Positions 1 through 64,000 of a stretch of 64,000 nucleotides of DNA are shown here, piece after piece (position 1 is the first letter of the stretch; each line of letters begins with the position of its first letter). A model generated the notes under the pieces. It had not been told where the DNA came from. It searched no databases and saw only the letters and a program-made list of their open reading frames with translations. Position numbers and translations under genes: made by a program. The DNA comes from Candidatus Poribacteria bacterium (GTDB lineage Bacteria > Poribacteria > WGA-4E > JAJDTR01), in contig JAPPIK010000041.1 of the NCBI GenBank assembly GCA_028820655.1, positions 62,001 through 126,000 of the forward strand, in the 5' to 3' direction.

Positions 1-3
1 AAA

Positions 4-29
4 GGCTGATGCGCGGTGCACACCCTACA
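4..29 (+). repeat. Family A dispersed palindromic repeat, copy 1
   Basis: A GGCTGATGCGC arm runs into GTGCACACCCTACA. The same unit, an imperfect palindrome ending in CACCCTACA, recurs at about 5088, 16861, 19149, 24928 and 36085, always in this orientation and always outside genes. Confidence 0.7.
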
Positions 30-76
30 GATATTACTGAATCTAACGCACAATGAATTGTGTTACTACAAACTGC

Positions 77-103
77 GGTCGCGACCTGGAGATCGCTCCT
101 ACA
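77..103 (+). repeat. Family B dispersed repeat, copy 1
   Basis: The unit consists of GGTCGCGACC, a short linker and GATCGCTCCTACA. Related copies lie at 13899-13942, 16823-16847 and 46807-46832. The first 179 bases of the window otherwise hold no gene that I can support. Confidence 0.65.
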
Positions 104-179
104 GGGATTTCGGTGGAAAATGTCAATAATCCGTCTTGCTGCACACCTTCGGGTGTTGATCATATAAGTCGGATAGCAT

Positions 180-3100
180 TCAAACCATTTTGCGGTAGAG
201 GATTAGATGTTTGTAGTCGATTGTTACCTCGAAGGCGGTGCGAAGCGGGTCGGCGTAGGGGCTGCGCGCTGCGTCTTCACCGTTGATGGTTTCGATGGTG
301 ATACGGCGGAGCGGGTGAAACTCTCGCTTGAGAAGATGGTGCAGGACCCCGAGGAATTCTTGCATCTGAGGGTCGTCGCTCGGCACATTGAATTTCAGCG
401 TCTTGCCGTTCCGCTCGGAAATCATGACAATCTGGCGTCCACGATACACGAGGTGCGAACCGGGAACGCGTTTGGGCAGCCTGCCTTTGACGGCGTCAAG
501 CTGGACACCGCATAGTGACACGGGATCTGTAGCATTGATCCAGAAGACTTTGTCATCGGGAAGTTGCCGGCTCAACGCTCGGAATGCTTGATGCGAGATG
601 AACTGGGGACCGGGTATGCCATGAAAGAAGTACCCCGCCAATACCTCACCGGACAACTCCATGATTCGCAATGAGCGAAAAATGCTCGACCAACGGAACG
701 CGGGCATTTCTCGCTGAAGCAGTTCCCGAAAAAGGATTCCGTATCGGTCGAGCAACAGCCGGGCACGGTCTTTCTTGCGTTCCTCGGATTCAAGGAGATC
801 GTCCGAAAACTCAAGTGCCGGCAGCCGGTACCAGTTGCCGACATGGGAACTTGAGCCCTTCCATCTCGCGAATTCGGTGCGGTGACTGATGCGGCGGCCT
901 CTTCCTCGACCTTTGTCCGCTCCAATTTCGGGCGGCTTGAATTTGCTCAGTACCCCTCTCCGGAGCGCCAAAAAGGTGTCGTTTGCTACACGCCCCTCCC
1001 ACACGAATTCCCAGAGTTGATTTGTCAACCGCGCGGCATTCATGCTCGAAGTTCGCATCAGGGACGAGAAGTCGTACCGCCCCGATTCGTCCGGGAATAG
1101 ATCATCAAGCGCTCCATTTTCACCTGTATCGAGGCGGTGTGCCTCAATGTCATCTTTTTCCCCGTGATAAAGCTCAATTTGGTGCGGGGGGTTTTCGGCG
1201 GTTTCTTCCTGCATCAGGTCGAAATCCTCTTCAAAGTAGAATGTCACGCGGCGATTTTCGCCCCCTATCCATCTGAGGCCGCCCTCCATCATGGCGGAAT
1301 CAATCCATGAGGTATTGTACACGCGGGACCTGGCAGGGAGGATTTCCGACTCCCACAATCCCGCCGCCGCCGGATAGCAAGCCAACTGCTCGATGATACC
1401 GAGAAGATCGTCGAGATTGTCCACGGGAGTTGTTAGCTTTTGGAAGTTGGCAAGGAACACGATCAGCCACTCGACTTCCAGCGGCTCGAAGCTCGGTGCC
1501 GCATCTCGCCGCGTCAGGCGTAGGAGTATTTCAAAGTTCTCGCTATCGCACAGGGTTTCGGCGGCGGCATCCTCCACAAGCTGGCCGGCGATGATTTTTT
1601 GCGAATCTGCGAGATCGTCCAACGCCCGACTGAGTTGAACCTCCCCTATGCCGAGGGTTTCGCAAATGTATTCGGCAGTGGTGGGACCATAGAACTGCAA
1701 CCACTCACCGATGAGCGAGGTTAGCTCTTGGGTATCGTCAAACCCGGGGGAATCCGAATCCTGAATTTCAGGTTTAAAGTGGAGCGGGGCTTTCGGGTCC
1801 CCGATCGATTCAAAACCCATCATTTCCATATTGTCGTAGAGAGAGCAGATTCGGGGCATCGTTTCCAAGGCGGCAATCAGTGAATCAGAGGCATCCGGCG
1901 GCTTTATTCGCACAAGTTTGTCGGCTATGGGCGAGAGAATCTCTTCCGGTTCGAGGTTGTGATCGTTACGGATGGCGTCGAGAAGCGCCTTCCACTCCGG
2001 CGTGGGGATGAGCAACCGTTCTTTTACCCAATCAATCAGGTCTATCGAAGTCTGAGGGGAATATCCCGGGCTGAGCCGCTGGCGTTTCTGTTCAAACTGT
2101 TGGACGAGTGTTTGGGAAACGGTCGGACGCAATCCGGGCGTGAACAAGACATCGCGCAGTAGGTCATTTCGGAGCATGGAGGTAGTCGTCGCCGTGGAAT
2201 AGTCGCCCATGTACATGTACTCGTTAATCTGCCGCCATGCGGCGTTTTGCGCCATCGGACTGGCGTAGGCGGTGGGCACCGCTGTCCAACGGATAGAGCC
2301 GGACTCTAACTCGGCGAGCACTTGCTGGAGGCTGTCCAGATCGAACTCGTCTTGGAGACAGGTACGCCAGGTCTCGAGAAGAATTGGAAAATCCTCATAG
2401 TGCATCACGGCAGTCATCAGTTTCTGGGACCGAAGCCGGCTCAACCAGAGCGGCATCCGTTGGTTCATCTTGCCACTTGATGTCAGGAGCAGTGATGTTC
2501 CGGCACACTCTCTGAACCTTGCACAGAAGAATCCCGAGCCTTCGAGTTGTCTGCGTAGCAGGGGTTGAAGCGTCGCGCTTGTCACCAAGGAGAGGAGCTC
2601 CGCGGGGGGCAGTTCATCGGGAAGCATTAGGACAACGCCGTCATCCGTCGCGTGAACTTCGAGTTGATATCCGAATCGGTCCGCCCATGCCGATGCGAGC
2701 GCCACGCCGTAAGGTCGATTGACTTTGGCGCCCCAGAAAGTGTGAATGACGACCTGATTCCCCGGTATGCCCTCATGCCCGGTTTCAACGATTTCAATGA
2801 GGAGATGGTGTCGATGCGGGAGATCGCAGTCCGTGGCGTCCCTCTGTCGTTGCAGGAAATCCACCAGTTGCTCGGCCGCGGCCTCATCCATGCAGTTCAA
2901 TCGCTGCAACTCGTCAAGATAATCCGGATCGTCGAGCCGCCCGTTAGCCTCTTCGAGCAAGAGACCGATGCGTTCCGAAAAGTGGAAATCTCTGCCGTGG
3001 TCTTCGGCGCGCCAAAACGGGGTTTCCTTCTGGGGCGACCGGTTTGGCAGAACGAAAACATCGCTATGGGTGACGCGCTCGACTCGCCAAGTTTGCGTTC

Positions 3101-4721
3101 CCAGCGTGAAGACGCTACCCTCTCCATTTTCCCAAACAAACTCCTCGTCAAGCTCACCGATTCGGGCGTTTGTTTCCGCGTGGCGCATGTGAAAATAGCC
3201 GCGGTCGGGTATGGTGCCGCCGAACATGTACACCGCCTGAATAGCTCCCTTCCTGGCGGACACGGTGTTGTCGAGCCGGTCAATCGAAACACGCGGCTTC
3301 AGTTCACGAACCCGGCTATCGGCGTAGCGGCCCGCCAGCATGTTCAGCACTTGGTCAAACTGTTCGCGCCCCAAGTGACGATAGGGATAGCTCGTCCTCA
3401 GATGGGCATAGAGTTCATCCATGTCCCACGTCTGCATCGCCGCCATCGAGACGATGATCTGTGAGAGCACATCAAGGGGGCATTTCACAGGTTTGACAGC
3501 CTCGATCGCCTGTTCCCCGATGGCCTCCGCGAGCACGGCGGCATCGAGAAAATCGCGTGCATGTGTCGGATAAACCGTCGCCCGGCTCACTTCGCCGACT
3601 TGGTGACCGGCACGGCCGATTCGTTGAATCGCGGAAGATATCGAGAACGGCGATTGAATGAGAACGACTTCATCAAGTGAGCCGATGTCAATGCCCATCT
3701 CCAGCGAACTGGTGGCAACAATGGCTCTTAATTCGCCCGCTTTGAGTTTGGATTCGACAGATTCTCTGATCTCGCGCGACAAGGATCCGTGGTGTGCATA
3801 GGCGACCGGTTCTTCCTCATCCGCGTTCATCATCAGCGTCAGTCGTTCGCAGAGCCTTCTGCTATTGGCGAAAAGCAGCGTTGATCGATGTTGGCTGATG
3901 ATTCTCTTGAAGTCTTCAACCAGAGGCTCCCAGAACGATTCGCGTCCCGGATCTTCGGCGGCTTCATCCGGATATCGAACCTGCACTTCATATTGTTTAC
4001 CGGCTTTGGAAGAGATTAGCGATACGGGCCTGGGAGTATATTGCGGATTATAGGGGTCGCCGTCGGTTCTATACCCGCCGACGAACTCGGCAACCGTATC
4101 CATCGGTCGAATTGTGGCGGACAGCGCGATCCGTTGAAATTCGCCGGACAGACGGATGAGACGGTCCACGGCGGTAATTAGATGCGTCCCGCGCTTTGTG
4201 CCGACAACGGAGTGAATCTCGTCGAGAATCACCGTAGATATCTTTGTCAGGATGGATCTTCCGCCGCCCGAACTCAGCAGAAGATTCAGGCTCTCCGGCG
4301 TTGTGATGAGAATCTCCGGCGGGTGGCGCTGCATCTGGCGGCGGTCGGAGTGCGGCGTGTCTCCGCTGCGGGTCAGAACCCGGATATTGGGGAAAGGTTG
4401 CCTTGCATCTTCGAAAACTTGCCTCAATCCCCGCAGCGGATCCAGAAGGTTTCGGCGAATATCGTTGTTAAGCGCTTTCAAGGGTGATACATAGAGGACG
4501 CTGGTGTGTCCGAGGGGCAACCCCTCCGTGATCAGTTGATTGATTGACCAGAGAAACGCTGTCAGGGTCTTGCCGCTGCCGGTAGGTGCGGTGACCAGCA
4601 CATGCTCGCCATTGGCGATTTTGGGCCATGCTTGTTCCTGGGCATCTGTCGGCTCGCCAATTGCCTCGGTAAACCATTTTGCAACGAGTGGATGGAATTG
4701 AGATAGAGGAGTCTGATCCAT
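180..4721 (-). CDS. lhr: Lhr-family ATP-dependent helicase
   Basis: This is a 1513-residue superfamily 2 helicase of the long Lhr type, which unwinds RNA:DNA hybrids and is linked to DNA repair in the family. Visible motifs are Walker A APTGSGKT (residues 45-52), the DEIH box (167-170), SAT motif III (about 200) and the motif VI sequence QRIGRAGH (about 365). They are followed by the Lhr winged-helix region and a very long C-terminal part of more than 900 residues. The length matches E. coli and mycobacterial Lhr (about 1500). The start at 4721 places the conserved FHP..A.WF opening at residue 9. The gene stands alone. Several long frames on the opposite strand inside it are shadows. Confidence 0.95.
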   Translation of the reverse strand: MDQTPLSQFHPLVAKWFTEAIGEPTDAQEQAWPKIANGEHVLVTAPTGSGKTLTAFLWSINQLITEGLPLGHTSVLYVSPLKALNNDIRRNLLDPLRGLRQVFEDARQPFPNIRVLTRSGDTPHSDRRQMQRHPPEILITTPESLNLLLSSGGGRSILTKISTVILDEIHSVVGTKRGTHLITAVDRLIRLSGEFQRIALSATIRPMDTVAEFVGGYRTDGDPYNPQYTPRPVSLISSKAGKQYEVQVRYPDEAAEDPGRESFWEPLVEDFKRIISQHRSTLLFANSRRLCERLTLMMNADEEEPVAYAHHGSLSREIRESVESKLKAGELRAIVATSSLEMGIDIGSLDEVVLIQSPFSISSAIQRIGRAGHQVGEVSRATVYPTHARDFLDAAVLAEAIGEQAIEAVKPVKCPLDVLSQIIVSMAAMQTWDMDELYAHLRTSYPYRHLGREQFDQVLNMLAGRYADSRVRELKPRVSIDRLDNTVSARKGAIQAVYMFGGTIPDRGYFHMRHAETNARIGELDEEFVWENGEGSVFTLGTQTWRVERVTHSDVFVLPNRSPQKETPFWRAEDHGRDFHFSERIGLLLEEANGRLDDPDYLDELQRLNCMDEAAAEQLVDFLQRQRDATDCDLPHRHHLLIEIVETGHEGIPGNQVVIHTFWGAKVNRPYGVALASAWADRFGYQLEVHATDDGVVLMLPDELPPAELLSLVTSATLQPLLRRQLEGSGFFCARFRECAGTSLLLTSSGKMNQRMPLWLSRLRSQKLMTAVMHYEDFPILLETWRTCLQDEFDLDSLQQVLAELESGSIRWTAVPTAYASPMAQNAAWRQINEYMYMGDYSTATTTSMLRNDLLRDVLFTPGLRPTVSQTLVQQFEQKRQRLSPGYSPQTSIDLIDWVKERLLIPTPEWKALLDAIRNDHNLEPEEILSPIADKLVRIKPPDASDSLIAALETMPRICSLYDNMEMMGFESIGDPKAPLHFKPEIQDSDSPGFDDTQELTSLIGEWLQFYGPTTAEYICETLGIGEVQLSRALDDLADSQKIIAGQLVEDAAAETLCDSENFEILLRLTRRDAAPSFEPLEVEWLIVFLANFQKLTTPVDNLDDLLGIIEQLACYPAAAGLWESEILPARSRVYNTSWIDSAMMEGGLRWIGGENRRVTFYFEEDFDLMQEETAENPPHQIELYHGEKDDIEAHRLDTGENGALDDLFPDESGRYDFSSLMRTSSMNAARLTNQLWEFVWEGRVANDTFLALRRGVLSKFKPPEIGADKGRGRGRRISHRTEFARWKGSSSHVGNWYRLPALEFSDDLLESEERKKDRARLLLDRYGILFRELLQREMPAFRWSSIFRSLRIMELSGEVLAGYFFHGIPGPQFISHQAFRALSRQLPDDKVFWINATDPVSLCGVQLDAVKGRLPKRVPGSHLVYRGRQIVMISERNGKTLKFNVPSDDPQMQEFLGVLHHLLKREFHPLRRITIETINGEDAARSPYADPLRTAFEVTIDYKHLILYRKMV

Positions 4722-5087
4722 TAACGTTATTCTTTAGTCCGTTATGTCGCGTTGTTGATTGGACACAACCGGAAAACTCGAAAAATGCCAAAAATGTATA
4801 TGAAGAGTCACAATTGGGGAGGGCGGATTGTTCGTTTTCTCCATTCAATCCTAATCAATGTGGGGACGTGAGTCAATTGAAATCATTCTGAGTGTTCCTT
4901 CATACCCGAATCGATTGTGCCGGTTTAGACGGCAACAGGAAAGCACGCGTAGATGGTTCCTATTGTAGAACGGAAACGGGAAGTCGGCGAATTGATGATT
5001 GTGGAAGTATCTATATGGGAGTTTTTGCGGCGCTCAATGTTCTTTCGATCAATTTCCTTCGATCGGCTACGGCGCCGCCAAGAGAGA

Positions 5088-5112
5088 TGGTGGGCAGGGC
5101 TCACCCTACAGA
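5088..5112 (+). repeat. Family A dispersed repeat, copy 2
   Basis: GATGGTGGGCAGG is followed by GCTCACCCTACAG, the same arm-and-CACCCTACA layout as the other copies, slightly decayed. Confidence 0.6.
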
Positions 5113-5349
5113 AAAAAACGAAACGATGATGCAAGTGCAGGTGGCAACAGACGAGCAGGCAAGGATGGCAGAGCTGCGTTCCCTACGGTCCTAGCTACGT
5201 GAACGCTAAAATTCAAGCTGGGAGCATGGTCTGGATTTGCCAATCCAGACCGAGCGGGCACGGTGTGCGGCGAAAGGGCTAAATTGTCATGGGGCGGCAC
5301 AGGAACCGTCCCCTACCAATACGCCGTAGGGGATTCTGTCGGATTCTGG

Positions 5350-5378
5350 TTGATATTAGAAACAGGTTGTAGTAGAAT
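5350..5378 (+). promoter_or_regulatory. Putative sigma-70-type promoter of the first lectin-like gene
   Basis: TTGATA (5350-5355) and TAGAAT (5373-5378) are separated by 17 bases. They lie about 70 bases upstream of the probable GTG start at 5450. The call rests on sequence resemblance only. Confidence 0.45.
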
Positions 5379-5449
5379 GCCACGCCAGACTAACCGAATT
5401 GACTCTCTCTCGCACACTGCACGACCTACCGATTCAGGAGGTGCCTACC

Positions 5450-6751
5450 GTGAACCGGTTGTCCCGCAGCAGTTTCACCCCGTTTATGCATAAAGGATGT
5501 ATTGTGATCGGAATCGTCGCTTCGTGGCTGATAGTATCGTCACTTGGCGCCGTTCCGGCAACCACGGCTTCTGTGTCGGGCCGCGTCCTCGACGTCGATG
5601 GAGTTCCAATCCCCGGGTTTTTGATAGCTGTTCAGTACGTCGAGATCGCGGAAAACATCGTGTGGCTAACCCATCTGTTTGAGGAAGATGAACACGTCCT
5701 CGGAGCGTACGCTGCTTTGCCTAGATCGATAACCGATGATACGGGGCGATTCACTTTTTCAGATATTATCCCCGGTCCAATCCAGTTCATCGCCCAACCT
5801 CCCCATCTGCCGCCTGAAGAGCCGCTGCCACCCGATTTTGATGTGGAGATATTCGATCCGGACGCCGAGATACTGTCAATCAAACGCGGGGCGATAACAT
5901 TTTATCCGTACAACCAAGAACCTCCCCCGTTCGGGGGTATCACGTTTGCCATTGAACCCGGGGCACACCTCCAAAATCTTGAAGTCACGGCAAGACCTCG
6001 GATGCGAATTCGCGCGCAAGTGGTTTTTTCCGACGGTACTCCTCTCTCTGATGCGGAGGTTCAGATTGATGTGCGCCAGCGGGAATTTGACGGGAGCGGT
6101 TTCGGAAGCACAGGTGGAGCGCATCGGACGGACGATGAAGGTTTCTTCCTACACTATGTGGATGAGCCTGCGTTCTACACGGTTGCGGTCGAATTTCAAG
6201 GGCTTTCGGCGTCTTCAAAGCAGTTCGCGCTTGAAAATGGAGAACGACGCGATGATTTGGTTCTTTCCTTTGACAGCGATCCGGTGCCTGTGGAACCAAC
6301 TCCTGAGCGGGAGCAACTGGAAGATGAGGGAGAGTGGGTGGTGAACCCAGAAAATGGGCACTCCTATAAGGTCATTCATTGCGAGAACCCGGAGGACGCT
6401 CGGGCGAAAGCGATCAGCGAGGGTGCGCATTTGGTCTCGATCAACGATGCGGCTGAGCAGAAATGGCTCGTGAGCATCTTTGGGAGCGCGCCCTATTGGA
6501 TAGGACTAACGGATGTAGAGAAGGAGGGCGAGTGGCGCTGGACGAACGGGGAAGCAGTCGGTTACACGAACTGGGCTCCGAATGAACCATTGGACGCGGA
6601 TTGGGGAGATGAGAATCATGTATTTATGGGGTTGTCGCCGGATGGGAAGTGGTATGATGTTGGACCCGAAAGCCCGACGTGGCGGATGACGCAAATGGCT
6701 ATCATCGAAAAGGAAAGTTTGTCTCCGAAACCGCCGAAAAGTGAGAAGTAA
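5450..6751 (+). CDS. Secreted C-type-lectin-fold protein (paralogue 1)
   Basis: I chose the GTG start at 5450 because AGGAGGT (5436-5442) sits 7 bases upstream; an in-frame ATG at 5399 lacks this support. The 433-residue product begins with a basic stretch and a hydrophobic segment (about residues 14-35), so it is exported or membrane anchored. A carboxypeptidase-regulatory-like beta domain (VSGRVLDVDG.P) follows. Residues 296-420 form a C-type lectin domain with the hallmarks WIGL (about 350), GEWRWTNGE and YTNWAPNEP. The usual cysteine pairs and an EPN/QPD sugar motif are absent (EPL here). It is a clear paralogue of the gene at 9400. Function and ligand are unknown; surface recognition is an inference. 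Confidence 0.8.
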   Translation: MNRLSRSSFTPFMHKGCIVIGIVASWLIVSSLGAVPATTASVSGRVLDVDGVPIPGFLIAVQYVEIAENIVWLTHLFEEDEHVLGAYAALPRSITDDTGRFTFSDIIPGPIQFIAQPPHLPPEEPLPPDFDVEIFDPDAEILSIKRGAITFYPYNQEPPPFGGITFAIEPGAHLQNLEVTARPRMRIRAQVVFSDGTPLSDAEVQIDVRQREFDGSGFGSTGGAHRTDDEGFFLHYVDEPAFYTVAVEFQGLSASSKQFALENGERRDDLVLSFDSDPVPVEPTPEREQLEDEGEWVVNPENGHSYKVIHCENPEDARAKAISEGAHLVSINDAAEQKWLVSIFGSAPYWIGLTDVEKEGEWRWTNGEAVGYTNWAPNEPLDADWGDENHVFMGLSPDGKWYDVGPESPTWRMTQMAIIEKESLSPKPPKSEK

Positions 6752-7132
6752 TGCCACTTCGATTGAATAATGTTGCGTATGATGCTTTATATTTTACTAG
6801 GCGAAAAGCCCTATTCCAACCATCACCCCGCATACCCGGTAGGCGGAAATCAAACGAGTGAACAGCGAGTGCGATAGAAGTCCCGATGCCCCGTCTCGGA
6901 GAGGCTTGACTAACGCTATTAATGCACTGCTGATATGGAGAATTGCTACAATCCAAGTTCCGACCGATGCAAAGGAATCCCGAGATTTTGAAGGGCAAAT
7001 CCTTCACGCAGGCTAAATTGGCTTATTTGCGCCGAAGCTTGTGTCCATGCCATCGAAAATAATTAGACAATTTCAAACATTCTTGATTCTGGGCATACCG
7101 GAATGTCGTCGTACTATCGCCGAGGTGTCGAA
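6752..7132. other. Gene-free spacer
   Basis: No supportable gene is present. A family D repeat in reverse orientation lies at 6851-6882 (CGAGTGAACAGCGAGTGCGA then TAGAAG). Confidence 0.4.
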
Positions 7133-9019
7133 TTGAAAACACTATTGACCGTACTTTCGCTTTTCGCATTTTCCTCATTAAACGCGTCTCAAGAATTCCC
7201 TCAGTGGAGTTTGCCCGAAGGGGTTAAGGCACGTCTCGGCAAAGGCGCCGCAAGCCAAATACAGTTTTCACCCGACGGCGCGCGGCTCGCCGTGGGCACT
7301 GATATCGGGACCTGGATTTACGACACAACAACCCACAAATCGAATGCACTAATCGCCGTGAATGCGGGCTATGTCCGGAGTCTGACGTACAGCCCGGATG
7401 GCAGCCTGCTGGCGATTGGGAGTTTGGACAATAATGTCCATCTTTGGAATGACGCAACAGTTGAGCATCTGCTAACTTTGGAGGGCCACACTGCGGGGGT
7501 CATTAATACGATCTTTAGTGAGGACGGCGCTGCGCTTTCAAGCGCGGGTTACGACAACACCATCCGTCTTTGGGATACCGTGACGGGAGAACAGAAGTCG
7601 TCATTGGAATTAACGAGTCTGAGCGATCAGATGCATTGGGGCGCAGGCAGAGTGTTCAGCCCGGACAGTTCAATTCTTGCAGTCTGGGATTATGGGAATG
7701 ACATTTACATGTGGGATGCGTCAACGGGAACCCGCCTGCGCACGCTGAAAGGACATACGGAACATGCTACAAGCGCTGCCTTCAGCCCGGACGGATCAAT
7801 ACTGGCAAGCGGGAGTTGGGGTGACAGCGTCCGTTTGTGGAATGCGGCTAACGGCGCTCCTTTGCGCCAGCTCCTTGATGACGAAGCACAAAAGATCAAG
7901 TGCGTGGAATTTAGCCCGGATGGAAGCATTCTGGCGTGCGGGTACAATGACAATTCAGTCCGATTGTGGGATGTCGCGTCGGGGGCGCTATTGCGAAGGC
8001 TGGGGGGGCATACGGGTTGGGTTTTTGACATCGCCTTCAGCCCGGATGGCGCTACGCTCGCAACTGCTAGCGACGACGCGACAATTCGCTTTTGGAAAAC
8101 TGCGACAGGCGCGCAGCTAGCTACCTTAATGGGACACATGCCTTCAGTCTACACCATCGCTTTTGGCCCGGATGGCGCGATACTGGCAAGTGGGAATCGG
8201 GGCAATCCCGCTCGTCTGTGGGATGTCGTGACAGGTGCGTATAAACGTTCGATAGGACGAGAGTTTTCGAGTGCTAATAGCCTTGCCTTTGGACCGAATG
8301 GACGTCGGTTGGCGATCGGAGGTGGTTACCAAATCGTAGAGCTTTGGAATGTCAGAACGGGTAGAAGCCTCCGAACATTAATTAACGACGATGGGGCCGA
8401 CCATAGCATTGCGTTCAGCCCGGATGGATCGACACTGGCAAACTGGAACGGAGAGACCGCCATTCATTTGTGGAATCCCAACAAAGGCGTGATACTGCGT
8501 ACGCTTGAGTGGGACCCCCAGGAAATTACCCAAAACGTGTACAGACCGGCACGATCCACCTTGGCGTTTAGTCCGGATGGCGCGATGCTGGCGGTTGGTA
8601 GTCTCGACACTACGATCCGTCTTTGGAATGTTGCAACCGGTACGCACCAGCGATCCCTGAAAGGGCATACGGCTGACATCATTAGCGTTGCTTTTAGTCC
8701 GGTTGGAAGCATGTTGGTAAGCGGCAGCGGGGATCAAACCGCGCGCATCTGGGACATTGATACAGGGGAGTGTTACCGTGTTTTGGAGGGGCACACTTCG
8801 CACGTCACTACAGTCGCCTTCAGTCCGGATGGGGACACCGTAGCTAGTGGTAGCCGTGACAGCCATATTCGTCTCTGGGAGACGGAGACAGGGGCGCATA
8901 AGCGGACACTAAAAGGGCACGGTTCTGATGTCATTAGCGTTTCGTTCAGCCCTGATGGCAGAACGTTGGGAAGTGGTAGTTACGACGGCACCGTGCTCTT
9001 GTGGGACCTTTCGCGTTAG
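7133..9019 (+). CDS. Secreted protein with 14 WD40 repeats
   Basis: I favour a TTG start at 7133, with GAGGTG (7122-7127) 5 bases upstream; it begins a good signal peptide (KTLLTVLSLFAFSSLNAS). An ATG at 7103 is the alternative. I count 14 WD-type repeat ends (for example RLWDTVTG, RLWNAANG, RLWDVASG, RIWDIDTG, LLWDLSR), each preceded by an AFSPDG-type strand. Fourteen repeats fit two seven-bladed beta propellers and fill the whole mature protein, so no enzymatic domain is present. WD40 propellers are protein-interaction scaffolds; export to the periplasm or surface is inferred from the leader. The gene lies between two lectin-like paralogues. Confidence 0.88.
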   Translation: MKTLLTVLSLFAFSSLNASQEFPQWSLPEGVKARLGKGAASQIQFSPDGARLAVGTDIGTWIYDTTTHKSNALIAVNAGYVRSLTYSPDGSLLAIGSLDNNVHLWNDATVEHLLTLEGHTAGVINTIFSEDGAALSSAGYDNTIRLWDTVTGEQKSSLELTSLSDQMHWGAGRVFSPDSSILAVWDYGNDIYMWDASTGTRLRTLKGHTEHATSAAFSPDGSILASGSWGDSVRLWNAANGAPLRQLLDDEAQKIKCVEFSPDGSILACGYNDNSVRLWDVASGALLRRLGGHTGWVFDIAFSPDGATLATASDDATIRFWKTATGAQLATLMGHMPSVYTIAFGPDGAILASGNRGNPARLWDVVTGAYKRSIGREFSSANSLAFGPNGRRLAIGGGYQIVELWNVRTGRSLRTLINDDGADHSIAFSPDGSTLANWNGETAIHLWNPNKGVILRTLEWDPQEITQNVYRPARSTLAFSPDGAMLAVGSLDTTIRLWNVATGTHQRSLKGHTADIISVAFSPVGSMLVSGSGDQTARIWDIDTGECYRVLEGHTSHVTTVAFSPDGDTVASGSRDSHIRLWETETGAHKRTLKGHGSDVISVSFSPDGRTLGSGSYDGTVLLWDLSR

Positions 9020-9399
9020 TGAAGCGACGAAAGGCTGAGATGTGCCACGAAACAAGTTACATTAGCCGCCAATTAACGGATCGTGGGATCGGTTTGAATC
9101 ATGAGCTTCATTGTCGTTTTGGTCATTTCGCGGGAGGCAGTTATCCAATATTATTTCCCTCTGGCAACCCGAAAAGTCCGATCTGCGATTTGATGATTGA
9201 AGCTTAGAGTGGTTGGTAGGATCCCAATCGCGCTCATTCTTCATTCGCTCCACTGCACTGCGCACGCTACGAGAATTTATCTTGATATTGGGTCTCGCTT
9301 GGTTCTATCGAAATTATGTCGCGTGGATATCCTATTTCGCGGTCGCGATCCGCTTCCTTGATCGTTATCCCCTTGCTTTATACCTAGGTGGTCTTTGCC
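9020..9399. other. Gene-free spacer
   Basis: No gene is supported. A weak family-D-like stretch (CTCATTCTTCATTCGCTCC) lies near 9232-9250. Nothing else is recognisable. Confidence 0.35.
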
Positions 9400-10656
9400 A
9401 TGAAGCGACTATACTCCACACTTGCAGTTGCAGGTACCCTTCTTCTTATCGTGCCGCTGTATGGTATTTTTGCCGGCGGCACGTCCAGTTTATCCGGTCG
9501 TGTTGTCGATTTGCAAGGGCAGCCTGTCCCAGGATTTGGACTGATCCTTGAGCCGGTTCGCGTAGAACCGATTCCTGTCCAACCAACACCCTTGGAACGC
9601 GATGAGAATGTTGATGATTCGGAACATCAATCGGACGTAACGGCTTTTGTAACGCGCACCGACAAATCGGGGCGCTTTGCCATCCACAATTTCCCGCCAC
9701 AGAAGTTTCAAATAGCGCAGTATACGAGGTTTGAGCGCGAGTCCGTGGCAGAGTACGAGATTCTGTCGATGCAAGTCGGAACGATGACGGTGCATCAGCA
9801 CGAGCCGGCACCTTTCGGAGGCATCGTGTTTTCCATTGAACCGGACGCAGATATCGAGAACGTCGAGATCAGAGTGAAACCGCGGCAGCATATTCGCGGG
9901 AAGATCGTGTTCGCCGATGGGACGCCGCTGGTCAGCGGGAGGATCAATATAAACGTACAACGTCGCTCTCCCGATGGTACGGGCAGCGGCAGCTCGAGTT
10001 CCTCCGGGGAGACAGACGACAGCGGCTACTTTGCGTTCCACGCAGACGAAACGGCGATCTACACGGTAACGGTGAACCATCAAGGACTCTCCGCGACAGC
10101 CGAACCGTTTTTGTTGAAAGAGGGAGAAAATAAGGGGAATCTGCTATTCACGTTCGATAGCGCGCCGATTTCCTCGGATGCAACCGATGGTCGAATCGAA
10201 GTCTCCGCCGAGGCGTCGACATCATCGACCCCCGGCGACGAGGCGGCGTGGGTCGTAAATCCGACAACCGGGAATGCTTACAAGAAAATTCAATGCAGGA
10301 GTTGGGACGATGCGAACATTCAGGCTGTTGCCGAAGGTGCGCATCTGGTTACGATTAACGACGCAGCGGAGCAAATATGGCTCTCGAAAATCTTTGGGCG
10401 TCGCCTCTATTGGACCGGGTTGACCGATTATGCGACGGAGGGTGAATGGGCTTGGGAAAGCCGAGAGCCGGTGGATTACACCAACTGGGCGGTCCACGAA
10501 CCGCAAGATGACGATTCGGGAGACGAAGATTTTGTCATCATGAATTTTTCAGGCGAATGGTCCAATGTTGGGCCCAACAGCGTAGAATGGCAAATGGTGC
10601 GATTGGCTATCATAGAAAAAGATGGCGTCATAACAACACCGACCGGAGAGAAGTAA
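9400..10656 (+). CDS. Secreted C-type-lectin-fold protein (paralogue 2)
   Basis: The ATG at 9400 is preferred because AGGTGG (9386-9391) lies 8 bases upstream. The 418-residue product opens with KRLYSTLAVAGTLLLIVPL, a signal peptide or membrane anchor. It then repeats the architecture of the gene at 5450: a regulatory-like beta domain (LSGRVVDLQGQPVPGF), a middle beta region and a C-terminal C-type lectin domain with WTGLTDY, GEWAWESREPV and YTNWAVHEP. Shared strings such as NDAAEQ.WL and IFG show that the two genes arose by duplication. The EPN/QPD motif reads EPQ and only one cysteine is kept in the domain. A TonB receptor gene starts 65 bases downstream, so co-transcription is plausible. 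Confidence 0.8.
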   Translation: MKRLYSTLAVAGTLLLIVPLYGIFAGGTSSLSGRVVDLQGQPVPGFGLILEPVRVEPIPVQPTPLERDENVDDSEHQSDVTAFVTRTDKSGRFAIHNFPPQKFQIAQYTRFERESVAEYEILSMQVGTMTVHQHEPAPFGGIVFSIEPDADIENVEIRVKPRQHIRGKIVFADGTPLVSGRININVQRRSPDGTGSGSSSSSGETDDSGYFAFHADETAIYTVTVNHQGLSATAEPFLLKEGENKGNLLFTFDSAPISSDATDGRIEVSAEASTSSTPGDEAAWVVNPTTGNAYKKIQCRSWDDANIQAVAEGAHLVTINDAAEQIWLSKIFGRRLYWTGLTDYATEGEWAWESREPVDYTNWAVHEPQDDDSGDEDFVIMNFSGEWSNVGPNSVEWQMVRLAIIEKDGVITTPTGEK

Positions 10657-10721
10657 CCAATCAAGCAGAGCGGCAATTCTGCTAAAACCTTTAGTTTTTC
10701 AACATCAAAGGAGAATAAACC

Positions 10722-13205
10722 ATGTTGAAGATTTTTGCAGCCCTTTCAGTCATTGTTGTATTCTTTGCCTCTTCACTCGCCGCACAGGAGGAGGAAGCGG
10801 CAACTCCAATCGAACTTGAAGAGATTGTCACTATTGGTACGCGCGTGCCCGAGCGGAGCCGGCTCGATTCGCCGGTACCGGTCGACGTGATCAACGAGGA
10901 TGCCATCCGAAAGACGGGACATACCGAAGTTGGACGTGTGTTGCAGACATTGGCGCCGTCGTTTAACTTTTCGAGTTCATCAATCAGCGACGGTACCGAT
11001 GCGCTTCGCCCAGCAACGCTAAGGGGTTTGGGACCGGATCAGGTGCTTGTGCTTGTCAACGGGAAACGGCGGCACGGCAGCGCGCTGATTCACGTGAATA
11101 CCTCAGTCGGTCGAGGCACGGCGGGTGTGGACATGAACGCGATCCCGGCGAACGCTATCAAACGAATCGAGATCCTGCGCGATGGCGCCTCGGCGCAGTA
11201 TGGATCCGATGCGCTGGCAGGGGTCATAAACCTCGTGCTCAAGGATGATTACGAAGGAGCGTTCGGCACCTCTTACGGCTCAACCTACGAGGGAGACGGC
11301 GAGACGTTCACACTGAATGCGCATAAAGGGTTTAAATTCGGTGAGGATGGCACGATACACGGGGCGATTGAGTACCGGGACAGGCAGCCGACCAACCGCG
11401 CAGGTATGACCGGCGTCATTCAGTATCCCGATACCGAAACCGGGGAGGGCGCTCCCGTGCAGGTTACCAACGACGCCGGGAACAAAGAACATAGCTTTGA
11501 CCGCCAAAATTTTCGTATCGGCGATGCGGAATCCCGCCACGGCGCCGTAGTGCTGAACTTGGACAAACCGATTGACAGCATTTGGGAGGGGGCCACTTTC
11601 TACAGTTTCCTCGATTACTCAAATCGGCAGAACACCAGCGCCGGATTTTATCGGAGAGCGAATCAACTCGACCGCAACCCGGAGGGTTCGGACTATCCCG
11701 ACGGATTCCTTCCGTTAATCAACACCAGCGTTTTGGATTACTCTATCGGTGTGGGTGTCAAGCAGAAGTTCGGTAACGACTTACGGATGGACGCGAGCGT
11801 GGTTACGGGCGGCAACAGCTTTGCGTTCAACGTGAGCAATTCGCACAATGCATCGCTAGTCGCGGCAGAGGGTTCCAGCCCCTCATCAGCGGATGCGGGT
11901 GATCTGCGTCTCTTCCTCAACACGGTCGATTTGGATTTCTCGCTTCCGATGAGTTGGGGTAACGTTGCGTTCGGCGGTGGATTTCGGAACGACATCTATC
12001 AGATCGCCGCGGGCGAGGAGGTTTCCTACGAGGATTATGACGGTCCCGGCGGCGCCTCCGGCGGCATTCAGGTTTTCCCCGGCTTTCAGCCGTCCAATGA
12101 GGTGAATGAACTGCGCACCGCCTTTGCGTTTTACACCGATGTCGAGGTAAACCCCATCGAATCGGTGTTCGTCAATCCGGCGGCTCGCGTCGAGAACTAT
12201 AGCGACTTCGGTTCCACCGTCAACGGGAAGTTGGCGCTGCGCTATGAGCCGGCAGACGCCCTAGCACTGCGTGGTTCGGCAAGCACCGGATTCCGCGCGC
12301 CTTCCATGCAGCAACTGTATTTCAACAACGTAAGCACCCAATTCAATACAGTTGATGGGCAGTCAGTCGCTCAGGAAATCGGCACTTTCCGAAACGACAG
12401 CGACATCGCCGATGCCGTCGGGATTCCCGAATTGACCGAGGAAACCGCGGTCAACCTGAGCGGCGGATTCATTCTGCGACCGATGCCTCGGTTGACGCTT
12501 ACGACGGACTTTTACCGGGCAACAATCAGTGACCGCATCATCATCAGCGGACGGTTGTCGAGCGGCAATGAATCCATTCCGGCAGGAATTCGAGCGAGCC
12601 TCGCAGACTCGGGCGTCGCCGGAGCGCAGTTCTTCATGAACGCGGCAGACACCGAAACGCGGGGAATAGATTTTGTGGCATCGTATACCTATCCCGTGTT
12701 GGATAGCGCCTCGCTAGCGTTCAGTTTCGCCGCGAACTATACGGAAACGGAAATCACCGACGTGAATCTGCCGGCTGATCTTCCGGAGTCCCTCTTCACC
12801 GAGCAGGACCGTTCTATCGTTGAGTCGTGGCAACCGAAGGACCGTGTTTCCATGTCGACGCGCTATACCGGCGACTCCTTGGCTGTCGATTACGCCGTAC
12901 ATCGTTACGGAGAATACACCGTGATTGACGGCGGAAAGCGCCAAACCTTCACCCCGAAGTATCTCACCGATGTTCAAATCAGCTACGGATTGGGTGAATA
13001 CGGAAGAATCAAGATCGGCGCGAATAACCTGTTCAACGTCACGCCGGATGAAAATCGTGTCGGTCAATCGCGCGGCGGGAAGATCGTGGATACGTGGGGG
13101 AACATCATTGTGGATTCTCCGGGGGTATTCACGTATTCGCGGCGGTCAGCGCCGTTTGGTTTCAACGGTGGGTTGTATTATATCGCTTGGGAGAATGCGT
13201 TTTAA
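10722..13205 (+). CDS. TonB-dependent outer-membrane receptor
   Basis: This 827-residue protein has a signal peptide ending near SSLAAQ, then the TonB box/plug region: IVTIGTRVPER, VDVINEDAIRKTG and the plug signature RGLGPDQVLVLVNGKRR, followed by IEILRDGASAQYGSDA.AGVIN. The rest is a beta barrel with alternating strands (EYRDRQP, RYEPADALALRGSASTGFRAPS) and a terminal phenylalanine (ENAF) typical of outer-membrane proteins. AGGAG near 10709 supports the ATG. It takes up a ligand across the outer membrane using TonB energy; the ligand cannot be read from the sequence. No exbB, exbD or tonB is present in the window. It ends at a strong terminator. Confidence 0.93.
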   Translation: MLKIFAALSVIVVFFASSLAAQEEEAATPIELEEIVTIGTRVPERSRLDSPVPVDVINEDAIRKTGHTEVGRVLQTLAPSFNFSSSSISDGTDALRPATLRGLGPDQVLVLVNGKRRHGSALIHVNTSVGRGTAGVDMNAIPANAIKRIEILRDGASAQYGSDALAGVINLVLKDDYEGAFGTSYGSTYEGDGETFTLNAHKGFKFGEDGTIHGAIEYRDRQPTNRAGMTGVIQYPDTETGEGAPVQVTNDAGNKEHSFDRQNFRIGDAESRHGAVVLNLDKPIDSIWEGATFYSFLDYSNRQNTSAGFYRRANQLDRNPEGSDYPDGFLPLINTSVLDYSIGVGVKQKFGNDLRMDASVVTGGNSFAFNVSNSHNASLVAAEGSSPSSADAGDLRLFLNTVDLDFSLPMSWGNVAFGGGFRNDIYQIAAGEEVSYEDYDGPGGASGGIQVFPGFQPSNEVNELRTAFAFYTDVEVNPIESVFVNPAARVENYSDFGSTVNGKLALRYEPADALALRGSASTGFRAPSMQQLYFNNVSTQFNTVDGQSVAQEIGTFRNDSDIADAVGIPELTEETAVNLSGGFILRPMPRLTLTTDFYRATISDRIIISGRLSSGNESIPAGIRASLADSGVAGAQFFMNAADTETRGIDFVASYTYPVLDSASLAFSFAANYTETEITDVNLPADLPESLFTEQDRSIVESWQPKDRVSMSTRYTGDSLAVDYAVHRYGEYTVIDGGKRQTFTPKYLTDVQISYGLGEYGRIKIGANNLFNVTPDENRVGQSRGGKIVDTWGNIIVDSPGVFTYSRRSAPFGFNGGLYYIAWENAF

Positions 13206-13239
13206 GCGTAACCTATCCCACAATTCGGGGCGAGAATAA

Positions 13240-13273
13240 GTTGAGGCGGGAATAGTCCCGCCTCAACTTTTTT
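13240..13273 (+). terminator. Rho-independent terminator after the TonB receptor
   Basis: Perfect 12-base arms (13240-13251 and 13256-13267, GTTGAGGCGGGA with its complement) enclose a 4-base loop and are followed by six T residues. Confidence 0.93.
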
Positions 13274-13286
13274 GCGCAAGACACCC

Positions 13287-13679
13287 ATGAAGAAATACGT
13301 GAGTGGATCCGCGGGCTCCGGATTGAGGCGACGACATTCACGGATTTGGCGCGCTAGCGTAGTCGGAACGACCATCTACGTTTTTCTGTTCACGATCACG
13401 CTAATTTGGATTCTGCACACTTCCAATAGCGGCCAATATCCTAGCCAAATACTTGGCACGCATTACGGTGGACTTTCCCTGTATCAAATCGTGTCTTTCG
13501 TCAACATTGCCTGGTTTATCGCCTTGGTTGCCGATTTGATCGTCCTCATGCGCCGCTCCCCCCGGAAAGGAATACTCGGTCCGCTATGCGGGGTTGTGTC
13601 GTCAATCATAGCGATAGCAGTCGTTCAATGGGCTGTGGAGGGGATGAAGCGCGTGGCTGAGGCTTGGGTCTTGCAGTGA
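13287..13679 (+). CDS. Small hypothetical membrane protein
   Basis: A 130-residue frame begins at ATG 13287, 13 bases after the terminator. An alternative in-frame start at 13272 would overlap the terminator. It has a basic N-terminus (GLRRRHSRIWRAS) and three hydrophobic segments: VVGTTIYVFLFTITLIWIL, ISFVNIAWFIALVADLIVLM-like, and GVVSSIIAIAVVQWAV. It is probably a three-pass inner-membrane protein. I do not recognise a family, and no good ribosome site is visible, so expression is uncertain. Confidence 0.45.
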   Translation: MKKYVSGSAGSGLRRRHSRIWRASVVGTTIYVFLFTITLIWILHTSNSGQYPSQILGTHYGGLSLYQIVSFVNIAWFIALVADLIVLMRRSPRKGILGPLCGVVSSIIAIAVVQWAVEGMKRVAEAWVLQ

Positions 13680-13898
13680 ATCTGTCAGAGATTCAGGAAG
13701 GGGCAGTTACATTCATTAACAAGAATATCACTCATGGCACCGCACCTAGCGTGTGACTTGCGGCAGAGATTTCCTCCCACACAATGCGAAATAAGTTAAG
13801 AATTTTGCGATGGAGGGCCATCATAGTCATTTCAATTAGAATTATAGATATAGGACCAAACAGTTTGATCGGTAGTGCCGCAAGTTGCTGCTCATCTT

Positions 13899-13942
13899 TT
13901 GTAGGAGGGAGTTCTGCTCGCGACCGGGAGGTCGCTACTACA
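13899..13942 (+). repeat. Family B dispersed repeat, copy 2 (complete inverted form)
   Basis: TTGTAGGAGGGA and the opposing TCGCTACTACA bracket CTCGCGACCGGGAGG. Both half-sites of the palindrome are kept here, which makes this the most complete copy in the window. Confidence 0.65.
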
Positions 13943-14163
13943 CGGACCTTTGCCCGTCAAAATCGTACCAAAGAAATCGTAGGGTAGCGGGGAGTTGATG
14001 ATTGAAAATTTTAGGTAGGCGGCTTTTGAAAATTGTCTGAATCACGGATTACACAGATTGCACGGATTCGGAGATTATACATCTCCATATAAGAGTGAGG
14101 AATTGAGGAGAGGCTGTCGGAGGTTTAACATCGTAAAGTCTATAAGAAATGGTAGGCCGAGAT

Positions 14164-14268
14164 ATCTATCGTGCTGAGATCCCTATCAAGATTTGCTATC
14201 GCGTTCGTTGTCCACTCACTTTATCATTCGCTATTCACTCATTTGATCTATCCGCTCGGTTGATCCCA
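14164..14268 (+). repeat. Family D dispersed repeat, compound copy
   Basis: Several overlapping motifs are present: CTATCGCGTTCGTTGTCC, CATTCGCTATTCACTC and CTCGGTTGATCCC. Comparable strings recur at about 18151, 21296, 38988, 51241 and 57506. Confidence 0.55.
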
Positions 14269-14283
14269 CCATACGAGAAAACG

Positions 14284-16713
14284 ATGGAGAAAAAGAATAA
14301 CTGGCGGCATGATTGCCGCTTTTCGATCAACTTATCGCATCTGGTTTTATGGTTCCTATTTTGCCACTTAGTCGTATGGTTGGGCGGGTTTGTACATGCT
14401 TCCACCGATGAGCATGGGCAACAGGAGTTGAAAAATCCCGATGGCACATGGAAATGGACGAATAAGCTCATTAACGAGACGAGTCCGTATCTTCTTCTTC
14501 ATGCCCACAATCCGGTGGACTGGTATCCGTGGGGAACGGAAGCGCTGGAACGCGCAAAAGCTGAAAATAAAGCGATTTTTCTCTCGGTCGGCTATTCAAC
14601 CTGCTACTGGTGTCATGTCATGGAGCGGAAAGTATTCGCGCATCCCGACATTGCGGCGATGATGAACGAGATGTACATCAATATCAAAGTGGATCGGGAG
14701 GAGCGTCCTGATATTGATGAAATCTACATGACGGCGACCCAGATTATGACGGGAGGTGGAGGCTGGCCCAACTCCGTTTTCCTCACGCCGGATTTGCATC
14801 CTTTCTACGCTGGAACCTACTTTCCACCCGTGGATAGCCATGGACGCCCCGGTTTTCCGCGCCTACTAACGGCGCTTCACGATCACTGGGTGAATCGGCA
14901 GGATGAGGTGATTGAGCATGGAATGAAGATTACGGAGGTCATCAGGCAGGCGACCGGCGGAGCGCTTGGGAAAGCGGACGAATCACCGCTGGAAAGGAAG
15001 TTGGTTTCTTCCGCGATCGAATTTTTGCGGTCGACGTATAACCCGGCATACGGCGGTTTCGGCGACGCGCCGCAATTCCCATCACCAACAAATCTCGAAC
15101 TTTTACTTAGCGAATATGACCGCGAAAAGGATGACAATCTCCTCAAGATGGTCACGCACACGCTTGATATGATGGCGTACGGCGGGATATACGATCAGAT
15201 TGGCGGCGGATTTCACCGGTATTCGGTAGACGCAAGGTGGCTTGTGCCGCATTTTGAAAAGATGCTTTACGACAACGCGCAATTGGCGAAGGTATATCTA
15301 CAAGCCTACCAACGGACGCAAAATCCGTTGTATCGACGCGTAGCCGAAGAGACTTTTGACTTTGTCTTTCGAGAGATGACATCGCCCGAGGGTGGATTTT
15401 ATTCCGCGATTGATGCCGAAACCGACGCGGAGGAGGGGAAATACTATGTCTGGACCGAAGAGGAGATTCGCGATGTTCTCGGGCGGAGGAAGTCGAAACT
15501 GTTGTTGAAAGTCTACGGTGTGACGAAAGGACCGAACTTTGAAGGCAAGAATGTCCTGTATCTGCCCACTACGATTGCAAGCGTGGCAAAAGAGGAGGGG
15601 AAGCCCGAAGGAGAGGTGTTAGACCGACTTGAACCGCTCAAAGAGAAACTGCTGCGCGCGCGGGAAAAACGGGAGCGGCCACTGCTTGACACAAAGGTGA
15701 TTGTAAACTGGAACGGATTGATGATCGATGCATTTGCTCTTGGGTACGAGGTGCTCAAGGATGCCCGTTACCGCGATGCTGCCGAGCAAGCGGCGACGTT
15801 CATTCTTGAAAAGATGAGAAATGCTAACGGACAACTGCGTCATACCTATCGGGATGGTGTGCTCAAATACGACGGTTATCTTGATGACTACGCTTTTCTT
15901 GTGCGCGGTTTGCTCGGATTGTATCAGGCAACAAGTGACAAGCGCTGGCTCAACGAAGCACGCGCCCTCACCGATACAATGGTCGAGCTATTTTGGGATG
16001 ACGTGGACGGAGCGTTTTATTTTACGCTGGAGGGGGCGGAGCATCTGCTCGTGCGGACAAAAAAGCCGTATGATTCAGCGATTCCGTCGGGAAACGCGGT
16101 CGCCGCGAATAACCTCTTGTCGCTTGCCGATTTAACCGGTACAGGCGACTACTTCGCGTTGGCGGAAAAAACTTTACAGAGTTTTGCGGGTATGATGTCG
16201 AAATCCTCTGGCGGGTTTGTGTACATGCTTCTTGCGGCAAATCGTTATAGGTGCCTCGAGCCATGGTTCAGACATCCACGAATCCCTTCGTTCATTTCTC
16301 CTCCAACTACCGGCACTGAAACTGAGATTGTGAAGGTTAGTGCGTCCGTCCTACCAGCAGGGAAGCAGATCATTGATGTGGAGATTCATCTTGAGATTGC
16401 TGAGGGGTGGCACGTCAACGCCAACCCTGCCTCTCAAGACATGCTTATTCCTACCTCTGTTTCGCTCGATTCCGATGCACCTGCGGAGGTTGTTTCCGTG
16501 AATTATCCCGAAGGAGAGATTGTGCATTTCGATTTCAGCGGGGAATCGCTGTCGGTGTACGAAGGGACGATTACCATACCGGTGATGCTCCAGCGAAAAA
16601 CTGATGTTTCAAGTGGCGAGGATTTGCCGCTTGATTTAGAACTTCGATACCAAGCGTGCAACGATCTGATCTGCTTGGAACCTAAAACCATACAAATTCG
16701 AGTCGGTAATTAG
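14284..16713 (+). CDS. YyaL/DUF255-type thioredoxin-fold protein with a DsbD-alpha-like tail
   Basis: The start at ATG 14284 ([10 protein letters not shown]) avoids coding through the repeat upstream. The 809-residue product has an N-terminal hydrophobic segment (about 18-38) that suggests export. Next comes a thioredoxin-like DUF255 domain with the motif CYWC followed by HVM (cysteines about 107 and 110), and an (alpha/alpha)6-barrel region with [11 protein letters not shown] and [10 protein letters not shown], as in YyaL/SPATA20 proteins. The last 125 or so residues resemble the N-terminal DsbD domain (GWHVNANP, then [14 protein letters not shown] with two cysteines). It is probably an envelope thiol-disulfide protein. 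The substrate is unknown. Confidence 0.88.
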
Positions 16714-16942
16714 TTGCAATAATGAGTGAGATTGGAAGGAAAGATCGCGGACGGAGGGACGATAGATTTCTACTACACGGGATGTGCAAGAGTACTTAAA
16801 ATCCATTCGGTTGGTAGGGTTTGTCGCGATTCGGAAATCGCTCCTACAACTCGGTAGGAAGGCTGGTGCGCGGTACGCACCCTACAGATACGCGAAGGCG
16901 AGTTAATGTATACAGTTCCAATGAGAGTTCGATAATCCGCTT
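16714..16942. repeat. Spacer with adjacent family B and family A repeats
   Basis: Family B (GTCGCGATTCGG then AAATCGCTCCTACA, 16823-16847) is followed 13 bases later by family A (GGCTGGTGCGCGGTACGC then ACCCTACA, 16861-16886). The spacer lies between convergent genes, where such repeats may also help transcription to end. Confidence 0.65.
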
Positions 16943-17989
16943 CTAGTCCACAGGTTGGGCAGCTTCAGGGACTTCGACCCCTTGTTCATTCCAGAAACGG
17001 TATGCCCTACGATGGAGCGGAATAACGAATGCTTTCGGGGCATTTTCGACTGTCATGTCCTTGGCTGCGTGGTGGGTGTGGACCAAGGTTTCATGCCCAT
17101 TCTTTGAGTATACATGTTTTAGTATAGTGTTGATGGTCTCCTCATCGGTATCCTTATGCGCAATTAGCACGGTAGGCATGAGCAGCGTGTTGACCGGCTG
17201 ATCTATACCTTTGTAGACACCCCCCGGCAGTGTCCCCGACAGATAGAACGGATATTTTTCATAAAAGCCGTATTTTCTGGCTGGCGCATCGAAGTCGATC
17301 AGACGAATGGATTTGATCGTTGAGACTTCAAGTATTGCCGCGTTAGGAGCACTTACCAACCACTGAAAACCGGCTACTTGCCCATCTCGCAGCGCGTTGC
17401 CGCCCGCCATTCCGCCTTTGTAAATAGGGGTATATTTTCCCTGTATTCCCGCCAATGATGCGAGGCGTTCAAGGGTTTGCGCCGATCCGGAACCCGCCGC
17501 CCCCATCGCGATTTTTTTTCCGGCGATATCCTCAAATTGGCGGACATCACTGTTCGCGAGCGTGGAAAACTGGTTGTACGCAATATAGAGTAGCGTTACC
17601 ACGCGGATGTTCTCTTTCTCTCCCTCCTCGGCAAACACCTCTTGTCCGTTATAACCCAGATAAGCGTCCGAAGCAAATGCAACCCCGAGGTATTCCGGGC
17701 TACCGTTGACCCGGCGGACGTTCTCGATCGATCCGGCCGAGGCTTCAACCGAGATCTTGATGTGGGATTCCGCCTTCGAGACCACATTGCCCACCCCGGC
17801 CGCAAAGGGGGAAAAGGTGCCGCCCGTTGCTCCACCGAGGATGGATAACCATATTTTCTCTTTCTTCGCTTGAGTTTCGTCCGACGCCCCACTCTTGGTT
17901 TTTTGGTTGTTGCAGCCGTAAGATATTGTAAGGAGTATGATAAACAGCAGTAAGAGTTTATGACGCATGAGTACTGAAAGATTCGGCAT
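16943..17989 (-). CDS. TAXI-family TRAP transporter solute-binding lipoprotein
   Basis: The 348-residue protein has a lipoprotein leader (LLLLFIILLTISYGC, with the lipobox cysteine near residue 26). The TAXI signature follows: LGGATGGTF.P.A.G, then SAGSIENVRRVN, the FASD region and GKKIAMGAAGSGSAQTLERL. It binds a small organic acid-like ligand in the periplasm for a TRAP transporter. No fused DctQM-type permease gene lies nearby, so its partner must be elsewhere or it acts without one. A second in-frame ATG at 17968 is an equally possible start. Confidence 0.88.
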   Translation of the reverse strand: MPNLSVLMRHKLLLLFIILLTISYGCNNQKTKSGASDETQAKKEKIWLSILGGATGGTFSPFAAGVGNVVSKAESHIKISVEASAGSIENVRRVNGSPEYLGVAFASDAYLGYNGQEVFAEEGEKENIRVVTLLYIAYNQFSTLANSDVRQFEDIAGKKIAMGAAGSGSAQTLERLASLAGIQGKYTPIYKGGMAGGNALRDGQVAGFQWLVSAPNAAILEVSTIKSIRLIDFDAPARKYGFYEKYPFYLSGTLPGGVYKGIDQPVNTLLMPTVLIAHKDTDEETINTILKHVYSKNGHETLVHTHHAAKDMTVENAPKAFVIPLHRRAYRFWNEQGVEVPEAAQPVD

Positions 17990-18150
17990 GTGGGAGTTTG
18001 TCCTTATATTTCGGTGAATTGGTTGTTGACGCTAGGTAGGATTTCTTGTAAGTGTTTAGTGGCTAGTGATTAGAGGATCTCTAGCGCACTCATTATTCAT
18101 TCGCTTGCTGGTCAGTAAAAACCCTAAAGCCATAAGACGGGCAATGAATG

Positions 18151-18223
18151 GGATCCCTATGGGAGCTCTATCGCGTTCCCTATTCGGTCACTTGATCACT
18201 CGCTATTCACTTGCTTGATTCCT
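18151..18223 (+). repeat. Family D dispersed repeat, copy
   Basis: This is the best match to the family consensus, CTATCGCGTTCCCTATTC then a spacer and CTTGATCAC, with a second half-copy CGCTATTCACTTGCTTGATT directly after it. Confidence 0.6.
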
Positions 18224-18598
18224 ACTACGAATAGGGAAAATGGACATCCACACCGGGTACGCCAAAAAAGCAAAAAAGACTGTCTAAAATCATTGCACTC
18301 GACCCTAGAAATCAATGGACGAAACAGTTACGATTTCTTTATCCGAATTCTGTATGTTCGTCGTGGAACATAGCCCTAATCAGAGTATACTGTCGGCGGA
18401 TATGCGGCGTCAATTGAAAACGGCTGGCGTACACAGATAGAATCGCGGATTAAACGGTTTTCACGGAGCACGCAGGGCGAGGGAGGGCGTAATGACGAAA
18501 GCCAAGAGCGCAAGGACAACCACAGCGAGTTGTACGTACATGAGTCGGATGTCCACCCTAACGCATTTTCAGACCGAATTACGCAGGTCTTATATCTA

Positions 18599-18627
18599 TT
18601 GAAAAATTACCTCAAATTTAGGATAAT
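18599..18627 (+). promoter_or_regulatory. Putative promoter of the pterin dehydratase gene
   Basis: TTGAAA (18599-18604) and GATAAT (18622-18627) are spaced by 17 bases, about 67 bases before the start codon. Confidence 0.4.
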
Positions 18628-18693
18628 ACAGTTGAATTGCCAAAGATTCGTGGGTAGCGGCATGACAGAAAAAATACGTAGGAGCAAAGAACA

Positions 18694-19029
18694 ATGGCTG
18701 AGTTAACGCAGATGAAGTGTGTTGCATGTCGGAGAGACGCCACCCGAGTGACGAAGGCGGAGATTGCGGAATATCTACCGCAGACGCCGGATTGGGAGAT
18801 TGTGGAGCGCGAGAACATCAAGAGACTTGAGCGCGTTTTCAAATTCGACGATTTTCCTCAAGCGCTGTCCTTCACGAACAAGGTGGGAGAATTGGCGGAG
18901 ACGGAAGGGCACCACCCCGCGCTTTTGACGGAATGGGGTAGAGTGACGGTGACATGGTGGACTCACAAAATACGAGGGTTGCACCGGAACGATTTCATCG
19001 CGGCGGCGAAGACGGACCAATTGTATTGA
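18694..19029 (+). CDS. phhB: 4a-hydroxytetrahydrobiopterin dehydratase (PCD/DCoH)
   Basis: This 111-residue protein carries the pterin-4a-carbinolamine dehydratase signature [20 protein letters not shown], with the active-site histidines 73, 74 and 91, and ends [10 protein letters not shown]. It dehydrates 4a-hydroxytetrahydropterin to recycle the cofactor of aromatic amino acid hydroxylases. AGGAG (18680-18684) supports the ATG. The N-terminal KCVACRRD segment occurs in many bacterial members. No phenylalanine hydroxylase gene lies in the window, so its partner is elsewhere or it has another pterin role. Confidence 0.93.
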
Positions 19030-19148
19030 ATTTTCGCATTCTTCTTCTAGGGAAGTTTGAATAACAAGCGCCCGGTCAATGAACAGAAGTGAAAGCAATT
19101 TCGGTCTATTTTGACGCTGGTGCATGTCGTCCCGCTGACACATTCAAA

Positions 19149-19174
19149 GGCTGGTGCGCAGTGCGCACCCTACA
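19149..19174 (+). repeat. Family A dispersed repeat, copy 4
   Basis: GGCTGGTGCGCAGTGCGCACC followed by CTACA is the most symmetric copy, with GGTGCGC and GCGCACC arms around two bases. Confidence 0.75.
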
Positions 19175-19215
19175 AAACTGAACCTTCGAAACTTGCTTCT
19201 AATCGAGTTTCAATT

Positions 19216-20442
19216 GTGAGACTTCTTTTCCTTTCGATCACAGTTCCTTTTCCGGCAACAGACGGTGGTCGGCTACGGGTGTTGAATCTGCTCAAGCAGG
19301 TCGTGCAGAGGAACCGCGTTACGTTTTTGGCGTTGGAATCGCAATCAACCGACAGGGAAGGGATAGAGTATCTCCGGAGTCTTGGGATTGACGCACACCT
19401 CGTTCCACTCGCCTCCCGTCTGCCACACATCACCCTTCGATCTGGAAGCCAAGCGGTTTTAAAGCGAAAACCGCTTACGGTCGCGCGGTATGATGTTCCC
19501 GCATTTCGGCGAGCTTTCCATTCGCTGCTGGAGACGAATTGTTTCGATCTAATTCACTACGAGATGTTTCATACCGGGCAGTATCGCTTGGAAACGAACG
19601 TAAAGAGTTTGCTATCCCTCCAAAATGTGGATTCGAACATCTGGCGCCGCCTTCGCGAACAAACTTCAACCCCCCTTAAACAATGCGTTTATTGGACGCA
19701 GGAGCGCGCATTCAGACGATACGAGCGTACCGAGAGTTATCATTTTGACCTTGTCGCTTGTGCGTCTGAGATTGACCGTGACCTCATGAATGAGAGTTGT
19801 CCGGGGCTTGGCGCGGATGTAATCCCCAACGGCGTTGATACTGAATTGTACCAACCGAACACTGAAGACGAAGAGGAAGCTACCCTGATTTATACTGGCA
19901 GTATGGATTGGTTTCCGAACGAAGACGCCGCCATCTACTTTATAGAGGAAATACTTCCCAAAATTCATATAGCGTATCCGAACCTGAAGTTCTCTGTGGT
20001 TGGTCAGTTGCCCACCGATCGACTGAAGCGTTTCGACAATCGTCACGGGGTTGTCGTCACGGGGCGTGTGGACGATGTTAAACCTTATATCGCACGCGCT
20101 GCGGTTTATGTTGTGCCGTTGAGGATTGGCGGCGGCACGCGCCTAAAGATTCTTGAGGCATTGGCGATGGGCAAGGCGGTCGTGTCAACGAATATCGGTG
20201 CCGAGGGATTGAATTTGACGCCAGGGAGTGAGATTACTATTGCCGACGAGCCAACCGCGTTTGCCGACGCCGTCCTTCACCTATTGAACGACAAATCTAT
20301 GCGGCGGAAACTTGGAGAGAACGGGAGGCGGCGTGTCGAAGCCGAATACGATTGGCGGCGAATCGGGGAAAGATTGCAGGGAATGTACGAGTCGGTAGTA
20401 ACCGGAGATTCCAGGACTACAGCCGAGATGAACAATTCGTAA
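19216..20442 (+). CDS. GT4-family glycosyltransferase
   Basis: I set the start at GTG 19216 (VRLLFLSITVPFP) because this gives the usual N-terminal strand of the family, with the GGRLRVLNLL loop. The longer frame from 19111 would translate a family A repeat. The 408-residue protein has a GT-B fold: the linker region contains IYTGSMDWFPNEDA, and the C-terminal domain holds VPLRIGGGTRLKILEALAMG, the E-x7-E-type donor site of GT4 enzymes, followed by VVSTNIGAEGL. It probably transfers a sugar during surface polysaccharide or glycolipid synthesis. Donor and acceptor cannot be told. The gene is followed within 6 bases by the glycosylase gene. Confidence 0.88.
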   Translation: MRLLFLSITVPFPATDGGRLRVLNLLKQVVQRNRVTFLALESQSTDREGIEYLRSLGIDAHLVPLASRLPHITLRSGSQAVLKRKPLTVARYDVPAFRRAFHSLLETNCFDLIHYEMFHTGQYRLETNVKSLLSLQNVDSNIWRRLREQTSTPLKQCVYWTQERAFRRYERTESYHFDLVACASEIDRDLMNESCPGLGADVIPNGVDTELYQPNTEDEEEATLIYTGSMDWFPNEDAAIYFIEEILPKIHIAYPNLKFSVVGQLPTDRLKRFDNRHGVVVTGRVDDVKPYIARAAVYVVPLRIGGGTRLKILEALAMGKAVVSTNIGAEGLNLTPGSEITIADEPTAFADAVLHLLNDKSMRRKLGENGRRRVEAEYDWRRIGERLQGMYESVVTGDSRTTAEMNNS

Positions 20443-20447
20443 AGTTA

Positions 20448-21152
20448 ATGCCTGAATGCTTGAATGAACCATCGCGTGATAAGCTGCTCAATCTTTATAA
20501 TCAACTCAGTTCGGAGTATGGCTCGCAGGCTTGGTGGCCGGCAGAGACGCCGTTCGAGGTGATTATCGGAGCCATACTCGTGCAATCAACCGCGTGGCGA
20601 AATGTGGTGAAAGCGATCGGAAATTTGAGGGACGCCGGCCTCCTAACGCCCCCAAAGTTAGCGGCAATTTCGCAGTCGCAATTGGAGGAACTCGTGCGTC
20701 CCTCCGGTTATTTCCGCGTCAAAGCGAAGAAGCTGAGGGCGTTCCTGACGCATCTTGAGATACACCACGGCTATCGGCTGGATTCACTGTTTGCCGCTGA
20801 GGTCTTTGCGTTGAGGAAGGAGTTGCTGTCAATTTATGGAATCGGGAATGAGACCGCCGATTCCATAATACTCTATGCTGCGGAGAAACCGATTTTTGTG
20901 ATTGATTCTTATACGCAGCGATTGCTCTCTCGATTGGGTTGGATAGCCGGGAAATATGATTATGAAAAACTTCAAGCGATCTTTATGCAGGCGCTTCCCC
21001 ACGATGTGCGTTTATTCAATGAATTTCATGCGCTAATCGACCGTCACAGTTCTAGAGTCTGCCGGAAAACCCCGCACTGTCACGTGTGTGCGCTCCGGAG
21101 TGAGTGCCCTTACAATGGTGAAACGGCGGAGGTAGTCTTCTCGCCGCGTTAG
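20448..21152 (+). CDS. Endonuclease III-related HhH-GPD DNA glycosylase
   Basis: The ATG at 20448 follows the glycosyltransferase stop by 5 bases. The 234-residue protein has the helix-hairpin-helix LLSIYGIGNETADSIILYA, then FVIDSYTQRLLSRLG with the catalytic aspartate. A C-terminal cluster C-x5-C-x2-C-x5-C probably binds 4Fe-4S. The lysine that gives endonuclease III its lyase activity (in GxGxKTA) is glutamate here (GIGNETA). This points to a monofunctional base glycosylase, resembling the MagIII 3-methyladenine group. Role in base excision repair is known for the family; the substrate is an inference. Confidence 0.88.
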   Translation: MPECLNEPSRDKLLNLYNQLSSEYGSQAWWPAETPFEVIIGAILVQSTAWRNVVKAIGNLRDAGLLTPPKLAAISQSQLEELVRPSGYFRVKAKKLRAFLTHLEIHHGYRLDSLFAAEVFALRKELLSIYGIGNETADSIILYAAEKPIFVIDSYTQRLLSRLGWIAGKYDYEKLQAIFMQALPHDVRLFNEFHALIDRHSSRVCRKTPHCHVCALRSECPYNGETAEVVFSPR

Positions 21153-21295
21153 AATCGACGGTCCGTGCAAAGGCGGTAGCTACCGATGCACAATGGCCTA
21201 TCGCGAGAAGGAATATTCGGCGATTTGATGGCTGCCGAAGGTGCACTCAAGAGGGGAACTCCGTTACCTGAATTGTGGAGATTTCTATCGCCTTG

Positions 21296-21352
21296 GGATC
21301 TCTATCGCAGTCGCCGTTTTCACCCCTGATCCTATCCGGTCGGCTGATTGAT
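21296..21352 (+). repeat. Family D dispersed repeat, copy
   Basis: GGATCTCTATCGCAGTCGCC is followed by TGATCCTATCCGGTCGGCTG and ATTGA. It lies in the short spacer between two convergent genes. Confidence 0.5.
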
Positions 21353-21444
21353 TTGGAGATCACCCTTTCACTCTCGGTGTACGAAGGCAGAAATCGAGGA
21401 TTTGCGAAAAATCGGCCATTGAGCGGATGTCCGTTGGATCTGTA

Positions 21445-22191
21445 TCAAGCGAATTCCTGGATCGCGTCGTCGGAGGCCAATTGAATGGGAACGGGTGGGC
21501 CGTGGCCTGGTCCAAGAATAGGAACATTGGAAAACGCGTTGTAACAGCAGATGTAGGCGAGGCGCGGGAGTTTTGAAAGATTGGGTTCGGAGGCGTGTAG
21601 GAGATTACAGTGGAAGAACAGCACGTTGCCGGGTTTGGCTTCTACATATCGCACCGGCAGCCTCGATTCAAGGGCGTTGGCACGCTCGGGATTGGCTCCG
21701 TACTGCTTTCCCACGTGGCAGTGATCGAGCCGCCCGAGCAGGTGGGAACCGACCATCACTTTTAGACAGCCGTTGGCTTTGATGGCTTCATCAATGGCGA
21801 TCATTGCGGAAGCCATTCGGGGATAGGCGCAGCCGTCACGGTACCAGTAGCCGTAGTCTTGATGCCATTCCCACGCTCCTCCGCCTTCGGGGTATTTGAG
21901 CATCACCTTACTGTGCCAGTGGTAGACCTCTTCCCGAAGCACTGATCTTATAGAGTTGACAATGCGACGATTCGATGACACCGCGCCGAAAACATCGTCT
22001 CCGATATCATTCCATATTGCCAATGGAGACTCGTTACCATCCGCGTCGTGTGCCGCAACAGTATGCTCCTGCACTCGTGAAGCGGAGGCGACAGCTTTGC
22101 GTAGTATATCGACTTCGTCGATTGAAAACATCCCCTCGACCAAGACAAAACCGTCGCGATCGAAATCGGCTATTTGGTCTATGGTGAGCAT
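21445..22191 (-). CDS. Phytanoyl-CoA dioxygenase (PhyH) family protein
   Basis: This 248-residue protein is an Fe(II)/2-oxoglutarate-dependent oxygenase fold. The metal triad is visible as WHQDY (His110, Asp112) and a distal His199 in FFHCNLLHASEPN. Arg210 in the following RLAY segment is the expected 2-oxoglutarate contact. The family hydroxylates lipids and many small molecules; the substrate here is not evident. It is the third gene of a minus-strand unit after a ceramidase-like gene and a DegT aminotransferase (65-base gap), which hints at a lipid or amino-sugar substrate. Confidence 0.9.
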   Translation of the reverse strand: MLTIDQIADFDRDGFVLVEGMFSIDEVDILRKAVASASRVQEHTVAAHDADGNESPLAIWNDIGDDVFGAVSSNRRIVNSIRSVLREEVYHWHSKVMLKYPEGGGAWEWHQDYGYWYRDGCAYPRMASAMIAIDEAIKANGCLKVMVGSHLLGRLDHCHVGKQYGANPERANALESRLPVRYVEAKPGNVLFFHCNLLHASEPNLSKLPRLAYICCYNAFSNVPILGPGHGPPVPIQLASDDAIQEFA

Positions 22192-22256
22192 GCTGTTTGT
22201 CGATGTCGGTCACGGCCGGCAAGCGTCACGGCAGACGGCGTATGCCTTCCGCCGGG

Positions 22257-23438
22257 TCATAACACATCCTTCGCCGCCAAACGGATGGCGTTTGCGGTTT
22301 TGTCAATCTGCTCCTCTGCCATGTCGGGCTGAATGCCGACCCGAATCGCACGACTTAGATAGTCCAGTGTCCTGGGGCACATCCGATCGGAGTAATGGAT
22401 TTTGCCTTCATAGGCAGGATGCGAGTACGGCAAACCGTTGGGGTGGTAGGTTTTCTTTTCAAGGATATAGTGCCAATTTGAATAGACGTGTCTGTCTCCA
22501 TTCCCGTGAGTGTACATCGGACCGCTGGGAGCGCCATATTTTCCCATTGCGTCTCCAAACTTGACTGCGAGATCCGGGGTCGGAAGGAAAAACGCGACCG
22601 ATAAATTGCAATCGCCGTTTTCATCGTGGAGTTTCCGCATCTCGATTCCATCCACATCGGCGATGGCTTCGCGCAGTTTGGCGTTCTGGATTCTAGTGTT
22701 TTCCAGAAAATCGTCCAAACGTGTCAACTGTACCGACGCAACGGCACCGCGAATTTCATCCATCCTGAAGTTCATGCCGGGAAAGGCGGCTTGGGATTGC
22801 TTCGAGATTCCCCACAAATTGCCCGCATCGTGTGTCATACGGGCTCTATCGTACAGATCATCATCATCGGTGATTACGACGCCCCCTTCGCCGGTAATGA
22901 GGATTTTGCTTTGCTGCATGCTGAAGCATCCGATTTCGCCATATGTGCCGACTCTTTTACCGTTGACCGAGGCACCCATGGCCTGTGCGCAATCTTCTAT
23001 AACCACGAGATTATGCTTTTCGGCTAACGCTTTTATCTTGGGCATATCCGATGGCATGCCCAACATGTGCACGGGAATGATTGCCTTCGTACGTGGCGTA
23101 ATCTTGGCTTCGATGTCGGCCGGATCGATTGAAAGGGATTCATCGATCTCTGCAATAATAGGAACGGCGTTTGCGACCACAACGGCTGACGGCGTCGCAA
23201 TCCAGGTGTATCCCGAGATGATGACCTCATCGCCAAGACCAACGCCGGAGGCGTATAACGCAACGATTAAAGAGGCGGTGCCCCCATTCGTCGCAAGCGC
23301 ATGCTTGACACCGAATTTTTTTGCAATAGCTTTTTCAAAAGCTGCGACCGTGGATTCCTCGGGGCCGTATCGGCAGAGTTCGCCCGATCTCAAGACGTTT
23401 AGAACAGCTCGTTCCTCTTCTACACCGAGACGCGCCAT
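22257..23438 (-). CDS. DegT/DnrJ/EryC1/StrS-family aminotransferase
   Basis: The ATG at 23438 is chosen because AGGAGGA (reverse strand, 23446-23452) stands 7 bases before it; a TTG 6 bases further upstream lies too close to that site. The 393-residue PLP enzyme shows TNGGTASLIVAL, the HMLGMPSDMP region, IEDCAQAMGA and the lysine motif FSMQQSKILITGEGG. Members transfer amino groups to keto sugars or related compounds, often for surface glycans or natural products. It lies 28 bases after the ceramidase-like gene. Its closest role (sugar or cyclitol) is not resolved. Confidence 0.92.
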   Translation of the reverse strand: MARLGVEEERAVLNVLRSGELCRYGPEESTVAAFEKAIAKKFGVKHALATNGGTASLIVALYASGVGLGDEVIISGYTWIATPSAVVVANAVPIIAEIDESLSIDPADIEAKITPRTKAIIPVHMLGMPSDMPKIKALAEKHNLVVIEDCAQAMGASVNGKRVGTYGEIGCFSMQQSKILITGEGGVVITDDDDLYDRARMTHDAGNLWGISKQSQAAFPGMNFRMDEIRGAVASVQLTRLDDFLENTRIQNAKLREAIADVDGIEMRKLHDENGDCNLSVAFFLPTPDLAVKFGDAMGKYGAPSGPMYTHGNGDRHVYSNWHYILEKKTYHPNGLPYSHPAYEGKIHYSDRMCPRTLDYLSRAIRVGIQPDMAEEQIDKTANAIRLAAKDVL

Positions 23439-23466
23439 TGTCAATTCCTCCTTGCATCTGTTCGTT

Positions 23467-24765
23467 TTACATCGCCTTCAGTTCCATCAAGAGGCGTCTA
23501 ATGCCGTCTTGTACCACCTGCTCGACGGACGGATCCAAGCTCAGGCGGCCTTTCGAGGATGCCTCGTAACCGCCCGCATGCCCCAAGTCGTAGTCCTTTT
23601 TGGTTGCCACGTATCCCACGCGTCCGTTGGTATCGCCCATCACCAAGGAATGTGCAAAAGGTGAGATTTTATCTGCAAATAATTGATATTCGGCAAACAA
23701 CTCGCCGGGAAGACAAACGATGCACAACTCATCCCCAAATGCGAATGCAAACATTGGACACTCTTCGTATCGCCGTCCACCGCTTTTTGCTATGTCCATT
23801 AACCAGTGATAGTCCTCATTCTCGGGATCTTCAACTAACAGTTCTTCGCATTCGGCAACAGTCGGAACACGGTATGGGAGCGAGATGGTTAAAGAGTGCA
23901 CTTTGAGTGGCGCCGCCGCGATGGGCTTTGCCTCTGCCAATCCGCGGCTGGCGGCAAACGCCAACGAAAGCCCGGCGGCATCGGCTGCGCCCACGCCGCC
24001 TCGCAACGGGAAGCCGTTCACGTTGCCACTGCACCCTTGGGCAAACATGTAGACTCCCTTGGACTTGCCATCTATGTCCAGCAAATTGTGCAGGTGATCG
24101 ACGGCGTAACCGGGGTAGTCGGGGCCAATGTACACGGGTTCCGGGTCGGGCCATTTGGGAAAGTGGACAATCACGGGGTGTGCGGCGTAGGAAAACAGTA
24201 CACCGATTCGTTCGCCATCTTGGCTATAGGCGCCCAATACATCCGTCCACGGCACTATGGCGCCTTTGGGGTTGGGCGCCATGACGATCTGACCGTCTCG
24301 CATCAGGCGGCGGTTGTAGGCAATTTGTACCGGTTCTCTGCCTATGCAAATCGTCGCCGGTTGGAGGTTGTCGCACGCCTCTTTAACGATTCGGACGATA
24401 TGGCTGTCCAGCCACTTCTGATAGGGACCCGATTCGATAAGGGTGGCGTTGTGCGAATGGCTCCAGTTGACGGCGATGTTTCCTTCCGGAATGCCGGTGG
24501 CATGGCTAATCGACTTGAGCAGGATTTTGATAAAGGGAAAATGGAGCGTGCCGACATCCACCGTAACGATTGCTACGCGCTGCGTGCCGTCGCCGAGCAC
24601 CAATGTACGCGTATAGAGGTCGCCGTAAGTTTCCAGCCCTTCCGTGTCAGGATAGAGCGGATTGACAATGACCTCCGCGGCGCCAGCCATCAGTTGGACT
24701 TCAGTCTCGTCGGATGCGCCGGCAACCGATAAACCTAGCGCGAGCAAAGATAATAAAGGTCCCAT
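23467..24765 (-). CDS. Neutral/alkaline ceramidase-like hydrolase
   Basis: The 432-residue protein has a signal peptide (PLLSLLALGLSVAGAS) and the N-terminal domain of neutral/alkaline non-lysosomal ceramidases: an AGAAEVIVNP opening, IVTVDVGTLHF, the zinc-site region WSHSHNATL, FSYAAHPVIV, and FAQGCSGNVNGFP with the conserved SGN. True ceramidases are longer (over 600 residues) and carry an immunoglobulin-like C-terminal domain, which is missing here. The substrate may therefore not be ceramide. It is exported. As first gene of the minus-strand operon it is followed by aminotransferase and PhyH genes. Confidence 0.88.
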   Translation of the reverse strand: MGPLLSLLALGLSVAGASDETEVQLMAGAAEVIVNPLYPDTEGLETYGDLYTRTLVLGDGTQRVAIVTVDVGTLHFPFIKILLKSISHATGIPEGNIAVNWSHSHNATLIESGPYQKWLDSHIVRIVKEACDNLQPATICIGREPVQIAYNRRLMRDGQIVMAPNPKGAIVPWTDVLGAYSQDGERIGVLFSYAAHPVIVHFPKWPDPEPVYIGPDYPGYAVDHLHNLLDIDGKSKGVYMFAQGCSGNVNGFPLRGGVGAADAAGLSLAFAASRGLAEAKPIAAAPLKVHSLTISLPYRVPTVAECEELLVEDPENEDYHWLMDIAKSGGRRYEECPMFAFAFGDELCIVCLPGELFAEYQLFADKISPFAHSLVMGDTNGRVGYVATKKDYDLGHAGGYEASSKGRLSLDPSVEQVVQDGIRRLLMELKAM

Positions 24766-25114
24766 TTTGTTGTCGTCCGGTTGTGGTCATTCGTGGATAA
24801 ATACCATGGTCTTTGTGACCTTACACACTATCACAGTCCGGTATTTAATGCAAGCGCCAAATTGTCTATTGTCGGGCATCTGAATGCGCTCCTACAACCC
24901 ACAAACGTGGAAACAATCACGTGCGGCGCTGATGGTGGGCGGTGCCCACCCTACATGGGGCTTGGTTACGAGCATGGAAGATCGGCGCGGTGTCTGCCAT
25001 AGATTTATATTCAACATTCGCGGAATGTGTTACAATCTGTTTATTCGCTGTGTTTTCTGATGACATCAATAAACGAACTTCGTTTTAGCAAAGCATAAAA
25101 GGACTGATTCTCCC
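24766..25114. other. Divergent intergenic region with family A repeat
   Basis: This region separates the divergent ceramidase-like and cytochrome genes, so it must hold both promoters, but I see no strong one. GCTGATGGTGGGCGGTGCCC then ACCCTACA (24928-24955) is a family A copy. GCGCTCCTACAACCC near 24888 is a family B half-site. Confidence 0.5.
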
Positions 25115-26017
25115 ATGCAGCCTTTCCTGCAGATGGCAATCGGCGTCCTCGGTGCTGTCGCCGTATCTCTAGTGTTCATTATTCAATCCAGTTTTGGAGA
25201 TTCACGGCATACACTGAGCATCATTGGCGCCATCGCAATCGTGATTGCCAGCCTATATATTTTGCGAACCCGACTCTTTCGATGGGGGAATCGAAGCCGA
25301 TTATTGAAATATCATCAAGGGATTTCCTCGTTCGGATTGTGTCTAGTATTGGTACATTCCGGCATCAAACCGGAGACATGGCATTCATGGCTGGCGTTTT
25401 GCTTGGCGTGGCTGAACTTGGGAAGCGGGGTTGCAGTTAGCCTGACAAGAGCGCGGATCCGGCAAATCCTGCTGCGCTGCCATTTGGCATTGGCGCCCAT
25501 TTTGTTGATAGCAGTGATCGTCCATGGGCGTGAGAAACTTGAACACGACGAATTCTTCCCTTTAACGGAAGAGCACGACATACCGTGCGCGCAGTGTCAT
25601 ACCTCAAAACCGTTGATGTTTCGTATGGGTGCAGAGTTTGAGAGCGAGCTATCCGTAGATGAGAATTTATCTGGGAATATCCAGTGGGAGTTTGAGGTAC
25701 GACACATACCCATCTCCCAATATGCCACGGCGGCAACGAAAAAGAAAGCCGCCGAATGGCTGATAACGGACGTCAACAATCAACGAAAGTACATCGTCAA
25801 AAAGGAAGATGAAGGGCTGGATATCTACGCCGATTCCGTTTATAGAACGTACACCTGCCGAACGTGCCACGTTCATAACACCCCGGAGATTCAGGAGGTG
25901 CATGAGGTGCACGGAGTGAGCGTTTTTGATAGATGCTTGGATTGCCATCAAACAGAGTTGAACGGGACGCGATACGGGAAACAGAAGGCGGGATGGGAGT
26001 ATGATCCAAATTGGTAG
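25115..26017 (+). CDS. Membrane-bound cytochrome with three c-type haem motifs
   Basis: The 300-residue protein starts with four or five membrane segments (about 5-23, 33-51, 68-82, 93-110, 121-138). Histidines at 67, 81, 123 and 137 lie in or near these helices and could bind b-type haem. A periplasmic tail carries three CxxCH haem c sites: CAQCH (158-162), CRTCH (248-252) and CLDCH (274-278). It is probably a quinol- or cytochrome-linked electron transfer protein. I do not recognise a named family. A porin gene lies downstream after a long repeat-filled spacer. Confidence 0.75.
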   Translation: MQPFLQMAIGVLGAVAVSLVFIIQSSFGDSRHTLSIIGAIAIVIASLYILRTRLFRWGNRSRLLKYHQGISSFGLCLVLVHSGIKPETWHSWLAFCLAWLNLGSGVAVSLTRARIRQILLRCHLALAPILLIAVIVHGREKLEHDEFFPLTEEHDIPCAQCHTSKPLMFRMGAEFESELSVDENLSGNIQWEFEVRHIPISQYATAATKKKAAEWLITDVNNQRKYIVKKEDEGLDIYADSVYRTYTCRTCHVHNTPEIQEVHEVHGVSVFDRCLDCHQTELNGTRYGKQKAGWEYDPNW

Positions 26018-26788
26018 CACGCCATTATCTGTCGGAATAATTCTTTCAGCAAGTACCGCTGGTTTTTCGCTCCTTGGCTAGCTTTGAGAAAGCGTTCTTT
26101 TATGGATGTTCCCTACCTCTTGCACTCCAGAGGATCAAGCGACTGAATAGGGAGCGCGATAGTAAATCTTGTGCAATGTCAATAGAATCGTGATGTGTCC
26201 TATCTCCGCGCTCCAGCGGAGCGCAATGTGGATTGTTGCTTGAGAGCGCGCCATTATCCCTGTCGGAATAATTCTTTCAGCAGGTAACACCGGTTTTCAC
26301 ACCTTGGTTAGCTTTGAAAAAGCGTTCCATGTTAGATATTTCCCGTGTCTCGCACTCCAGAGGAGTGCTATGTCAATAGAATCATGATGCGTCCAATCGC
26401 CGCACTCCAGCGGAGTGCAATGTGGAGTGTTACTTGGTAGCATTCCATTATTCCTTATCGGAATCATTCAATCAGGGGGTAACACTCTCCTACCGCAAAC
26501 TGTTAGTTTGCGGATCACAATCTAACAGATTGTGGTACAGATTTCCTTCTCTAAGACTGGTTCTGAAATAGTGTTACTTGGTAGCGCCCCATTATCCCTG
26601 TCGGGATAATTCATTCAGCAAGAAACACTCTCGTATCGCAAACTGTTAGTTTGCGGATCACAATCTAATAGATTGTGGTACAGACCACGCCGTTATGCGT
26701 AACGATATGATTTCCTCATTACGTAACTCGTTTTTCGCTCCATCACTCACTTTGGAGAAAGTGTTACTTGAGAGGTTTTAGGAATGGT
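26018..26788. repeat. Repeat-packed spacer (family C array)
   Basis: Four copies of a unit around CCATTATCCCTGTCGGAATA, ATTCATTCAGCA and GTAACAC start near 26024, 26251, 26442 and 26588. Between them are CGCTCCAGCGGAGCG-type palindromes (26208-26227, 26403-26421, decayed ones near 26121 and 26354). Two nearly identical copies of CGCAAACTGTTAGTTTGCGG followed by ATCACAATCTAACAGATTGTG lie at 26493-26537 and 26636-26680. A reverse family D element is at 26131-26161. No gene is present. Confidence 0.8.
26131..26161 (-). repeat. Family D dispersed repeat, reverse copy inside the family C array
   Basis: Read on the minus strand this gives TATCGCGCTCCCTATTCAGT then CGCTTGATCCT, close to the family D consensus. 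Confidence 0.6.
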
Positions 26789-28003
26789 ATGTACCAGACT
26801 AAAAAAAGCAAAATAGTGAAAACTGGGCTTTGCACCAGTGTTGTCTTGTTCTCTACCGTTCTCTTGGTTCAGTGTATTGCTTGGGAGGCCATGGCGACTT
26901 CAGAAGGCGAAAAAACGCAGGCGGCAGGCGGACCTAATTCTTCGGAACCGGAGGATTTGGACGCATCGCAAAGAGCCAAGGAACTTTGGAGGACATATTT
27001 CTCCGCCGATGGCAGATTTCGACAGGAAAGCATTTTTCGGGAGGGTTCACCGAGTCGCTATCGCTATCGCATCAGATTCCGTTTGGGTGGAAGTTTCCCG
27101 ATCCATCCGCACGCAGATCTCGGATTCAGAATGGTCACGGGTGCAACGGACGACCCGACTACGGGCAACGTGGATCTTGACGGTTATTTTTCTAAGAAGG
27201 GTTTCAATCTTGACCGGCTGTTCCTTCGATATTCGCCGAGTTCGTCACTAACGCTTACAATCGGCAAGTTCCCCAATCCGTTTGAACGCGTCGAGTTGGT
27301 GTTTCACAACGACGTGCAGTTTGAAGGGGCGGCGCAACAGTTTCGCCTGAATGATGTGGGCTTTATTCGTCAGGCACGGCTAAATCTTGGCCAGTTCATT
27401 CTGGCGGAATCCAAGAGCGGTGCGGATACCAACCTTTTCGCGGGGCAACTGCTTCTCAAGGGGTTGCATTTTGACGGGCTGTCGTTTGGCGCGATGCTCT
27501 ATGAATACCGGAACGAGGATACCATCGCCCAAGCGGTTGAGGACAGTAGGCTGGGCGGCGGGGATACCAACGCGCGCATTGGGGCGGGTACCGGGACCTC
27601 TATCTATCAGTTCGGGTTTAGGATTGTTGAATGGCTGGCAAAGTATGAATCCACAATCAGATCGATGCCTGTGAGGTTTATCGGGGTTTATGCACAGAAC
27701 CTATTGGCAGATTTCGATGACACGGCATATTGGCTTGAAGTGGGCGTTGGGCCAATTTCACGCCTGAATAGATTGCGGGGACTCTACCATTATGTTCGGG
27801 TTGAACGGGAATCGATGATATCGAACTATAATAATGCAGATATTTTTAATCCAAATATGCAGGGGCATGGATTTAAAGTTGCTTTGCCGCTTTCCGAGAA
27901 TGTCGGCGCAGAAGCGTTATATTTTGTAGCAAAGAATATTCTCACCTTTGGAGCTAATCCGAATCAACATAAAACCAGGTTACAGATTAAGGCGAAGTTT
28001 TAG
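26789..28003 (+). CDS. Putative outer-membrane porin
   Basis: The ATG at 26789 is preferred, with TTTTAGGA 5 bases upstream. The 404-residue protein has a signal peptide (LCTSVVLFSTVLLVQ..AWEAMA), a short charged linker and then alternating amphipathic strands (RYRIRFRLGGSF, LTLTIGKFPNPF, GLSFGAMLYEYRN). It ends with RLQIKAKF, a terminal phenylalanine typical of outer-membrane barrels. The TIGKFPNPF strand followed by a conserved turn resembles the putative-porin group related to phosphate/OprO-like porins. It probably passes small solutes across the outer membrane. No specificity can be assigned. Confidence 0.8.
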   Translation: MYQTKKSKIVKTGLCTSVVLFSTVLLVQCIAWEAMATSEGEKTQAAGGPNSSEPEDLDASQRAKELWRTYFSADGRFRQESIFREGSPSRYRYRIRFRLGGSFPIHPHADLGFRMVTGATDDPTTGNVDLDGYFSKKGFNLDRLFLRYSPSSSLTLTIGKFPNPFERVELVFHNDVQFEGAAQQFRLNDVGFIRQARLNLGQFILAESKSGADTNLFAGQLLLKGLHFDGLSFGAMLYEYRNEDTIAQAVEDSRLGGGDTNARIGAGTGTSIYQFGFRIVEWLAKYESTIRSMPVRFIGVYAQNLLADFDDTAYWLEVGVGPISRLNRLRGLYHYVRVERESMISNYNNADIFNPNMQGHGFKVALPLSENVGAEALYFVAKNILTFGANPNQHKTRLQIKAKF

Positions 28004-28302
28004 TGTTTCGCCAACAATTTGGATTGCGTCGCTCGTTGGCGGCAGTCCTTGTCCCGTCGCGTGAGTCAAATCGAGGAACGCAGATCTGCGTTCCTTACCT
28101 CCCCTATCAGCGTGGAAACCGAATAGCTGGGATTCACTGCGTTCAATCCAACCTTCAAACTGAAACTATATCTCTCAAAGGGAGGGAGATGGATATGATA
28201 CCATTGCCGGGTTCGAGGGCCGGAAAACGAACACTCTAAACACCTAAACCTCCAGGCCGATACGGGCTGAAGGCTGGGTTCTGCGTAACAATACCAACGG
28301 AG
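28004..28302. other. Spacer with a short perfect palindrome
   Basis: GGAACGCAGATCTGCGTTCC (about 28076-28095) is a perfect 20-base palindrome shortly after the porin stop. It could end transcription or be another repeat family. No gene is supported. Confidence 0.45.
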
Positions 28303-28314
28303 ATGATAACAGAC

Positions 28315-29952
28315 ATGACATATCGTGACACATTGGAGAAAATCCGGCTCGCATTTCCGCAACCGGTATCCGATTCCATTCATGACTCCTATTTCGTGCA
28401 TTCGATTATGCGCGCCTTGGATCAGGTTGATGCGTTGAAAACACAACTGCCGATGTTGGGTGATGTGGTTCCCGGCGACTTTAAGAAGGCAAGAGAGACA
28501 TCGCTGCCTAACGGGACCTCTTCGGTTGAAGATGTCACGGCACAGTTAGTGGAATATCTGAGAGGAATGACAATCTTTGGGCACCCTCGCACTCAGCAAA
28601 ACGTTATTCCTCCGCCGACGATTCCTAGCTTGATTGGAGTGCTTCTCGCCTCGCTGCACAATCCTAATATCTCATGGGACGAATACAGCCGATTGGTTGC
28701 ATTGGCTGAGGTCGAAGTCGCCGCCATGACCTCAAAATTGATTGGATATGATCCGGAGGTGTCGAGCGGAGTGTTCACCTTTGGCGGCACCGGGACAACA
28801 CTTTATGGGGTGAAACTCGGTTTGGAGAAAGCCTGCGCGGGAACCATGCAGAAGGGCACCCCCGAAGAGCTAGTGGTTTTCGTGTCGGACGCGGGTCACT
28901 ACTGCGCATCCAACGTCGTGGGCTGGCTAGGCATCGGAACGGATAATCTGATTGTGATCCCGACGACCGTCGAAAACGAGATTGACCTCGACCATCTTGA
29001 ACAACAGGTTCGTTCCGCACTAGCGGAAGGGAAAAAAGTTGCCGCCATCATTGCGACATTGGGGACGACAGACTCATTCGGATTGGACGACTTGGAGAAC
29101 GTTGCGGCGTTACGCGACACGCTGAGCAATGAGTTTCAGCTTGACTACAAGCCGCACATTCACGCAGACGCAGTCATCGGGTGGGCATGGTCGGTGTTTA
29201 ATGACTACGAAATCGAGAAGAACTCACTCGGGTTCCGTCCGCGCACTATCCGCGCATTGGCGGGAGCGTGTCGGAGAATACAACATCTGTCTCTGGCGGA
29301 TTCTGTTGGAATCGACTTTCACAAGACCGGTTTTGCGCCCTATATTTCGAGCCTTGTTCTCGTCAAGAATCAAGCGGATTTGGAGTTGGTGACTCGGCAG
29401 CCGGGACAGATGCCGTATCTGTATCACTTCGGGGACTACCGCCCCGGTATGTTCACGCTCGAGACCTCCAGAGCCGGGACGGGACCGCTTGCGGCTCTCG
29501 CCAATTTCCGACTGTTCGGCGAAGAGGGTTTGCGGGTCATCTTGGGACACATCGTTGAGATGACGCAACTGCTGCGGGAACATCTGGAGGGGCAGGAAGG
29601 CACTACCGTGTTGAATCGGGATAATTTCGGCACCGTCACGATATTCCGAGCCTATCCGACTGGTGTTGACACGTTTTCAATCAAGCGACAGGAATTTGAG
29701 GATGAAGCGTACCGCGACAGTTTGCTCTCGCATAACAATTACAATCGAGAGATCTATGAATACGTGCATTCGGAGGCGATGGCGGGCAGGGGGGTTGTCA
29801 TTTCGATAACGGATTGTTATCGGCGCACCAGCTACGGCGAGCCTATCGTCGCGTTGAAGTCATATATCCTGTCGCCATTTGTCGATGAGGATGATGTCAA
29901 GTCTGTGGTTTCAAAGGTCTTGGAGGCGAGGGGGAAGGTGGATTGGGGATAG
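28315..29952 (+). CDS. Group II pyridoxal-dependent decarboxylase family protein
   Basis: Of two in-frame ATGs, 28315 is favoured because GGAG (28299-28302) abuts the first one at 28303. The 545-residue PLP enzyme shows the group II decarboxylase features: FTFGGTGTTLYGVKLG, the IATLGTTDSFGLDDL segment, the HADAVIGWAW aspartate region and the cofactor lysine in IDFHKTGFAPY. It is distantly related to glutamate, tyrosine and aspartate decarboxylases. The substrate cannot be predicted with confidence. The gene stands alone on the plus strand. Confidence 0.87.
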   Translation: MTYRDTLEKIRLAFPQPVSDSIHDSYFVHSIMRALDQVDALKTQLPMLGDVVPGDFKKARETSLPNGTSSVEDVTAQLVEYLRGMTIFGHPRTQQNVIPPPTIPSLIGVLLASLHNPNISWDEYSRLVALAEVEVAAMTSKLIGYDPEVSSGVFTFGGTGTTLYGVKLGLEKACAGTMQKGTPEELVVFVSDAGHYCASNVVGWLGIGTDNLIVIPTTVENEIDLDHLEQQVRSALAEGKKVAAIIATLGTTDSFGLDDLENVAALRDTLSNEFQLDYKPHIHADAVIGWAWSVFNDYEIEKNSLGFRPRTIRALAGACRRIQHLSLADSVGIDFHKTGFAPYISSLVLVKNQADLELVTRQPGQMPYLYHFGDYRPGMFTLETSRAGTGPLAALANFRLFGEEGLRVILGHIVEMTQLLREHLEGQEGTTVLNRDNFGTVTIFRAYPTGVDTFSIKRQEFEDEAYRDSLLSHNNYNREIYEYVHSEAMAGRGVVISITDCYRRTSYGEPIVALKSYILSPFVDEDDVKSVVSKVLEARGKVDWG

Positions 29953-30400
29953 GAGTTCTGAAATCTAGTGAGAAAGAGGGAAATTGGAGATTTAACGATT
30001 ACCGATGAAAGCCGTGAAAATCGTCACCTATTACCAGCAAATGCGAGGGGAATTAAAGAGATGGGAACGTATATCTGTGTTCTCTACGGTTGAAGTAGGG
30101 AACAACGACTGTCATCCCTTCCAAAGCAAAGTTGATTGGGCAATGGGTGGCTTGTTGACCGCAGAATATAGGTTGGTGTTACGCACGGGATGAATGATTG
30201 AGAGGAAAAGCGGTGCACAGTGCCTACCCAACCATGCTCGAAGGTTTACAAAGGCAGATGTAGTTTTGAATTTTTTTTTGACAACGGTGGATTACATAGG
30301 GTATCATTTGGGCTGTCAAGGTTTTAACCTTGACACGTTTATCAGTTCAGCATCGCCTTAGGTCGCAAGGTTGCGCGGACTAGCATCGGAGATAAACCCT
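29953..30400. other. Intergenic region upstream of the ylxM-ffh cluster
   Basis: The first 300 bases show no feature except a decayed family-A-like string near 30210. The last part holds a strong promoter (30278-30307). A GTCAAGGTT..AACCTTGAC inverted repeat (30315-30334) lies close to the expected transcription start. Confidence 0.5.
30278..30307 (+). promoter_or_regulatory. Sigma-70-type promoter of the ylxM-ffh cluster
   Basis: A perfect TTGACA (30278-30283) and TATCAT (30302-30307) are spaced by 18 bases. The inverted repeat with 9-base arms directly downstream (30315-30334) could be an operator or an RNA hairpin at the 5' end. Confidence 0.65.
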
Positions 30401-30790
30401 TTGTCAATAGACAAGCTAAAGTACGTACTGCTATCGGACTTCTACAGCAGTCTGTTAACAGAAAAGCAGCGGGAATTCCTCGGCCTGTATTATGAGGAGG
30501 ATTTGTCGTTGGGCGAGATCTCCGAAAGGTTCGGTATCTCTCGGCAGGCGGTGTATGATTCGATTCGGTCATCGGAGATGTGCCTCGAACGTTTTGAGAA
30601 CGAGCTTGGATTGATAGCTAGTTTTCAACACCAGCGAGATGTCGTAGCGGAGGTATTGGAGCAACTTCAGGCGCTAGAAACTGACCTAGTCGGAACAGAA
30701 AAAAAGGGAACCATTCAGTATATCAAACAACGTCTCCACAGTTTGATTGACCTTTCCCTGTCACAACCTAGTGATGAAGCGCGGAGCTAG
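30401..30790 (+). CDS. ylxM: YlxM-family putative SRP-associated HTH protein
   Basis: TTG 30401 is chosen with GGAG (30388-30391) 9 bases before it; an upstream TTG at 30371 is less likely. The 129-residue protein has the UPF0122 core LLSDFYSSLLTEKQREFLGL, then DLSLGEISERFGISRQAVYD, a sigma-70 region 4-like helix-turn-helix. The tail is alpha-helical and charged. In Gram-positive bacteria ylxM precedes ffh and its product is thought to modulate the signal recognition particle. Here too ffh starts 8 bases downstream. The C-terminus is longer than in Bacillus YlxM (about 110 residues). Confidence 0.85.
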   Translation: MSIDKLKYVLLSDFYSSLLTEKQREFLGLYYEEDLSLGEISERFGISRQAVYDSIRSSEMCLERFENELGLIASFQHQRDVVAEVLEQLQALETDLVGTEKKGTIQYIKQRLHSLIDLSLSQPSDEARS

Positions 30791-30798
30791 AGAAAATC

Positions 30799-32181
30799 AT
30801 GTTTGAAAGTCTAACCGAGCGATTGCAGAGCACCCTGAAGAAAATCGCCGGTCAGGGAAAAATGACGGAGAAGAACGTCGCCGATGCACTGCGAGACGTG
30901 CGCAGAGCTTTGCTTGAGGCGGACGTGAACTTCAAAGTCGCGCGCGACTTCATCGAGGATGTCAAAAAGCGAACGCTCGGTCAGGAGGTGCTCGGTAGCT
31001 TAACGCCGGAATTGCAGATTGCCAAAATCATTGGCGATGAGTTGACAAAATTGATGGGGGCGCAGGCAGCGAAGATTAACATCGCTCCGAGCGGCCCGAC
31101 AATCGTCATGATGGTCGGCTTGCAAGGCTCCGGAAAAACAACCGCCGCCGCGAAACTGGCGCTGAAATTTCGTTCGGAGGGTAGAAGTCCGCTGTTGGTC
31201 GCTGCAGATGTATACCGTCCGGCCGCAGTCAAACAACTGGAGGTTCTTGGAGAACAGATTGAGGTCCCCGTGTTTTCGATGGGCACCGATGTTTCGCCTG
31301 TCGCTATTGTAAATGAAGCTGTTAAACAGGGATTGAATCGCGGGAATAACTTCGTTATCGTTGACACGGCGGGACGCTTGGCGATTGATGAAGAGTTGAT
31401 GGCGGAGCTCCTCAATATCAAGGCCGAGGCCAGCCCGACCGAGATATTGCTCGTCGTTGACGCAATGACGGGACAGGACGCGGTAAACATCGCCGAACAC
31501 TTCAACAACAGTCTGGACATCGACGGCGTAATACTCACCAAGTTGGATGGCGACGCGCGCGGCGGGGCTGCGCTTTCGATACGCGCCGTAACCCATAAAC
31601 CGATTAAGTTCGTGGGCGTTGGTGAAAAGATTGTTCCGACATCGTTGGAGGAATTTCATCCGGATCGCATGGCGTCACGCATTTTGGGTGAAGGCGATTT
31701 TGCGACGTTGCTTGAACGGGCGGAATCCATCTTCAGCGACGACCAAGCGGAGGAACTTGAGCGCAAACTGACTCAACAGCATGGGCTGGATTTCGACGAT
31801 TTGCTTATGCAACTTGAGCAACTCAAGAATATGGGACCGTTGGATCAGTTGGTGGACATGATTCCCGGCATGAATAAACTGCCGATCAAAGGCATGACGC
31901 CTGATGAAAATCAGTTGAAGTATTCGAAGGCGATCATTCAGTCCATGACTCCGCTGGAACGCAGAAATCCGAGCATTCTTGATCGCAGTCGCCGTATGCG
32001 AATCGCTGCCGGAAGCGGCACAGATGTACGGCAAGTCAACCAACTGTTCGACCAACTCAAGTTCATGAATCGAATGGTCAAGCAGCAGACAGGGATGATG
32101 GGTATGCCTCAAATCGGAGCGAATCCTCCCGGAAAGAAACGGAAAAACTTAAAGCGGAGGAAGAAGCGGAAGTCACGTTAG
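30799..32181 (+). CDS. ffh: Signal recognition particle protein Ffh
   Basis: The 460-residue GTPase has the N-domain (LTERLQSTLKKIAGQGKMTE), the G-domain with P-loop GLQGSGKT (107-114), DTAGRL and TKLDGDARGG, and the methionine-rich M-domain (LMQLEQLKNMGPLDQLVDMIPGMNK-type start). The M-domain ends with a basic tail (KKRKNLKRRKKRKSR). It binds SRP RNA and signal sequences and guides nascent membrane proteins to FtsY. Length and order are standard. It probably heads a long ribosome-related transcript, with rpsP about 97 bases downstream. Confidence 0.98.
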   Translation: MFESLTERLQSTLKKIAGQGKMTEKNVADALRDVRRALLEADVNFKVARDFIEDVKKRTLGQEVLGSLTPELQIAKIIGDELTKLMGAQAAKINIAPSGPTIVMMVGLQGSGKTTAAAKLALKFRSEGRSPLLVAADVYRPAAVKQLEVLGEQIEVPVFSMGTDVSPVAIVNEAVKQGLNRGNNFVIVDTAGRLAIDEELMAELLNIKAEASPTEILLVVDAMTGQDAVNIAEHFNNSLDIDGVILTKLDGDARGGAALSIRAVTHKPIKFVGVGEKIVPTSLEEFHPDRMASRILGEGDFATLLERAESIFSDDQAEELERKLTQQHGLDFDDLLMQLEQLKNMGPLDQLVDMIPGMNKLPIKGMTPDENQLKYSKAIIQSMTPLERRNPSILDRSRRMRIAAGSGTDVRQVNQLFDQLKFMNRMVKQQTGMMGMPQIGANPPGKKRKNLKRRKKRKSR

Positions 32182-32278
32182 GAAAACAGGGGTGCGGAGA
32201 ATTCTCGCCACTACCCGATAATTGTTAAATGTTAGCTAATTTTCTCAATTTACAACCACAATAAGGAGGAAGTAATTC

Positions 32279-32641
32279 TTGGCAGTTAGAATAAGACTTC
32301 AACGCCACGGAAGAAAGAAACGCCCGTTTTACAGGCTAGTGGCCGCCGATGCACGTGCCCAGCGAGATGGACGTTTCTTGGAACGCTTGGGTCACTACAA
32401 TCCTTTAACCGATCCGGCTGAAGTTGTCATTGATGAAGACAGGGTTCTGAAGTGGCTGAAACGGGGTGCGCAACCTTCGGACACGGCAAAGAACCTGTTA
32501 TCAAGAGCCGGCATTTGGGAGAGATTTACTGCGGAGAGACTAGGGAAACCTGTCCCCACACGGGAAGAGGAACCGCCATTGACGGAGGAAGATGCCGCCT
32601 CGCCGACAGATGAGGAGACCGCTTCCGCAGACGATAGTTAA
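32279..32641 (+). CDS. rpsP: Small ribosomal subunit protein bS16
   Basis: AAGGAGG (about 32263-32269) supports a TTG start at 32279. The 120-residue product begins AVRIRLQRHGRKKRPFYRLV and continues RDGRFLERLGHYNPL, both characteristic of S16. The core ends near residue 85. A further 35 acidic residues (EEEPPLTEEDAASPTDEE) form a disordered C-terminal tail that many S16 proteins share to varying length. It belongs to the classic rpsP-khpA-trmD-rplS group. Confidence 0.97.
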   Translation: MAVRIRLQRHGRKKRPFYRLVAADARAQRDGRFLERLGHYNPLTDPAEVVIDEDRVLKWLKRGAQPSDTAKNLLSRAGIWERFTAERLGKPVPTREEEPPLTEEDAASPTDEETASADDS

Positions 32642-32711
32642 CTCGCAGCAATTCTATTCACCGCGGCAATAGCAATATTTTTTGGATTTGATGTGTTGCA
32701 TAGGGTATTTT

Positions 32712-32957
32712 ATGTTCAAGGATCTTATTGAATATATTGCAACGTCCCTCGTTGATCAGCCAGATCAGGTGAAAGTTCATGAAGTTGCGGGAGAGAAGGC
32801 TACTATTCTCGAATTGAGCGTCGCCGAAGAAGACTTGGGCAAAATCATCGGTAAACATGGACGCACCCTCAAATCGATACGGAATATCTTGTATGCCGCC
32901 GGGATCCAAGCGAACAAAAGGGCTGTGCTTGAACTCATTGAGTCCGGTAAAGACTGA
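32712..32957 (+). CDS. khpA: KH-domain RNA-binding protein KhpA
   Basis: The ATG at 32712 gives an 81-residue protein, the usual KhpA (YlqC) length; an upstream in-frame TTG at 32682 lacks support. It starts FKDLIEYIATSLVDQPDQV and contains the KH-domain GxxG loop GKIIGKHGRTLKSIRNIL. KhpA binds RNA, often as a heterodimer with KhpB. Its place between rpsP and trmD is conserved in many phyla. Confidence 0.95.
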   Translation: MFKDLIEYIATSLVDQPDQVKVHEVAGEKATILELSVAEEDLGKIIGKHGRTLKSIRNILYAAGIQANKRAVLELIESGKD

Positions 32958-33116
32958 GCGAGACCGAAGTTTGCGCCTCATTGATAAAGTTCTGTCGAAT
33001 GTTAGTTGAAGACAAGAGCGGAGAAACTGTGATTAAGTTAGACCGACGCCGCTTTACCGTCTTGATCAAGCTGCCGGCACCGTTTGGTTTTGCTCACCAC
33101 ATGATGAGAATGGAAT

Positions 33117-33554
33117 ATGGCTGTTATCGTTAAGCGACCGGTAATACTGAAGAACGTTGTCACGGAGAGTTTCAAGTCGCAATTGACCAAGGAACTTGAG
33201 CATGCGATAAATCGAATCGGGCAGTGGCTTGAACAGGAGGAATTCCAGAGCCGCCGCTTGATTGCCGAAGCGCAAAAGCAGACTCCTCATCGCGTGAATC
33301 AATTGCGCGAGGAAATCAGTCAAGAGCGCGGAAAGCAGGAACAGGCGCTCGAAAACCTTAAGCAACAACTCAGTCAAGTGGAGCAACTTGAAATTGATTC
33401 GTATTTCGCCAGCGGCACATATGATGCCCCTGTCAAAATCGACGTGGGGGATGACATTCGGTCCAAACTGTCCCAGGCGGAAATAATTGTCAAGGATGGA
33501 CGTGTGATTCAGATCAACGAGTGGGTGTCTTCCAGTATTCCCGATGAAAATTGA
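33117..33554 (+). CDS. ylqD: YlqD-like coiled-coil protein
   Basis: The 145-residue protein starts AVIVKRPVILKNVVTESFK, has a central coiled coil (about residues 40-95, rich in Glu, Gln and Lys) and ends with a small beta region (VGDDIRSKL..AEIIVKDGRVIQI). This matches the YlqD family found in Firmicutes and cyanobacteria in the same operon position. Its function is unknown. It overlaps trmD by 11 bases. RimM would normally be encoded between this gene and trmD, but is not. Confidence 0.8.
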   Translation: MAVIVKRPVILKNVVTESFKSQLTKELEHAINRIGQWLEQEEFQSRRLIAEAQKQTPHRVNQLREEISQERGKQEQALENLKQQLSQVEQLEIDSYFASGTYDAPVKIDVGDDIRSKLSQAEIIVKDGRVIQINEWVSSSIPDEN

Positions 33555-34278
33555 CGTCATTGCACTGTTTCCGGAGATTATTATCCCCGCCCTGCAAGTG
33601 AGTATCTTGAAACGTGCTCAAGAAGCGGGACATTTGACGATCAACGTCCACAATCTCCGAGATTTTGCAACCGGCCGGCATCAATCGGTTGACGATTACC
33701 CGTACGGCGGCGGCGCTGGGATGATTTTGAAACCCGAGCCACTGTTCGCGGCCGTTAGAGCATTAAGTCCGGGGCCAGATGCTCGCGTGATTTTTTTGAC
33801 GCCTCAGGGAAAGCCTTGTACTCAGCGGATTGCCGAAGCGCTTTCACTCGAATCGCACATTATCCTAATCTGCGGGCGCTACAAAGGGATTGATGAGCGT
33901 GTGCGTCAGAAACTGGTCACGGACGAGATTTCCATTGGCGATTATGTGCTCAGTGGCGGAGAAATTCCGGCACTGGTATTGATTGATACGATTGGACGGG
34001 TGCTCCCCGGCGTATTGGGCGACTATGAATCGGCTCAGGACGATTCGTTTAGCCAACACTTGTTGGATCACCCGCACTACACACGCCCTGCAGATTTCGA
34101 AGGGATGAAGGTACCCGAGGTCTTGTTGACCGGGCATCACGAGAAGATTTCCCGCTGGAAGTATGAAGAATCGTTAAGGCGAACCGGCACGCGGCGTCCG
34201 GACCTGCTTGAAAATATTGAGTTGACGGAAGAGGATACCGACTTTTTGAACGCGTCATGCACCAACGGATCGATCTGA
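33544..34278 (+). CDS. trmD: tRNA (guanine-37-N1) methyltransferase TrmD
   Basis: The 244-residue SPOUT methyltransferase begins KIDVIALFPEII and has DYPYGGGAGMILKPEP, then ICGRYKGIDERV and ISIGDYVLSGGEIPAL, the trefoil-knot SAM site of TrmD. The active-site aspartate region DSFS (about 170) and the basic GHHEKISRWK loop are present. It methylates G37 of tRNAs to prevent frameshifting. It overlaps the upstream gene, so translation may be coupled. Confidence 0.98.
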   Translation: MKIDVIALFPEIIIPALQVSILKRAQEAGHLTINVHNLRDFATGRHQSVDDYPYGGGAGMILKPEPLFAAVRALSPGPDARVIFLTPQGKPCTQRIAEALSLESHIILICGRYKGIDERVRQKLVTDEISIGDYVLSGGEIPALVLIDTIGRVLPGVLGDYESAQDDSFSQHLLDHPHYTRPADFEGMKVPEVLLTGHHEKISRWKYEESLRRTGTRRPDLLENIELTEEDTDFLNASCTNGSI

Positions 34279-34402
34279 TCCGTCAAAGCATTTCAACGAG
34301 TTTTTCGATTGACGTTCGTTTAGGATACGTGCGCTACTTAGGAATGATTGAAGGACTCGTGCGAGTCGAATTTGAGGAATACCAAATGAAAGGGAAAAAA
34401 AG

Positions 34403-34762
34403 ATGAATCTAGTTGAATCAGTCGAGAGCGAATATATGAATGAGGGATTCCCGGAATTCGCCCCGGGTGATATGGTTCGAGTCAACACAAAGATTCGGGA
34501 AGGTGAGAAAGAACGTATCCAGGCTTACGAAGGAACAGTGATACGCCGATCCAATGGCGGTTTAAGCGAAACCTTTACGGTCCGGCGCGTGGCTTTTGGT
34601 GAGGGTAGTGAAAGGACGTTTCCGCTGCATTCGCCGAACATCGAGAGTATCGAAGTGCTCCGATATGGTGCGGTGCGACGCGCCAAATTGTACTATTTGC
34701 GTGATCGAACCGGGAATTCTGCACGAGTTCGCGAGCGAAGACGAACTGCAACGGAGAAGTGA
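34403..34762 (+). CDS. rplS: Large ribosomal subunit protein bL19
   Basis: The 119-residue protein has the L19 features [49 protein letters not shown] and a C-terminal [10 protein letters not shown]. It sits in the standard place after trmD, with a 124-base gap. An AAAGGGAAA stretch precedes the ATG. Confidence 0.97.
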
Positions 34763-34875
34763 TATTGCCGCACATTTTCAGGAGCTAAGTTGACCGTTCT
34801 TAATTCGGTCAATAGATCCCGACGCGTACAGGTCTTTCCCGCATCGAGTCTCGGAAAAGACGAACGCGATGGCCC

Positions 34876-35556
34876 TTGATCTTTCCACTTTGCAGTGAGG
34901 TTGTGCTGAAACCGAGACCGCTCCCTACCGGTGTATCAGTATTGGAAGGTGACTACGAAATTTTAGAGATTGAGCGGGCTTTACACAATGGAGGTTATCG
35001 GTACATCGCTGGTGTTGACGAAGCGGGACGCGGGCCTTTAGCCGGTCCGGTGGTTGCGGCGGCGGTAATTCTCCCCATTGAGTGCGTCATCCATGGGGTG
35101 ACAGATTCAAAGCAGTTGACGCCAAAGCAACGTGATCGCCTGTTTGACGAGATTCAGTGCACTTCGATCGCGGTAACGGTCAGTTGCGCGAGCAACGAAA
35201 TCATCGACCAGGTGAATATCCTTCAGGCCACGTTGCTCGCTATGCAAGATGCCGTAGAACAACTCGTTCCCCCACCCGACTACGTTCTTGTCGACGGAAT
35301 TCATGTTCCCGTCATTTCCTCACCTTCACGAGCTATTCCAAAGGGTGATACTCTCAGCCAATGCATTGCCGCGGCATCCATCATCGCCAAAGTAACGCGA
35401 GATCGATTGATGGTCGAATTCGACGATCTCTATCCGGGATACGGTTTTCGGCAACATAAGGGTTATGGCACTGTTCAACATCGCCAAGCGATTTCCCGGC
35501 ATGGGCCTTGTCCCATCCACCGGCGCAGCTTTAAACCCGTTTCCGACATGTGTTAG
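34876..35556 (+). CDS. rnhB: Ribonuclease HII
   Basis: The 226-residue enzyme (from TTG 34876; GTG 34903 is another possible start) shows IAGVDEAGRGPLAGPVVAAA with the metal-binding Asp-Glu pair. It then has GVTDSKQLTPKQR, YVLVDGIHVP with a third acid, AAASIIAKVTRD and YGFRQHKGYGT. It removes the RNA part of RNA:DNA hybrids and single ribonucleotides from DNA. rplS-rnhB-yraN order is common in bacteria. Which start is used is not settled, since no strong ribosome site is seen. Confidence 0.95.
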   Translation: MIFPLCSEVVLKPRPLPTGVSVLEGDYEILEIERALHNGGYRYIAGVDEAGRGPLAGPVVAAAVILPIECVIHGVTDSKQLTPKQRDRLFDEIQCTSIAVTVSCASNEIIDQVNILQATLLAMQDAVEQLVPPPDYVLVDGIHVPVISSPSRAIPKGDTLSQCIAAASIIAKVTRDRLMVEFDDLYPGYGFRQHKGYGTVQHRQAISRHGPCPIHRRSFKPVSDMC

Positions 35557-35591
35557 ACGTGAATAAGATTCCCGAAGCATAGGGATGCGTG

Positions 35592-35972
35592 ATGAGTCAG
35601 TCCAAAGAGGTCGCGCGAATCGGAGAGGAACTCGCCGCTGAATACCTCAAGGAGCGGGGTTATCAGATCCTTGAGCAAAACTATCGCTTGCGTACCGGAG
35701 AAATCGATCTCATAGCCAAAGAGGGTGATCGTATCGTGTTTGTGGAAGTCAAAACGCGGCGGACGCTCAGATTTGGAGTCCCGCAAGCGGCTGTCACACC
35801 GGCCAAGCAGAAACAGATATCCAAGATCGCGTTGAGTTATCTTCAAACCCACGATATGTTGGACGTTCCCTGCCGTTTTGATGTCGTTGCAATCCTCCTT
35901 TCGTCCAACAAATCTACACCACCAAAACTTGAACACATTCATAATGCTTTTGAGTTCGTGGCGGAGGAGTAA
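35592..35972 (+). CDS. yraN: YraN/UPF0102 family nuclease-fold protein
   Basis: The 126-residue protein starts SQSKEVARIGEELAAEYLKE and keeps the restriction-endonuclease-like core GEIDLIAKEGDRIVFVEVKTR (Glu-Asp and Glu-x-Lys acids), then RFGVPQAAVTPAKQKQI. Family function is not firmly known; a role linked to DNA processing is proposed from the fold. It follows rnhB by 35 bases. Confidence 0.93.
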   Translation: MSQSKEVARIGEELAAEYLKERGYQILEQNYRLRTGEIDLIAKEGDRIVFVEVKTRRTLRFGVPQAAVTPAKQKQISKIALSYLQTHDMLDVPCRFDVVAILLSSNKSTPPKLEHIHNAFEFVAEE

Positions 35973-36084
35973 TAGGGTGTAGTGGAAGCGAAGCTGATTT
36001 TGATCGATTCTGGAGGGGATGCCTCACGCTTTTAATTCCCTCCTCGATACTTGCAATAACTGTCGCACTGTTAGTGGTATCAAG

Positions 36085-36110
36085 GGCTGGTGGTCAGTGT
36101 CCACCCTACA
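36085..36110 (+). repeat. Family A dispersed repeat, copy 6
   Basis: GGCTGGTGGTCAGTGTCC followed by ACCCTACA keeps the layout of the family with some arm mismatches. It lies between yraN and the nucleotidyltransferase gene. Confidence 0.65.
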
Positions 36111-36139
36111 CAACTGGTTCTAGATGACAGAGGGCATTG

Positions 36140-36820
36140 GTGCAGGCAATTATTCTTTGCGGCGGGTTGTCCACTCGATTAGGTAGTATCACAGAGCATG
36201 TGCCGAAGATTCTGCTTGAAATAGGCGACAGCACGGTGCTCGACTACCAACTCCGTCTCTTGAAGGAAACCGGTGTTGATGAGGTCGTCCTAGCTTCGGG
36301 ACACCTCCATGACGTTCTCTATTCCGAAGTCGGCGGTAGCAATCGGGGCGTACGAATTCACTACGCGCGGGAGGAAATTAGACTCGGAACCGGCGGCGCA
36401 ATCAAGAATGCCATGCGGTACATTTCCACGTCGCCGTTTTTCGTGCTGAACGGTGACATTTTGATAAAGGATTTTCCGCTCTCCGGATTGCGGCGGCAGT
36501 TCCGTTCGGAAATGGATGGTCTGCTACTCGGCGTATACACCCAAAACATCAGTTCATACGGGGAGATCGTTTCGGATGGGGATGGAAAGGTTACCGCCTT
36601 TCAGGAAAAACAGGCAACGAAACGGTCGGGGTATGCCAATGGAGCTATATATCTGTTGTCTCAATCAATAGCGCACTATTTTCCCGACAGGAATGTGTTT
36701 TCCATTGAGCGGGATGTTTTTCCGGATGTACCAAACTTATATGTGCTGAACACGAAGATTGACTGGATTGATATCGGGGAACCGGAGAGGCTGGAATACG
36801 CACGAAAGCATTTCGGTTGA
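36140..36820 (+). CDS. Sugar-phosphate nucleotidyltransferase
   Basis: GTG 36140 with AGAGGG (36129-36134) 5 bases upstream is preferred; TTG 36137 is possible. The 227-residue protein is a short NTP-transferase with QAIILCGGLSTRLGS.TEHVPKIL, GTGGAIKNA and FVLNGDILI (metal aspartate), and ends DIGEPERLEYA. The compact form without acyltransferase or dimerisation domain resembles heptose-1-phosphate guanylyltransferase (HddC) and mannose-1-phosphate guanylyltransferase-like enzymes. It activates a sugar phosphate for surface glycan synthesis. The exact sugar is not known. Confidence 0.87.
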   Translation: MQAIILCGGLSTRLGSITEHVPKILLEIGDSTVLDYQLRLLKETGVDEVVLASGHLHDVLYSEVGGSNRGVRIHYAREEIRLGTGGAIKNAMRYISTSPFFVLNGDILIKDFPLSGLRRQFRSEMDGLLLGVYTQNISSYGEIVSDGDGKVTAFQEKQATKRSGYANGAIYLLSQSIAHYFPDRNVFSIERDVFPDVPNLYVLNTKIDWIDIGEPERLEYARKHFG

Positions 36821-36920
36821 CGGACAGCGGAAGGGATAAATCAGCCTTAGGGAGTGGGCGGTTAGATTCGGAGAGTTCCGATGCCAAGCACTTGAGTGTC
36901 GTCAATTGTCTGACAAGGAT

Positions 36921-38219
36921 TTAAGTGCTCTTTCCCAGACAGCATTGTTTATACTTTTTGCCGCTGCCGCATGGACACGGCGAGTTTCTTCCAACTTTCT
37001 GAGGCTGTGCGGCTTGGATTCGGGTTGACGCGACCGACCCGTGTTTCTTTTCTCGCATGACGGGCATGATGCTATCGGCGGGTTTGCCGGCTTGCAGCGC
37101 GACTGCCATAAGTTTCATCGGTTCGTCGATGTGGTTGAAGAACATTTTGTAGCCGGCGCAAAGGTAGTTTAACCCATCTTCGCCGGAGGGAGTCTTGATA
37201 AAGCGATCTTTCGGGCAGCCCCCGTTGCAGACGAAACGGACTTCGCAGTCTCGGCAGTATTGGGGCAATGTGTCTCGTTTGTCGGCCCCAAATTTTCTCT
37301 GGAACGGAGAATCCACCATTTCCTCGATTGGTGTGTCTCCAACATTTCCAAGATGGTATTCGGGAAAAACAAAATGGTCGCAGGAGTAAAGATCACCGTT
37401 GTGCTCGATAGCCATCGCATCGCCGCAGGTTTCACTGAAGATGCAGAGGCTAGGATTGTAGCCGACCCATGCCTCAAGGGCGATATCGAAGATTTGTACG
37501 AATATCTTCCCGACGTCGTTCACCACCCATTCGTCAAATACGGCGCATAGAAACTTACCGTATTGCTTGGCATGGACCGAGCGCTCGGAGACCTGTGCGC
37601 CGGTGAAATGTTCGACGGCCGGGATGAATTGGATAAATTCGGCGCCTATCTGCTTGAAATAGCGATACAACTCAAGCGGGTAATCGGCATTGTGACGGTT
37701 TAACACGCAGAGTATGTTGTAGTCCACGCGGTGTTTCTGCAAGAATTCCAGTCCTCTAAGAACATCGTGGGAGGATGGTCTGCCACGCTTGTCGTATCGG
37801 TATTTATCGTGTAATTCGGGAGGACCGTCGATGCTGACGCCGACCAAGAACCTGTTTCGCTTGAGAAAATCAGCCCATTCATCGTCGATGAGGGTTGCGT
37901 TGGTTTGAAACGTGTTTTGGATGTGAGTGCCCGCACGCCGATATTTCTGCTGGTATTCGACGGCACGGTGGAAAAAATCGACCCCCATCAGCGTCGGTTC
38001 ACCGCCTTGCCACGCAAAGGTGATTTCGTTTACTTGCTGCGCTTCGATGTATTGGCGGACGTAGTTTTCCAAGATTTCATCTGTCATCCGGAAGGAGCGC
38101 GTTTTCGGATACAGTTTCTCCTTATCCAAGTAGAAACAGTATTCGCAATCGAGGTTGCAGATTGGTCCTATCGGTTTCGTCATCACGTGAAATGCACGCG
38201 GCGTATTATGTTCTAGCAT
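36921..38219 (-). CDS. Radical SAM/SPASM anaerobic sulfatase maturase-type enzyme with SEC-C tail
   Basis: The 432-residue protein has the radical SAM motif CNLDCEYC (cysteines 21, 25, 28), the WQGGEPTLMG glycine motif, and a cysteine-rich SPASM region (CIFSETCGDAMAIEHNGDLY, then CDHFVFP, CRDCEVRFVCNGGCPKDR) that fits two extra Fe-S clusters. This is the layout of anaerobic sulfatase-maturating enzymes, which oxidise a Cys or Ser of sulfatases to formylglycine. A SEC-C zinc motif (GRNSPCPCGSGKKYKQCC) ends the protein. GAGGAAAA precedes the ATG. No sulfatase gene lies in the window. Confidence 0.9.
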   Translation of the reverse strand: MLEHNTPRAFHVMTKPIGPICNLDCEYCFYLDKEKLYPKTRSFRMTDEILENYVRQYIEAQQVNEITFAWQGGEPTLMGVDFFHRAVEYQQKYRRAGTHIQNTFQTNATLIDDEWADFLKRNRFLVGVSIDGPPELHDKYRYDKRGRPSSHDVLRGLEFLQKHRVDYNILCVLNRHNADYPLELYRYFKQIGAEFIQFIPAVEHFTGAQVSERSVHAKQYGKFLCAVFDEWVVNDVGKIFVQIFDIALEAWVGYNPSLCIFSETCGDAMAIEHNGDLYSCDHFVFPEYHLGNVGDTPIEEMVDSPFQRKFGADKRDTLPQYCRDCEVRFVCNGGCPKDRFIKTPSGEDGLNYLCAGYKMFFNHIDEPMKLMAVALQAGKPADSIMPVMREKKHGSVASTRIQAAQPQKVGRNSPCPCGSGKKYKQCCLGKST

Positions 38220-38406
38220 TTTTCCTCATGACAGATTTAGCATGAAACTCTGTACCTAATTTTAGCAGAGAGGGAAATTGGTATCAATAGAAAAGAGATG
38301 AGAGGAGGTTGGAAGACTTGAAGGATGGAAGATTGGAAGGCAAAAACTGAGGTTTGAGGGGAGAAAACTTGGTATCGGGGAATACAGTGAAAGGATGATA
38401 AAAGCC

Positions 38407-38955
38407 ATGTCAAAGAAGTTGGCGAAAGCAACGTTGGGGGCTGGGTGCTTTTGGTGTGTTGAAGCGGTTTATCTGGAATTGAAGGGCGTGAATGAGGTAG
38501 TGTCCGGTTACACCGGAGGTGCCGTTCAAGACCCGTCGTATCAGCAGGTTTGCACGGGAATGACCGGTCATGCAGAGGTCGTTCAAATCACGTTCGATCC
38601 CGCAGTTATATCCTTCTCGGAGATACTATACGTCTTCTGGCGTACGCACGACCCGACCACCTTGAATCGGCAAGGTGCAGATGTCGGTACCCAGTACCGA
38701 TCAGTGATTTACTATCACAATGAGGAACAGAGAACAGTAGCGGAAAATTCCAAACGGGAAGCCGATGCAGCAGGATTGTGGAAGAATCCGATTGTTACAG
38801 AGATAGCGCCCGCCGTCGAATTCTACGCTGCGGAAGAATATCACCAGGACTATTATGCGCTAAACCCACATCAACCGTATTGTCAGATTGTGATTAATCC
38901 GAAACTGAAGAAATTTAGGAAAGAGTTCGGGAGTAAGTTGAAAGATGTAAATTGA
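38407..38955 (+). CDS. msrA: Peptide methionine-S-sulfoxide reductase MsrA
   Basis: The ATG at 38407 (SKKLAKATLGAGCFWC) has AAGGA at 38391-38395; an ATG at 38395 overlaps that site. The 182-residue enzyme shows the catalytic GCFWC (Cys14), VSGYTGG, GTQYRSVIYY and YHQDYYALNP, all hallmarks of MsrA. It repairs oxidised methionine in proteins. No MsrB domain is fused. The A/G-rich stretch before it (38281-38345, GGAAGATTGGAAGG-like) is low complexity. Confidence 0.96.
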   Translation: MSKKLAKATLGAGCFWCVEAVYLELKGVNEVVSGYTGGAVQDPSYQQVCTGMTGHAEVVQITFDPAVISFSEILYVFWRTHDPTTLNRQGADVGTQYRSVIYYHNEEQRTVAENSKREADAAGLWKNPIVTEIAPAVEFYAAEEYHQDYYALNPHQPYCQIVINPKLKKFRKEFGSKLKDVN

Positions 38956-38987
38956 GTTTAAAGGAATCTCTATGAGACGGTTAACGG

Positions 38988-39034
38988 GCTCATTGTCAAT
39001 TCGCTTGATCCTTTGTTATCCACTCGGTTGATGC
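38988..39034 (+). repeat. Family D dispersed repeat, decayed copy
   Basis: The region reads GGCTCATTGTCAATTCGCTTGATCC and TATCCACTCGGTTGATGCC in sequence, between msrA and the convergent threonine synthase gene. Confidence 0.45.
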
Positions 39035-39058
39035 CTGTTCAGATGCGCCGAGTCAAGT

Positions 39059-40393
39059 TTAACCCGAATTTGCTAAACAAACATCAATCTTCTTCATTAT
39101 CCGGTCGTAATCCGGATCAAGCTCTAGCGGCGCATTTACATATTGAGGATTTACCTCTTCCAATTCATCGTTATGATATCGGATCTTAAAATCTGGAAAT
39201 TTCAGACCGTTCGCCGTGGAGATTACCACCACGCGTTCATTGGAGCGGATTTCCTTTCTTTCAACGAGTTTCAACAGGGCGGCAAGCGCCACGCCCGTAT
39301 GCGGGCAGTTGAATAATCCTGTTCGATCGGCTCTGGCGGCGGCGTTCGCCAACTCGTCCTCGGTTGCTTGTTCCACAATTCCATTGAACTGTTTCAGGAT
39401 GTTCATCGCTCTATTGGCGGAAACAGGATTGCCAATTTGGATGGCGTTCGCTACGGTTGGTTGCGCGGTCATCGGTGTAAATTCGTTAAAGCCCCCAAGG
39501 TAACTTTGATACAGCGGATTAGCTTTGGCGGACTGTGCACACACAATTCTCGGAAGGTTGTTGATAATCCCGAGATCCTTCATCATCAGAAATCCCAGTC
39601 CCAGAGCCGTAACATTTCCCAAATTCCCTCCCGGAATAATTATCCAGTCTGGCACCTCCCAGTCGAATTGTTGGACAATTTCAATGCTTATCGTCTTCTG
39701 CCCTTCGATTCGGAGGGAATTTATGGAGTTGGCGAGATAAAAGTCCGGACGTACGGTCAGCTTTTGGACTATTTCCATGCAGCCATCGAAATCGGTTTTC
39801 AGGGAAATCGTAATTGCCCCGTTGGCAAGCGGCTGAATGAGCTGTGCGGGAGAGACTTTGGCCTGCGGCAAGAGGATGATCGCGGGAATCCCTGCCGCCG
39901 CCGCATAGGCGGCGAGAGCGGCAGAAGTGTCACCGCTAGAGGCACAAAGAACAGCTCGGATGTCGGACCCGTTTGAGACAATCTGTTTAACCATGGAGAT
40001 AAGCACCGTCATCCCTAGATCCTTGAAGGAACCGGTATGACTGTTGCCGCACTGCTTAATCCAGAGGTCGGAGACGCCAATTTTCTTTCCGAACCGCTCT
40101 GCCCAGAATAGGTTCGTGCCTCCCTCGAACATTGAGACTATGTTCTCATCATCAACATTTGGACAAACAAACTCTTTCTTCCCCCAGACACCGCTGCCAT
40201 AGGGGTATTCCGTTCCCATGTAACGTCTCTCGAAGAGGTCAATCCATGCCGCAGGGTTTCGGCGCTTCAAAGACTCAATATCGTGTTTGACTTCCAACAG
40301 TCCGCCGCAACGCTCACAACGATAAATCACCTCGTGGAGCGAATGTTGCTCCCCGCAGCCGCTGCTGCACTCAAACCATGCATCATATCTCAT
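39059..40393 (-). CDS. thrC: Threonine synthase
   Basis: The 444-residue PLP enzyme opens with a zinc-ribbon-like region (CSSGCGEQ, then [12 protein letters not shown]), carries the cofactor lysine in [14 protein letters not shown] and the phosphate-binding [13 protein letters not shown] loop. It converts O-phosphohomoserine to threonine. The length fits the thrC group with the N-terminal ribbon. It is the last gene of a minus-strand run and begins 60 bases after scpB. Confidence 0.95.
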
Positions 40394-40452
40394 GTATAAT
40401 GTCCGTTTCCCGAATTTCGATTATGGCAGGATACCCTGAAATTCCAGTGTTT

Positions 40453-41073
40453 TCATCCTTGGTTTTCATCTGTCGAACCTATCTCCAATTCCTCGTTCTG
40501 TACTTCATGCAGAATCTCTTCAATTTCTTCCATGGATGGCAGTTCAGAGAGATTCTTTAGTCCGAATTGCTCCAAGAACCTATCCGTGGTGGCGAAAAGG
40601 AGAGATCGACCTTGCCCCGGTTTTCGACCAGCGATGCGTATCAAACCTTTTTGAATGAGTGAATTCACAACGCTGTCACTGTTCACTCCTCGGATTTCTT
40701 CAACTTCCGATCGGGTGACGGGTTGTTTGTAGGCAACGATGGCTAGGGTTTCAAGCGCCGGCGGCGAGAGTCTGACACGAACCTGGCGTGTATAGAATTT
40801 CTCGATCCACTCCCGATATTCAGGACGTGAACACACTTGAAAACCGTTTGCGATTTCAATAAGTTCGAAACTGCGATTCTCGGCTTGGTAATCATCCTCA
40901 AGTGCCGTGAGTTGCGCACGGATATCGTGTGTTGACACGTTTCCCAATACTTCGGTGAACTGCTTCACCGAGATTGGTTCGTTCGCGGCAAAGAGAATCG
41001 CTTCAAGGATTGATTTGATCTCGGTGGGACTTAAGAAAAAATCCTGGGGAGGAGTGGAAGTATTTTCACTCAT
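40453..41073 (-). CDS. scpB: Segregation and condensation protein B
   Basis: The 206-residue protein has tandem winged-helix features of ScpB: LSPTEIKSILEAILFAANEPIS-type start, then PPALETLAIVAYKQPVTRSE and EIRGVNSDSVVNSLIQKGLI, with a TTDRFLEQFGLKNLSELP end. It joins ScpA and SMC in the condensin-like complex for chromosome organisation. It follows scpA by 63 bases. Confidence 0.96.
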   Translation of the reverse strand: MSENTSTPPQDFFLSPTEIKSILEAILFAANEPISVKQFTEVLGNVSTHDIRAQLTALEDDYQAENRSFELIEIANGFQVCSRPEYREWIEKFYTRQVRVRLSPPALETLAIVAYKQPVTRSEVEEIRGVNSDSVVNSLIQKGLIRIAGRKPGQGRSLLFATTDRFLEQFGLKNLSELPSMEEIEEILHEVQNEELEIGSTDENQG

Positions 41074-41136
41074 GACAGAAATACTTGATTGGCAGTCGGG
41101 GTTGGTTACTATCTCGAACTCCTCACGGTTGGTGAC

Positions 41137-41898
41137 CTATGCCTCGCGTCTTACGATGTAGATTTGACCAAACTGCCCAGATTGGATAGCGATGATACGT
41201 TTGAGCCGAATCAACTCCAAGATTGCCAAGAATGTCACTATCTGCTCGATTTTTGTTGCAAATCCAGAGAAAAGATCCTCAAACGGTACTTGGTCAGACT
41301 CCTGCATCCTGCGTTCCAAGAACTCCATCTTGTCCTCGACGGTGATTTGCTCTTCGTTGATTTCCTCGTAAGCATCATCGTCAATGAACTCTAGTCTTTC
41401 GGTGGTTCGCTGGAACGCCGACAACAGATCGAAGAGCGTTGCTCTAATCTCAAATTCGCGCAAATCTCCCAGTTCGGCGCCAGAATCTACACTTCGACCG
41501 TAGATTTGTTCATGCTCTTCCGCGAAGCGGTCCAACGCTCGCGATGCCTCTTTGAACTGCTTGTAATCTAAAAGTTGCTTGACAAGCTCTTCCCGATTTT
41601 TGATTGGCTGCGAATCTTGATCGGTTGCGGATGGAAGAATGCTCTGTGATTTCAGATAGAGCAGCGTCGCCGCCATCACCAGAAATTCCGACGCGACATC
41701 CAAATCCAGACGCTCCATGAGATTCAGCCATTCCAAATAACGCTCCGTAATCTCGGCGATACGAATGTCTCTGACATCCATCTCGTCCTTCTGGATCAGG
41801 TGAAGCAGCAGATCCAATGGGCCTTCAAAAATATCGAGTTTGATGGAATATATCGAGTCGGCGGATTGTGGTTGTGAGTCCATTTTCAATGGCTGCAT
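41137..41898 (-). CDS. scpA: Segregation and condensation protein A
   Basis: I prefer the ATG at 41898 (MQPLKMDSQPQS); a frame extension to 41967 adds a basic segment without family likeness. The roughly 253-residue protein has the kleisin N-terminus YSIKLDIFEGPLDLLLHLI, then DVRDIRIAEITERYLEWL and VMAATLLYLKSQSILP. The C-terminal winged helix holds VTFLAILELIRLKRI. It bridges the SMC heads with ScpB. SMC itself is not in the window. Confidence 0.95.
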   Translation of the reverse strand: MQPLKMDSQPQSADSIYSIKLDIFEGPLDLLLHLIQKDEMDVRDIRIAEITERYLEWLNLMERLDLDVASEFLVMAATLLYLKSQSILPSATDQDSQPIKNREELVKQLLDYKQFKEASRALDRFAEEHEQIYGRSVDSGAELGDLREFEIRATLFDLLSAFQRTTERLEFIDDDAYEEINEEQITVEDKMEFLERRMQESDQVPFEDLFSGFATKIEQIVTFLAILELIRLKRIIAIQSGQFGQIYIVRREA

Positions 41899-42117
41899 TA
41901 CTTCAACTCGTGGCTCTATAGCGTGTACAAAACGTAATTTGCGAGACGGAATTCGACAATCCCGCATTAGTCAAGGAGATGGTTTACACACCGCACTGTC
42001 CACGTGAATTGACAACCTCATGGGAAGACGTTTGGATACGGCAATCCGATCCGGCGGTGCAACTGCTATGACCGCCTCTCTTTCGGCTAACAAATACAGT
42101 CTTGACAAGATTTGTTT

Positions 42118-42777
42118 TCAGAGGCCAACGAGTGCGCGAAACAAGTTGAATATTCCGTAAGACACGAAACTGATTACCATAAAGACGGGATTCGGAATTC
42201 CCAAGAGGCTGGGAAGGAAAATTATTCCGAGCAGAATCATCATTCCATAAGGGCGTAGCCTGTCAAACGCCTGTGCTTGTTTCCACGGTAACAGTCCGTA
42301 GACGACACTGAATCCGTCAAGCGGAAACAGCGGAAGCATGTTGAAGGCTGCAAGAAACACGCTAATCAAAGCGGCCGTCTGCAATTGACTGTAAATTTCA
42401 CGGTGTATTGAAGGTCCGACAAATTCAACGAGGAGTTTGACCGCAAGCAGGATCACAAAAGTGCAAATGATGTTCATCACGGGACCAGCCGCCGCGATAA
42501 TCATCAGGTCACGCTTGGGATTCTGCAAATTTCGCGGGTCAACGGGCACGGGTTTCGCCCACCCGAAGAATACCGCTCCGAATAGTGAGCCGACCAAAGG
42601 CAGTATAACCGTTCCAACTATATCGATGTGCGCCGCCGGATTAAGCGTTAATCGCTCTTCGTCCCTAGCTGTAGGGTCTCCAAGCATGAGCGCCGATTTC
42701 GCGTGCCCCCATTCGTGGAAAGTCAACAAGATGATGAAATGAATTACACGAAGAATCGCGTCAAATGGATTGAGCAT
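42118..42777 (-). CDS. Site-2 protease family (M50) membrane metalloprotease
   Basis: The 220-residue protein has zinc motif HEWGH in an N-terminal helix (about residues 23-27), MIIAAAGPVMNI, and the second motif NMLPLFPLDGF with the metal-binding aspartate. Five or so membrane segments are visible. The short form without PDZ or CBS domains is the YwhC/Rip-like S2P group found near scpA-scpB. It cuts membrane-embedded substrates. ATG 42777 overlaps the CCA gene's 3' end by 17 bases. Confidence 0.92.
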   Translation of the reverse strand: MLNPFDAILRVIHFIILLTFHEWGHAKSALMLGDPTARDEERLTLNPAAHIDIVGTVILPLVGSLFGAVFFGWAKPVPVDPRNLQNPKRDLMIIAAAGPVMNIICTFVILLAVKLLVEFVGPSIHREIYSQLQTAALISVFLAAFNMLPLFPLDGFSVVYGLLPWKQAQAFDRLRPYGMMILLGIIFLPSLLGIPNPVFMVISFVSYGIFNLFRALVGL

Positions 42778-44287
42778 CGTCAAAGCCTAGAACCTCGTAA
42801 GCCTTCTGTTTTGTGGAAATCTCGCCATCCAATTGGGCTGCGAATGCCTTGGATATTAGATTTGTAAATGCTTTCCCGGGTTGCAGCCCGATTTGAATCA
42901 AATCGTCGCCCGTGATTAACGGCTCAATCTTACGCAAATTAATGAGATAGTCCTCTATCTTCTCCACACGCCATCCGGGCTGTCCCGGTTGCATCATGGC
43001 GAATACTAGAGCCTCAGCAGCGTATGGCTTCAACAGGTGATAAACTTCACTCGGTTTGGAACCGGGGGACAATGTATCAAGAGTTTCGCAAAGGTATTGA
43101 CTAGCAGCCAATTCCGTCTGAATTTCACAGATGTGGAAGGACTGATTTACTCTTCTGATGATAAACGTCTTCTTGTGGTTCCCGTCGGAGACAAGCCATC
43201 TGTTATTTCCGTCCCGAATTGTGATGTTTCGGGAGAGTGAGATGCCATTTCTTTCGAGTATTTCTCTCTTCTTCTCCGAGATTATTCCCTTTGCGAGATC
43301 CACTCCAAGGTCGGCATCCGTTTGGAACATCCTACGGAGACGATGGGGCAATACCATCCTATCCGTGATAGCTTGAATTACGTGAGTCGGGGTACCCTCA
43401 TGAAGGGACCGGGATTCATTCCAATGGGTCGCCCCCAGCAACGACAACCATGCGATCTGATTTTTTTCGATATTATCATCGGCGAACTTCGTGTCTACCC
43501 AATCAATCGCATCCTGAACCGCAACCCAATCGGAATCGAAATCCTGCGTCACTACCCATTCCGGGTGAATAGCTCGAAACACCTGAAATTGGCGAAGGCG
43601 TTGAATCATTCGCGGTACGGCGTCTTCTGCCAGGATGCGATTAATTTCGTTCCGAATACGCTCCCCGCTAATCAGGTCTAATACGTCCTGTTCGATTGCC
43701 TCACAAATGCGCGTCCGGTCTTCCGACTCAATTTGAAAACCGTAACGCCCTTCATATCTTACCGCCCGAAAGATCCGGGTCGGATCGTCAATGAAACTCT
43801 TGGAATGGAGGGCACGAACTCGTCCCGAACGAAGATCTTTAACTCCGTCGCAGCAATCAACTAGCTCGCCGAATCTCTTCGCGTTCAGTCGAACGGCGAG
43901 CGCGTTAATCGAGAAATCGCGCCGACGCAGGTCCTCTTCCATAGTACCGGGACTAACTAATGGTAACGCCCCGGGGCGCTCGTAAGTTTCGCTGCGCGCG
44001 CTGGCGAAATCAATCCTCGCTCGCGAAGGCTGAATCAGGGTTGCGGTGCCGAATCGCCGGTGCGCTTGTACTTCCCAGCCCCAATTCTCTCCAAGTTTTT
44101 GGGTAAAGCTGATAGCGTCTCCCTCAACCACGATGTCGAGATCCAGATTCTCACTCCCCAGTAGAAGGTCTCGAACAAAACCGCCAACGATGCAGATAGG
44201 TAACCGTGAATTACTACCAATGTTTCTCAGTAGGTCAAATATGTCACGCGGGATGCTTGACTGCTCGGTTAGGACTTGGTCACCCAT
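42761..44287 (-). CDS. cca: CCA tRNA nucleotidyltransferase / poly(A) polymerase family
   Basis: The 508-residue class II nucleotidyltransferase has IVGGFVRDLLLG, the metal motif LDLDIVVEG (Asp49, Asp51), RRFGTATL, EEDLRRRDFSINALA and IDDPTRIFRAVRYEGRYGF. A long C-terminal helical part follows. It adds or repairs the CCA end of tRNAs; a poly(A) polymerase or A-adding specialised form cannot be ruled out from sequence alone. It begins the cca-S2P-scpA-scpB-thrC run. Confidence 0.9.
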   Translation of the reverse strand: MGDQVLTEQSSIPRDIFDLLRNIGSNSRLPICIVGGFVRDLLLGSENLDLDIVVEGDAISFTQKLGENWGWEVQAHRRFGTATLIQPSRARIDFASARSETYERPGALPLVSPGTMEEDLRRRDFSINALAVRLNAKRFGELVDCCDGVKDLRSGRVRALHSKSFIDDPTRIFRAVRYEGRYGFQIESEDRTRICEAIEQDVLDLISGERIRNEINRILAEDAVPRMIQRLRQFQVFRAIHPEWVVTQDFDSDWVAVQDAIDWVDTKFADDNIEKNQIAWLSLLGATHWNESRSLHEGTPTHVIQAITDRMVLPHRLRRMFQTDADLGVDLAKGIISEKKREILERNGISLSRNITIRDGNNRWLVSDGNHKKTFIIRRVNQSFHICEIQTELAASQYLCETLDTLSPGSKPSEVYHLLKPYAAEALVFAMMQPGQPGWRVEKIEDYLINLRKIEPLITGDDLIQIGLQPGKAFTNLISKAFAAQLDGEISTKQKAYEVLGFDDAQSI

Positions 44288-44401
44288 ATTCTAGCCCGTT
44301 AAAATGCCTCTATATGCAGGCGGTTTTCGTCGACACGCGAGTTTTTGCGAAGTGAAAGAGTGTCCGCTGACGGACGGCAAGAGACGCGGGGTCGGCGAAG
44401 T

Positions 44402-45082
44402 TCACACGAAAGCAAAGACGCGTGTTGGAGCGCCAGAACTACGCGCCAACTTCATGGGAGCAACGACCGCGAAGAATTGCGTGGGCAATAGACTCAGGTT
44501 ACATAGATCTTCAACTTGCGGGACGCCCGCACCCAGAAACACTAGATGAGCAGGCGGCAGCCCATCGTGTTGCGGAGGATGACCAGCCATTGAATCAATG
44601 CTGCATGCGTCCGTCCCGATCAGCTTGACACCTTTCTGAACCAAGAGTTCGGCTGCATCTTCGCTGAAGCCAATCCAGCTCCGGTTGAAACTTCCCTGAT
44701 AGGCATACTTGTCCATCCCCGTGCGCATGAACACAATGCTGTCATTAGGAATTTCTACATTCGCAGCGATCCACGTCCGGATATTTTCTGAAGTTACGGC
44801 GTCGGTCGGCTTCTTTGTGTCGGAGAGGTCCATTAGCACTGCATTCCCGGTCAGCTTGTCTTTCGGGATGTCCGCTACGGTGAAACCGTCGGTATACATT
44901 AGGCAAGGTGCATCGATATGTGTCGCACAGTGACCGGACAGATCGACACGGCTTTCAAAGTAGCCGTCTTTCTCCAGCGTCGCGGTGTCATATATGCGCA
45001 CCGGGTCAATCGGCAACTCCCGCGGACTGTTTTCGTCAACTTGGTAGGAGAGATCGATGACGCTTTGAAAATTGATTTGCAT
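44402..45082 (-). CDS. Cyclase-family (kynurenine formamidase-like) hydrolase
   Basis: The 226-residue protein has the metal-site motif HCATHIDAP (family pattern HxGTHxDxP, with Ala for Gly), FMRTGMDKY and a GTDACSIDSM segment. These match the cyclase/AfKMO-type family that includes kynurenine formamidase and other metal hydrolases. The closest known reaction is hydrolysis of N-formyl-kynurenine, but no other tryptophan-catabolic gene is near and the substrate is uncertain. A good promoter lies just upstream (45131-45159). Confidence 0.87.
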   Translation of the reverse strand: MQINFQSVIDLSYQVDENSPRELPIDPVRIYDTATLEKDGYFESRVDLSGHCATHIDAPCLMYTDGFTVADIPKDKLTGNAVLMDLSDTKKPTDAVTSENIRTWIAANVEIPNDSIVFMRTGMDKYAYQGSFNRSWIGFSEDAAELLVQKGVKLIGTDACSIDSMAGHPPQHDGLPPAHLVFLGAGVPQVEDLCNLSLLPTQFFAVVAPMKLARSSGAPTRVFAFV

Positions 45083-45130
45083 GTTAAGTTCCTTCCCGAA
45101 CTCGGATTTGACGCCAATTCAGTTTCGGCA

Positions 45131-45159
45131 ATTATAGCACTAGGGTGTCGCAAAATCAA
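45131..45159 (-). promoter_or_regulatory. Sigma-70-type promoter of the cyclase gene
   Basis: On the minus strand TTGATT (45159-45154) and a perfect TATAAT (45136-45131) are 17 bases apart. GTGC directly precedes the -10 box. The start codon is about 50 bases downstream. Confidence 0.65.
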
Positions 45160-45561
45160 GCGAGATGTGGCAAGCCGCGAGGGAGATTGCATTTGATTAT
45201 GGGGCGTTAGAGTATTTCCAATATCGCTTGAGACGGAGTTGTCATGAATGGAGTGAAGAGAATGGAAGGTATCGCTAACGCGTGGACTGTGGCTTGAAAA
45301 GGCAATGAAGTGTGGGGAAAGAGGAAGCGGAGATCTTAGCAGGGATACCATTGCACCGCGAAACTCTATAGGAGTTTTATCGCGGTAATCATTGATGCCC
45401 TTGATTCCTCCCAAGAAAGAGAACAAGGGAAATCGGCGATTTGATGATCGACGAATTGACTGCCGATTCGGAAAGGAATCGCGGTCACGAGGTCGAAGGG
45501 ATCTCCTTCACCCTCGCTATTTGCTCGGTGGATTCTACAATCTGCTGTTTTTTGGGAGGTC
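45160..45561. other. Gene-free spacer
   Basis: No gene is supported. A decayed family-D-like string (GAGTTTTATCGCGGTAATCA then CCTTGATTCC) occurs at about 45371-45405. Confidence 0.35.
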
Positions 45562-46758
45562 TTAATGACCGAGGGCAAGCGGCGGCCCCATCTCGCCCCC
45601 AACGTCTTTATCTCCACGCCCTGAGAGGCAAACCGCAATAATGGCATTTTGATCCATCATCGGAGCAATTTTTTCAACATGCGCAATTGCGTGTGCAGAT
45701 TCAAGTGCGGGGATTATGCCTTCCAACTCCGATAACAATTTGAATCCTTCTACCGCTTCGTCATCGGTAATTGAAACATAGCTAGCCCTGCCGCTCGCCT
45801 TGTAATAGCTATGTTCGGGGCCAACGCCCGGATAATCGAGTCCGGCAGAGATCGAATGCGCAGGAGTTATCTGTCCATCGTCTTCCTGCAACAGATAACA
45901 CTTCGCACCGTGAAACACACCGACGCTGCCTTCGCTCAGTGAGGCGGCATGTTTGCCGCTAAGGATGCTCTCACCTGCGGCTTCCACGCCGACCATTTCC
46001 ACGTTCTCATCATCGTAGAACGGATAGAACATACCGAGCGAGTTGCTGCCTCCTCCGACACTTGCGACGACACAATCCGGCAGCCGCCCCTCTTTCTCAA
46101 GTATCTGTTCCCTAGTTTCCACCCCGATCACAGATTGAAAATCCCGCACAATCATCGGGTAGGGGTGCGCTCCCACTACGGAACCGATCAGGAGATAGGT
46201 CGTTCGGACGTTTGTCACCCAGTCACGAAATGAAGCGTTGATGGCGTCCTTAAGGGTCCGAGAGCCGGAATCTACAGGTGTCACTTTTGCACCCATGAGC
46301 CGCATGCGAAACACATTGAGTGCCTGGCGCTCCATATCTTCCTCTCCCATGTACACTTCACATTCCATATTAAACTTCGCGGTCACTGTGGCTGTGGCAA
46401 CACCGTGCTGGCCCGCGCCGGTTTCCGCTATTATTCTTTTTTTGCCCATCCGACGCGCCAAAAGGATTTGTCCCACGGTATTATTGATTTTGTGAGCACC
46501 GGTATGGTTGAGATCTTCCCGTTTTAGGTAGATTTTTGCGCCGCCGAGTTCCTCGGTCAATCGCTCGGCGTAATAGAGCGGATTGGGTCTACCGACGTAT
46601 TCTCGTAGATAGTATTTAAACTCTTTTTGAAACTCCGGATCGACGCTCAAGACTCGATAAGCCTCTTCAAGTTCCAACAGTGCGGGCATCAAGGTCTCAG
46701 GGACGTATCTGCCTCCGAATTCGCCAAAGTGCCCTGTTGCATCAGGTAATGGCTGCAT
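45562..46758 (-). CDS. trpB: Tryptophan synthase beta subunit
   Basis: The 398-residue PLP enzyme begins [20 protein letters not shown] and has [15 protein letters not shown] with the cofactor lysine (Lys90), then [13 protein letters not shown], the [10 protein letters not shown] phosphate loop and SGRGDKD. It condenses indole with serine. The motifs match the TrpB1 type that pairs with TrpA, yet no other trp gene is near. AAGGAG lies 8 bases before the ATG. Confidence 0.97.
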
Positions 46759-46806
46759 GTAGCAACTCCTTGTACATAGACTCAGCAGTTTGCTTGATTA
46801 GAATTT

Positions 46807-46832
46807 AACGCGAATAAGGAGGTCGCTCCTAC
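46807..46832 (+). repeat. Family B dispersed repeat, copy 4
   Basis: AACGCGAATAAGGAGG followed by TCGCTCCTAC is a family B element in the short spacer between trpB and the dehydrogenase gene. Confidence 0.55.
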
Positions 46833-46955
46833 GGAGGGTGGGGCGACTCATAATGATTTACGGTACAAAGGATCTCATCCGTACTGGATTTTCTATCGCT
46901 CTGCAATCTCTTTAGGAGATCCATCACGAACATTTTCCATTTCCTTGATGGCGCA

Positions 46956-47975
46956 TTATCCATTCGCTTGATTTCCAAGCGTCTTGGCGCGAAGTAAGGG
47001 GCTTTCCAGAACTTCCTGGTTGACAACGGACTCCGGCATCTTGCCGATTAGCACGTCGGCAACAGCGCGTGCAGCACTCACCTCAAGGTCGTATGTCGAT
47101 TCTTCAGATGCGAAGGCGGCGTGCGGCGTAATGACAATATTGTCCAGTTCAACCAGCGGTTCGTCTGGCGCAGGGGGCTCTTCCGCGAGCACATCCAGAC
47201 CTGCTCCGGCGATCCACCCCTCTTTGACGGCACCATAAAGCGCAGACGTGTCAATGATCCCGCCGCGGGACGTGTTGATGATATATGCGGTCTCCTTCAT
47301 CTGACGAAACTGTTCTTTCCCGAAGAGTTTTTCAGTGTTGGCGTTCAGCGGTGCGTGTATCGTAATGAAGTCCGATCGCGCCAGCAACTCGGAGAGTTCC
47401 GCTTTTTCTACGCCGCATGATTTGGCTATGTCCGGGGATAGACTCGGCGAGTAAACAACGACATCCAGTCCGAAAGCTCTCGCTTTCGGCACTAGCGCTC
47501 TGCCAATTTTGCCAAAACCTACAATGCCAAGTGTTTTACCGCGAATTCGATACACCGGAGGACCTACATCTCGGACCCAATTGCCACTCTTGACTTCCCG
47601 GTCAAAGAGGGAAATTTTGCGAGCGCAAGCCAACAGCAAAGCCATCGTATGATCGGAGACTTCGTCAATGCAATAGGCCGGCACGTTGGTGACTACGATT
47701 CCTAGCTCGGTTGCGGTCTTCACATCAATGTTATCAAGTCCAATGCCGCAGCGTCCTATCACCTGACAGCGTTCTGCCGCTCTAACGACCGCGGTTGTCG
47801 TCTGCTCCCAACATGTAAGGATGCCATCGGCTTGCGGCGCGAGGCTCACCAATTCATCTTCGGCTCCGGTTTCAGCGACGATCAATTCTGCCCCGATTTC
47901 AGACAGCACCTTGCGTTCGGGGTCAACCGAGGGCCAAGCGTAATCGGTCATCAGAACAGTGTAGTTGAAATCCAT
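46956..47975 (-). CDS. D-2-hydroxyacid dehydrogenase, C-terminal-binding-protein type
   Basis: The 339-residue protein has the NAD-binding loop LGIVGFGKIGRALVPKA, the catalytic arginine region INTSRGGIIDT, the glutamate in LDVLAEEPP and the histidine in VITPHAAF. The CtBP-like group shows the sequence GRCGIGLDNIDVKTATELG and VPAYCIDEVSDH, both present. It reduces or oxidises an unknown 2-hydroxyacid; phosphoglycerate is possible but not favoured, since no ACT domain is present. A promoter-like pair lies at 48049-48077. Confidence 0.9.
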   Translation of the reverse strand: MDFNYTVLMTDYAWPSVDPERKVLSEIGAELIVAETGAEDELVSLAPQADGILTCWEQTTTAVVRAAERCQVIGRCGIGLDNIDVKTATELGIVVTNVPAYCIDEVSDHTMALLLACARKISLFDREVKSGNWVRDVGPPVYRIRGKTLGIVGFGKIGRALVPKARAFGLDVVVYSPSLSPDIAKSCGVEKAELSELLARSDFITIHAPLNANTEKLFGKEQFRQMKETAYIINTSRGGIIDTSALYGAVKEGWIAGAGLDVLAEEPPAPDEPLVELDNIVITPHAAFASEESTYDLEVSAARAVADVLIGKMPESVVNQEVLESPLLRAKTLGNQANG

Positions 47976-48048
47976 AGGTAAACCCTTGCGATTCTACGGT
48001 TTAGGATTCGATATCCCGTATGTAAACGGCGGTTTATACCGCGCAGTT

Positions 48049-48077
48049 ATTTTATTGTGCGGTGCCCGGAAAGTCAA
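48049..48077 (-). promoter_or_regulatory. Putative promoter of the dehydrogenase gene
   Basis: On the minus strand TTGACT (48077-48072) and TAAAAT (48054-48049) are separated by 17 bases, about 75 bases before the start codon. Confidence 0.5.
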
Positions 48078-48563
48078 GGCGATTCGCCAATGAGAGTGGA
48101 AGATTGGCAGGGCGGAAGCGATGAACGTGCGACACGGAATGTACACCGAGGTTGAGGCGTGGAACGGCGTTGCGGTCACTAACATCCGCATGAGTTGGGC
48201 TTAACAAACCAACTGTCACACGGGCGAAGGATTTTTATTGAACGGACTTTCCCATTGCAATCCTTACTAGATTGGTGAATCTTGGTTCGTTCGTTTCGAT
48301 CTCGCTCTCGAGCTCAAGTGTGTTCTGTCACGCGTACACTATGAGCCCGTCACCCCGCCGGGGGGTTCCCGCGAACTCGTAAAATCCTTGGTCTTGATTT
48401 GACATTCAATGATTGTTGAGAACTAGGTGCAATCGAGTCGCCGTCCCAGCCGAATGAAACATATAAGGAGGACGGTTGGAAAACGGATAGGAGGGATAAT
48501 CAAGACGGGTTTTGTGTTCGGTTAATACTAACCGCAAGGGATTTTATAGCTGGACATGTCTTT

Positions 48564-48756
48564 CAAGTAACACTCGACATTGCACTCCGCTGGAGTGCAG
48601 ACGCGGGGCGGATTCGTGTACTATTGACGTTGCACTCCGCTGGAGTGCAGGAATTAGGTTCGTCGCCATCTACAGAGATTGCGATCCTTGGGAGCGAAAA
48701 TGGAGGGTTACTTGCTGAATGAATTATTCCGACAGGAATAATGGGGTGCTATCAAG
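48564..48756 (-). repeat. Family C element, inverted copy
   Basis: Two perfect hairpins TGCACTCCGCTGGAGTGCA lie at 48581-48599 and 48631-48649. CAAGTAACAC comes before them, and TTACTTGCTGAATGAATTAT and TCCGACAGGAATAATGGGG come after. Read on the minus strand, this is the same set of modules as the array at 26018-26788. Confidence 0.75.
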
Positions 48757-48775
48757 GATGAACTCGGCATAGATG

Positions 48776-49666
48776 CTATTTTCTGCGCGCCAGATAAGAT
48801 GAAAGGGCATAATCAAACGGTGTTGAGGTGTCAATCTGGACATAGTCGATCGAATTCCCGCCGCAGCCGCGTCGATAGTCCTGAATAAACGCTTCCAACT
48901 GTTCTAGATAACCGGCTTTGAGCGTCTCTGCTTGTGTCGGAAGCGTCTTCGCGGTTTCCATGTCTTGAAAGACCACAGGTCCCTCGAAGGGAAAGGTCAT
49001 CTCTGCTTTATCCAATAAATGGAAGACTATAACTTCATGCTTGCGGTGACGCAAGTGTTTAAGCGCGGACAGCACTTTTGATGGGTCGTCAAGGAGGTCG
49101 GAAATTACGATCACCAGGCCTCGACGGACGATACGTTTCGCAAGTTCATGGAAGATTGTGCTCAAATCCGTCTCACTCCCAGGTTCGGTATGCTCAAGGC
49201 TGGTTAGGATCGCCTGTAGGTGGGTTGCCGCACCGCGAGGCGGGATATATTCCTTGATGTGCGTATCGAAAATCGCCATGCCCACAGAGTCGCGTTGTTT
49301 AAGCATCAAATATGATAGAGATGCCACGCAATAGCAACCGTATTCGAATTTGGTCAGGCTGCTCTCGTCATACTTGTAGTTCATCGAAGCGCTGGCATCC
49401 AACACTATGTACGCACGGAGGTTGGTTTCTTCCTCAAATTTCTTGACGTAATAGCGGTCGGATTTTCCAAACACTTTCCAGTCGATGTACCGGATCTCGT
49501 CACCCGGCATGTACTGTCGGTGCTCGGCAAATTCTACGCTGAAACCTTGATAGGGACTCTTGTGCAACCCGGTAACGAACCCCTCCACAACCAGACGTGC
49601 GACCAGTTCCATGTTTCCGAGTCGGGTTAAGGAAGCGGGATCCAAGAATTTGTGGGAGGTTCTCAT
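48776..49666 (-). CDS. DUF58 domain protein (vWA-like)
   Basis: The 296-residue protein shows the DUF58 signature GFSVEFAEHRQYMPGDEIRY then IDWKVFGKSDRYYVKKFEEE, followed by a von Willebrand A-like fold with the MIDAS start VLDASASM and an ISDLLDD strand. DUF58 proteins usually act with a MoxR-type AAA ATPase as a chaperone-like pair in maturation or stress. No MoxR gene is adjacent here. The neighbouring spacer holds repeats on one side and a promoter on the other. Confidence 0.9.
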   Translation of the reverse strand: MRTSHKFLDPASLTRLGNMELVARLVVEGFVTGLHKSPYQGFSVEFAEHRQYMPGDEIRYIDWKVFGKSDRYYVKKFEEETNLRAYIVLDASASMNYKYDESSLTKFEYGCYCVASLSYLMLKQRDSVGMAIFDTHIKEYIPPRGAATHLQAILTSLEHTEPGSETDLSTIFHELAKRIVRRGLVIVISDLLDDPSKVLSALKHLRHRKHEVIVFHLLDKAEMTFPFEGPVVFQDMETAKTLPTQAETLKAGYLEQLEAFIQDYRRGCGGNSIDYVQIDTSTPFDYALSSYLARRK

Positions 49667-49763
49667 ATGATCTAAGTCTCAGATTCGGTATTCTGCCGAT
49701 AGTGGATCTGTCTTCAAATGTTACCGTGATGCGGAAACTCCAGGTTTGCGCGCTCAAGACGTA

Positions 49764-49793
49764 AGTATAACACACGCCTTTGGAGTGTGTCGA
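49764..49793 (-). promoter_or_regulatory. Putative promoter of the DUF58 gene
   Basis: On the minus strand TCGACA (49793-49788) and TATACT (49769-49764) are spaced by 18 bases, about 100 bases upstream of the start. Confidence 0.45.
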
Positions 49794-49808
49794 CATTCAG
49801 ATTTCTCG

Positions 49809-49838
49809 TTGCATTGCCTGAAAAACGGTGAGTATAAT
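49809..49838 (+). promoter_or_regulatory. Putative promoter of the hypothetical gene at 49930
   Basis: TTGCAT (49809-49814) and a perfect TATAAT (49833-49838) lie 18 bases apart on the plus strand, divergent from the DUF58 promoter. Confidence 0.5.
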
Positions 49839-49929
49839 AGACGACGATAGGCCAATAGTCACCAAATGGGGATTTTAGGCTTGTTATTCAGAAGCAAGAT
49901 AGAACAGAATTCCGACGTTGACCGGATAA

Positions 49930-50376
49930 ATGCCCAAAAAAAATAGAGAGTCAACACGAATCGAAGCGCACAAGCTGAGTGTTCGGTTTGAGGTTGTGCC
50001 GGCAATTTCCTACTTGGATGACCGCCTGTGCCGTTTACTGATAGACTTCTTTCCGATGCTGGAAGGCTTTCCCAAGAGGGTGTGGATTTCACAGAAAACC
50101 TGCGAAGAGGGATTGGATTTCTGCCAATTGAATTTCTGGGCGTTTTCCAAAGACTCGAATGCGATAAAGGAGTTCTCAATCTGGTTCCAGGGCATTTTTA
50201 GGAATCAGGCGGTTTCAAGGCTTCTTGAGCGATTTATTCAACATGCGCTGGAAGAACCGAATGAAGCGGAGGTGTTCCTCTCGGATTGGTCAAGGATTCA
50301 TGTGTCAGACAATGAAGTGCGGGAGATGGTCAATCAGGAGTTAGTCCTGCGGCAGGAAAAGGGCGTTGACAAGTAA
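49930..50376 (+). CDS. Hypothetical protein
   Basis: I do not recognise this 148-residue protein. It starts basic (PKKNRESTRIEAHKL), contains an aromatic-rich centre (CQLNFWAFSKDSNAIKEFSI then WFQGIF) and an acidic, helical C-terminus. It has no signal peptide or membrane segment. A promoter-like pair upstream and the tight fit before lolA argue that it is real. The lolA promoter overlaps its 3' end. Confidence 0.55.
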   Translation: MPKKNRESTRIEAHKLSVRFEVVPAISYLDDRLCRLLIDFFPMLEGFPKRVWISQKTCEEGLDFCQLNFWAFSKDSNAIKEFSIWFQGIFRNQAVSRLLERFIQHALEEPNEAEVFLSDWSRIHVSDNEVREMVNQELVLRQEKGVDK

Positions 50377-50395
50377 TCGGGGCAGGTGCTATACT
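50366..50395 (+). promoter_or_regulatory. Sigma-70-type promoter of lolA
   Basis: A perfect TTGACA (50366-50371) and TATACT (50390-50395) are 18 bases apart, with GTGC just before the -10 box. The -35 box lies in the end of the upstream coding region. The expected RNA start is about 26 bases before the ATG. Confidence 0.65.
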
Positions 50396-50427
50396 GCCGT
50401 TCGTTACCGTTAATGACGGAGGCTGCG

Positions 50428-51147
50428 ATGAGGTTGCTGTTTTGCGGAGTTGCTCTCACATCTTTGTTGCTAAATGCGAATGTGAAGTCGGGCAACGCAT
50501 ACACGGTCGATGACGTATTCGAGAACTTCAGGAAGGCTTACAACGAATCTCGAAACTTCAGTGCTGATTTTGAGGAGACCATATTTCGCGACGGCGTGAA
50601 GAGTTCCTCCCGCGGCGAATTGACCTTTAGCAAGCCCAATTTGCTTCGGAAGAGAACCATCAACCAAAAAGATCCGACCCAACTTGTGCAACTCATCGTT
50701 TTGGACGGTTCCTATTCGTGGGCATATACGCCTCTGCTTAATCAAGTCAACAAGATGAAACTGAGCAACCCGGAACACGAACCGTTGCTGCCTGGAATTG
50801 ACGCTTCGTTGCAAGATGTTCAAAAGAATTATGACATGAAGCTTGTTGTCGATGAAGTTGCTAATCGGAAGGGCGTTTACCAACTTGAATTGACCCCCAG
50901 GCCTCATATGCTGTCGAAACCTTTGGACGGTGGGCAATCGCCGCGCGAGACTCTGGAAATGTGGATACAGGCGAAGGATTGGCTGCCAATCCAGTTCGGA
51001 TACAAATTACAGTACGATACTGAAAGCAATGTGATCGGCATTATATCGCTGACAAACATTAAGCGAGATCAAAAACTTGATACGGGATTCTTCAAATTTG
51101 ACATCCCCAATGGCGCCGAGGTTATCGATATCTCACCCAAGGAATAA
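50428..51147 (+). CDS. lolA: Outer-membrane lipoprotein carrier protein LolA
   Basis: The ATG at 50428 has GGAGG (50418-50422) 5 bases upstream and starts the signal peptide RLLFCGVALTSLLLNANVKS. The 239-residue protein has the LolA layout: FSADFEETIFRDG, GELTFSKPNLLRKR, the LIVLDGSYSWAYTP strand and TGFFKFDIPNGAEVIDI at the end. It carries lipoproteins from the inner to the outer membrane through the periplasm, which supports a diderm host. LolB or LolCDE are not in the window. Confidence 0.92.
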   Translation: MRLLFCGVALTSLLLNANVKSGNAYTVDDVFENFRKAYNESRNFSADFEETIFRDGVKSSSRGELTFSKPNLLRKRTINQKDPTQLVQLIVLDGSYSWAYTPLLNQVNKMKLSNPEHEPLLPGIDASLQDVQKNYDMKLVVDEVANRKGVYQLELTPRPHMLSKPLDGGQSPRETLEMWIQAKDWLPIQFGYKLQYDTESNVIGIISLTNIKRDQKLDTGFFKFDIPNGAEVIDISPKE

Positions 51148-51452
51148 ACAAAGGGCACAGAAAGAGTCGAGGACAATAAGGAAGACCGCAACGGTGCGGA
51201 TCTTTCGTGCATGGTCCGTCCCGGCCCCAAATCCCATATTCGCATTGTTCATTCCCTCGATCCCTCGTTACTCACTCGGTCGATAGCAATTCACGCACTC
51301 GATGGCGCCTATGGATGAAGAGATATTCAAACGGAATGGTTTCGGTTCAGCTTTTCAATTCTTGGTTTCTAGCTTAATCGACGCTGGAACTCTCAAGCCA
51401 AATCAACGAAATGCGGTGTTTCACTTCACCTCAACGAACTAGCAATTGAACG
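51148..51452. other. Gene-free spacer with a family D repeat
   Basis: The string CATTCCCTCGATCCCTCGTT then ACTCACTCGGTCGATAGC (51249-51285) is a decayed family D copy. Nothing else is recognised between lolA and pgsA. Confidence 0.4.
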
Positions 51453-52073
51453 ATGAAGTTTCGTACACTCCAACATTTGGCAAACGGCTTGACAGTTTCG
51501 CGCATATTAATGATTCCTCCATTTATGATCTCGTTTAGATCTATTGAGAATCCAAATTACCGCTTGTTACCCGCAATAATCTTCGGAGTGGCAGCATTAA
51601 CCGATCTACTCGATGGTAGAATCGCTCGTAAACATGGGATTACGAGTTTCGGAAAGTTCGTCGATTCTCTTGCGGATAAGCTACTGGTGGGCGCGGCCCT
51701 TATCTGTCTGTTCGGAGAAAAGCACATTCCGGGTTGGATGGTTCTAACAATCATGGGACGCGAATTGGTTGTGACAGGGTTGCGCGTACTTTTTGTCGCC
51801 ACTCAAGGGTCTGTTGTCGCAGCCAACAAGTGGGGGAAATATAAGGCTACCTCGCAGATGGTTGTTATCTTTATTAGCCTGATTGTTCTCGTTTTCCAAG
51901 GGCATGGACTTGGGTCAGAGTGGATTGAAAAGTATAATCCAATTTATTTCATGATGTATGTGCCTCTTGTCCTAACTGTCATATCGGGATTAGAGTTTGT
52001 TTACGGGAATCGGAAAGCGCTGTATTCCGTAATGCGATCGACCGATCTCTTTGATTCCGGAGATGATTTTTGA
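51453..52073 (+). CDS. pgsA: CDP-diacylglycerol-glycerol-3-phosphate 3-phosphatidyltransferase
   Basis: The 206-residue membrane enzyme has the CDP-alcohol phosphatidyltransferase motif DG-x2-AR-x7-G-x3-D-x3-D (Asp54, Gly55, Ala58, Arg59, Gly67, Asp71, Asp75) in LLDGRIARKHGITSFGKFVD. Four or more hydrophobic segments and the N-terminal NGLTVSRILMIP are typical of PgsA. It makes phosphatidylglycerol phosphate for anionic lipids. Its stop overlaps the start of the next gene by 4 bases. Confidence 0.92.
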   Translation: MKFRTLQHLANGLTVSRILMIPPFMISFRSIENPNYRLLPAIIFGVAALTDLLDGRIARKHGITSFGKFVDSLADKLLVGAALICLFGEKHIPGWMVLTIMGRELVVTGLRVLFVATQGSVVAANKWGKYKATSQMVVIFISLIVLVFQGHGLGSEWIEKYNPIYFMMYVPLVLTVISGLEFVYGNRKALYSVMRSTDLFDSGDDF

Positions 52074-52747
52074 CTTTGGCCGAGTTCACAAATGGGCTGT
52101 TCGTTGGGTCGAATCCGAACCAAATCCCGGCAGAAAGTGTGAACCAAGAAAAGATCCGGTGCTTTGTCGCAATTGAGATTCCCGATGCAGTTCAGGCGCT
52201 GTTGGCTTCCGTTCAGGAGGAACTCGGGAAGAACATCCGCGCTGCGTCATGGGTGAAGCGAGGAAACATCCATCTGACCTTGAAGTTTCTTGGGGAAATC
52301 GCCTCCAACCAAATTAACGAAGTCAAAAATGTAATGGAACGGGTGGCAAGTGCTCGGCCGCCTTTTTCAATGGAGATAGGGGGCATTGGCGTATTTCCAA
52401 ACTTGACCCGCCCAAGGATCATTTGGGCAGGCGTAAAGACCGGCGCAGATGAGATTGTTGCCATCGCGAATGCGGTAGATATAGGACTAAGTCGCCACGG
52501 ATACGAGCGTGACGAGAAGCAATATCGTCCACATTTGACTCTTGCTCGGATCAAACATCGAATCAATGTGAAACCTCTCGCTCAAATGTTCCGGCAATAC
52601 GATACAATCCTTGGAGCTACGGTAGTCGTCAACCAAATTCGGGTCGTCCAAAGCCAACTTCGGCCAAGCGGGGCAGTCTACACTCCGCTAGAAACTTGCC
52701 GTTTCAAAAGCCGTTCTACAACAGAGTATAATCGCAGGCGCCTGTAG
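52070..52747 (+). CDS. thpR: RNA 2',3'-cyclic phosphodiesterase (LigT-like)
   Basis: The 225-residue protein from TTG 52070 (overlapping the pgsA stop) has the two HxTx motifs of the 2H phosphoesterase fold, HLTL at 68-71 and HLTL at 155-158, after the opening RCFVAIEIPDAV. The 25 residues before the opening may not be translated if a later start is used. The enzyme opens 2',3'-cyclic phosphates on RNA. The order pgsA-thpR-recA resembles that in Firmicutes and Thermus-type genomes, where cinA often also occurs. Confidence 0.92.
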   Translation: MTLAEFTNGLFVGSNPNQIPAESVNQEKIRCFVAIEIPDAVQALLASVQEELGKNIRAASWVKRGNIHLTLKFLGEIASNQINEVKNVMERVASARPPFSMEIGGIGVFPNLTRPRIIWAGVKTGADEIVAIANAVDIGLSRHGYERDEKQYRPHLTLARIKHRINVKPLAQMFRQYDTILGATVVVNQIRVVQSQLRPSGAVYTPLETCRFKSRSTTEYNRRRL

Positions 52748-52817
52748 CCGCTTGTTCAGCTTCATTGATTGTCCCAAGCCCATTCATTGACGGAATTCTT
52801 AGGGAGATAAAACGACA

Positions 52818-53855
52818 ATGACATCAGATGAAAAAAACGGATCTATTAATAACGCAATTGCGCAAATTGAGCGTGAACACGGAAAGGGCGCAATCATGCG
52901 TTTAACGGACACAGATGTGGTTCCAGTGGAATCCATCCCAACAGGGGCACTTTCACTCGACATTGCGCTTGGGGTCGGCGGGATTCCGCGTGGCCGAATC
53001 ATCGAAATATTTGGTCATGAAGCTACCGGCAAAACCTCTCTCACGCTTCATATGGTTGCCGAGGCCCAGAAATTGGGTGGCGTAGCCGCGTTCGTTGATG
53101 TTGAACACGCGCTGGATATCTCGTATGCCAAGAGAATCGGCGTCAATATGGAACAGGTGTTAGTCTCTCAACCGGACACGGGCGAACAGGCGTTAGAAAT
53201 TGTCGAGACGCTCATCCGAAGCGGTGCAATTGATATTGTGGTGATCGATTCGGTCGCCGCCTTAACCCCGCAAGCAGAAATTGAAGGTGATATGGGCGAT
53301 GCGCATGTCGGCTTACTGCCACGTCTGATGTCCAAAGCGTTGCGAAAGCTGTCCGGCGTGACCAATAAGTCCAGAACCTGCGTCATTTTTACGAATCAGG
53401 TTCGCCAGAAGATCGGAATTATGTTCGGCAATCCAGAGACGACTCCGGGAGGACTCGCCCTCAAATTTCATACTTCCGTAAGGCTAGAGATGCGCCGTGC
53501 CGAAACACTGAAGGAGGGGAACGAAGTTTTGGGCAACCGCGTTCGAGTCAAAGTTGCCAAGAACAAGGTGGCTCCGCCGTTCCGAGAAGCGGAATTCGAT
53601 CTGATATTCGGCGAGGGGATTTCTAAAGAGGGTAACATCTTGGATGTGGCGGTTGATCGTGGAATCATCCAGAAGAGCGGCTCTTGGTTTTCGCATAACG
53701 ACGAACGACTGGGACAGGGCAGGAATAGCGTTAAGGAGCATTTGAAAGCGAACCCCGATTTTGCAGCCGAGATTGAGGCAAAGATTCGCGAAGATTTGGG
53801 AATGCCTTCGCAGTCAGCCGCAGCCTCAATTCCTGGCGAAAGTGAACCGACTTAA
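52818..53855 (+). CDS. recA: Recombinase A
   Basis: The 345-residue RecA shows the N-terminal [17 protein letters not shown], the P-loop GHEATGKT (66-73), [19 protein letters not shown] and [20 protein letters not shown]. It promotes strand exchange and drives repair. The P-loop differs from the usual GPESSGKT in three positions but keeps the key Gly, Lys and Thr. AGGGAG near 52800 lies a bit far from the ATG. The proteasome operon starts 260 bases downstream. No LexA-type box is obvious. Confidence 0.98.
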
Positions 53856-53934
53856 GGGCGGGTTGCAGCCGTAAAGTAAAGTAGACACACGGCGATTGTG
53901 GCGGGAAGGACAAAGCTATACATGGACATTATCC

Positions 53935-53964
53935 TTGACAGGATTTTCGCGGAAGTGCTATAAT
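53935..53964 (+). promoter_or_regulatory. Strong sigma-70-type promoter of the proteasome operon
   Basis: Both boxes match the consensus: TTGACA (53935-53940) and TATAAT (53959-53964), 18 bases apart, with GTGC before the -10. The expected RNA start near 53971 leaves a leader of about 145 bases before the ATPase gene, in which I see no clear structure. Confidence 0.75.
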
Positions 53965-54116
53965 CCCTTTAGTTTTCCCCGCCGTATGGCATCTAGGGGT
54001 GGTTTTGAAAACCTATATAGTCTTTAATCATTCTTGGGTGTCTAGTAAAGCTTCGTAATAATCATCTGATCGTATTCCATATTGTTAATCAAATTCTAAC
54101 ATCATAGGATGAGATT

Positions 54117-55928
54117 ATGTCCATCAAGAAAAGAGACGCCGTAGGGCCTTTTGAAGAAATTCAGGATGAATCAAATCCAACAGCAAGTTCATCGGATCGA
54201 AAATCCTACAATGAAAAACAGATTCGTGAAATGGAGTTCATGATCGAATCACTGGAAAACGAGAACGATGACTTGCGAAGGCGAATTAATGCTGCGCCTT
54301 CAGATGATGCGGACGTTCGTCTCTACGAAATGACCCGTGAACTGATGCAGGCTCATCGACGGAATCGGAAGTTGACCAGCACGCTTCAGGAAGCGAAGGA
54401 GAAACTTGAACATCTGAAGGAAAAGGTGGAGCAACTGAGCGCTCCCCCAAATAACTACGGGGTTTTTCTTGCCGCTAATGATGATGGTACCATTGACATA
54501 GATCTCGGCGGTAAGAGATGGAAGGTAAAGTCCGACCCGGATATTAATGTCGATCAACTCAAGAAAGGTCAGGAAGTAATTGTAAACGGTGTTTTGAATG
54601 TGGTGGGGGTTCGAGATTTCGACCAGCGCGGCGAGGTTGTCAAAATCAAAGAAGTGCTTGATGAATCTCGTACGATCGTTAGCCTCCGTGCCGACGAGGA
54701 GCGTGTTGTAGAAATTTCCGAACCACTTAGGGATGAAAAGTTGAAGCTCGGCGACAACGTCTTACTTAACCAAGGTACGGGGATGGTAATGGAAAAACTC
54801 CCCAAAACCGAAGTTGAAGACCTCTTGCTAGAAGCCGTGCCTGATATCAGATACTCGGATATCGGCGGATTGGACGACCAAATAGAATCGATTCGCGACG
54901 CTATAGAGACTCCGTATCTTTATCCCGATGAATACAAAGAGTTTGACCTGACTCCTCCCAAAGGCATTCTGCTTTACGGCCCACCAGGGTGCGGCAAAAC
55001 GCTAATTGCAAAAGCAGTTGCAAACAGCTTGGCCACGAGAGTGCGCCAGCAGACCGGAAGGGATGATATTAAGGGTTATTTCATTAACATCAAGGGACCA
55101 GAGCTGCTGAATAAGTATGTCGGCGAAACTGAACGAAAGATTCGCGAGGTCTTTCAGAAAGCGAGCGAGAAATCCAAAGAAGGGGTGCCCGTTATTATAT
55201 TCTTTGACGAAATGGACTCACTTTTCCGCTCACGGGGAATGGGAATCTCGTCCGATATGGAATCGACTTTGGTACCTCAATTTCTTGCCGAGATCGACGG
55301 GGTTGAAAGCCTGCGTGATGTGGTTGTTATCGGCGCCAGCAATCGGCAAGACCTATTGGACCCAGCCGTGCTACGACCCGGGAGGTTGGACATTAAGATC
55401 AAGATTGATCGCCCAACAGCCGAAGGCGCGAAAGATATCTTTGCCAAGTATCTGACTTCCGATCTACCCATCGCTCCGTCCGAACTCGGACGATTTGATA
55501 ACGATAGCGGAAAAACAGTCCAGCGTCTTATCGACCAAGCCATTGATGAAATGTACGCAACTTCCGAAGAAAATAAATTTATCGAGGTGACATACGCCCG
55601 CGGCGAGCGCGACATTCTCTACTTCAAGGACTTCGTTAGTGGAGCTATGATTGAAAACATCGTTTCACGTGCGAAGAAAATGGCAATCAAACAGTTGATT
55701 AGTTCCGATGGGAAGGAAAAGGGCATGACGTTCGAGAATCTCAAGGATGCTATCCATGAGGAATATAAGGAAAACGAAGATCTGCCCAACACCACCAATC
55801 CTGACGATTGGGCAAAAATCTCTGGTCGTAAGGGTGAGAAGATTGTCAACATCAGAGCCTTGGTCAATGAATCGGAGCGTAACAAACGGAAGGATGTGAG
55901 GGTAATTAAAGGCGGCGCTTACCTTTAA
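54117..55928 (+). CDS. mpa: Proteasome-activating AAA ATPase ARC/Mpa
   Basis: The 603-residue ATPase has an N-terminal coiled coil (about residues 31-108) that in the family binds Pup, two OB-type domains (about 112-235), and an AAA core with GPPGCGKT (288-295), the DEMD Walker B (364-367) and a DLLDPAVLRPGR arginine-finger region. It ends GGAYL; a near-terminal tyrosine like this docks the ring on the 20S proteasome in mycobacteria. It unfolds pupylated proteins and threads them into the core. The gene opens an operon with dop, pup, prcB, prcA and pafA. Confidence 0.97.
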   Translation: MSIKKRDAVGPFEEIQDESNPTASSSDRKSYNEKQIREMEFMIESLENENDDLRRRINAAPSDDADVRLYEMTRELMQAHRRNRKLTSTLQEAKEKLEHLKEKVEQLSAPPNNYGVFLAANDDGTIDIDLGGKRWKVKSDPDINVDQLKKGQEVIVNGVLNVVGVRDFDQRGEVVKIKEVLDESRTIVSLRADEERVVEISEPLRDEKLKLGDNVLLNQGTGMVMEKLPKTEVEDLLLEAVPDIRYSDIGGLDDQIESIRDAIETPYLYPDEYKEFDLTPPKGILLYGPPGCGKTLIAKAVANSLATRVRQQTGRDDIKGYFINIKGPELLNKYVGETERKIREVFQKASEKSKEGVPVIIFFDEMDSLFRSRGMGISSDMESTLVPQFLAEIDGVESLRDVVVIGASNRQDLLDPAVLRPGRLDIKIKIDRPTAEGAKDIFAKYLTSDLPIAPSELGRFDNDSGKTVQRLIDQAIDEMYATSEENKFIEVTYARGERDILYFKDFVSGAMIENIVSRAKKMAIKQLISSDGKEKGMTFENLKDAIHEEYKENEDLPNTTNPDDWAKISGRKGEKIVNIRALVNESERNKRKDVRVIKGGAYL

Positions 55929-55976
55929 CTTTTAGCAAACGGCGCGAAGCGACTCGCCTCGAATCACGAACCGATT

Positions 55977-57467
55977 ATGACGACACCGATGATCATGGGC
56001 ACAGAGACCGAATATGGAATTTCGGTCAAGAATGCACGTGACCAAGACCCTGTTGCAGCCTCGACGCTGGTTGTAAACGCCTACAAGGATCGGGAGCTAA
56101 AGGGAGTTACGTGGGATTATGATCAGGAATCCCCGTTGATGGACGCCCGAGGCTTCATGTCTGAAGGCGAGAGTGACACGCCAGACCGGGAAAACAACAG
56201 TTTGATCAACGATATTCTGATCAATGGCGGCAGGTATTACGTTGACCATGCGCATCCGGAATACTGCACGCCGGAATGCACCAATCCGCGTGATCTTGTT
56301 ATCTATGAAAAGGCGGGCGAACTAATACTCGATTTGAGCCGCCTTGCTGCAGAAGAACTCTTGCCTAATAATCAAGAAATAATTATATACAAAAATAACA
56401 CAGATTATAAGGGACACAGTTACGGTTCTCATGAAAACTATTTGATGTCTCGGACGGTTCCGTTTCAGGATATTGTCGACGGGTTGACTCCCTTCTTGGT
56501 TACCCGTCAGATTATTGCCGGCAGCGGTAAATTAGGCGCGGAAAACGGTTCGGAAGAAACTGATTACCAAATTTCGCAACGCGCTGATTTCTTCGAAACG
56601 GAAATAGGATTAAGTACGATGGTAGCGCGTCCAATCATCAACACGCGCGATGAACCGCACGCTGACGAAAAACTTTTCCGTAGGTTACACGTCATCGTTG
56701 GTGATTCGAACATGTCGGAACTTGCCATCTACTTGAAGGTTGGAATCACATGCCTCACGCTCCAACTCATTGAGAAGGGCATACTTGGTGAGAGGTTCAA
56801 ACTCTCCACTCCCGTAACCGACATCAAAAAAGTGTCGCGCGATCTATTGTGTAAAACCAAGCTAATCTTGGAAGATGGACGAAGGCGGACGTCAATTGAA
56901 ATCCAACGCGAATATCTCGGTTTGGCACGAGATCATCTTTCCGATGCAAGTACATCGCCCATCATGAGCGACGTGATGGACAAATGGGAGTTCGTGTTGA
57001 ACCGACTGGAAGCAGATCCGATGAGCCTGAATGGGGTCTTGGATTGGGTAACCAAGAAAAAGCTGATTGACGCTTATATACAACGTCACGGTCTTAAATC
57101 GTCAGATCCGCGCGTCCGTATGCTCGACCTTCAGTATCACGACATTCGACCGGATAAAGGGCTTTATGCTCGTCTGCTTAAGAATGGACGTGTAAAACAG
57201 TTTGTCAATCGGGAAGAGGTAGTTCACGCGATTACAAATCCACCGGTAGATACCCGCGCCTATTTCCGTGGCACCTGCCTGAAGAGGTTTCCCAACGAAA
57301 TCCATAGTGCAAGTTGGAACTCTATGATTTTTTGCCTTAATGGTTCATCTCTGGACAAAATCTTGATGGATCGTCCGCATTTTGGGACTCGGGAAATTGT
57401 TGGTAACCTTTTGAGCAACAGGTGTGCCGAAGAAGTTGTCAAGGAAATATCCGCGAATTCCTCATGA
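55977..57467 (+). CDS. dop: Pup deamidase/depupylase Dop
   Basis: The 496-residue protein is a glutamine-synthetase-like enzyme starting with IMGTETEYGIS, with YVDHAHPEYCTPEC (catalytic aspartate), KNNTDYKGHSYGSHENYLM and RPIINTRDEPHAD. It has the extra loop of Dop (about residues 35-70, GVTWDYDQESPLMDARGF and onward) that PafA lacks. Dop turns the C-terminal glutamine of Pup into glutamate and also removes Pup from targets. The gene follows mpa by 48 bases. A family D repeat separates it from pup. Confidence 0.96.
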   Translation: MTTPMIMGTETEYGISVKNARDQDPVAASTLVVNAYKDRELKGVTWDYDQESPLMDARGFMSEGESDTPDRENNSLINDILINGGRYYVDHAHPEYCTPECTNPRDLVIYEKAGELILDLSRLAAEELLPNNQEIIIYKNNTDYKGHSYGSHENYLMSRTVPFQDIVDGLTPFLVTRQIIAGSGKLGAENGSEETDYQISQRADFFETEIGLSTMVARPIINTRDEPHADEKLFRRLHVIVGDSNMSELAIYLKVGITCLTLQLIEKGILGERFKLSTPVTDIKKVSRDLLCKTKLILEDGRRRTSIEIQREYLGLARDHLSDASTSPIMSDVMDKWEFVLNRLEADPMSLNGVLDWVTKKKLIDAYIQRHGLKSSDPRVRMLDLQYHDIRPDKGLYARLLKNGRVKQFVNREEVVHAITNPPVDTRAYFRGTCLKRFPNEIHSASWNSMIFCLNGSSLDKILMDRPHFGTREIVGNLLSNRCAEEVVKEISANSS

Positions 57468-57505
57468 GAACCTAAAGGATAAGTGATTTAGTGCGGGGAG
57501 GTTTC

Positions 57506-57554
57506 TATGCGAGTTCTACTATCGCGTTCCATATTCAGTCGCTTGATCCCTACG
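57506..57554 (+). repeat. Family D dispersed repeat within the proteasome operon
   Basis: CTATGCGAGTTCTACTATCG, CGTTCCATATTCAGTCGC and TTGATCCCTAC follow one another. The element lies in the 170-base dop-pup gap, the only large gap in the operon. Confidence 0.65.
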
Positions 57555-57637
57555 AATCTACTTTGGCCGGCGCTTTAAATCGATTTTATTAAATGAGCTG
57601 ATGTAATCCTCGATTGCAGAATCCGAAAGGGGGCAAC

Positions 57638-57838
57638 ATGCGATCCGAACAGCAAGAGAAGGAGCAGCGAGACAACAAGCCTCAGGATATTGAGGACATT
57701 CAACCGGATGCCGAACTCGCCGAACAGGGCGAAGAACTCTCGGAAGACCTTGATCAAATTCTTGACGAGATTGATGAAATCCTAGAAGAAGATTCCGAAG
57801 AATTTGTCGAGAACTACATTCAAAGGGGAGGACAGTAG
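57638..57838 (+). CDS. pup: Prokaryotic ubiquitin-like protein Pup
   Basis: The ATG at 57638 has AAAGGGGG just upstream and gives a 66-residue, highly acidic protein (about 64 is usual for Pup). It starts RSEQQEKEQRDNKPQD, has a helical centre (LSEDLDQILDEIDEILEE) and ends EFVENYIQRGGQ, the Pup tail with two glycines and terminal glutamine. The glutamine form must be deamidated by Dop before PafA attaches it to lysines. It has only two lysines itself (8 and 14). The proteasome beta gene starts 2 bases downstream. Confidence 0.97.
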   Translation: MRSEQQEKEQRDNKPQDIEDIQPDAELAEQGEELSEDLDQILDEIDEILEEDSEEFVENYIQRGGQ

Positions 57839-57840
57839 TC

Positions 57841-58665
57841 GTGTTCGACGATCGCGATTACAGCTCCTCTAACTTTGTTGAGGTGCTCAGACAGAGATGT
57901 CCGGATCTATTAGCACCGTTTCATGCAGCAAACCCGCCTACACATTCGCGTCAATTAGCCCCGCTTTCGGGCACCTTCTCCAACCCACCTTTGGACCTTC
58001 TCGAAGGCACAACAGTGTTAGCCGCAGTTTATGACGAGGGGGTTGTCATCGCCGGAGATCGCCAGGCAACAGACGGCTTTCAAGTCGGTGAGCGCCGCAT
58101 TGAAAAGGTCTTTGAGATTGATAAAACTTCCGCTATTGCTATCGCCGGAATTGCCGGTTTAGCGATTGAGATGGCAAGGTTGTTCCAGGTCCAAGTCGAG
58201 TTTTACGAAAAGATAGAAGGTACCATGTTGAGCCTCGATGGCAAAGCAAACTTTCTATCGAATTGGTTGCGATCAAACCTTGAGATGGCTTTGGAAGGTC
58301 TGATTGTCGTCCCAATTTTCGCCGGTTATGACGATAAGCAGGAGCAAGGGCGTATCTTCAAGTACGACGCAATTGGCGGACGCTACGACGAAAGCGCCTA
58401 TTACGCAATCGGATCCGGTGGTAAAGACGCACGATCCACGTTAAAAAAGCTTTATCGCCCTGGCATGTCTCGCGATGAAATTTTAAAGATTGTAGCCGAA
58501 GCGCTTTGGGATGCCGCCGATGAGGATTTGGGGACGGGCGGACCGGATTTGATTCGAGACATCTTTCCGACGATTAAGGTGATCGACAATGACGGCATTT
58601 CGGACATCCCGGAATCCGAAGTCAAGGAGCTTTACACGGAACTTCTGGAAAGATTGAAAGATTAA
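57841..58665 (+). CDS. prcB: 20S proteasome beta subunit
   Basis: The 274-residue protein from GTG 57841 has a 56-residue propeptide that would be cut before Thr57 (EG-TTVLAAVYDEGVV). Counting from this Thr as 1, Asp17 and Lys33 are in place, so the active site is complete. The body contains AIAGIAGLAIEMARLFQV and YYAIGSGGKDARSTLKKL. Fourteen beta subunits form the two inner, proteolytic rings. The gene is adjacent to pup and 24 bases before prcA. Confidence 0.97.
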   Translation: MFDDRDYSSSNFVEVLRQRCPDLLAPFHAANPPTHSRQLAPLSGTFSNPPLDLLEGTTVLAAVYDEGVVIAGDRQATDGFQVGERRIEKVFEIDKTSAIAIAGIAGLAIEMARLFQVQVEFYEKIEGTMLSLDGKANFLSNWLRSNLEMALEGLIVVPIFAGYDDKQEQGRIFKYDAIGGRYDESAYYAIGSGGKDARSTLKKLYRPGMSRDEILKIVAEALWDAADEDLGTGGPDLIRDIFPTIKVIDNDGISDIPESEVKELYTELLERLKD

Positions 58666-58689
58666 TCACGCCAATTGAAGGAGGTGAGA

Positions 58690-59406
58690 ATGTCCTCACC
58701 GTACTACGTGTCGCCGGAGCAAATTATACAGGACAAGCGTGACCTTGCCCAGCGCGGAATTGAACAGGCGAAAGAGGTGATTGCTCTGGAGTATAACGGT
58801 GGCATTGTGATGGTCGCCGAAAATCCGTTGACAACCGTTTTTAAAATTTCAGAGGTTTATGATCGGATAGCCTTAGCCGCGACGGGATTGTCACCGGAAT
58901 ATGAAGCCTTAAGGACCTACGGGATTGAACAAGCGGAAATCAAAGGATTCAATTACAATCGTGAGGATGTCACTGCTAAGTGGCTTACCACAGTATATTC
59001 GCAACGGATTGGGGCTATTTTTCGGGAATGGGATATGAAACCGCTTGAAGTCGAATTGCTGGTTTGCGAAGTGAAAGGCGGTTCCTCTTCAAGCAATCGC
59101 ATATATCATCTTTCTTTTGACGGCACCTTCGGGGAAGAGGAGCAGTTCGCAGTTATCGGAGGGCGGGCAGATGCGATTATTGAGATTCTTGAGCAAGATC
59201 ACCGGGAAGGAATGGCGTTAGAGGATGCTGTTCGCCTCGGAATCAAAGCCTTTGAAACCATTGAAGCGGAGGTTGATGAGGCAATTTCGGAAGAGCCCCG
59301 ATATGAAATTGTAGCCGATACCATTGAGGTAGCGCTACTTGATGAAGAACAAGGACGACGTAGGTTTCGACGCCTTCGTCCAGAAGAACTCGATAAAATT
59401 TTTTAG
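58690..59406 (+). CDS. prcA: 20S proteasome alpha subunit
   Basis: The ATG at 58690 follows AAGGAGGTGA (58678-58687) and gives SSPYYVSPEQIIQDKRDLAQ, the N-terminal gate helix of bacterial alpha subunits. The 238-residue protein continues GGIVMVAENP and ISEVYDRIALAATGLSPEYE, with a short acidic-to-basic tail. Alpha rings cap the beta rings and control entry; they have no active-site Thr, as seen here. The pafA start is 3 bases downstream. Confidence 0.97.
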   Translation: MSSPYYVSPEQIIQDKRDLAQRGIEQAKEVIALEYNGGIVMVAENPLTTVFKISEVYDRIALAATGLSPEYEALRTYGIEQAEIKGFNYNREDVTAKWLTTVYSQRIGAIFREWDMKPLEVELLVCEVKGGSSSSNRIYHLSFDGTFGEEEQFAVIGGRADAIIEILEQDHREGMALEDAVRLGIKAFETIEAEVDEAISEEPRYEIVADTIEVALLDEEQGRRRFRRLRPEELDKIF

Positions 59407-59409
59407 CGC

Positions 59410-60783
59410 ATGGACCGTAGGATTTACGGACTAGAAAACGAATACGGTATCATCTGCACACCGGAGCGGCGTGGGGGAAAGGCGCTTTCGATTCAAAATG
59501 CAGTCATGTACCTATTCCGCGAGATAATCTCGGGGCGAATGTACCCGGATGTGTTCCTTGAAAACGGCGCGCGTTTCTATCAAGATATTGGATGCCACCC
59601 TGAATACGCCACCCCCGAATGTGACAATGTCATAGAGCTGCTCACACACGATAAGGCAGGAGAGCGGATTATCGAGCGACTCTCCACCACCGCCGAAAAA
59701 AAGATGCGATTCGACGGTTTTTTCGGGAAGATCTCGGTCTTCAAAAACAACACCGACACTCCCGGGAATACCTACGGTTGCCATGAGAATTACTTAATGG
59801 ATCGGCGGGTCAGTTTTCGCCAACTCGCCTCGCAGCTTATCCCCTTCTTCGTCACACGCCAAGTCTTCACCGGTGCCGGTAAAGCCATACGCACCGATCG
59901 CGGTAAGTACGTCATCTCCCAACGTGCACAACACATTCGCGAGGAAATCTCTATCGCGACAACAACAGCACGCGGCATCATCAACACGCGGGACGAGCCG
60001 CATGCAGACCGCGAAAAATACAGGCGATTGCACGTCATAGTTGGCGATTCGAACATGTCCGAATTTGCTACCTTCCTCAAAGTAGGAACAACCGCAATCG
60101 TATTGCGCATGATTGAGGACAATTTCATTAGGCAACGTCTCGCATTGCGTAACTCGGTCAAAGCAATTCAAGAGATATCAACAGACACAACGTGCTCACG
60201 CAATATTGAGTTGGAAAATGGGAAACGACTTACTGCTGTCGAGCTTCAATGGCAATACTTTGAGTGCGCAAAGCACTATTTTGAGCAGGCAGAATCAGAT
60301 TCGATCACCGACCAAGTAATGGAAAGATGGGAATACACGTTGAAGTGTCTAGAAGTAAATCCCTTACTGCTCGATCGAGAACTTGACTGGGTCATCAAGA
60401 AAAAATTAATCGAGACTTATGTTGCCAGCCGGAACCTAAAATGGGATTCTAACGACGTCTTGATGTTGGATTTGCAATACCATAACATTCGAAGAGAAGG
60501 GGAAACAAAGAAAACAGGATTATACTACAAACTGGAACAAAAGGATCAAGTAGAGCGGATGGTTACCGATGAACAGGTCGACAAGGCGATGCATCTTCCT
60601 CCCGAAACTACGCGCGCGAAGTTTCGCGGTCGTTTCGTGAAACTGGCGAATGAAAGGAAAATTCTTTGCGGCGTTAATTGGAGTTATATCCAGCTTTACG
60701 AACCCTATCAGAAGCTATTTCTCTCAACTGATCCCCTGAAATCGGAATATGAAGAAGCCAGCCGTATGATTTATTCGATTTGA
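59410..60783 (+). CDS. pafA: Pup-protein ligase PafA
   Basis: The 457-residue ligase starts RRIYGLENEYGI, has RFYQDIGCHPEYATPEC with the catalytic aspartate, KNNTDTPGNTYGCHENYLMD, TARGIINTRDEPHAD and HVIVGDSNMSEF. It lacks the Dop loop. It uses ATP to join the C-terminal glutamate of Pup to lysines of target proteins. It is a distant homologue of dop in the same operon. In actinobacteria pafB and pafC usually follow; here a gene-poor stretch and an SDR gene follow. Confidence 0.97.
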   Translation: MDRRIYGLENEYGIICTPERRGGKALSIQNAVMYLFREIISGRMYPDVFLENGARFYQDIGCHPEYATPECDNVIELLTHDKAGERIIERLSTTAEKKMRFDGFFGKISVFKNNTDTPGNTYGCHENYLMDRRVSFRQLASQLIPFFVTRQVFTGAGKAIRTDRGKYVISQRAQHIREEISIATTTARGIINTRDEPHADREKYRRLHVIVGDSNMSEFATFLKVGTTAIVLRMIEDNFIRQRLALRNSVKAIQEISTDTTCSRNIELENGKRLTAVELQWQYFECAKHYFEQAESDSITDQVMERWEYTLKCLEVNPLLLDRELDWVIKKKLIETYVASRNLKWDSNDVLMLDLQYHNIRREGETKKTGLYYKLEQKDQVERMVTDEQVDKAMHLPPETTRAKFRGRFVKLANERKILCGVNWSYIQLYEPYQKLFLSTDPLKSEYEEASRMIYSI

Positions 60784-61192
60784 CATTTCGTGTTTAGGTT
60801 GTTTCATTTGTACCTCCCGCCTCGTGGTAGCCCCCTCGCAGTAATCTGTTTCCCTGCAATTTGTCAGCGAAACTCTCCACACACTGTACTGCTTCCGTAA
60901 ATTAAAAACCTACAGTCTATAGTCTATTGCATTTTAATCTACACAAATGAGCGTTGTTCGAGTCGACTCCACTAACTCATCTTCAATCTGCAGAGATTTC
61001 CATTGAGCGTATCGGGTCAGGTGCCCTCCCCACGGGATTAGGTGTGAATTTGGGATTGTTCATAAACACGTGTGCAATTGCTATTTGCAGTGACCATGGG
61101 ATTTGGCTTGTCGGACCAAGTCGAGTGGATTACAACTGTGAGTGTCTCATTTCTGCCTGAAAGCTACAAGAATTGATAGAAAGGAATACGCA
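60784..61192. other. Gene-free spacer after the proteasome operon
   Basis: No gene, strong terminator or repeat is recognised. The opening is T-rich and C-rich (CCTCCCGCCTCGTGG). AAAGGAAT near 61180 is the ribosome site of the next gene. Confidence 0.35.
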
Positions 61193-61909
61193 ATGAATTT
61201 AGCGGGCAAGAAGATTATTGTCATAGGAGGAAGTTCGGGAATCGGCTTGGCGACAGCCCAAGCGGCCGCCGCAGAAGAAGCAGCGGTTGTCATTGCCAGT
61301 CGCTCGCAGGAGCGACTGGAACGCGCACGAAATCGGATACACGGAGATGTCCAAATTACCACCGTGGATGTGCGAGAGTCAGCATCAATTCAGCATCTCT
61401 TCGATGTCGTGGGCGATTTTGACCATTTAACAACACCGGGAAATGAAGGAGCACTGGGGCGATTCCTAGAACTTGACGTTGAAGTCGCACGGCGAGGGTT
61501 TGACAGCAAGTTCTGGGGACAATATCAGGCGGTTAAATACGGTGCGCCGAAAATTCGCGAAGGTGGTTCGATTGTCCTTATGGCGGGCGCATACAGCCAA
61601 CACCCCGAACCGGGTGCCGTGCCGCAGGCATCAATCAACAGTGCGGTTGAAGGGTTGGGACGGGCGCTGGCGGTCGAGTTATCCCCCATCCGTGTAAATG
61701 TTGTTTCCCCGGGGCTGGTCGACACCCCTAGGTTTGCATCACTTCCCGGAAAACAGCGAATCGAGATGTTTCAGTCTGCCGCCAAAACGCTTCCCGCCAA
61801 GCGCATTGCTAAAGCCGAAGATGTTGCCCAAACGATTCTATACCTGATGCGGAATCCACATGCTACGGGGAATGTGCTATACATTGATGGTGGACTAACT
61901 TTGCGTTAA
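61193..61909 (+). CDS. Divergent short-chain dehydrogenase/reductase family protein
   Basis: The start at ATG 61193 (NLAGKKIIVIGGSSGIGLAT) has AAAGGAAT upstream. The 238-residue protein keeps the Rossmann GGSSGIG cofactor loop and the IRVNVVSPGLVDTPRF segment. The NNAG motif reads TPGNEG, and where YxxxK should stand it has PQASI (in VPQASINSAVEGLGRAL), so the catalytic Tyr and Lys are missing. A known divergent SDR subgroup shows this. It may bind a nucleotide without normal dehydrogenase chemistry. The gene stands alone. Confidence 0.85.
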   Translation: MNLAGKKIIVIGGSSGIGLATAQAAAAEEAAVVIASRSQERLERARNRIHGDVQITTVDVRESASIQHLFDVVGDFDHLTTPGNEGALGRFLELDVEVARRGFDSKFWGQYQAVKYGAPKIREGGSIVLMAGAYSQHPEPGAVPQASINSAVEGLGRALAVELSPIRVNVVSPGLVDTPRFASLPGKQRIEMFQSAAKTLPAKRIAKAEDVAQTILYLMRNPHATGNVLYIDGGLTLR

Positions 61910-62065
61910 CAGGATTTTACGCCGCCTTAATTTATACGAGATGCGATAGACGCAATTGGCATTATAGTCATCTGTGATTTCATTCTGAATGCATGCTGAT
62001 TAATTTGATGGTTTAAGGCTGTTACGACACACTAACTGACGGAGCGAACTTTTCTCGCTATGGGA

Positions 62066-62091
62066 AATTGCGATTAGGAGCTCGTTCCTGC
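62066..62091 (+). repeat. Decayed family-B-like repeat
   Basis: ATTGCGATTAGGAGCTCG followed by TTCCTGCA resembles the family B layout with several changes. It lies between the convergent SDR and aminotransferase genes. Confidence 0.35.
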
Positions 62092-62113
62092 AAGGGTTGC
62101 GTGCAAGTGGTAA

Positions 62114-63298
62114 TCACGACAGATTATCGAGCGCTTCCACAAATGAGTCGATTTCTTCCTTAGTGTTATAGAAGTGTGTTGACACACGGGTGTTGTCGAC
62201 ACCGCCATCCCAATCCCCGCTTGTCACAAACCGCCGATGTCGGTTTATCCCTTCACGCACTATCTCCCCAGTATAGCTCCTATGCGCGAACGATGTCAGT
62301 CCCGCACCAGAGAGGTTGGGCAACAACGATGTCGCAAGCCGCACGCAGGGACGCTTCACTAGTTCGGCTTTCAGATAGTCTGACAACATACGAGCTCGTG
62401 CGACGATGTTTTCGAAACCTATCCGATTGATTAGATCAATCGAATCGCCGATAGCGAGGCGCAACGGCGCCGCGTAAGTCCCGATGGCTTCGACGAGTTC
62501 GAATCCGTGCACCGATTCATCCCAAGGTGGGCCACCTCCGGCACGCGGCCAGAACTCCTCCTGAATTTCTCGACGTGCGAACAAAATCCCACAGCCGACT
62601 GGAGCCAGCGCCCATTTGTGGAGGCTGTTTGCATAAAAGTCGCAGCCAATGTCGCGTAAATTCAAAGGGTGAATGCCTACGACTTGGGCTCCATCGATTG
62701 CGGATATTAGCCGGTGTTCACGCGCGAGTTCGCAGAGTGCTTTCGCCGGGTGCAACAACCCGGGCCCACGGGAAATGTGGGAGAAGAATATGACTCTGGT
62801 TCGCTTTGTAATGGCTTGCTCGAATCGGTCTACTATCTGTTCAGGATTTTCTGGCGGGCTCGGTATGTCTACAATGCGAATCTTTATACCAAAACGCTCT
62901 GCTCTCCTTCTCCATCGTTGCATCACGGCTGGGTATTCATGCGCGGTGGTGAGGACCTCATCTTCAGGATTCAATTTGATGCCGTCAATTATGGCGGCCA
63001 CGGCCTCCGTCGTGTTGCGCGTGAAGGCAATCTCATCCTCGTCAGCGCCTATGAACGCCGCAAGCCTGCAGCGAACAACCTCCTGCTGCTCGGCTGTACT
63101 GAATAGAGCCTCATAGCCCTGAGTCGTGAAGAGTTGATAGTATCGTGCCACTCTATTGGCGATTTGTACGGGCAACAGCCCAAGAGAACCGGTGTTCAGA
63201 TACGTCGAGTCGGAGCGAATTCCAAATTCGTCCCGAACCTTAGACCAGAATTTTTCATCGTGAGGGCTTTTAGCGGTTACCAAGTATTTTATCAACAT
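62114..63298 (-). CDS. Class V aminotransferase-fold PLP enzyme
   Basis: The 394-residue protein shows TYLNTGSLGLLPVQI, FTRNTTEAVAAIIDGI, the TTAHEYPAVMQRW segment, FFSHISRGPGLLHP, AIDGAQVVGIHPL and the cofactor lysine in YANSLHKWALAPVGCG. This fits the class V group with isopenicillin N epimerase-like and cysteine desulfurase-like enzymes. The short N-terminal segment and the HEYPA string favour the epimerase-like branch. Substrate is unknown. It begins about 150 bases after the next gene's stop on the same strand. Confidence 0.87.
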   Translation of the reverse strand: MLIKYLVTAKSPHDEKFWSKVRDEFGIRSDSTYLNTGSLGLLPVQIANRVARYYQLFTTQGYEALFSTAEQQEVVRCRLAAFIGADEDEIAFTRNTTEAVAAIIDGIKLNPEDEVLTTAHEYPAVMQRWRRRAERFGIKIRIVDIPSPPENPEQIVDRFEQAITKRTRVIFFSHISRGPGLLHPAKALCELAREHRLISAIDGAQVVGIHPLNLRDIGCDFYANSLHKWALAPVGCGILFARREIQEEFWPRAGGGPPWDESVHGFELVEAIGTYAAPLRLAIGDSIDLINRIGFENIVARARMLSDYLKAELVKRPCVRLATSLLPNLSGAGLTSFAHRSYTGEIVREGINRHRRFVTSGDWDGGVDNTRVSTHFYNTKEEIDSFVEALDNLS

Positions 63299-63447
63299 CT
63301 CTCTTATCTATGGGCATACACGCGCATCGGTGCGGAATAAAACAGTCATTGAAAACGGTTTAGTCGTTGGGTTTTACATGGTTCAATCCAACCTACGGGC
63401 TGTCGCGCTCAGAATGTTTCCCAAACCTTTAGCTACAACCCAAAAGA

Positions 63448-64000
63448 CTAGAACCAGAATCCGTAGGTTGGAATGTCCAGTACGATGCCCACAATCGTCC
63501 ACAAGCTACCGATCGTGAACTCTCCGAGGATTAGACCGAGGAACAAAGGAATCGCCTTCTGATGTGCCTTCACTCCACCGTGCCGCAGTATCGTCCCTTT
63601 GATGAACCAACCGATTAGTATGCAGAACCAGATATTGTTCATGTACTCGCTCCCGGACACCGCATATCCAACAGGATGAAAGGGCCACCAGATAAACCGC
63701 ATCCGCATAAGATAGAGAAAAATCGCGGAAAAGAATCCGACACCCATAAACGTAAGCCCTGTGAGATCGATTGACGTGGGATAGGTGAGCCAGCGCTGCA
63801 GCCGTCCGTAGGCTTCGGCACCTTGCCAGTGCCAGAGAACGGCGCCGCGCTCGTAGAATATGTGCAAATATGCCCAAAAGGTCGCCAACGGCGCAAGGAT
63901 ACATGCCGTTATCAATCCCCAAATAAAAAGCCGATTGCTTACGTTCACCCTCTCCGCCAATTTAAATCCTTCCAGTTGTTGCGGCATCACGTGGCTATAT
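63448..64000 (-). CDS. C-terminal part of a DUF6785/DUF6784-type membrane protein (cut by window edge)
   Basis: The frame stays open to the window edge (last full codon ends at 63999), so this is the C-terminal 184 residues or so of a longer gene. It has four hydrophobic segments (LFIWGLITACILAPLATFW, GLTFMGVGFFSAIFLYLM, IWFCILIGWFIKGTIL, AIPLFLGLILGEFTIGSL) and the string RMRFIWWPFHPVGYAVSGSE. I recognise this as the DUF6784 end of the large DUF6785/DUF6784 membrane proteins that are common in Poribacteria and related lineages. The function is unknown. Confidence 0.75.
   Translation of the reverse strand, partial: YSHVMPQQLEGFKLAERVNVSNRLFIWGLITACILAPLATFWAYLHIFYERGAVLWHWQGAEAYGRLQRWLTYPTSIDLTGLTFMGVGFFSAIFLYLMRMRFIWWPFHPVGYAVSGSEYMNNIWFCILIGWFIKGTILRHGGVKAHQKAIPLFLGLILGEFTIGSLWTIVGIVLDIPTYGFWF

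Follow-up and report, generated by a model that had tools for sequence, protein, structure and literature searches.

One-piece extracytoplasmic function (ECF) sigma factors comparable to the proteins reported here are represented in reviews by ECF52, ECF57 and IutY (PMC8999054, PMC5826349). ECF52 (Streptomyces SCO4117) combines an ECF sigma factor, a transmembrane (TM) helix and an extracytoplasmic carbohydrate-type binding domain in one polypeptide, for which release by proteolysis has been proposed (PMC5826349, PMC8999054). ECF57 of Planctomycetes has a WD40-like C-terminal extension, for which a role in protein interaction is discussed (PMC8999054). Neither lectins nor sigma factors are mentioned in the main single-cell genomics paper on Poribacteria (PMC3909097). 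A full-text search of open-access papers found no description of poribacterial C-type lectins or of a sigma-lectin fusion, and the novelty of both is provisional. Poribacteria are a phylum with many sponge symbionts, and sensing and recognition by sponge symbionts have so far mostly been inferred from lists of eukaryote-like domains.

The window analysed here comprises 64,000 nucleotides, positions 62001-126000 of contig C17 in the 5.88-Mb assembly of a Candidatus Poribacteria bacterium (genome G000). A sequence-only reading had described in it four consecutive genes on one strand, encoding two secreted lectin-like paralogues, a secreted WD40 protein between them and a TonB-dependent receptor, and had taken them for one surface recognition or capture system with eukaryote-like domains of the kind seen in sponge symbionts. 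All four reading frames are open and on the plus strand (Table 1), and the eukaryote-like domains and the poribacterial origin are upheld. The small ORF at 13272-13679, which the earlier block had included, starts past the strong terminator, has no family match and is no member of the unit. As a set of four, the genes do not form a conserved system; the real unit is the pair of proteins A and C in fixed order, which can now be separated from its incidental neighbours in the window. The eukaryote-like domains belong to a defined, repeated genetic unit of fixed order, and the same ectodomains also occur fused to transcription factors. Elsewhere in the window, positions 54117-60783 hold a complete Pup-proteasome locus with a proteasomal ATPase, two Pup-ligase family proteins and two proteasome subunits, within which a Pup-like ORF of 74 aa ending in GGQ lies at 57614-57838.

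Table 1. Features of the lectin-pair locus (window coordinates).
Feature	Position	Strand	Remarks
Sigma-70-type promoter-like site TTGATA-17-TAGAAT, 5' of A	5350..5378	+	single match plus sister conservation
Protein A, first-of-pair lectin-like, 433 aa	5450..6751	+	signal peptide, two carboxypeptidase-regulatory-like beta domains, C-type lectin domain
Protein A start codon GTG	5450	+	AGGAGG upstream
Secreted WD40 protein, 14 repeats	7103..9019	+	subfamily is that of WD40 proteins inside sister-family lectin arrays
Protein C, second-of-pair lectin-like, 418 aa	9400..10656	+	ATG 9400 taken; in-frame GTG also at 9388
TonB-dependent receptor, conserved core gene	10722..13205	+	plug and barrel domains; adjacency genus-specific
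Strong intrinsic terminator after receptor	13238..13269	+	dG -26 kcal/mol, z -6.1; conserved in sister genome

Signal peptides, Pfam matches and 42% identity over 417 aa bear out that A and C are secreted paralogues, each with beta domains and a C-type lectin domain. The carboxypeptidase-regulatory-like domain PF13620 was found in A and C with E values of 7e-10 and 7e-12, and the C-type lectin domain PF00059 with 3e-12 and 1e-10. The latter matches are well over the curated cut-off and, together with the C-type lectin fold, place both proteins in PF00059. The family profile, searched against PDB sequences, matches mannose-receptor-type lectin domains. In the AlphaFold model of protein C (mean pLDDT 75.6), a beta-sandwich stalk carries the C-type lectin domain. 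The modelled head superposes on the lectin domains of CD23 and the scavenger receptor with a target TM of about 0.75-0.8, and the modelled stalk matches pilin-like sandwiches of the Cna-B/SpaA type. No lipobox was found in A, C or the WD40 protein; A and C show no recognised outer-membrane sorting signal and no sortase motif, and an NCBIfam search gave no equivalog for either.

The W/G scaffold of the lectin head is invariant, and loops 364-376 and 384-400 differ strongly among paralogues in both sequence and length. The classical Ca2+/sugar motifs EPN/QPD and WND are not conserved in the family heads: of their residues only E367 (49%), P368 (52%) and the final W387 (100%) persist, and the N and D positions of WND vary. 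Conserved intradomain disulphides are also absent, most members having one cysteine per protein. Position C299 of protein C, at the start of the head, is a cysteine in 91% of full members, usually the only one, and this cysteine is missing in about 9% of members; an intermolecular disulphide through it may reasonably be inferred. Between sister genomes, dN/dS is 0.33 for A and 0.29 for C, and both genes are under purifying selection. The variable loops of the window pair give 0.13-0.19 between orthologues, with no diversifying selection found on them; one f4 loop comparison reached 1.0 on very few sites. Purifying selection prevails on the loops when orthologues are compared, so they represent a fixed repertoire and are not hypervariable. 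Purifying selection within orthologues combined with variation among paralogues is as expected for fixed, pair-specific ligands.

Homologues of the lectin family are present in 70 of 85 Poribacteria genomes, with as many as 21 in one genome. Most lie in tandem arrays of 2-12 genes, and copy number varies widely between genomes. In a tree of 106 full-length members, the A and C clades of families f1/f2 have supports of 0.998 and 0.987, respectively, and the order of transcription in these families is A then C wherever both could be placed. This order is found at the window, in the sister genome, at contig C41 of the same genome, at two loci of G015 and in G020, and G017 holds three A-C repeats in order. 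One short member in G021 and the first member in G019 are unplaced, and the rest of these arrays fit the A-C order. Arrays of family f4 alternate between paralogue types too. Across all arrays, identity at even spacing exceeds that at odd spacing by 0.050, a difference reached by none of 5000 order shuffles (largest 0.027). The alternation shows the A-C pair to be the unit of evolution; since tandem duplication of a two-gene unit gives the same pattern, it speaks for an evolutionary unit only and does not imply physical contact between the proteins. In the lectin tree, A and C of f1/f2 group together (0.988), which could reflect separate duplications or gene conversion; as the deep order is weakly supported, we do not claim the A/C split as one ancient duplication. 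Shortened members of ~250-280 aa, which keep the beta domains and have no lectin head, often occur near array ends (L021:8775-9524; L032, L033, L036, L039).

Part of the family is fused to a sigma factor. In these homologues a single ORF encodes ECF sigma regions 2 and 4, a single helix at about residue 220-280 (called by hydropathy only), the beta domains and the lectin head; this is the one-piece transmembrane ECF architecture, and a zinc-finger anti-sigma domain found no match in the fused proteins scanned. The fusion is of the first-of-pair type in the arrays mapped. The same genome contains a second A-C pair, at C41, whose first gene carries an ECF sigma part. No such part is present in the window pair, which is linked to the C41 fusion by homology only. 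Full-length fusions of f4 type were found in 17 genomes, a count in which the G082 copy has one in-frame TAG and the G065 copy was matched only to residue 605, and fusions of f1/f2 type in the genome of the window and in G015. An assembly error is an unlikely source, because fusions also occur in complete single-contig genomes. In the sigma tree, the sigma parts of f1/f2 fall together with sigma-carboxypeptidase-regulatory fusions (support 1.0), those of f4 with sigma-propeller fusions (support 0.93). Since the two fused types fall in different sigma clades, the sigma-lectin fusion apparently arose at least twice, in two Poribacteria lineages; loci with such independently arisen fusions are L031, L033, L034, L036, L039, L042, L020 and L027. 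An alpha (eukaryotic-type) carbonic anhydrase gene lies beside the C41 sigma-lectin pair (L020:12143-13060).

Proteins with an ECF sigma-TM-ectodomain layout form a very large family in these bacteria (G082, L074-L077; in the genome of the window, L044-L073, L078 and L079). Sigma region 2 is matched 102 times in the complete genome G082 (78 of these in ORFs >380 aa) and 34 times in the genome of the window (16 in ORFs >380 aa). Within the clusters that were examined, paralogues share ~73% identity in the sigma-TM part and ~30% in the ectodomains, which are of WD40, Asp-box/sortilin-like, carboxypeptidase-regulatory or unknown type. Such a set of near-identical sigma parts joined to differing ectodomains looks like a multitude of sensors feeding a single output. 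A gene for an M50-family site-2 protease lies at window 42118-42783; such proteases could release membrane-bound sigma parts.

The promoter-like site upstream of A is a single match, which is not above chance alone, and it is kept in the sister genome as TTGATT-17-TAGAAT. Sites of the sigma-70 type precede 79% of array-first genes, 8% of inner genes and 31% of other genes, with 22% in shuffled sequence, and this bias supports transcription of the arrays as operons by the primary sigma factor. Because array-first genes carry such promoters, the fused sigma is disfavoured as a direct activator; the arrays are probably not its direct targets, and simple autoregulation of the arrays was rejected on the same ground. 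At the other end of the locus, C and the receptor are separated by 65 bp. The two genes may share a transcript in this genus, as the strong terminator follows the receptor and has a counterpart in the sister genome (L024:13880-13917).

The two remaining genes of the block have a looser relation to the pair. The WD40 protein has the repeats and the secretion that had been read for it, with a 42-residue period and an N-terminal hydrophobic signal, and its 14 repeats are expected to form two seven-bladed propellers. It falls in a subfamily (support 0.97) which includes two copies at C32 of the same genome, and in three arrays of the sister family (G017, G020 and G021) members of this subfamily lie next to A-C pairs or between them. 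WD40 genes are abundant, with about 270 matching segments in the genome of the window, and the WD40 gene is absent at the same locus in sister genome G013. We treat it as an optional, lineage-specific partner of the pair. The receptor, whose plug and barrel domains confirm its type, is present in 56 of 83 genomes, its orthologues being 83-97% identical within the order and about 54% in the large family f4. It follows C in the sister genome too; beyond this genus, no lectin genes were found close to it in any genome where the two could be located. In single-contig genomes, receptor and lectin genes lie some 0.1 Mb or more apart, and G022 and G009 carry the receptor and no lectin gene. The receptor evolves ~8-fold more slowly than A and C, with a dN/dS of 0.04 between the sister genomes. 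The window receptor scores far below the SusC cut-off, and no SusD profile match was found. The receptor is probably not a functional part of the pair but a separate, slowly evolving core uptake gene. Thus, of the single recognition or capture set first suggested, the secreted recognition-type domains, the association of A with C and the recurrence of WD40 proteins in several lectin arrays stand, whereas the receptor drops out, being unlinked elsewhere; the genes do not stay together in relatives, the receptor failing outside the genus and the WD40 gene already in G013. The lectin/WD40 arrays of family f2 come immediately downstream of an operon of a TonB receptor, HmuY, a binding protein, FecCD and an ABC ATPase (L030:11846-18412, Pfam-checked; L026:90-7168), and at C42 of the genome of the window similar gene sizes and order flank a truncated lectin gene (L021:12036-19098).

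Based on the observed family, gene order, fusions and conservation, we propose a model for the pair. In it, A and C make up a stand-alone pair of the family, each with a stalk of transthyretin-like (carboxypeptidase-regulatory-like) sandwiches and a terminal head of C-type lectin fold. The two would form a recognition heteromer of the envelope, in the periplasm or at the surface, as their genetic pairing suggests, perhaps joined through the cysteine that most members keep, and each pair would have its own ligand, bound by the variable loops of the heads. In fused copies such as the one at C41, ligand binding would lead to regulated intramembrane proteolysis and release of the sigma part. The unfused window pair would be a soluble binding form or a decoy/co-receptor form, with the WD40 protein optional and the receptor separate. 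We put the chances of this model at about even. A broader version is rather doubtful, namely that Poribacteria possess expandable paired C-type-lectin receptors with one ligand per pair, whose sigma-fused copies report binding to transcription and of which the window pair is the soluble arm. If true, this would give bacteria a counterpart of a multigene innate recognition repertoire. With their predicted ligand-binding heads, A, C and the sigma-A fusion offer a testable receptor hypothesis.

The resemblance of the stalks to Cna-B/SpaA-type sandwiches, together with the large variation in copy number, would also suit envelope proteins of a structural or adhesive kind, which attach cells to one another or to the sponge matrix and sense nothing. 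We regard this as unlikely, as the repeated fusion of the ectodomain with ECF sigma factors indicates that some of the family, at least, takes part in signalling, and A and C have none of the sorting, lipoprotein or sortase signals sought. That A, C and the WD40 protein bind a substrate which the adjacent receptor imports is quite improbable. The common strand, the short gap with one shared terminator, the receptor following C in the sister genome as well, a different TonB-receptor/HmuY/haem-type ABC import operon immediately preceding lectin/WD40 arrays in the sister family, and the truncated lectin gene and WD40 gene near the same kind of import genes in L021 speak for it; against it stand the separation of receptor and lectin genes outside the genus, the two genomes with the receptor alone, the gap in dN/dS, the WD40 gene missing from the sister genome and the lack of a SusD-like lipoprotein.

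A real pair that has lost its function here, with the WD40 and receptor genes as unrelated insertions, would agree with a locus that has no sigma member and with how extremely common WD40 genes are. This too deserves little credence: A and C are open, under purifying selection and preceded by a conserved promoter-like site, and the WD40 protein belongs to the array-associated subfamily. The C-type lectin fold is the usual target fold of diversity-generating retroelements, and the strong differences in the loops among paralogues would fit an array diversified in this way or by antigenic recombination. The chance of this is close to nil, since the genome of the window has no reverse transcriptase, the reverse transcriptases of array-rich genomes lie away from the arrays, and the loops are under purifying selection between orthologues.

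Compared with known systems, the poribacterial proteins share the head fold, a WIGL-type core and sequence-detectable homology with metazoan C-type lectins (the macrophage mannose receptor family, CD23 and the scavenger receptor C-type lectin). Unlike these, they lack the conserved Ca2+/sugar motifs and disulphides, have a carboxypeptidase-regulatory-like stalk, and are paired and in arrays. Similar to SusC/SusD-type and other TonB-dependent capture systems, a TonB receptor lies beside secreted binding proteins; it differs in its SusC score, in the missing SusD and in an association that is not conserved. The sigma-propeller fusions of these genomes resemble ECF57 in joining a sigma factor to a beta-propeller extension, whereas neither a lectin head nor a secreted pair is described for ECF57. 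The fused homologues, though not the window copy, share with ECF52 the one-piece layout of sigma factor, TM helix and ectodomain. ECF52, for which reports are confined to Actinobacteria, has a zinc-finger anti-sigma domain between the sigma part and the membrane, whereas no zinc finger was found in the poribacterial fusions scanned; these fusions carry a C-type lectin head and have paired secreted paralogues alongside.
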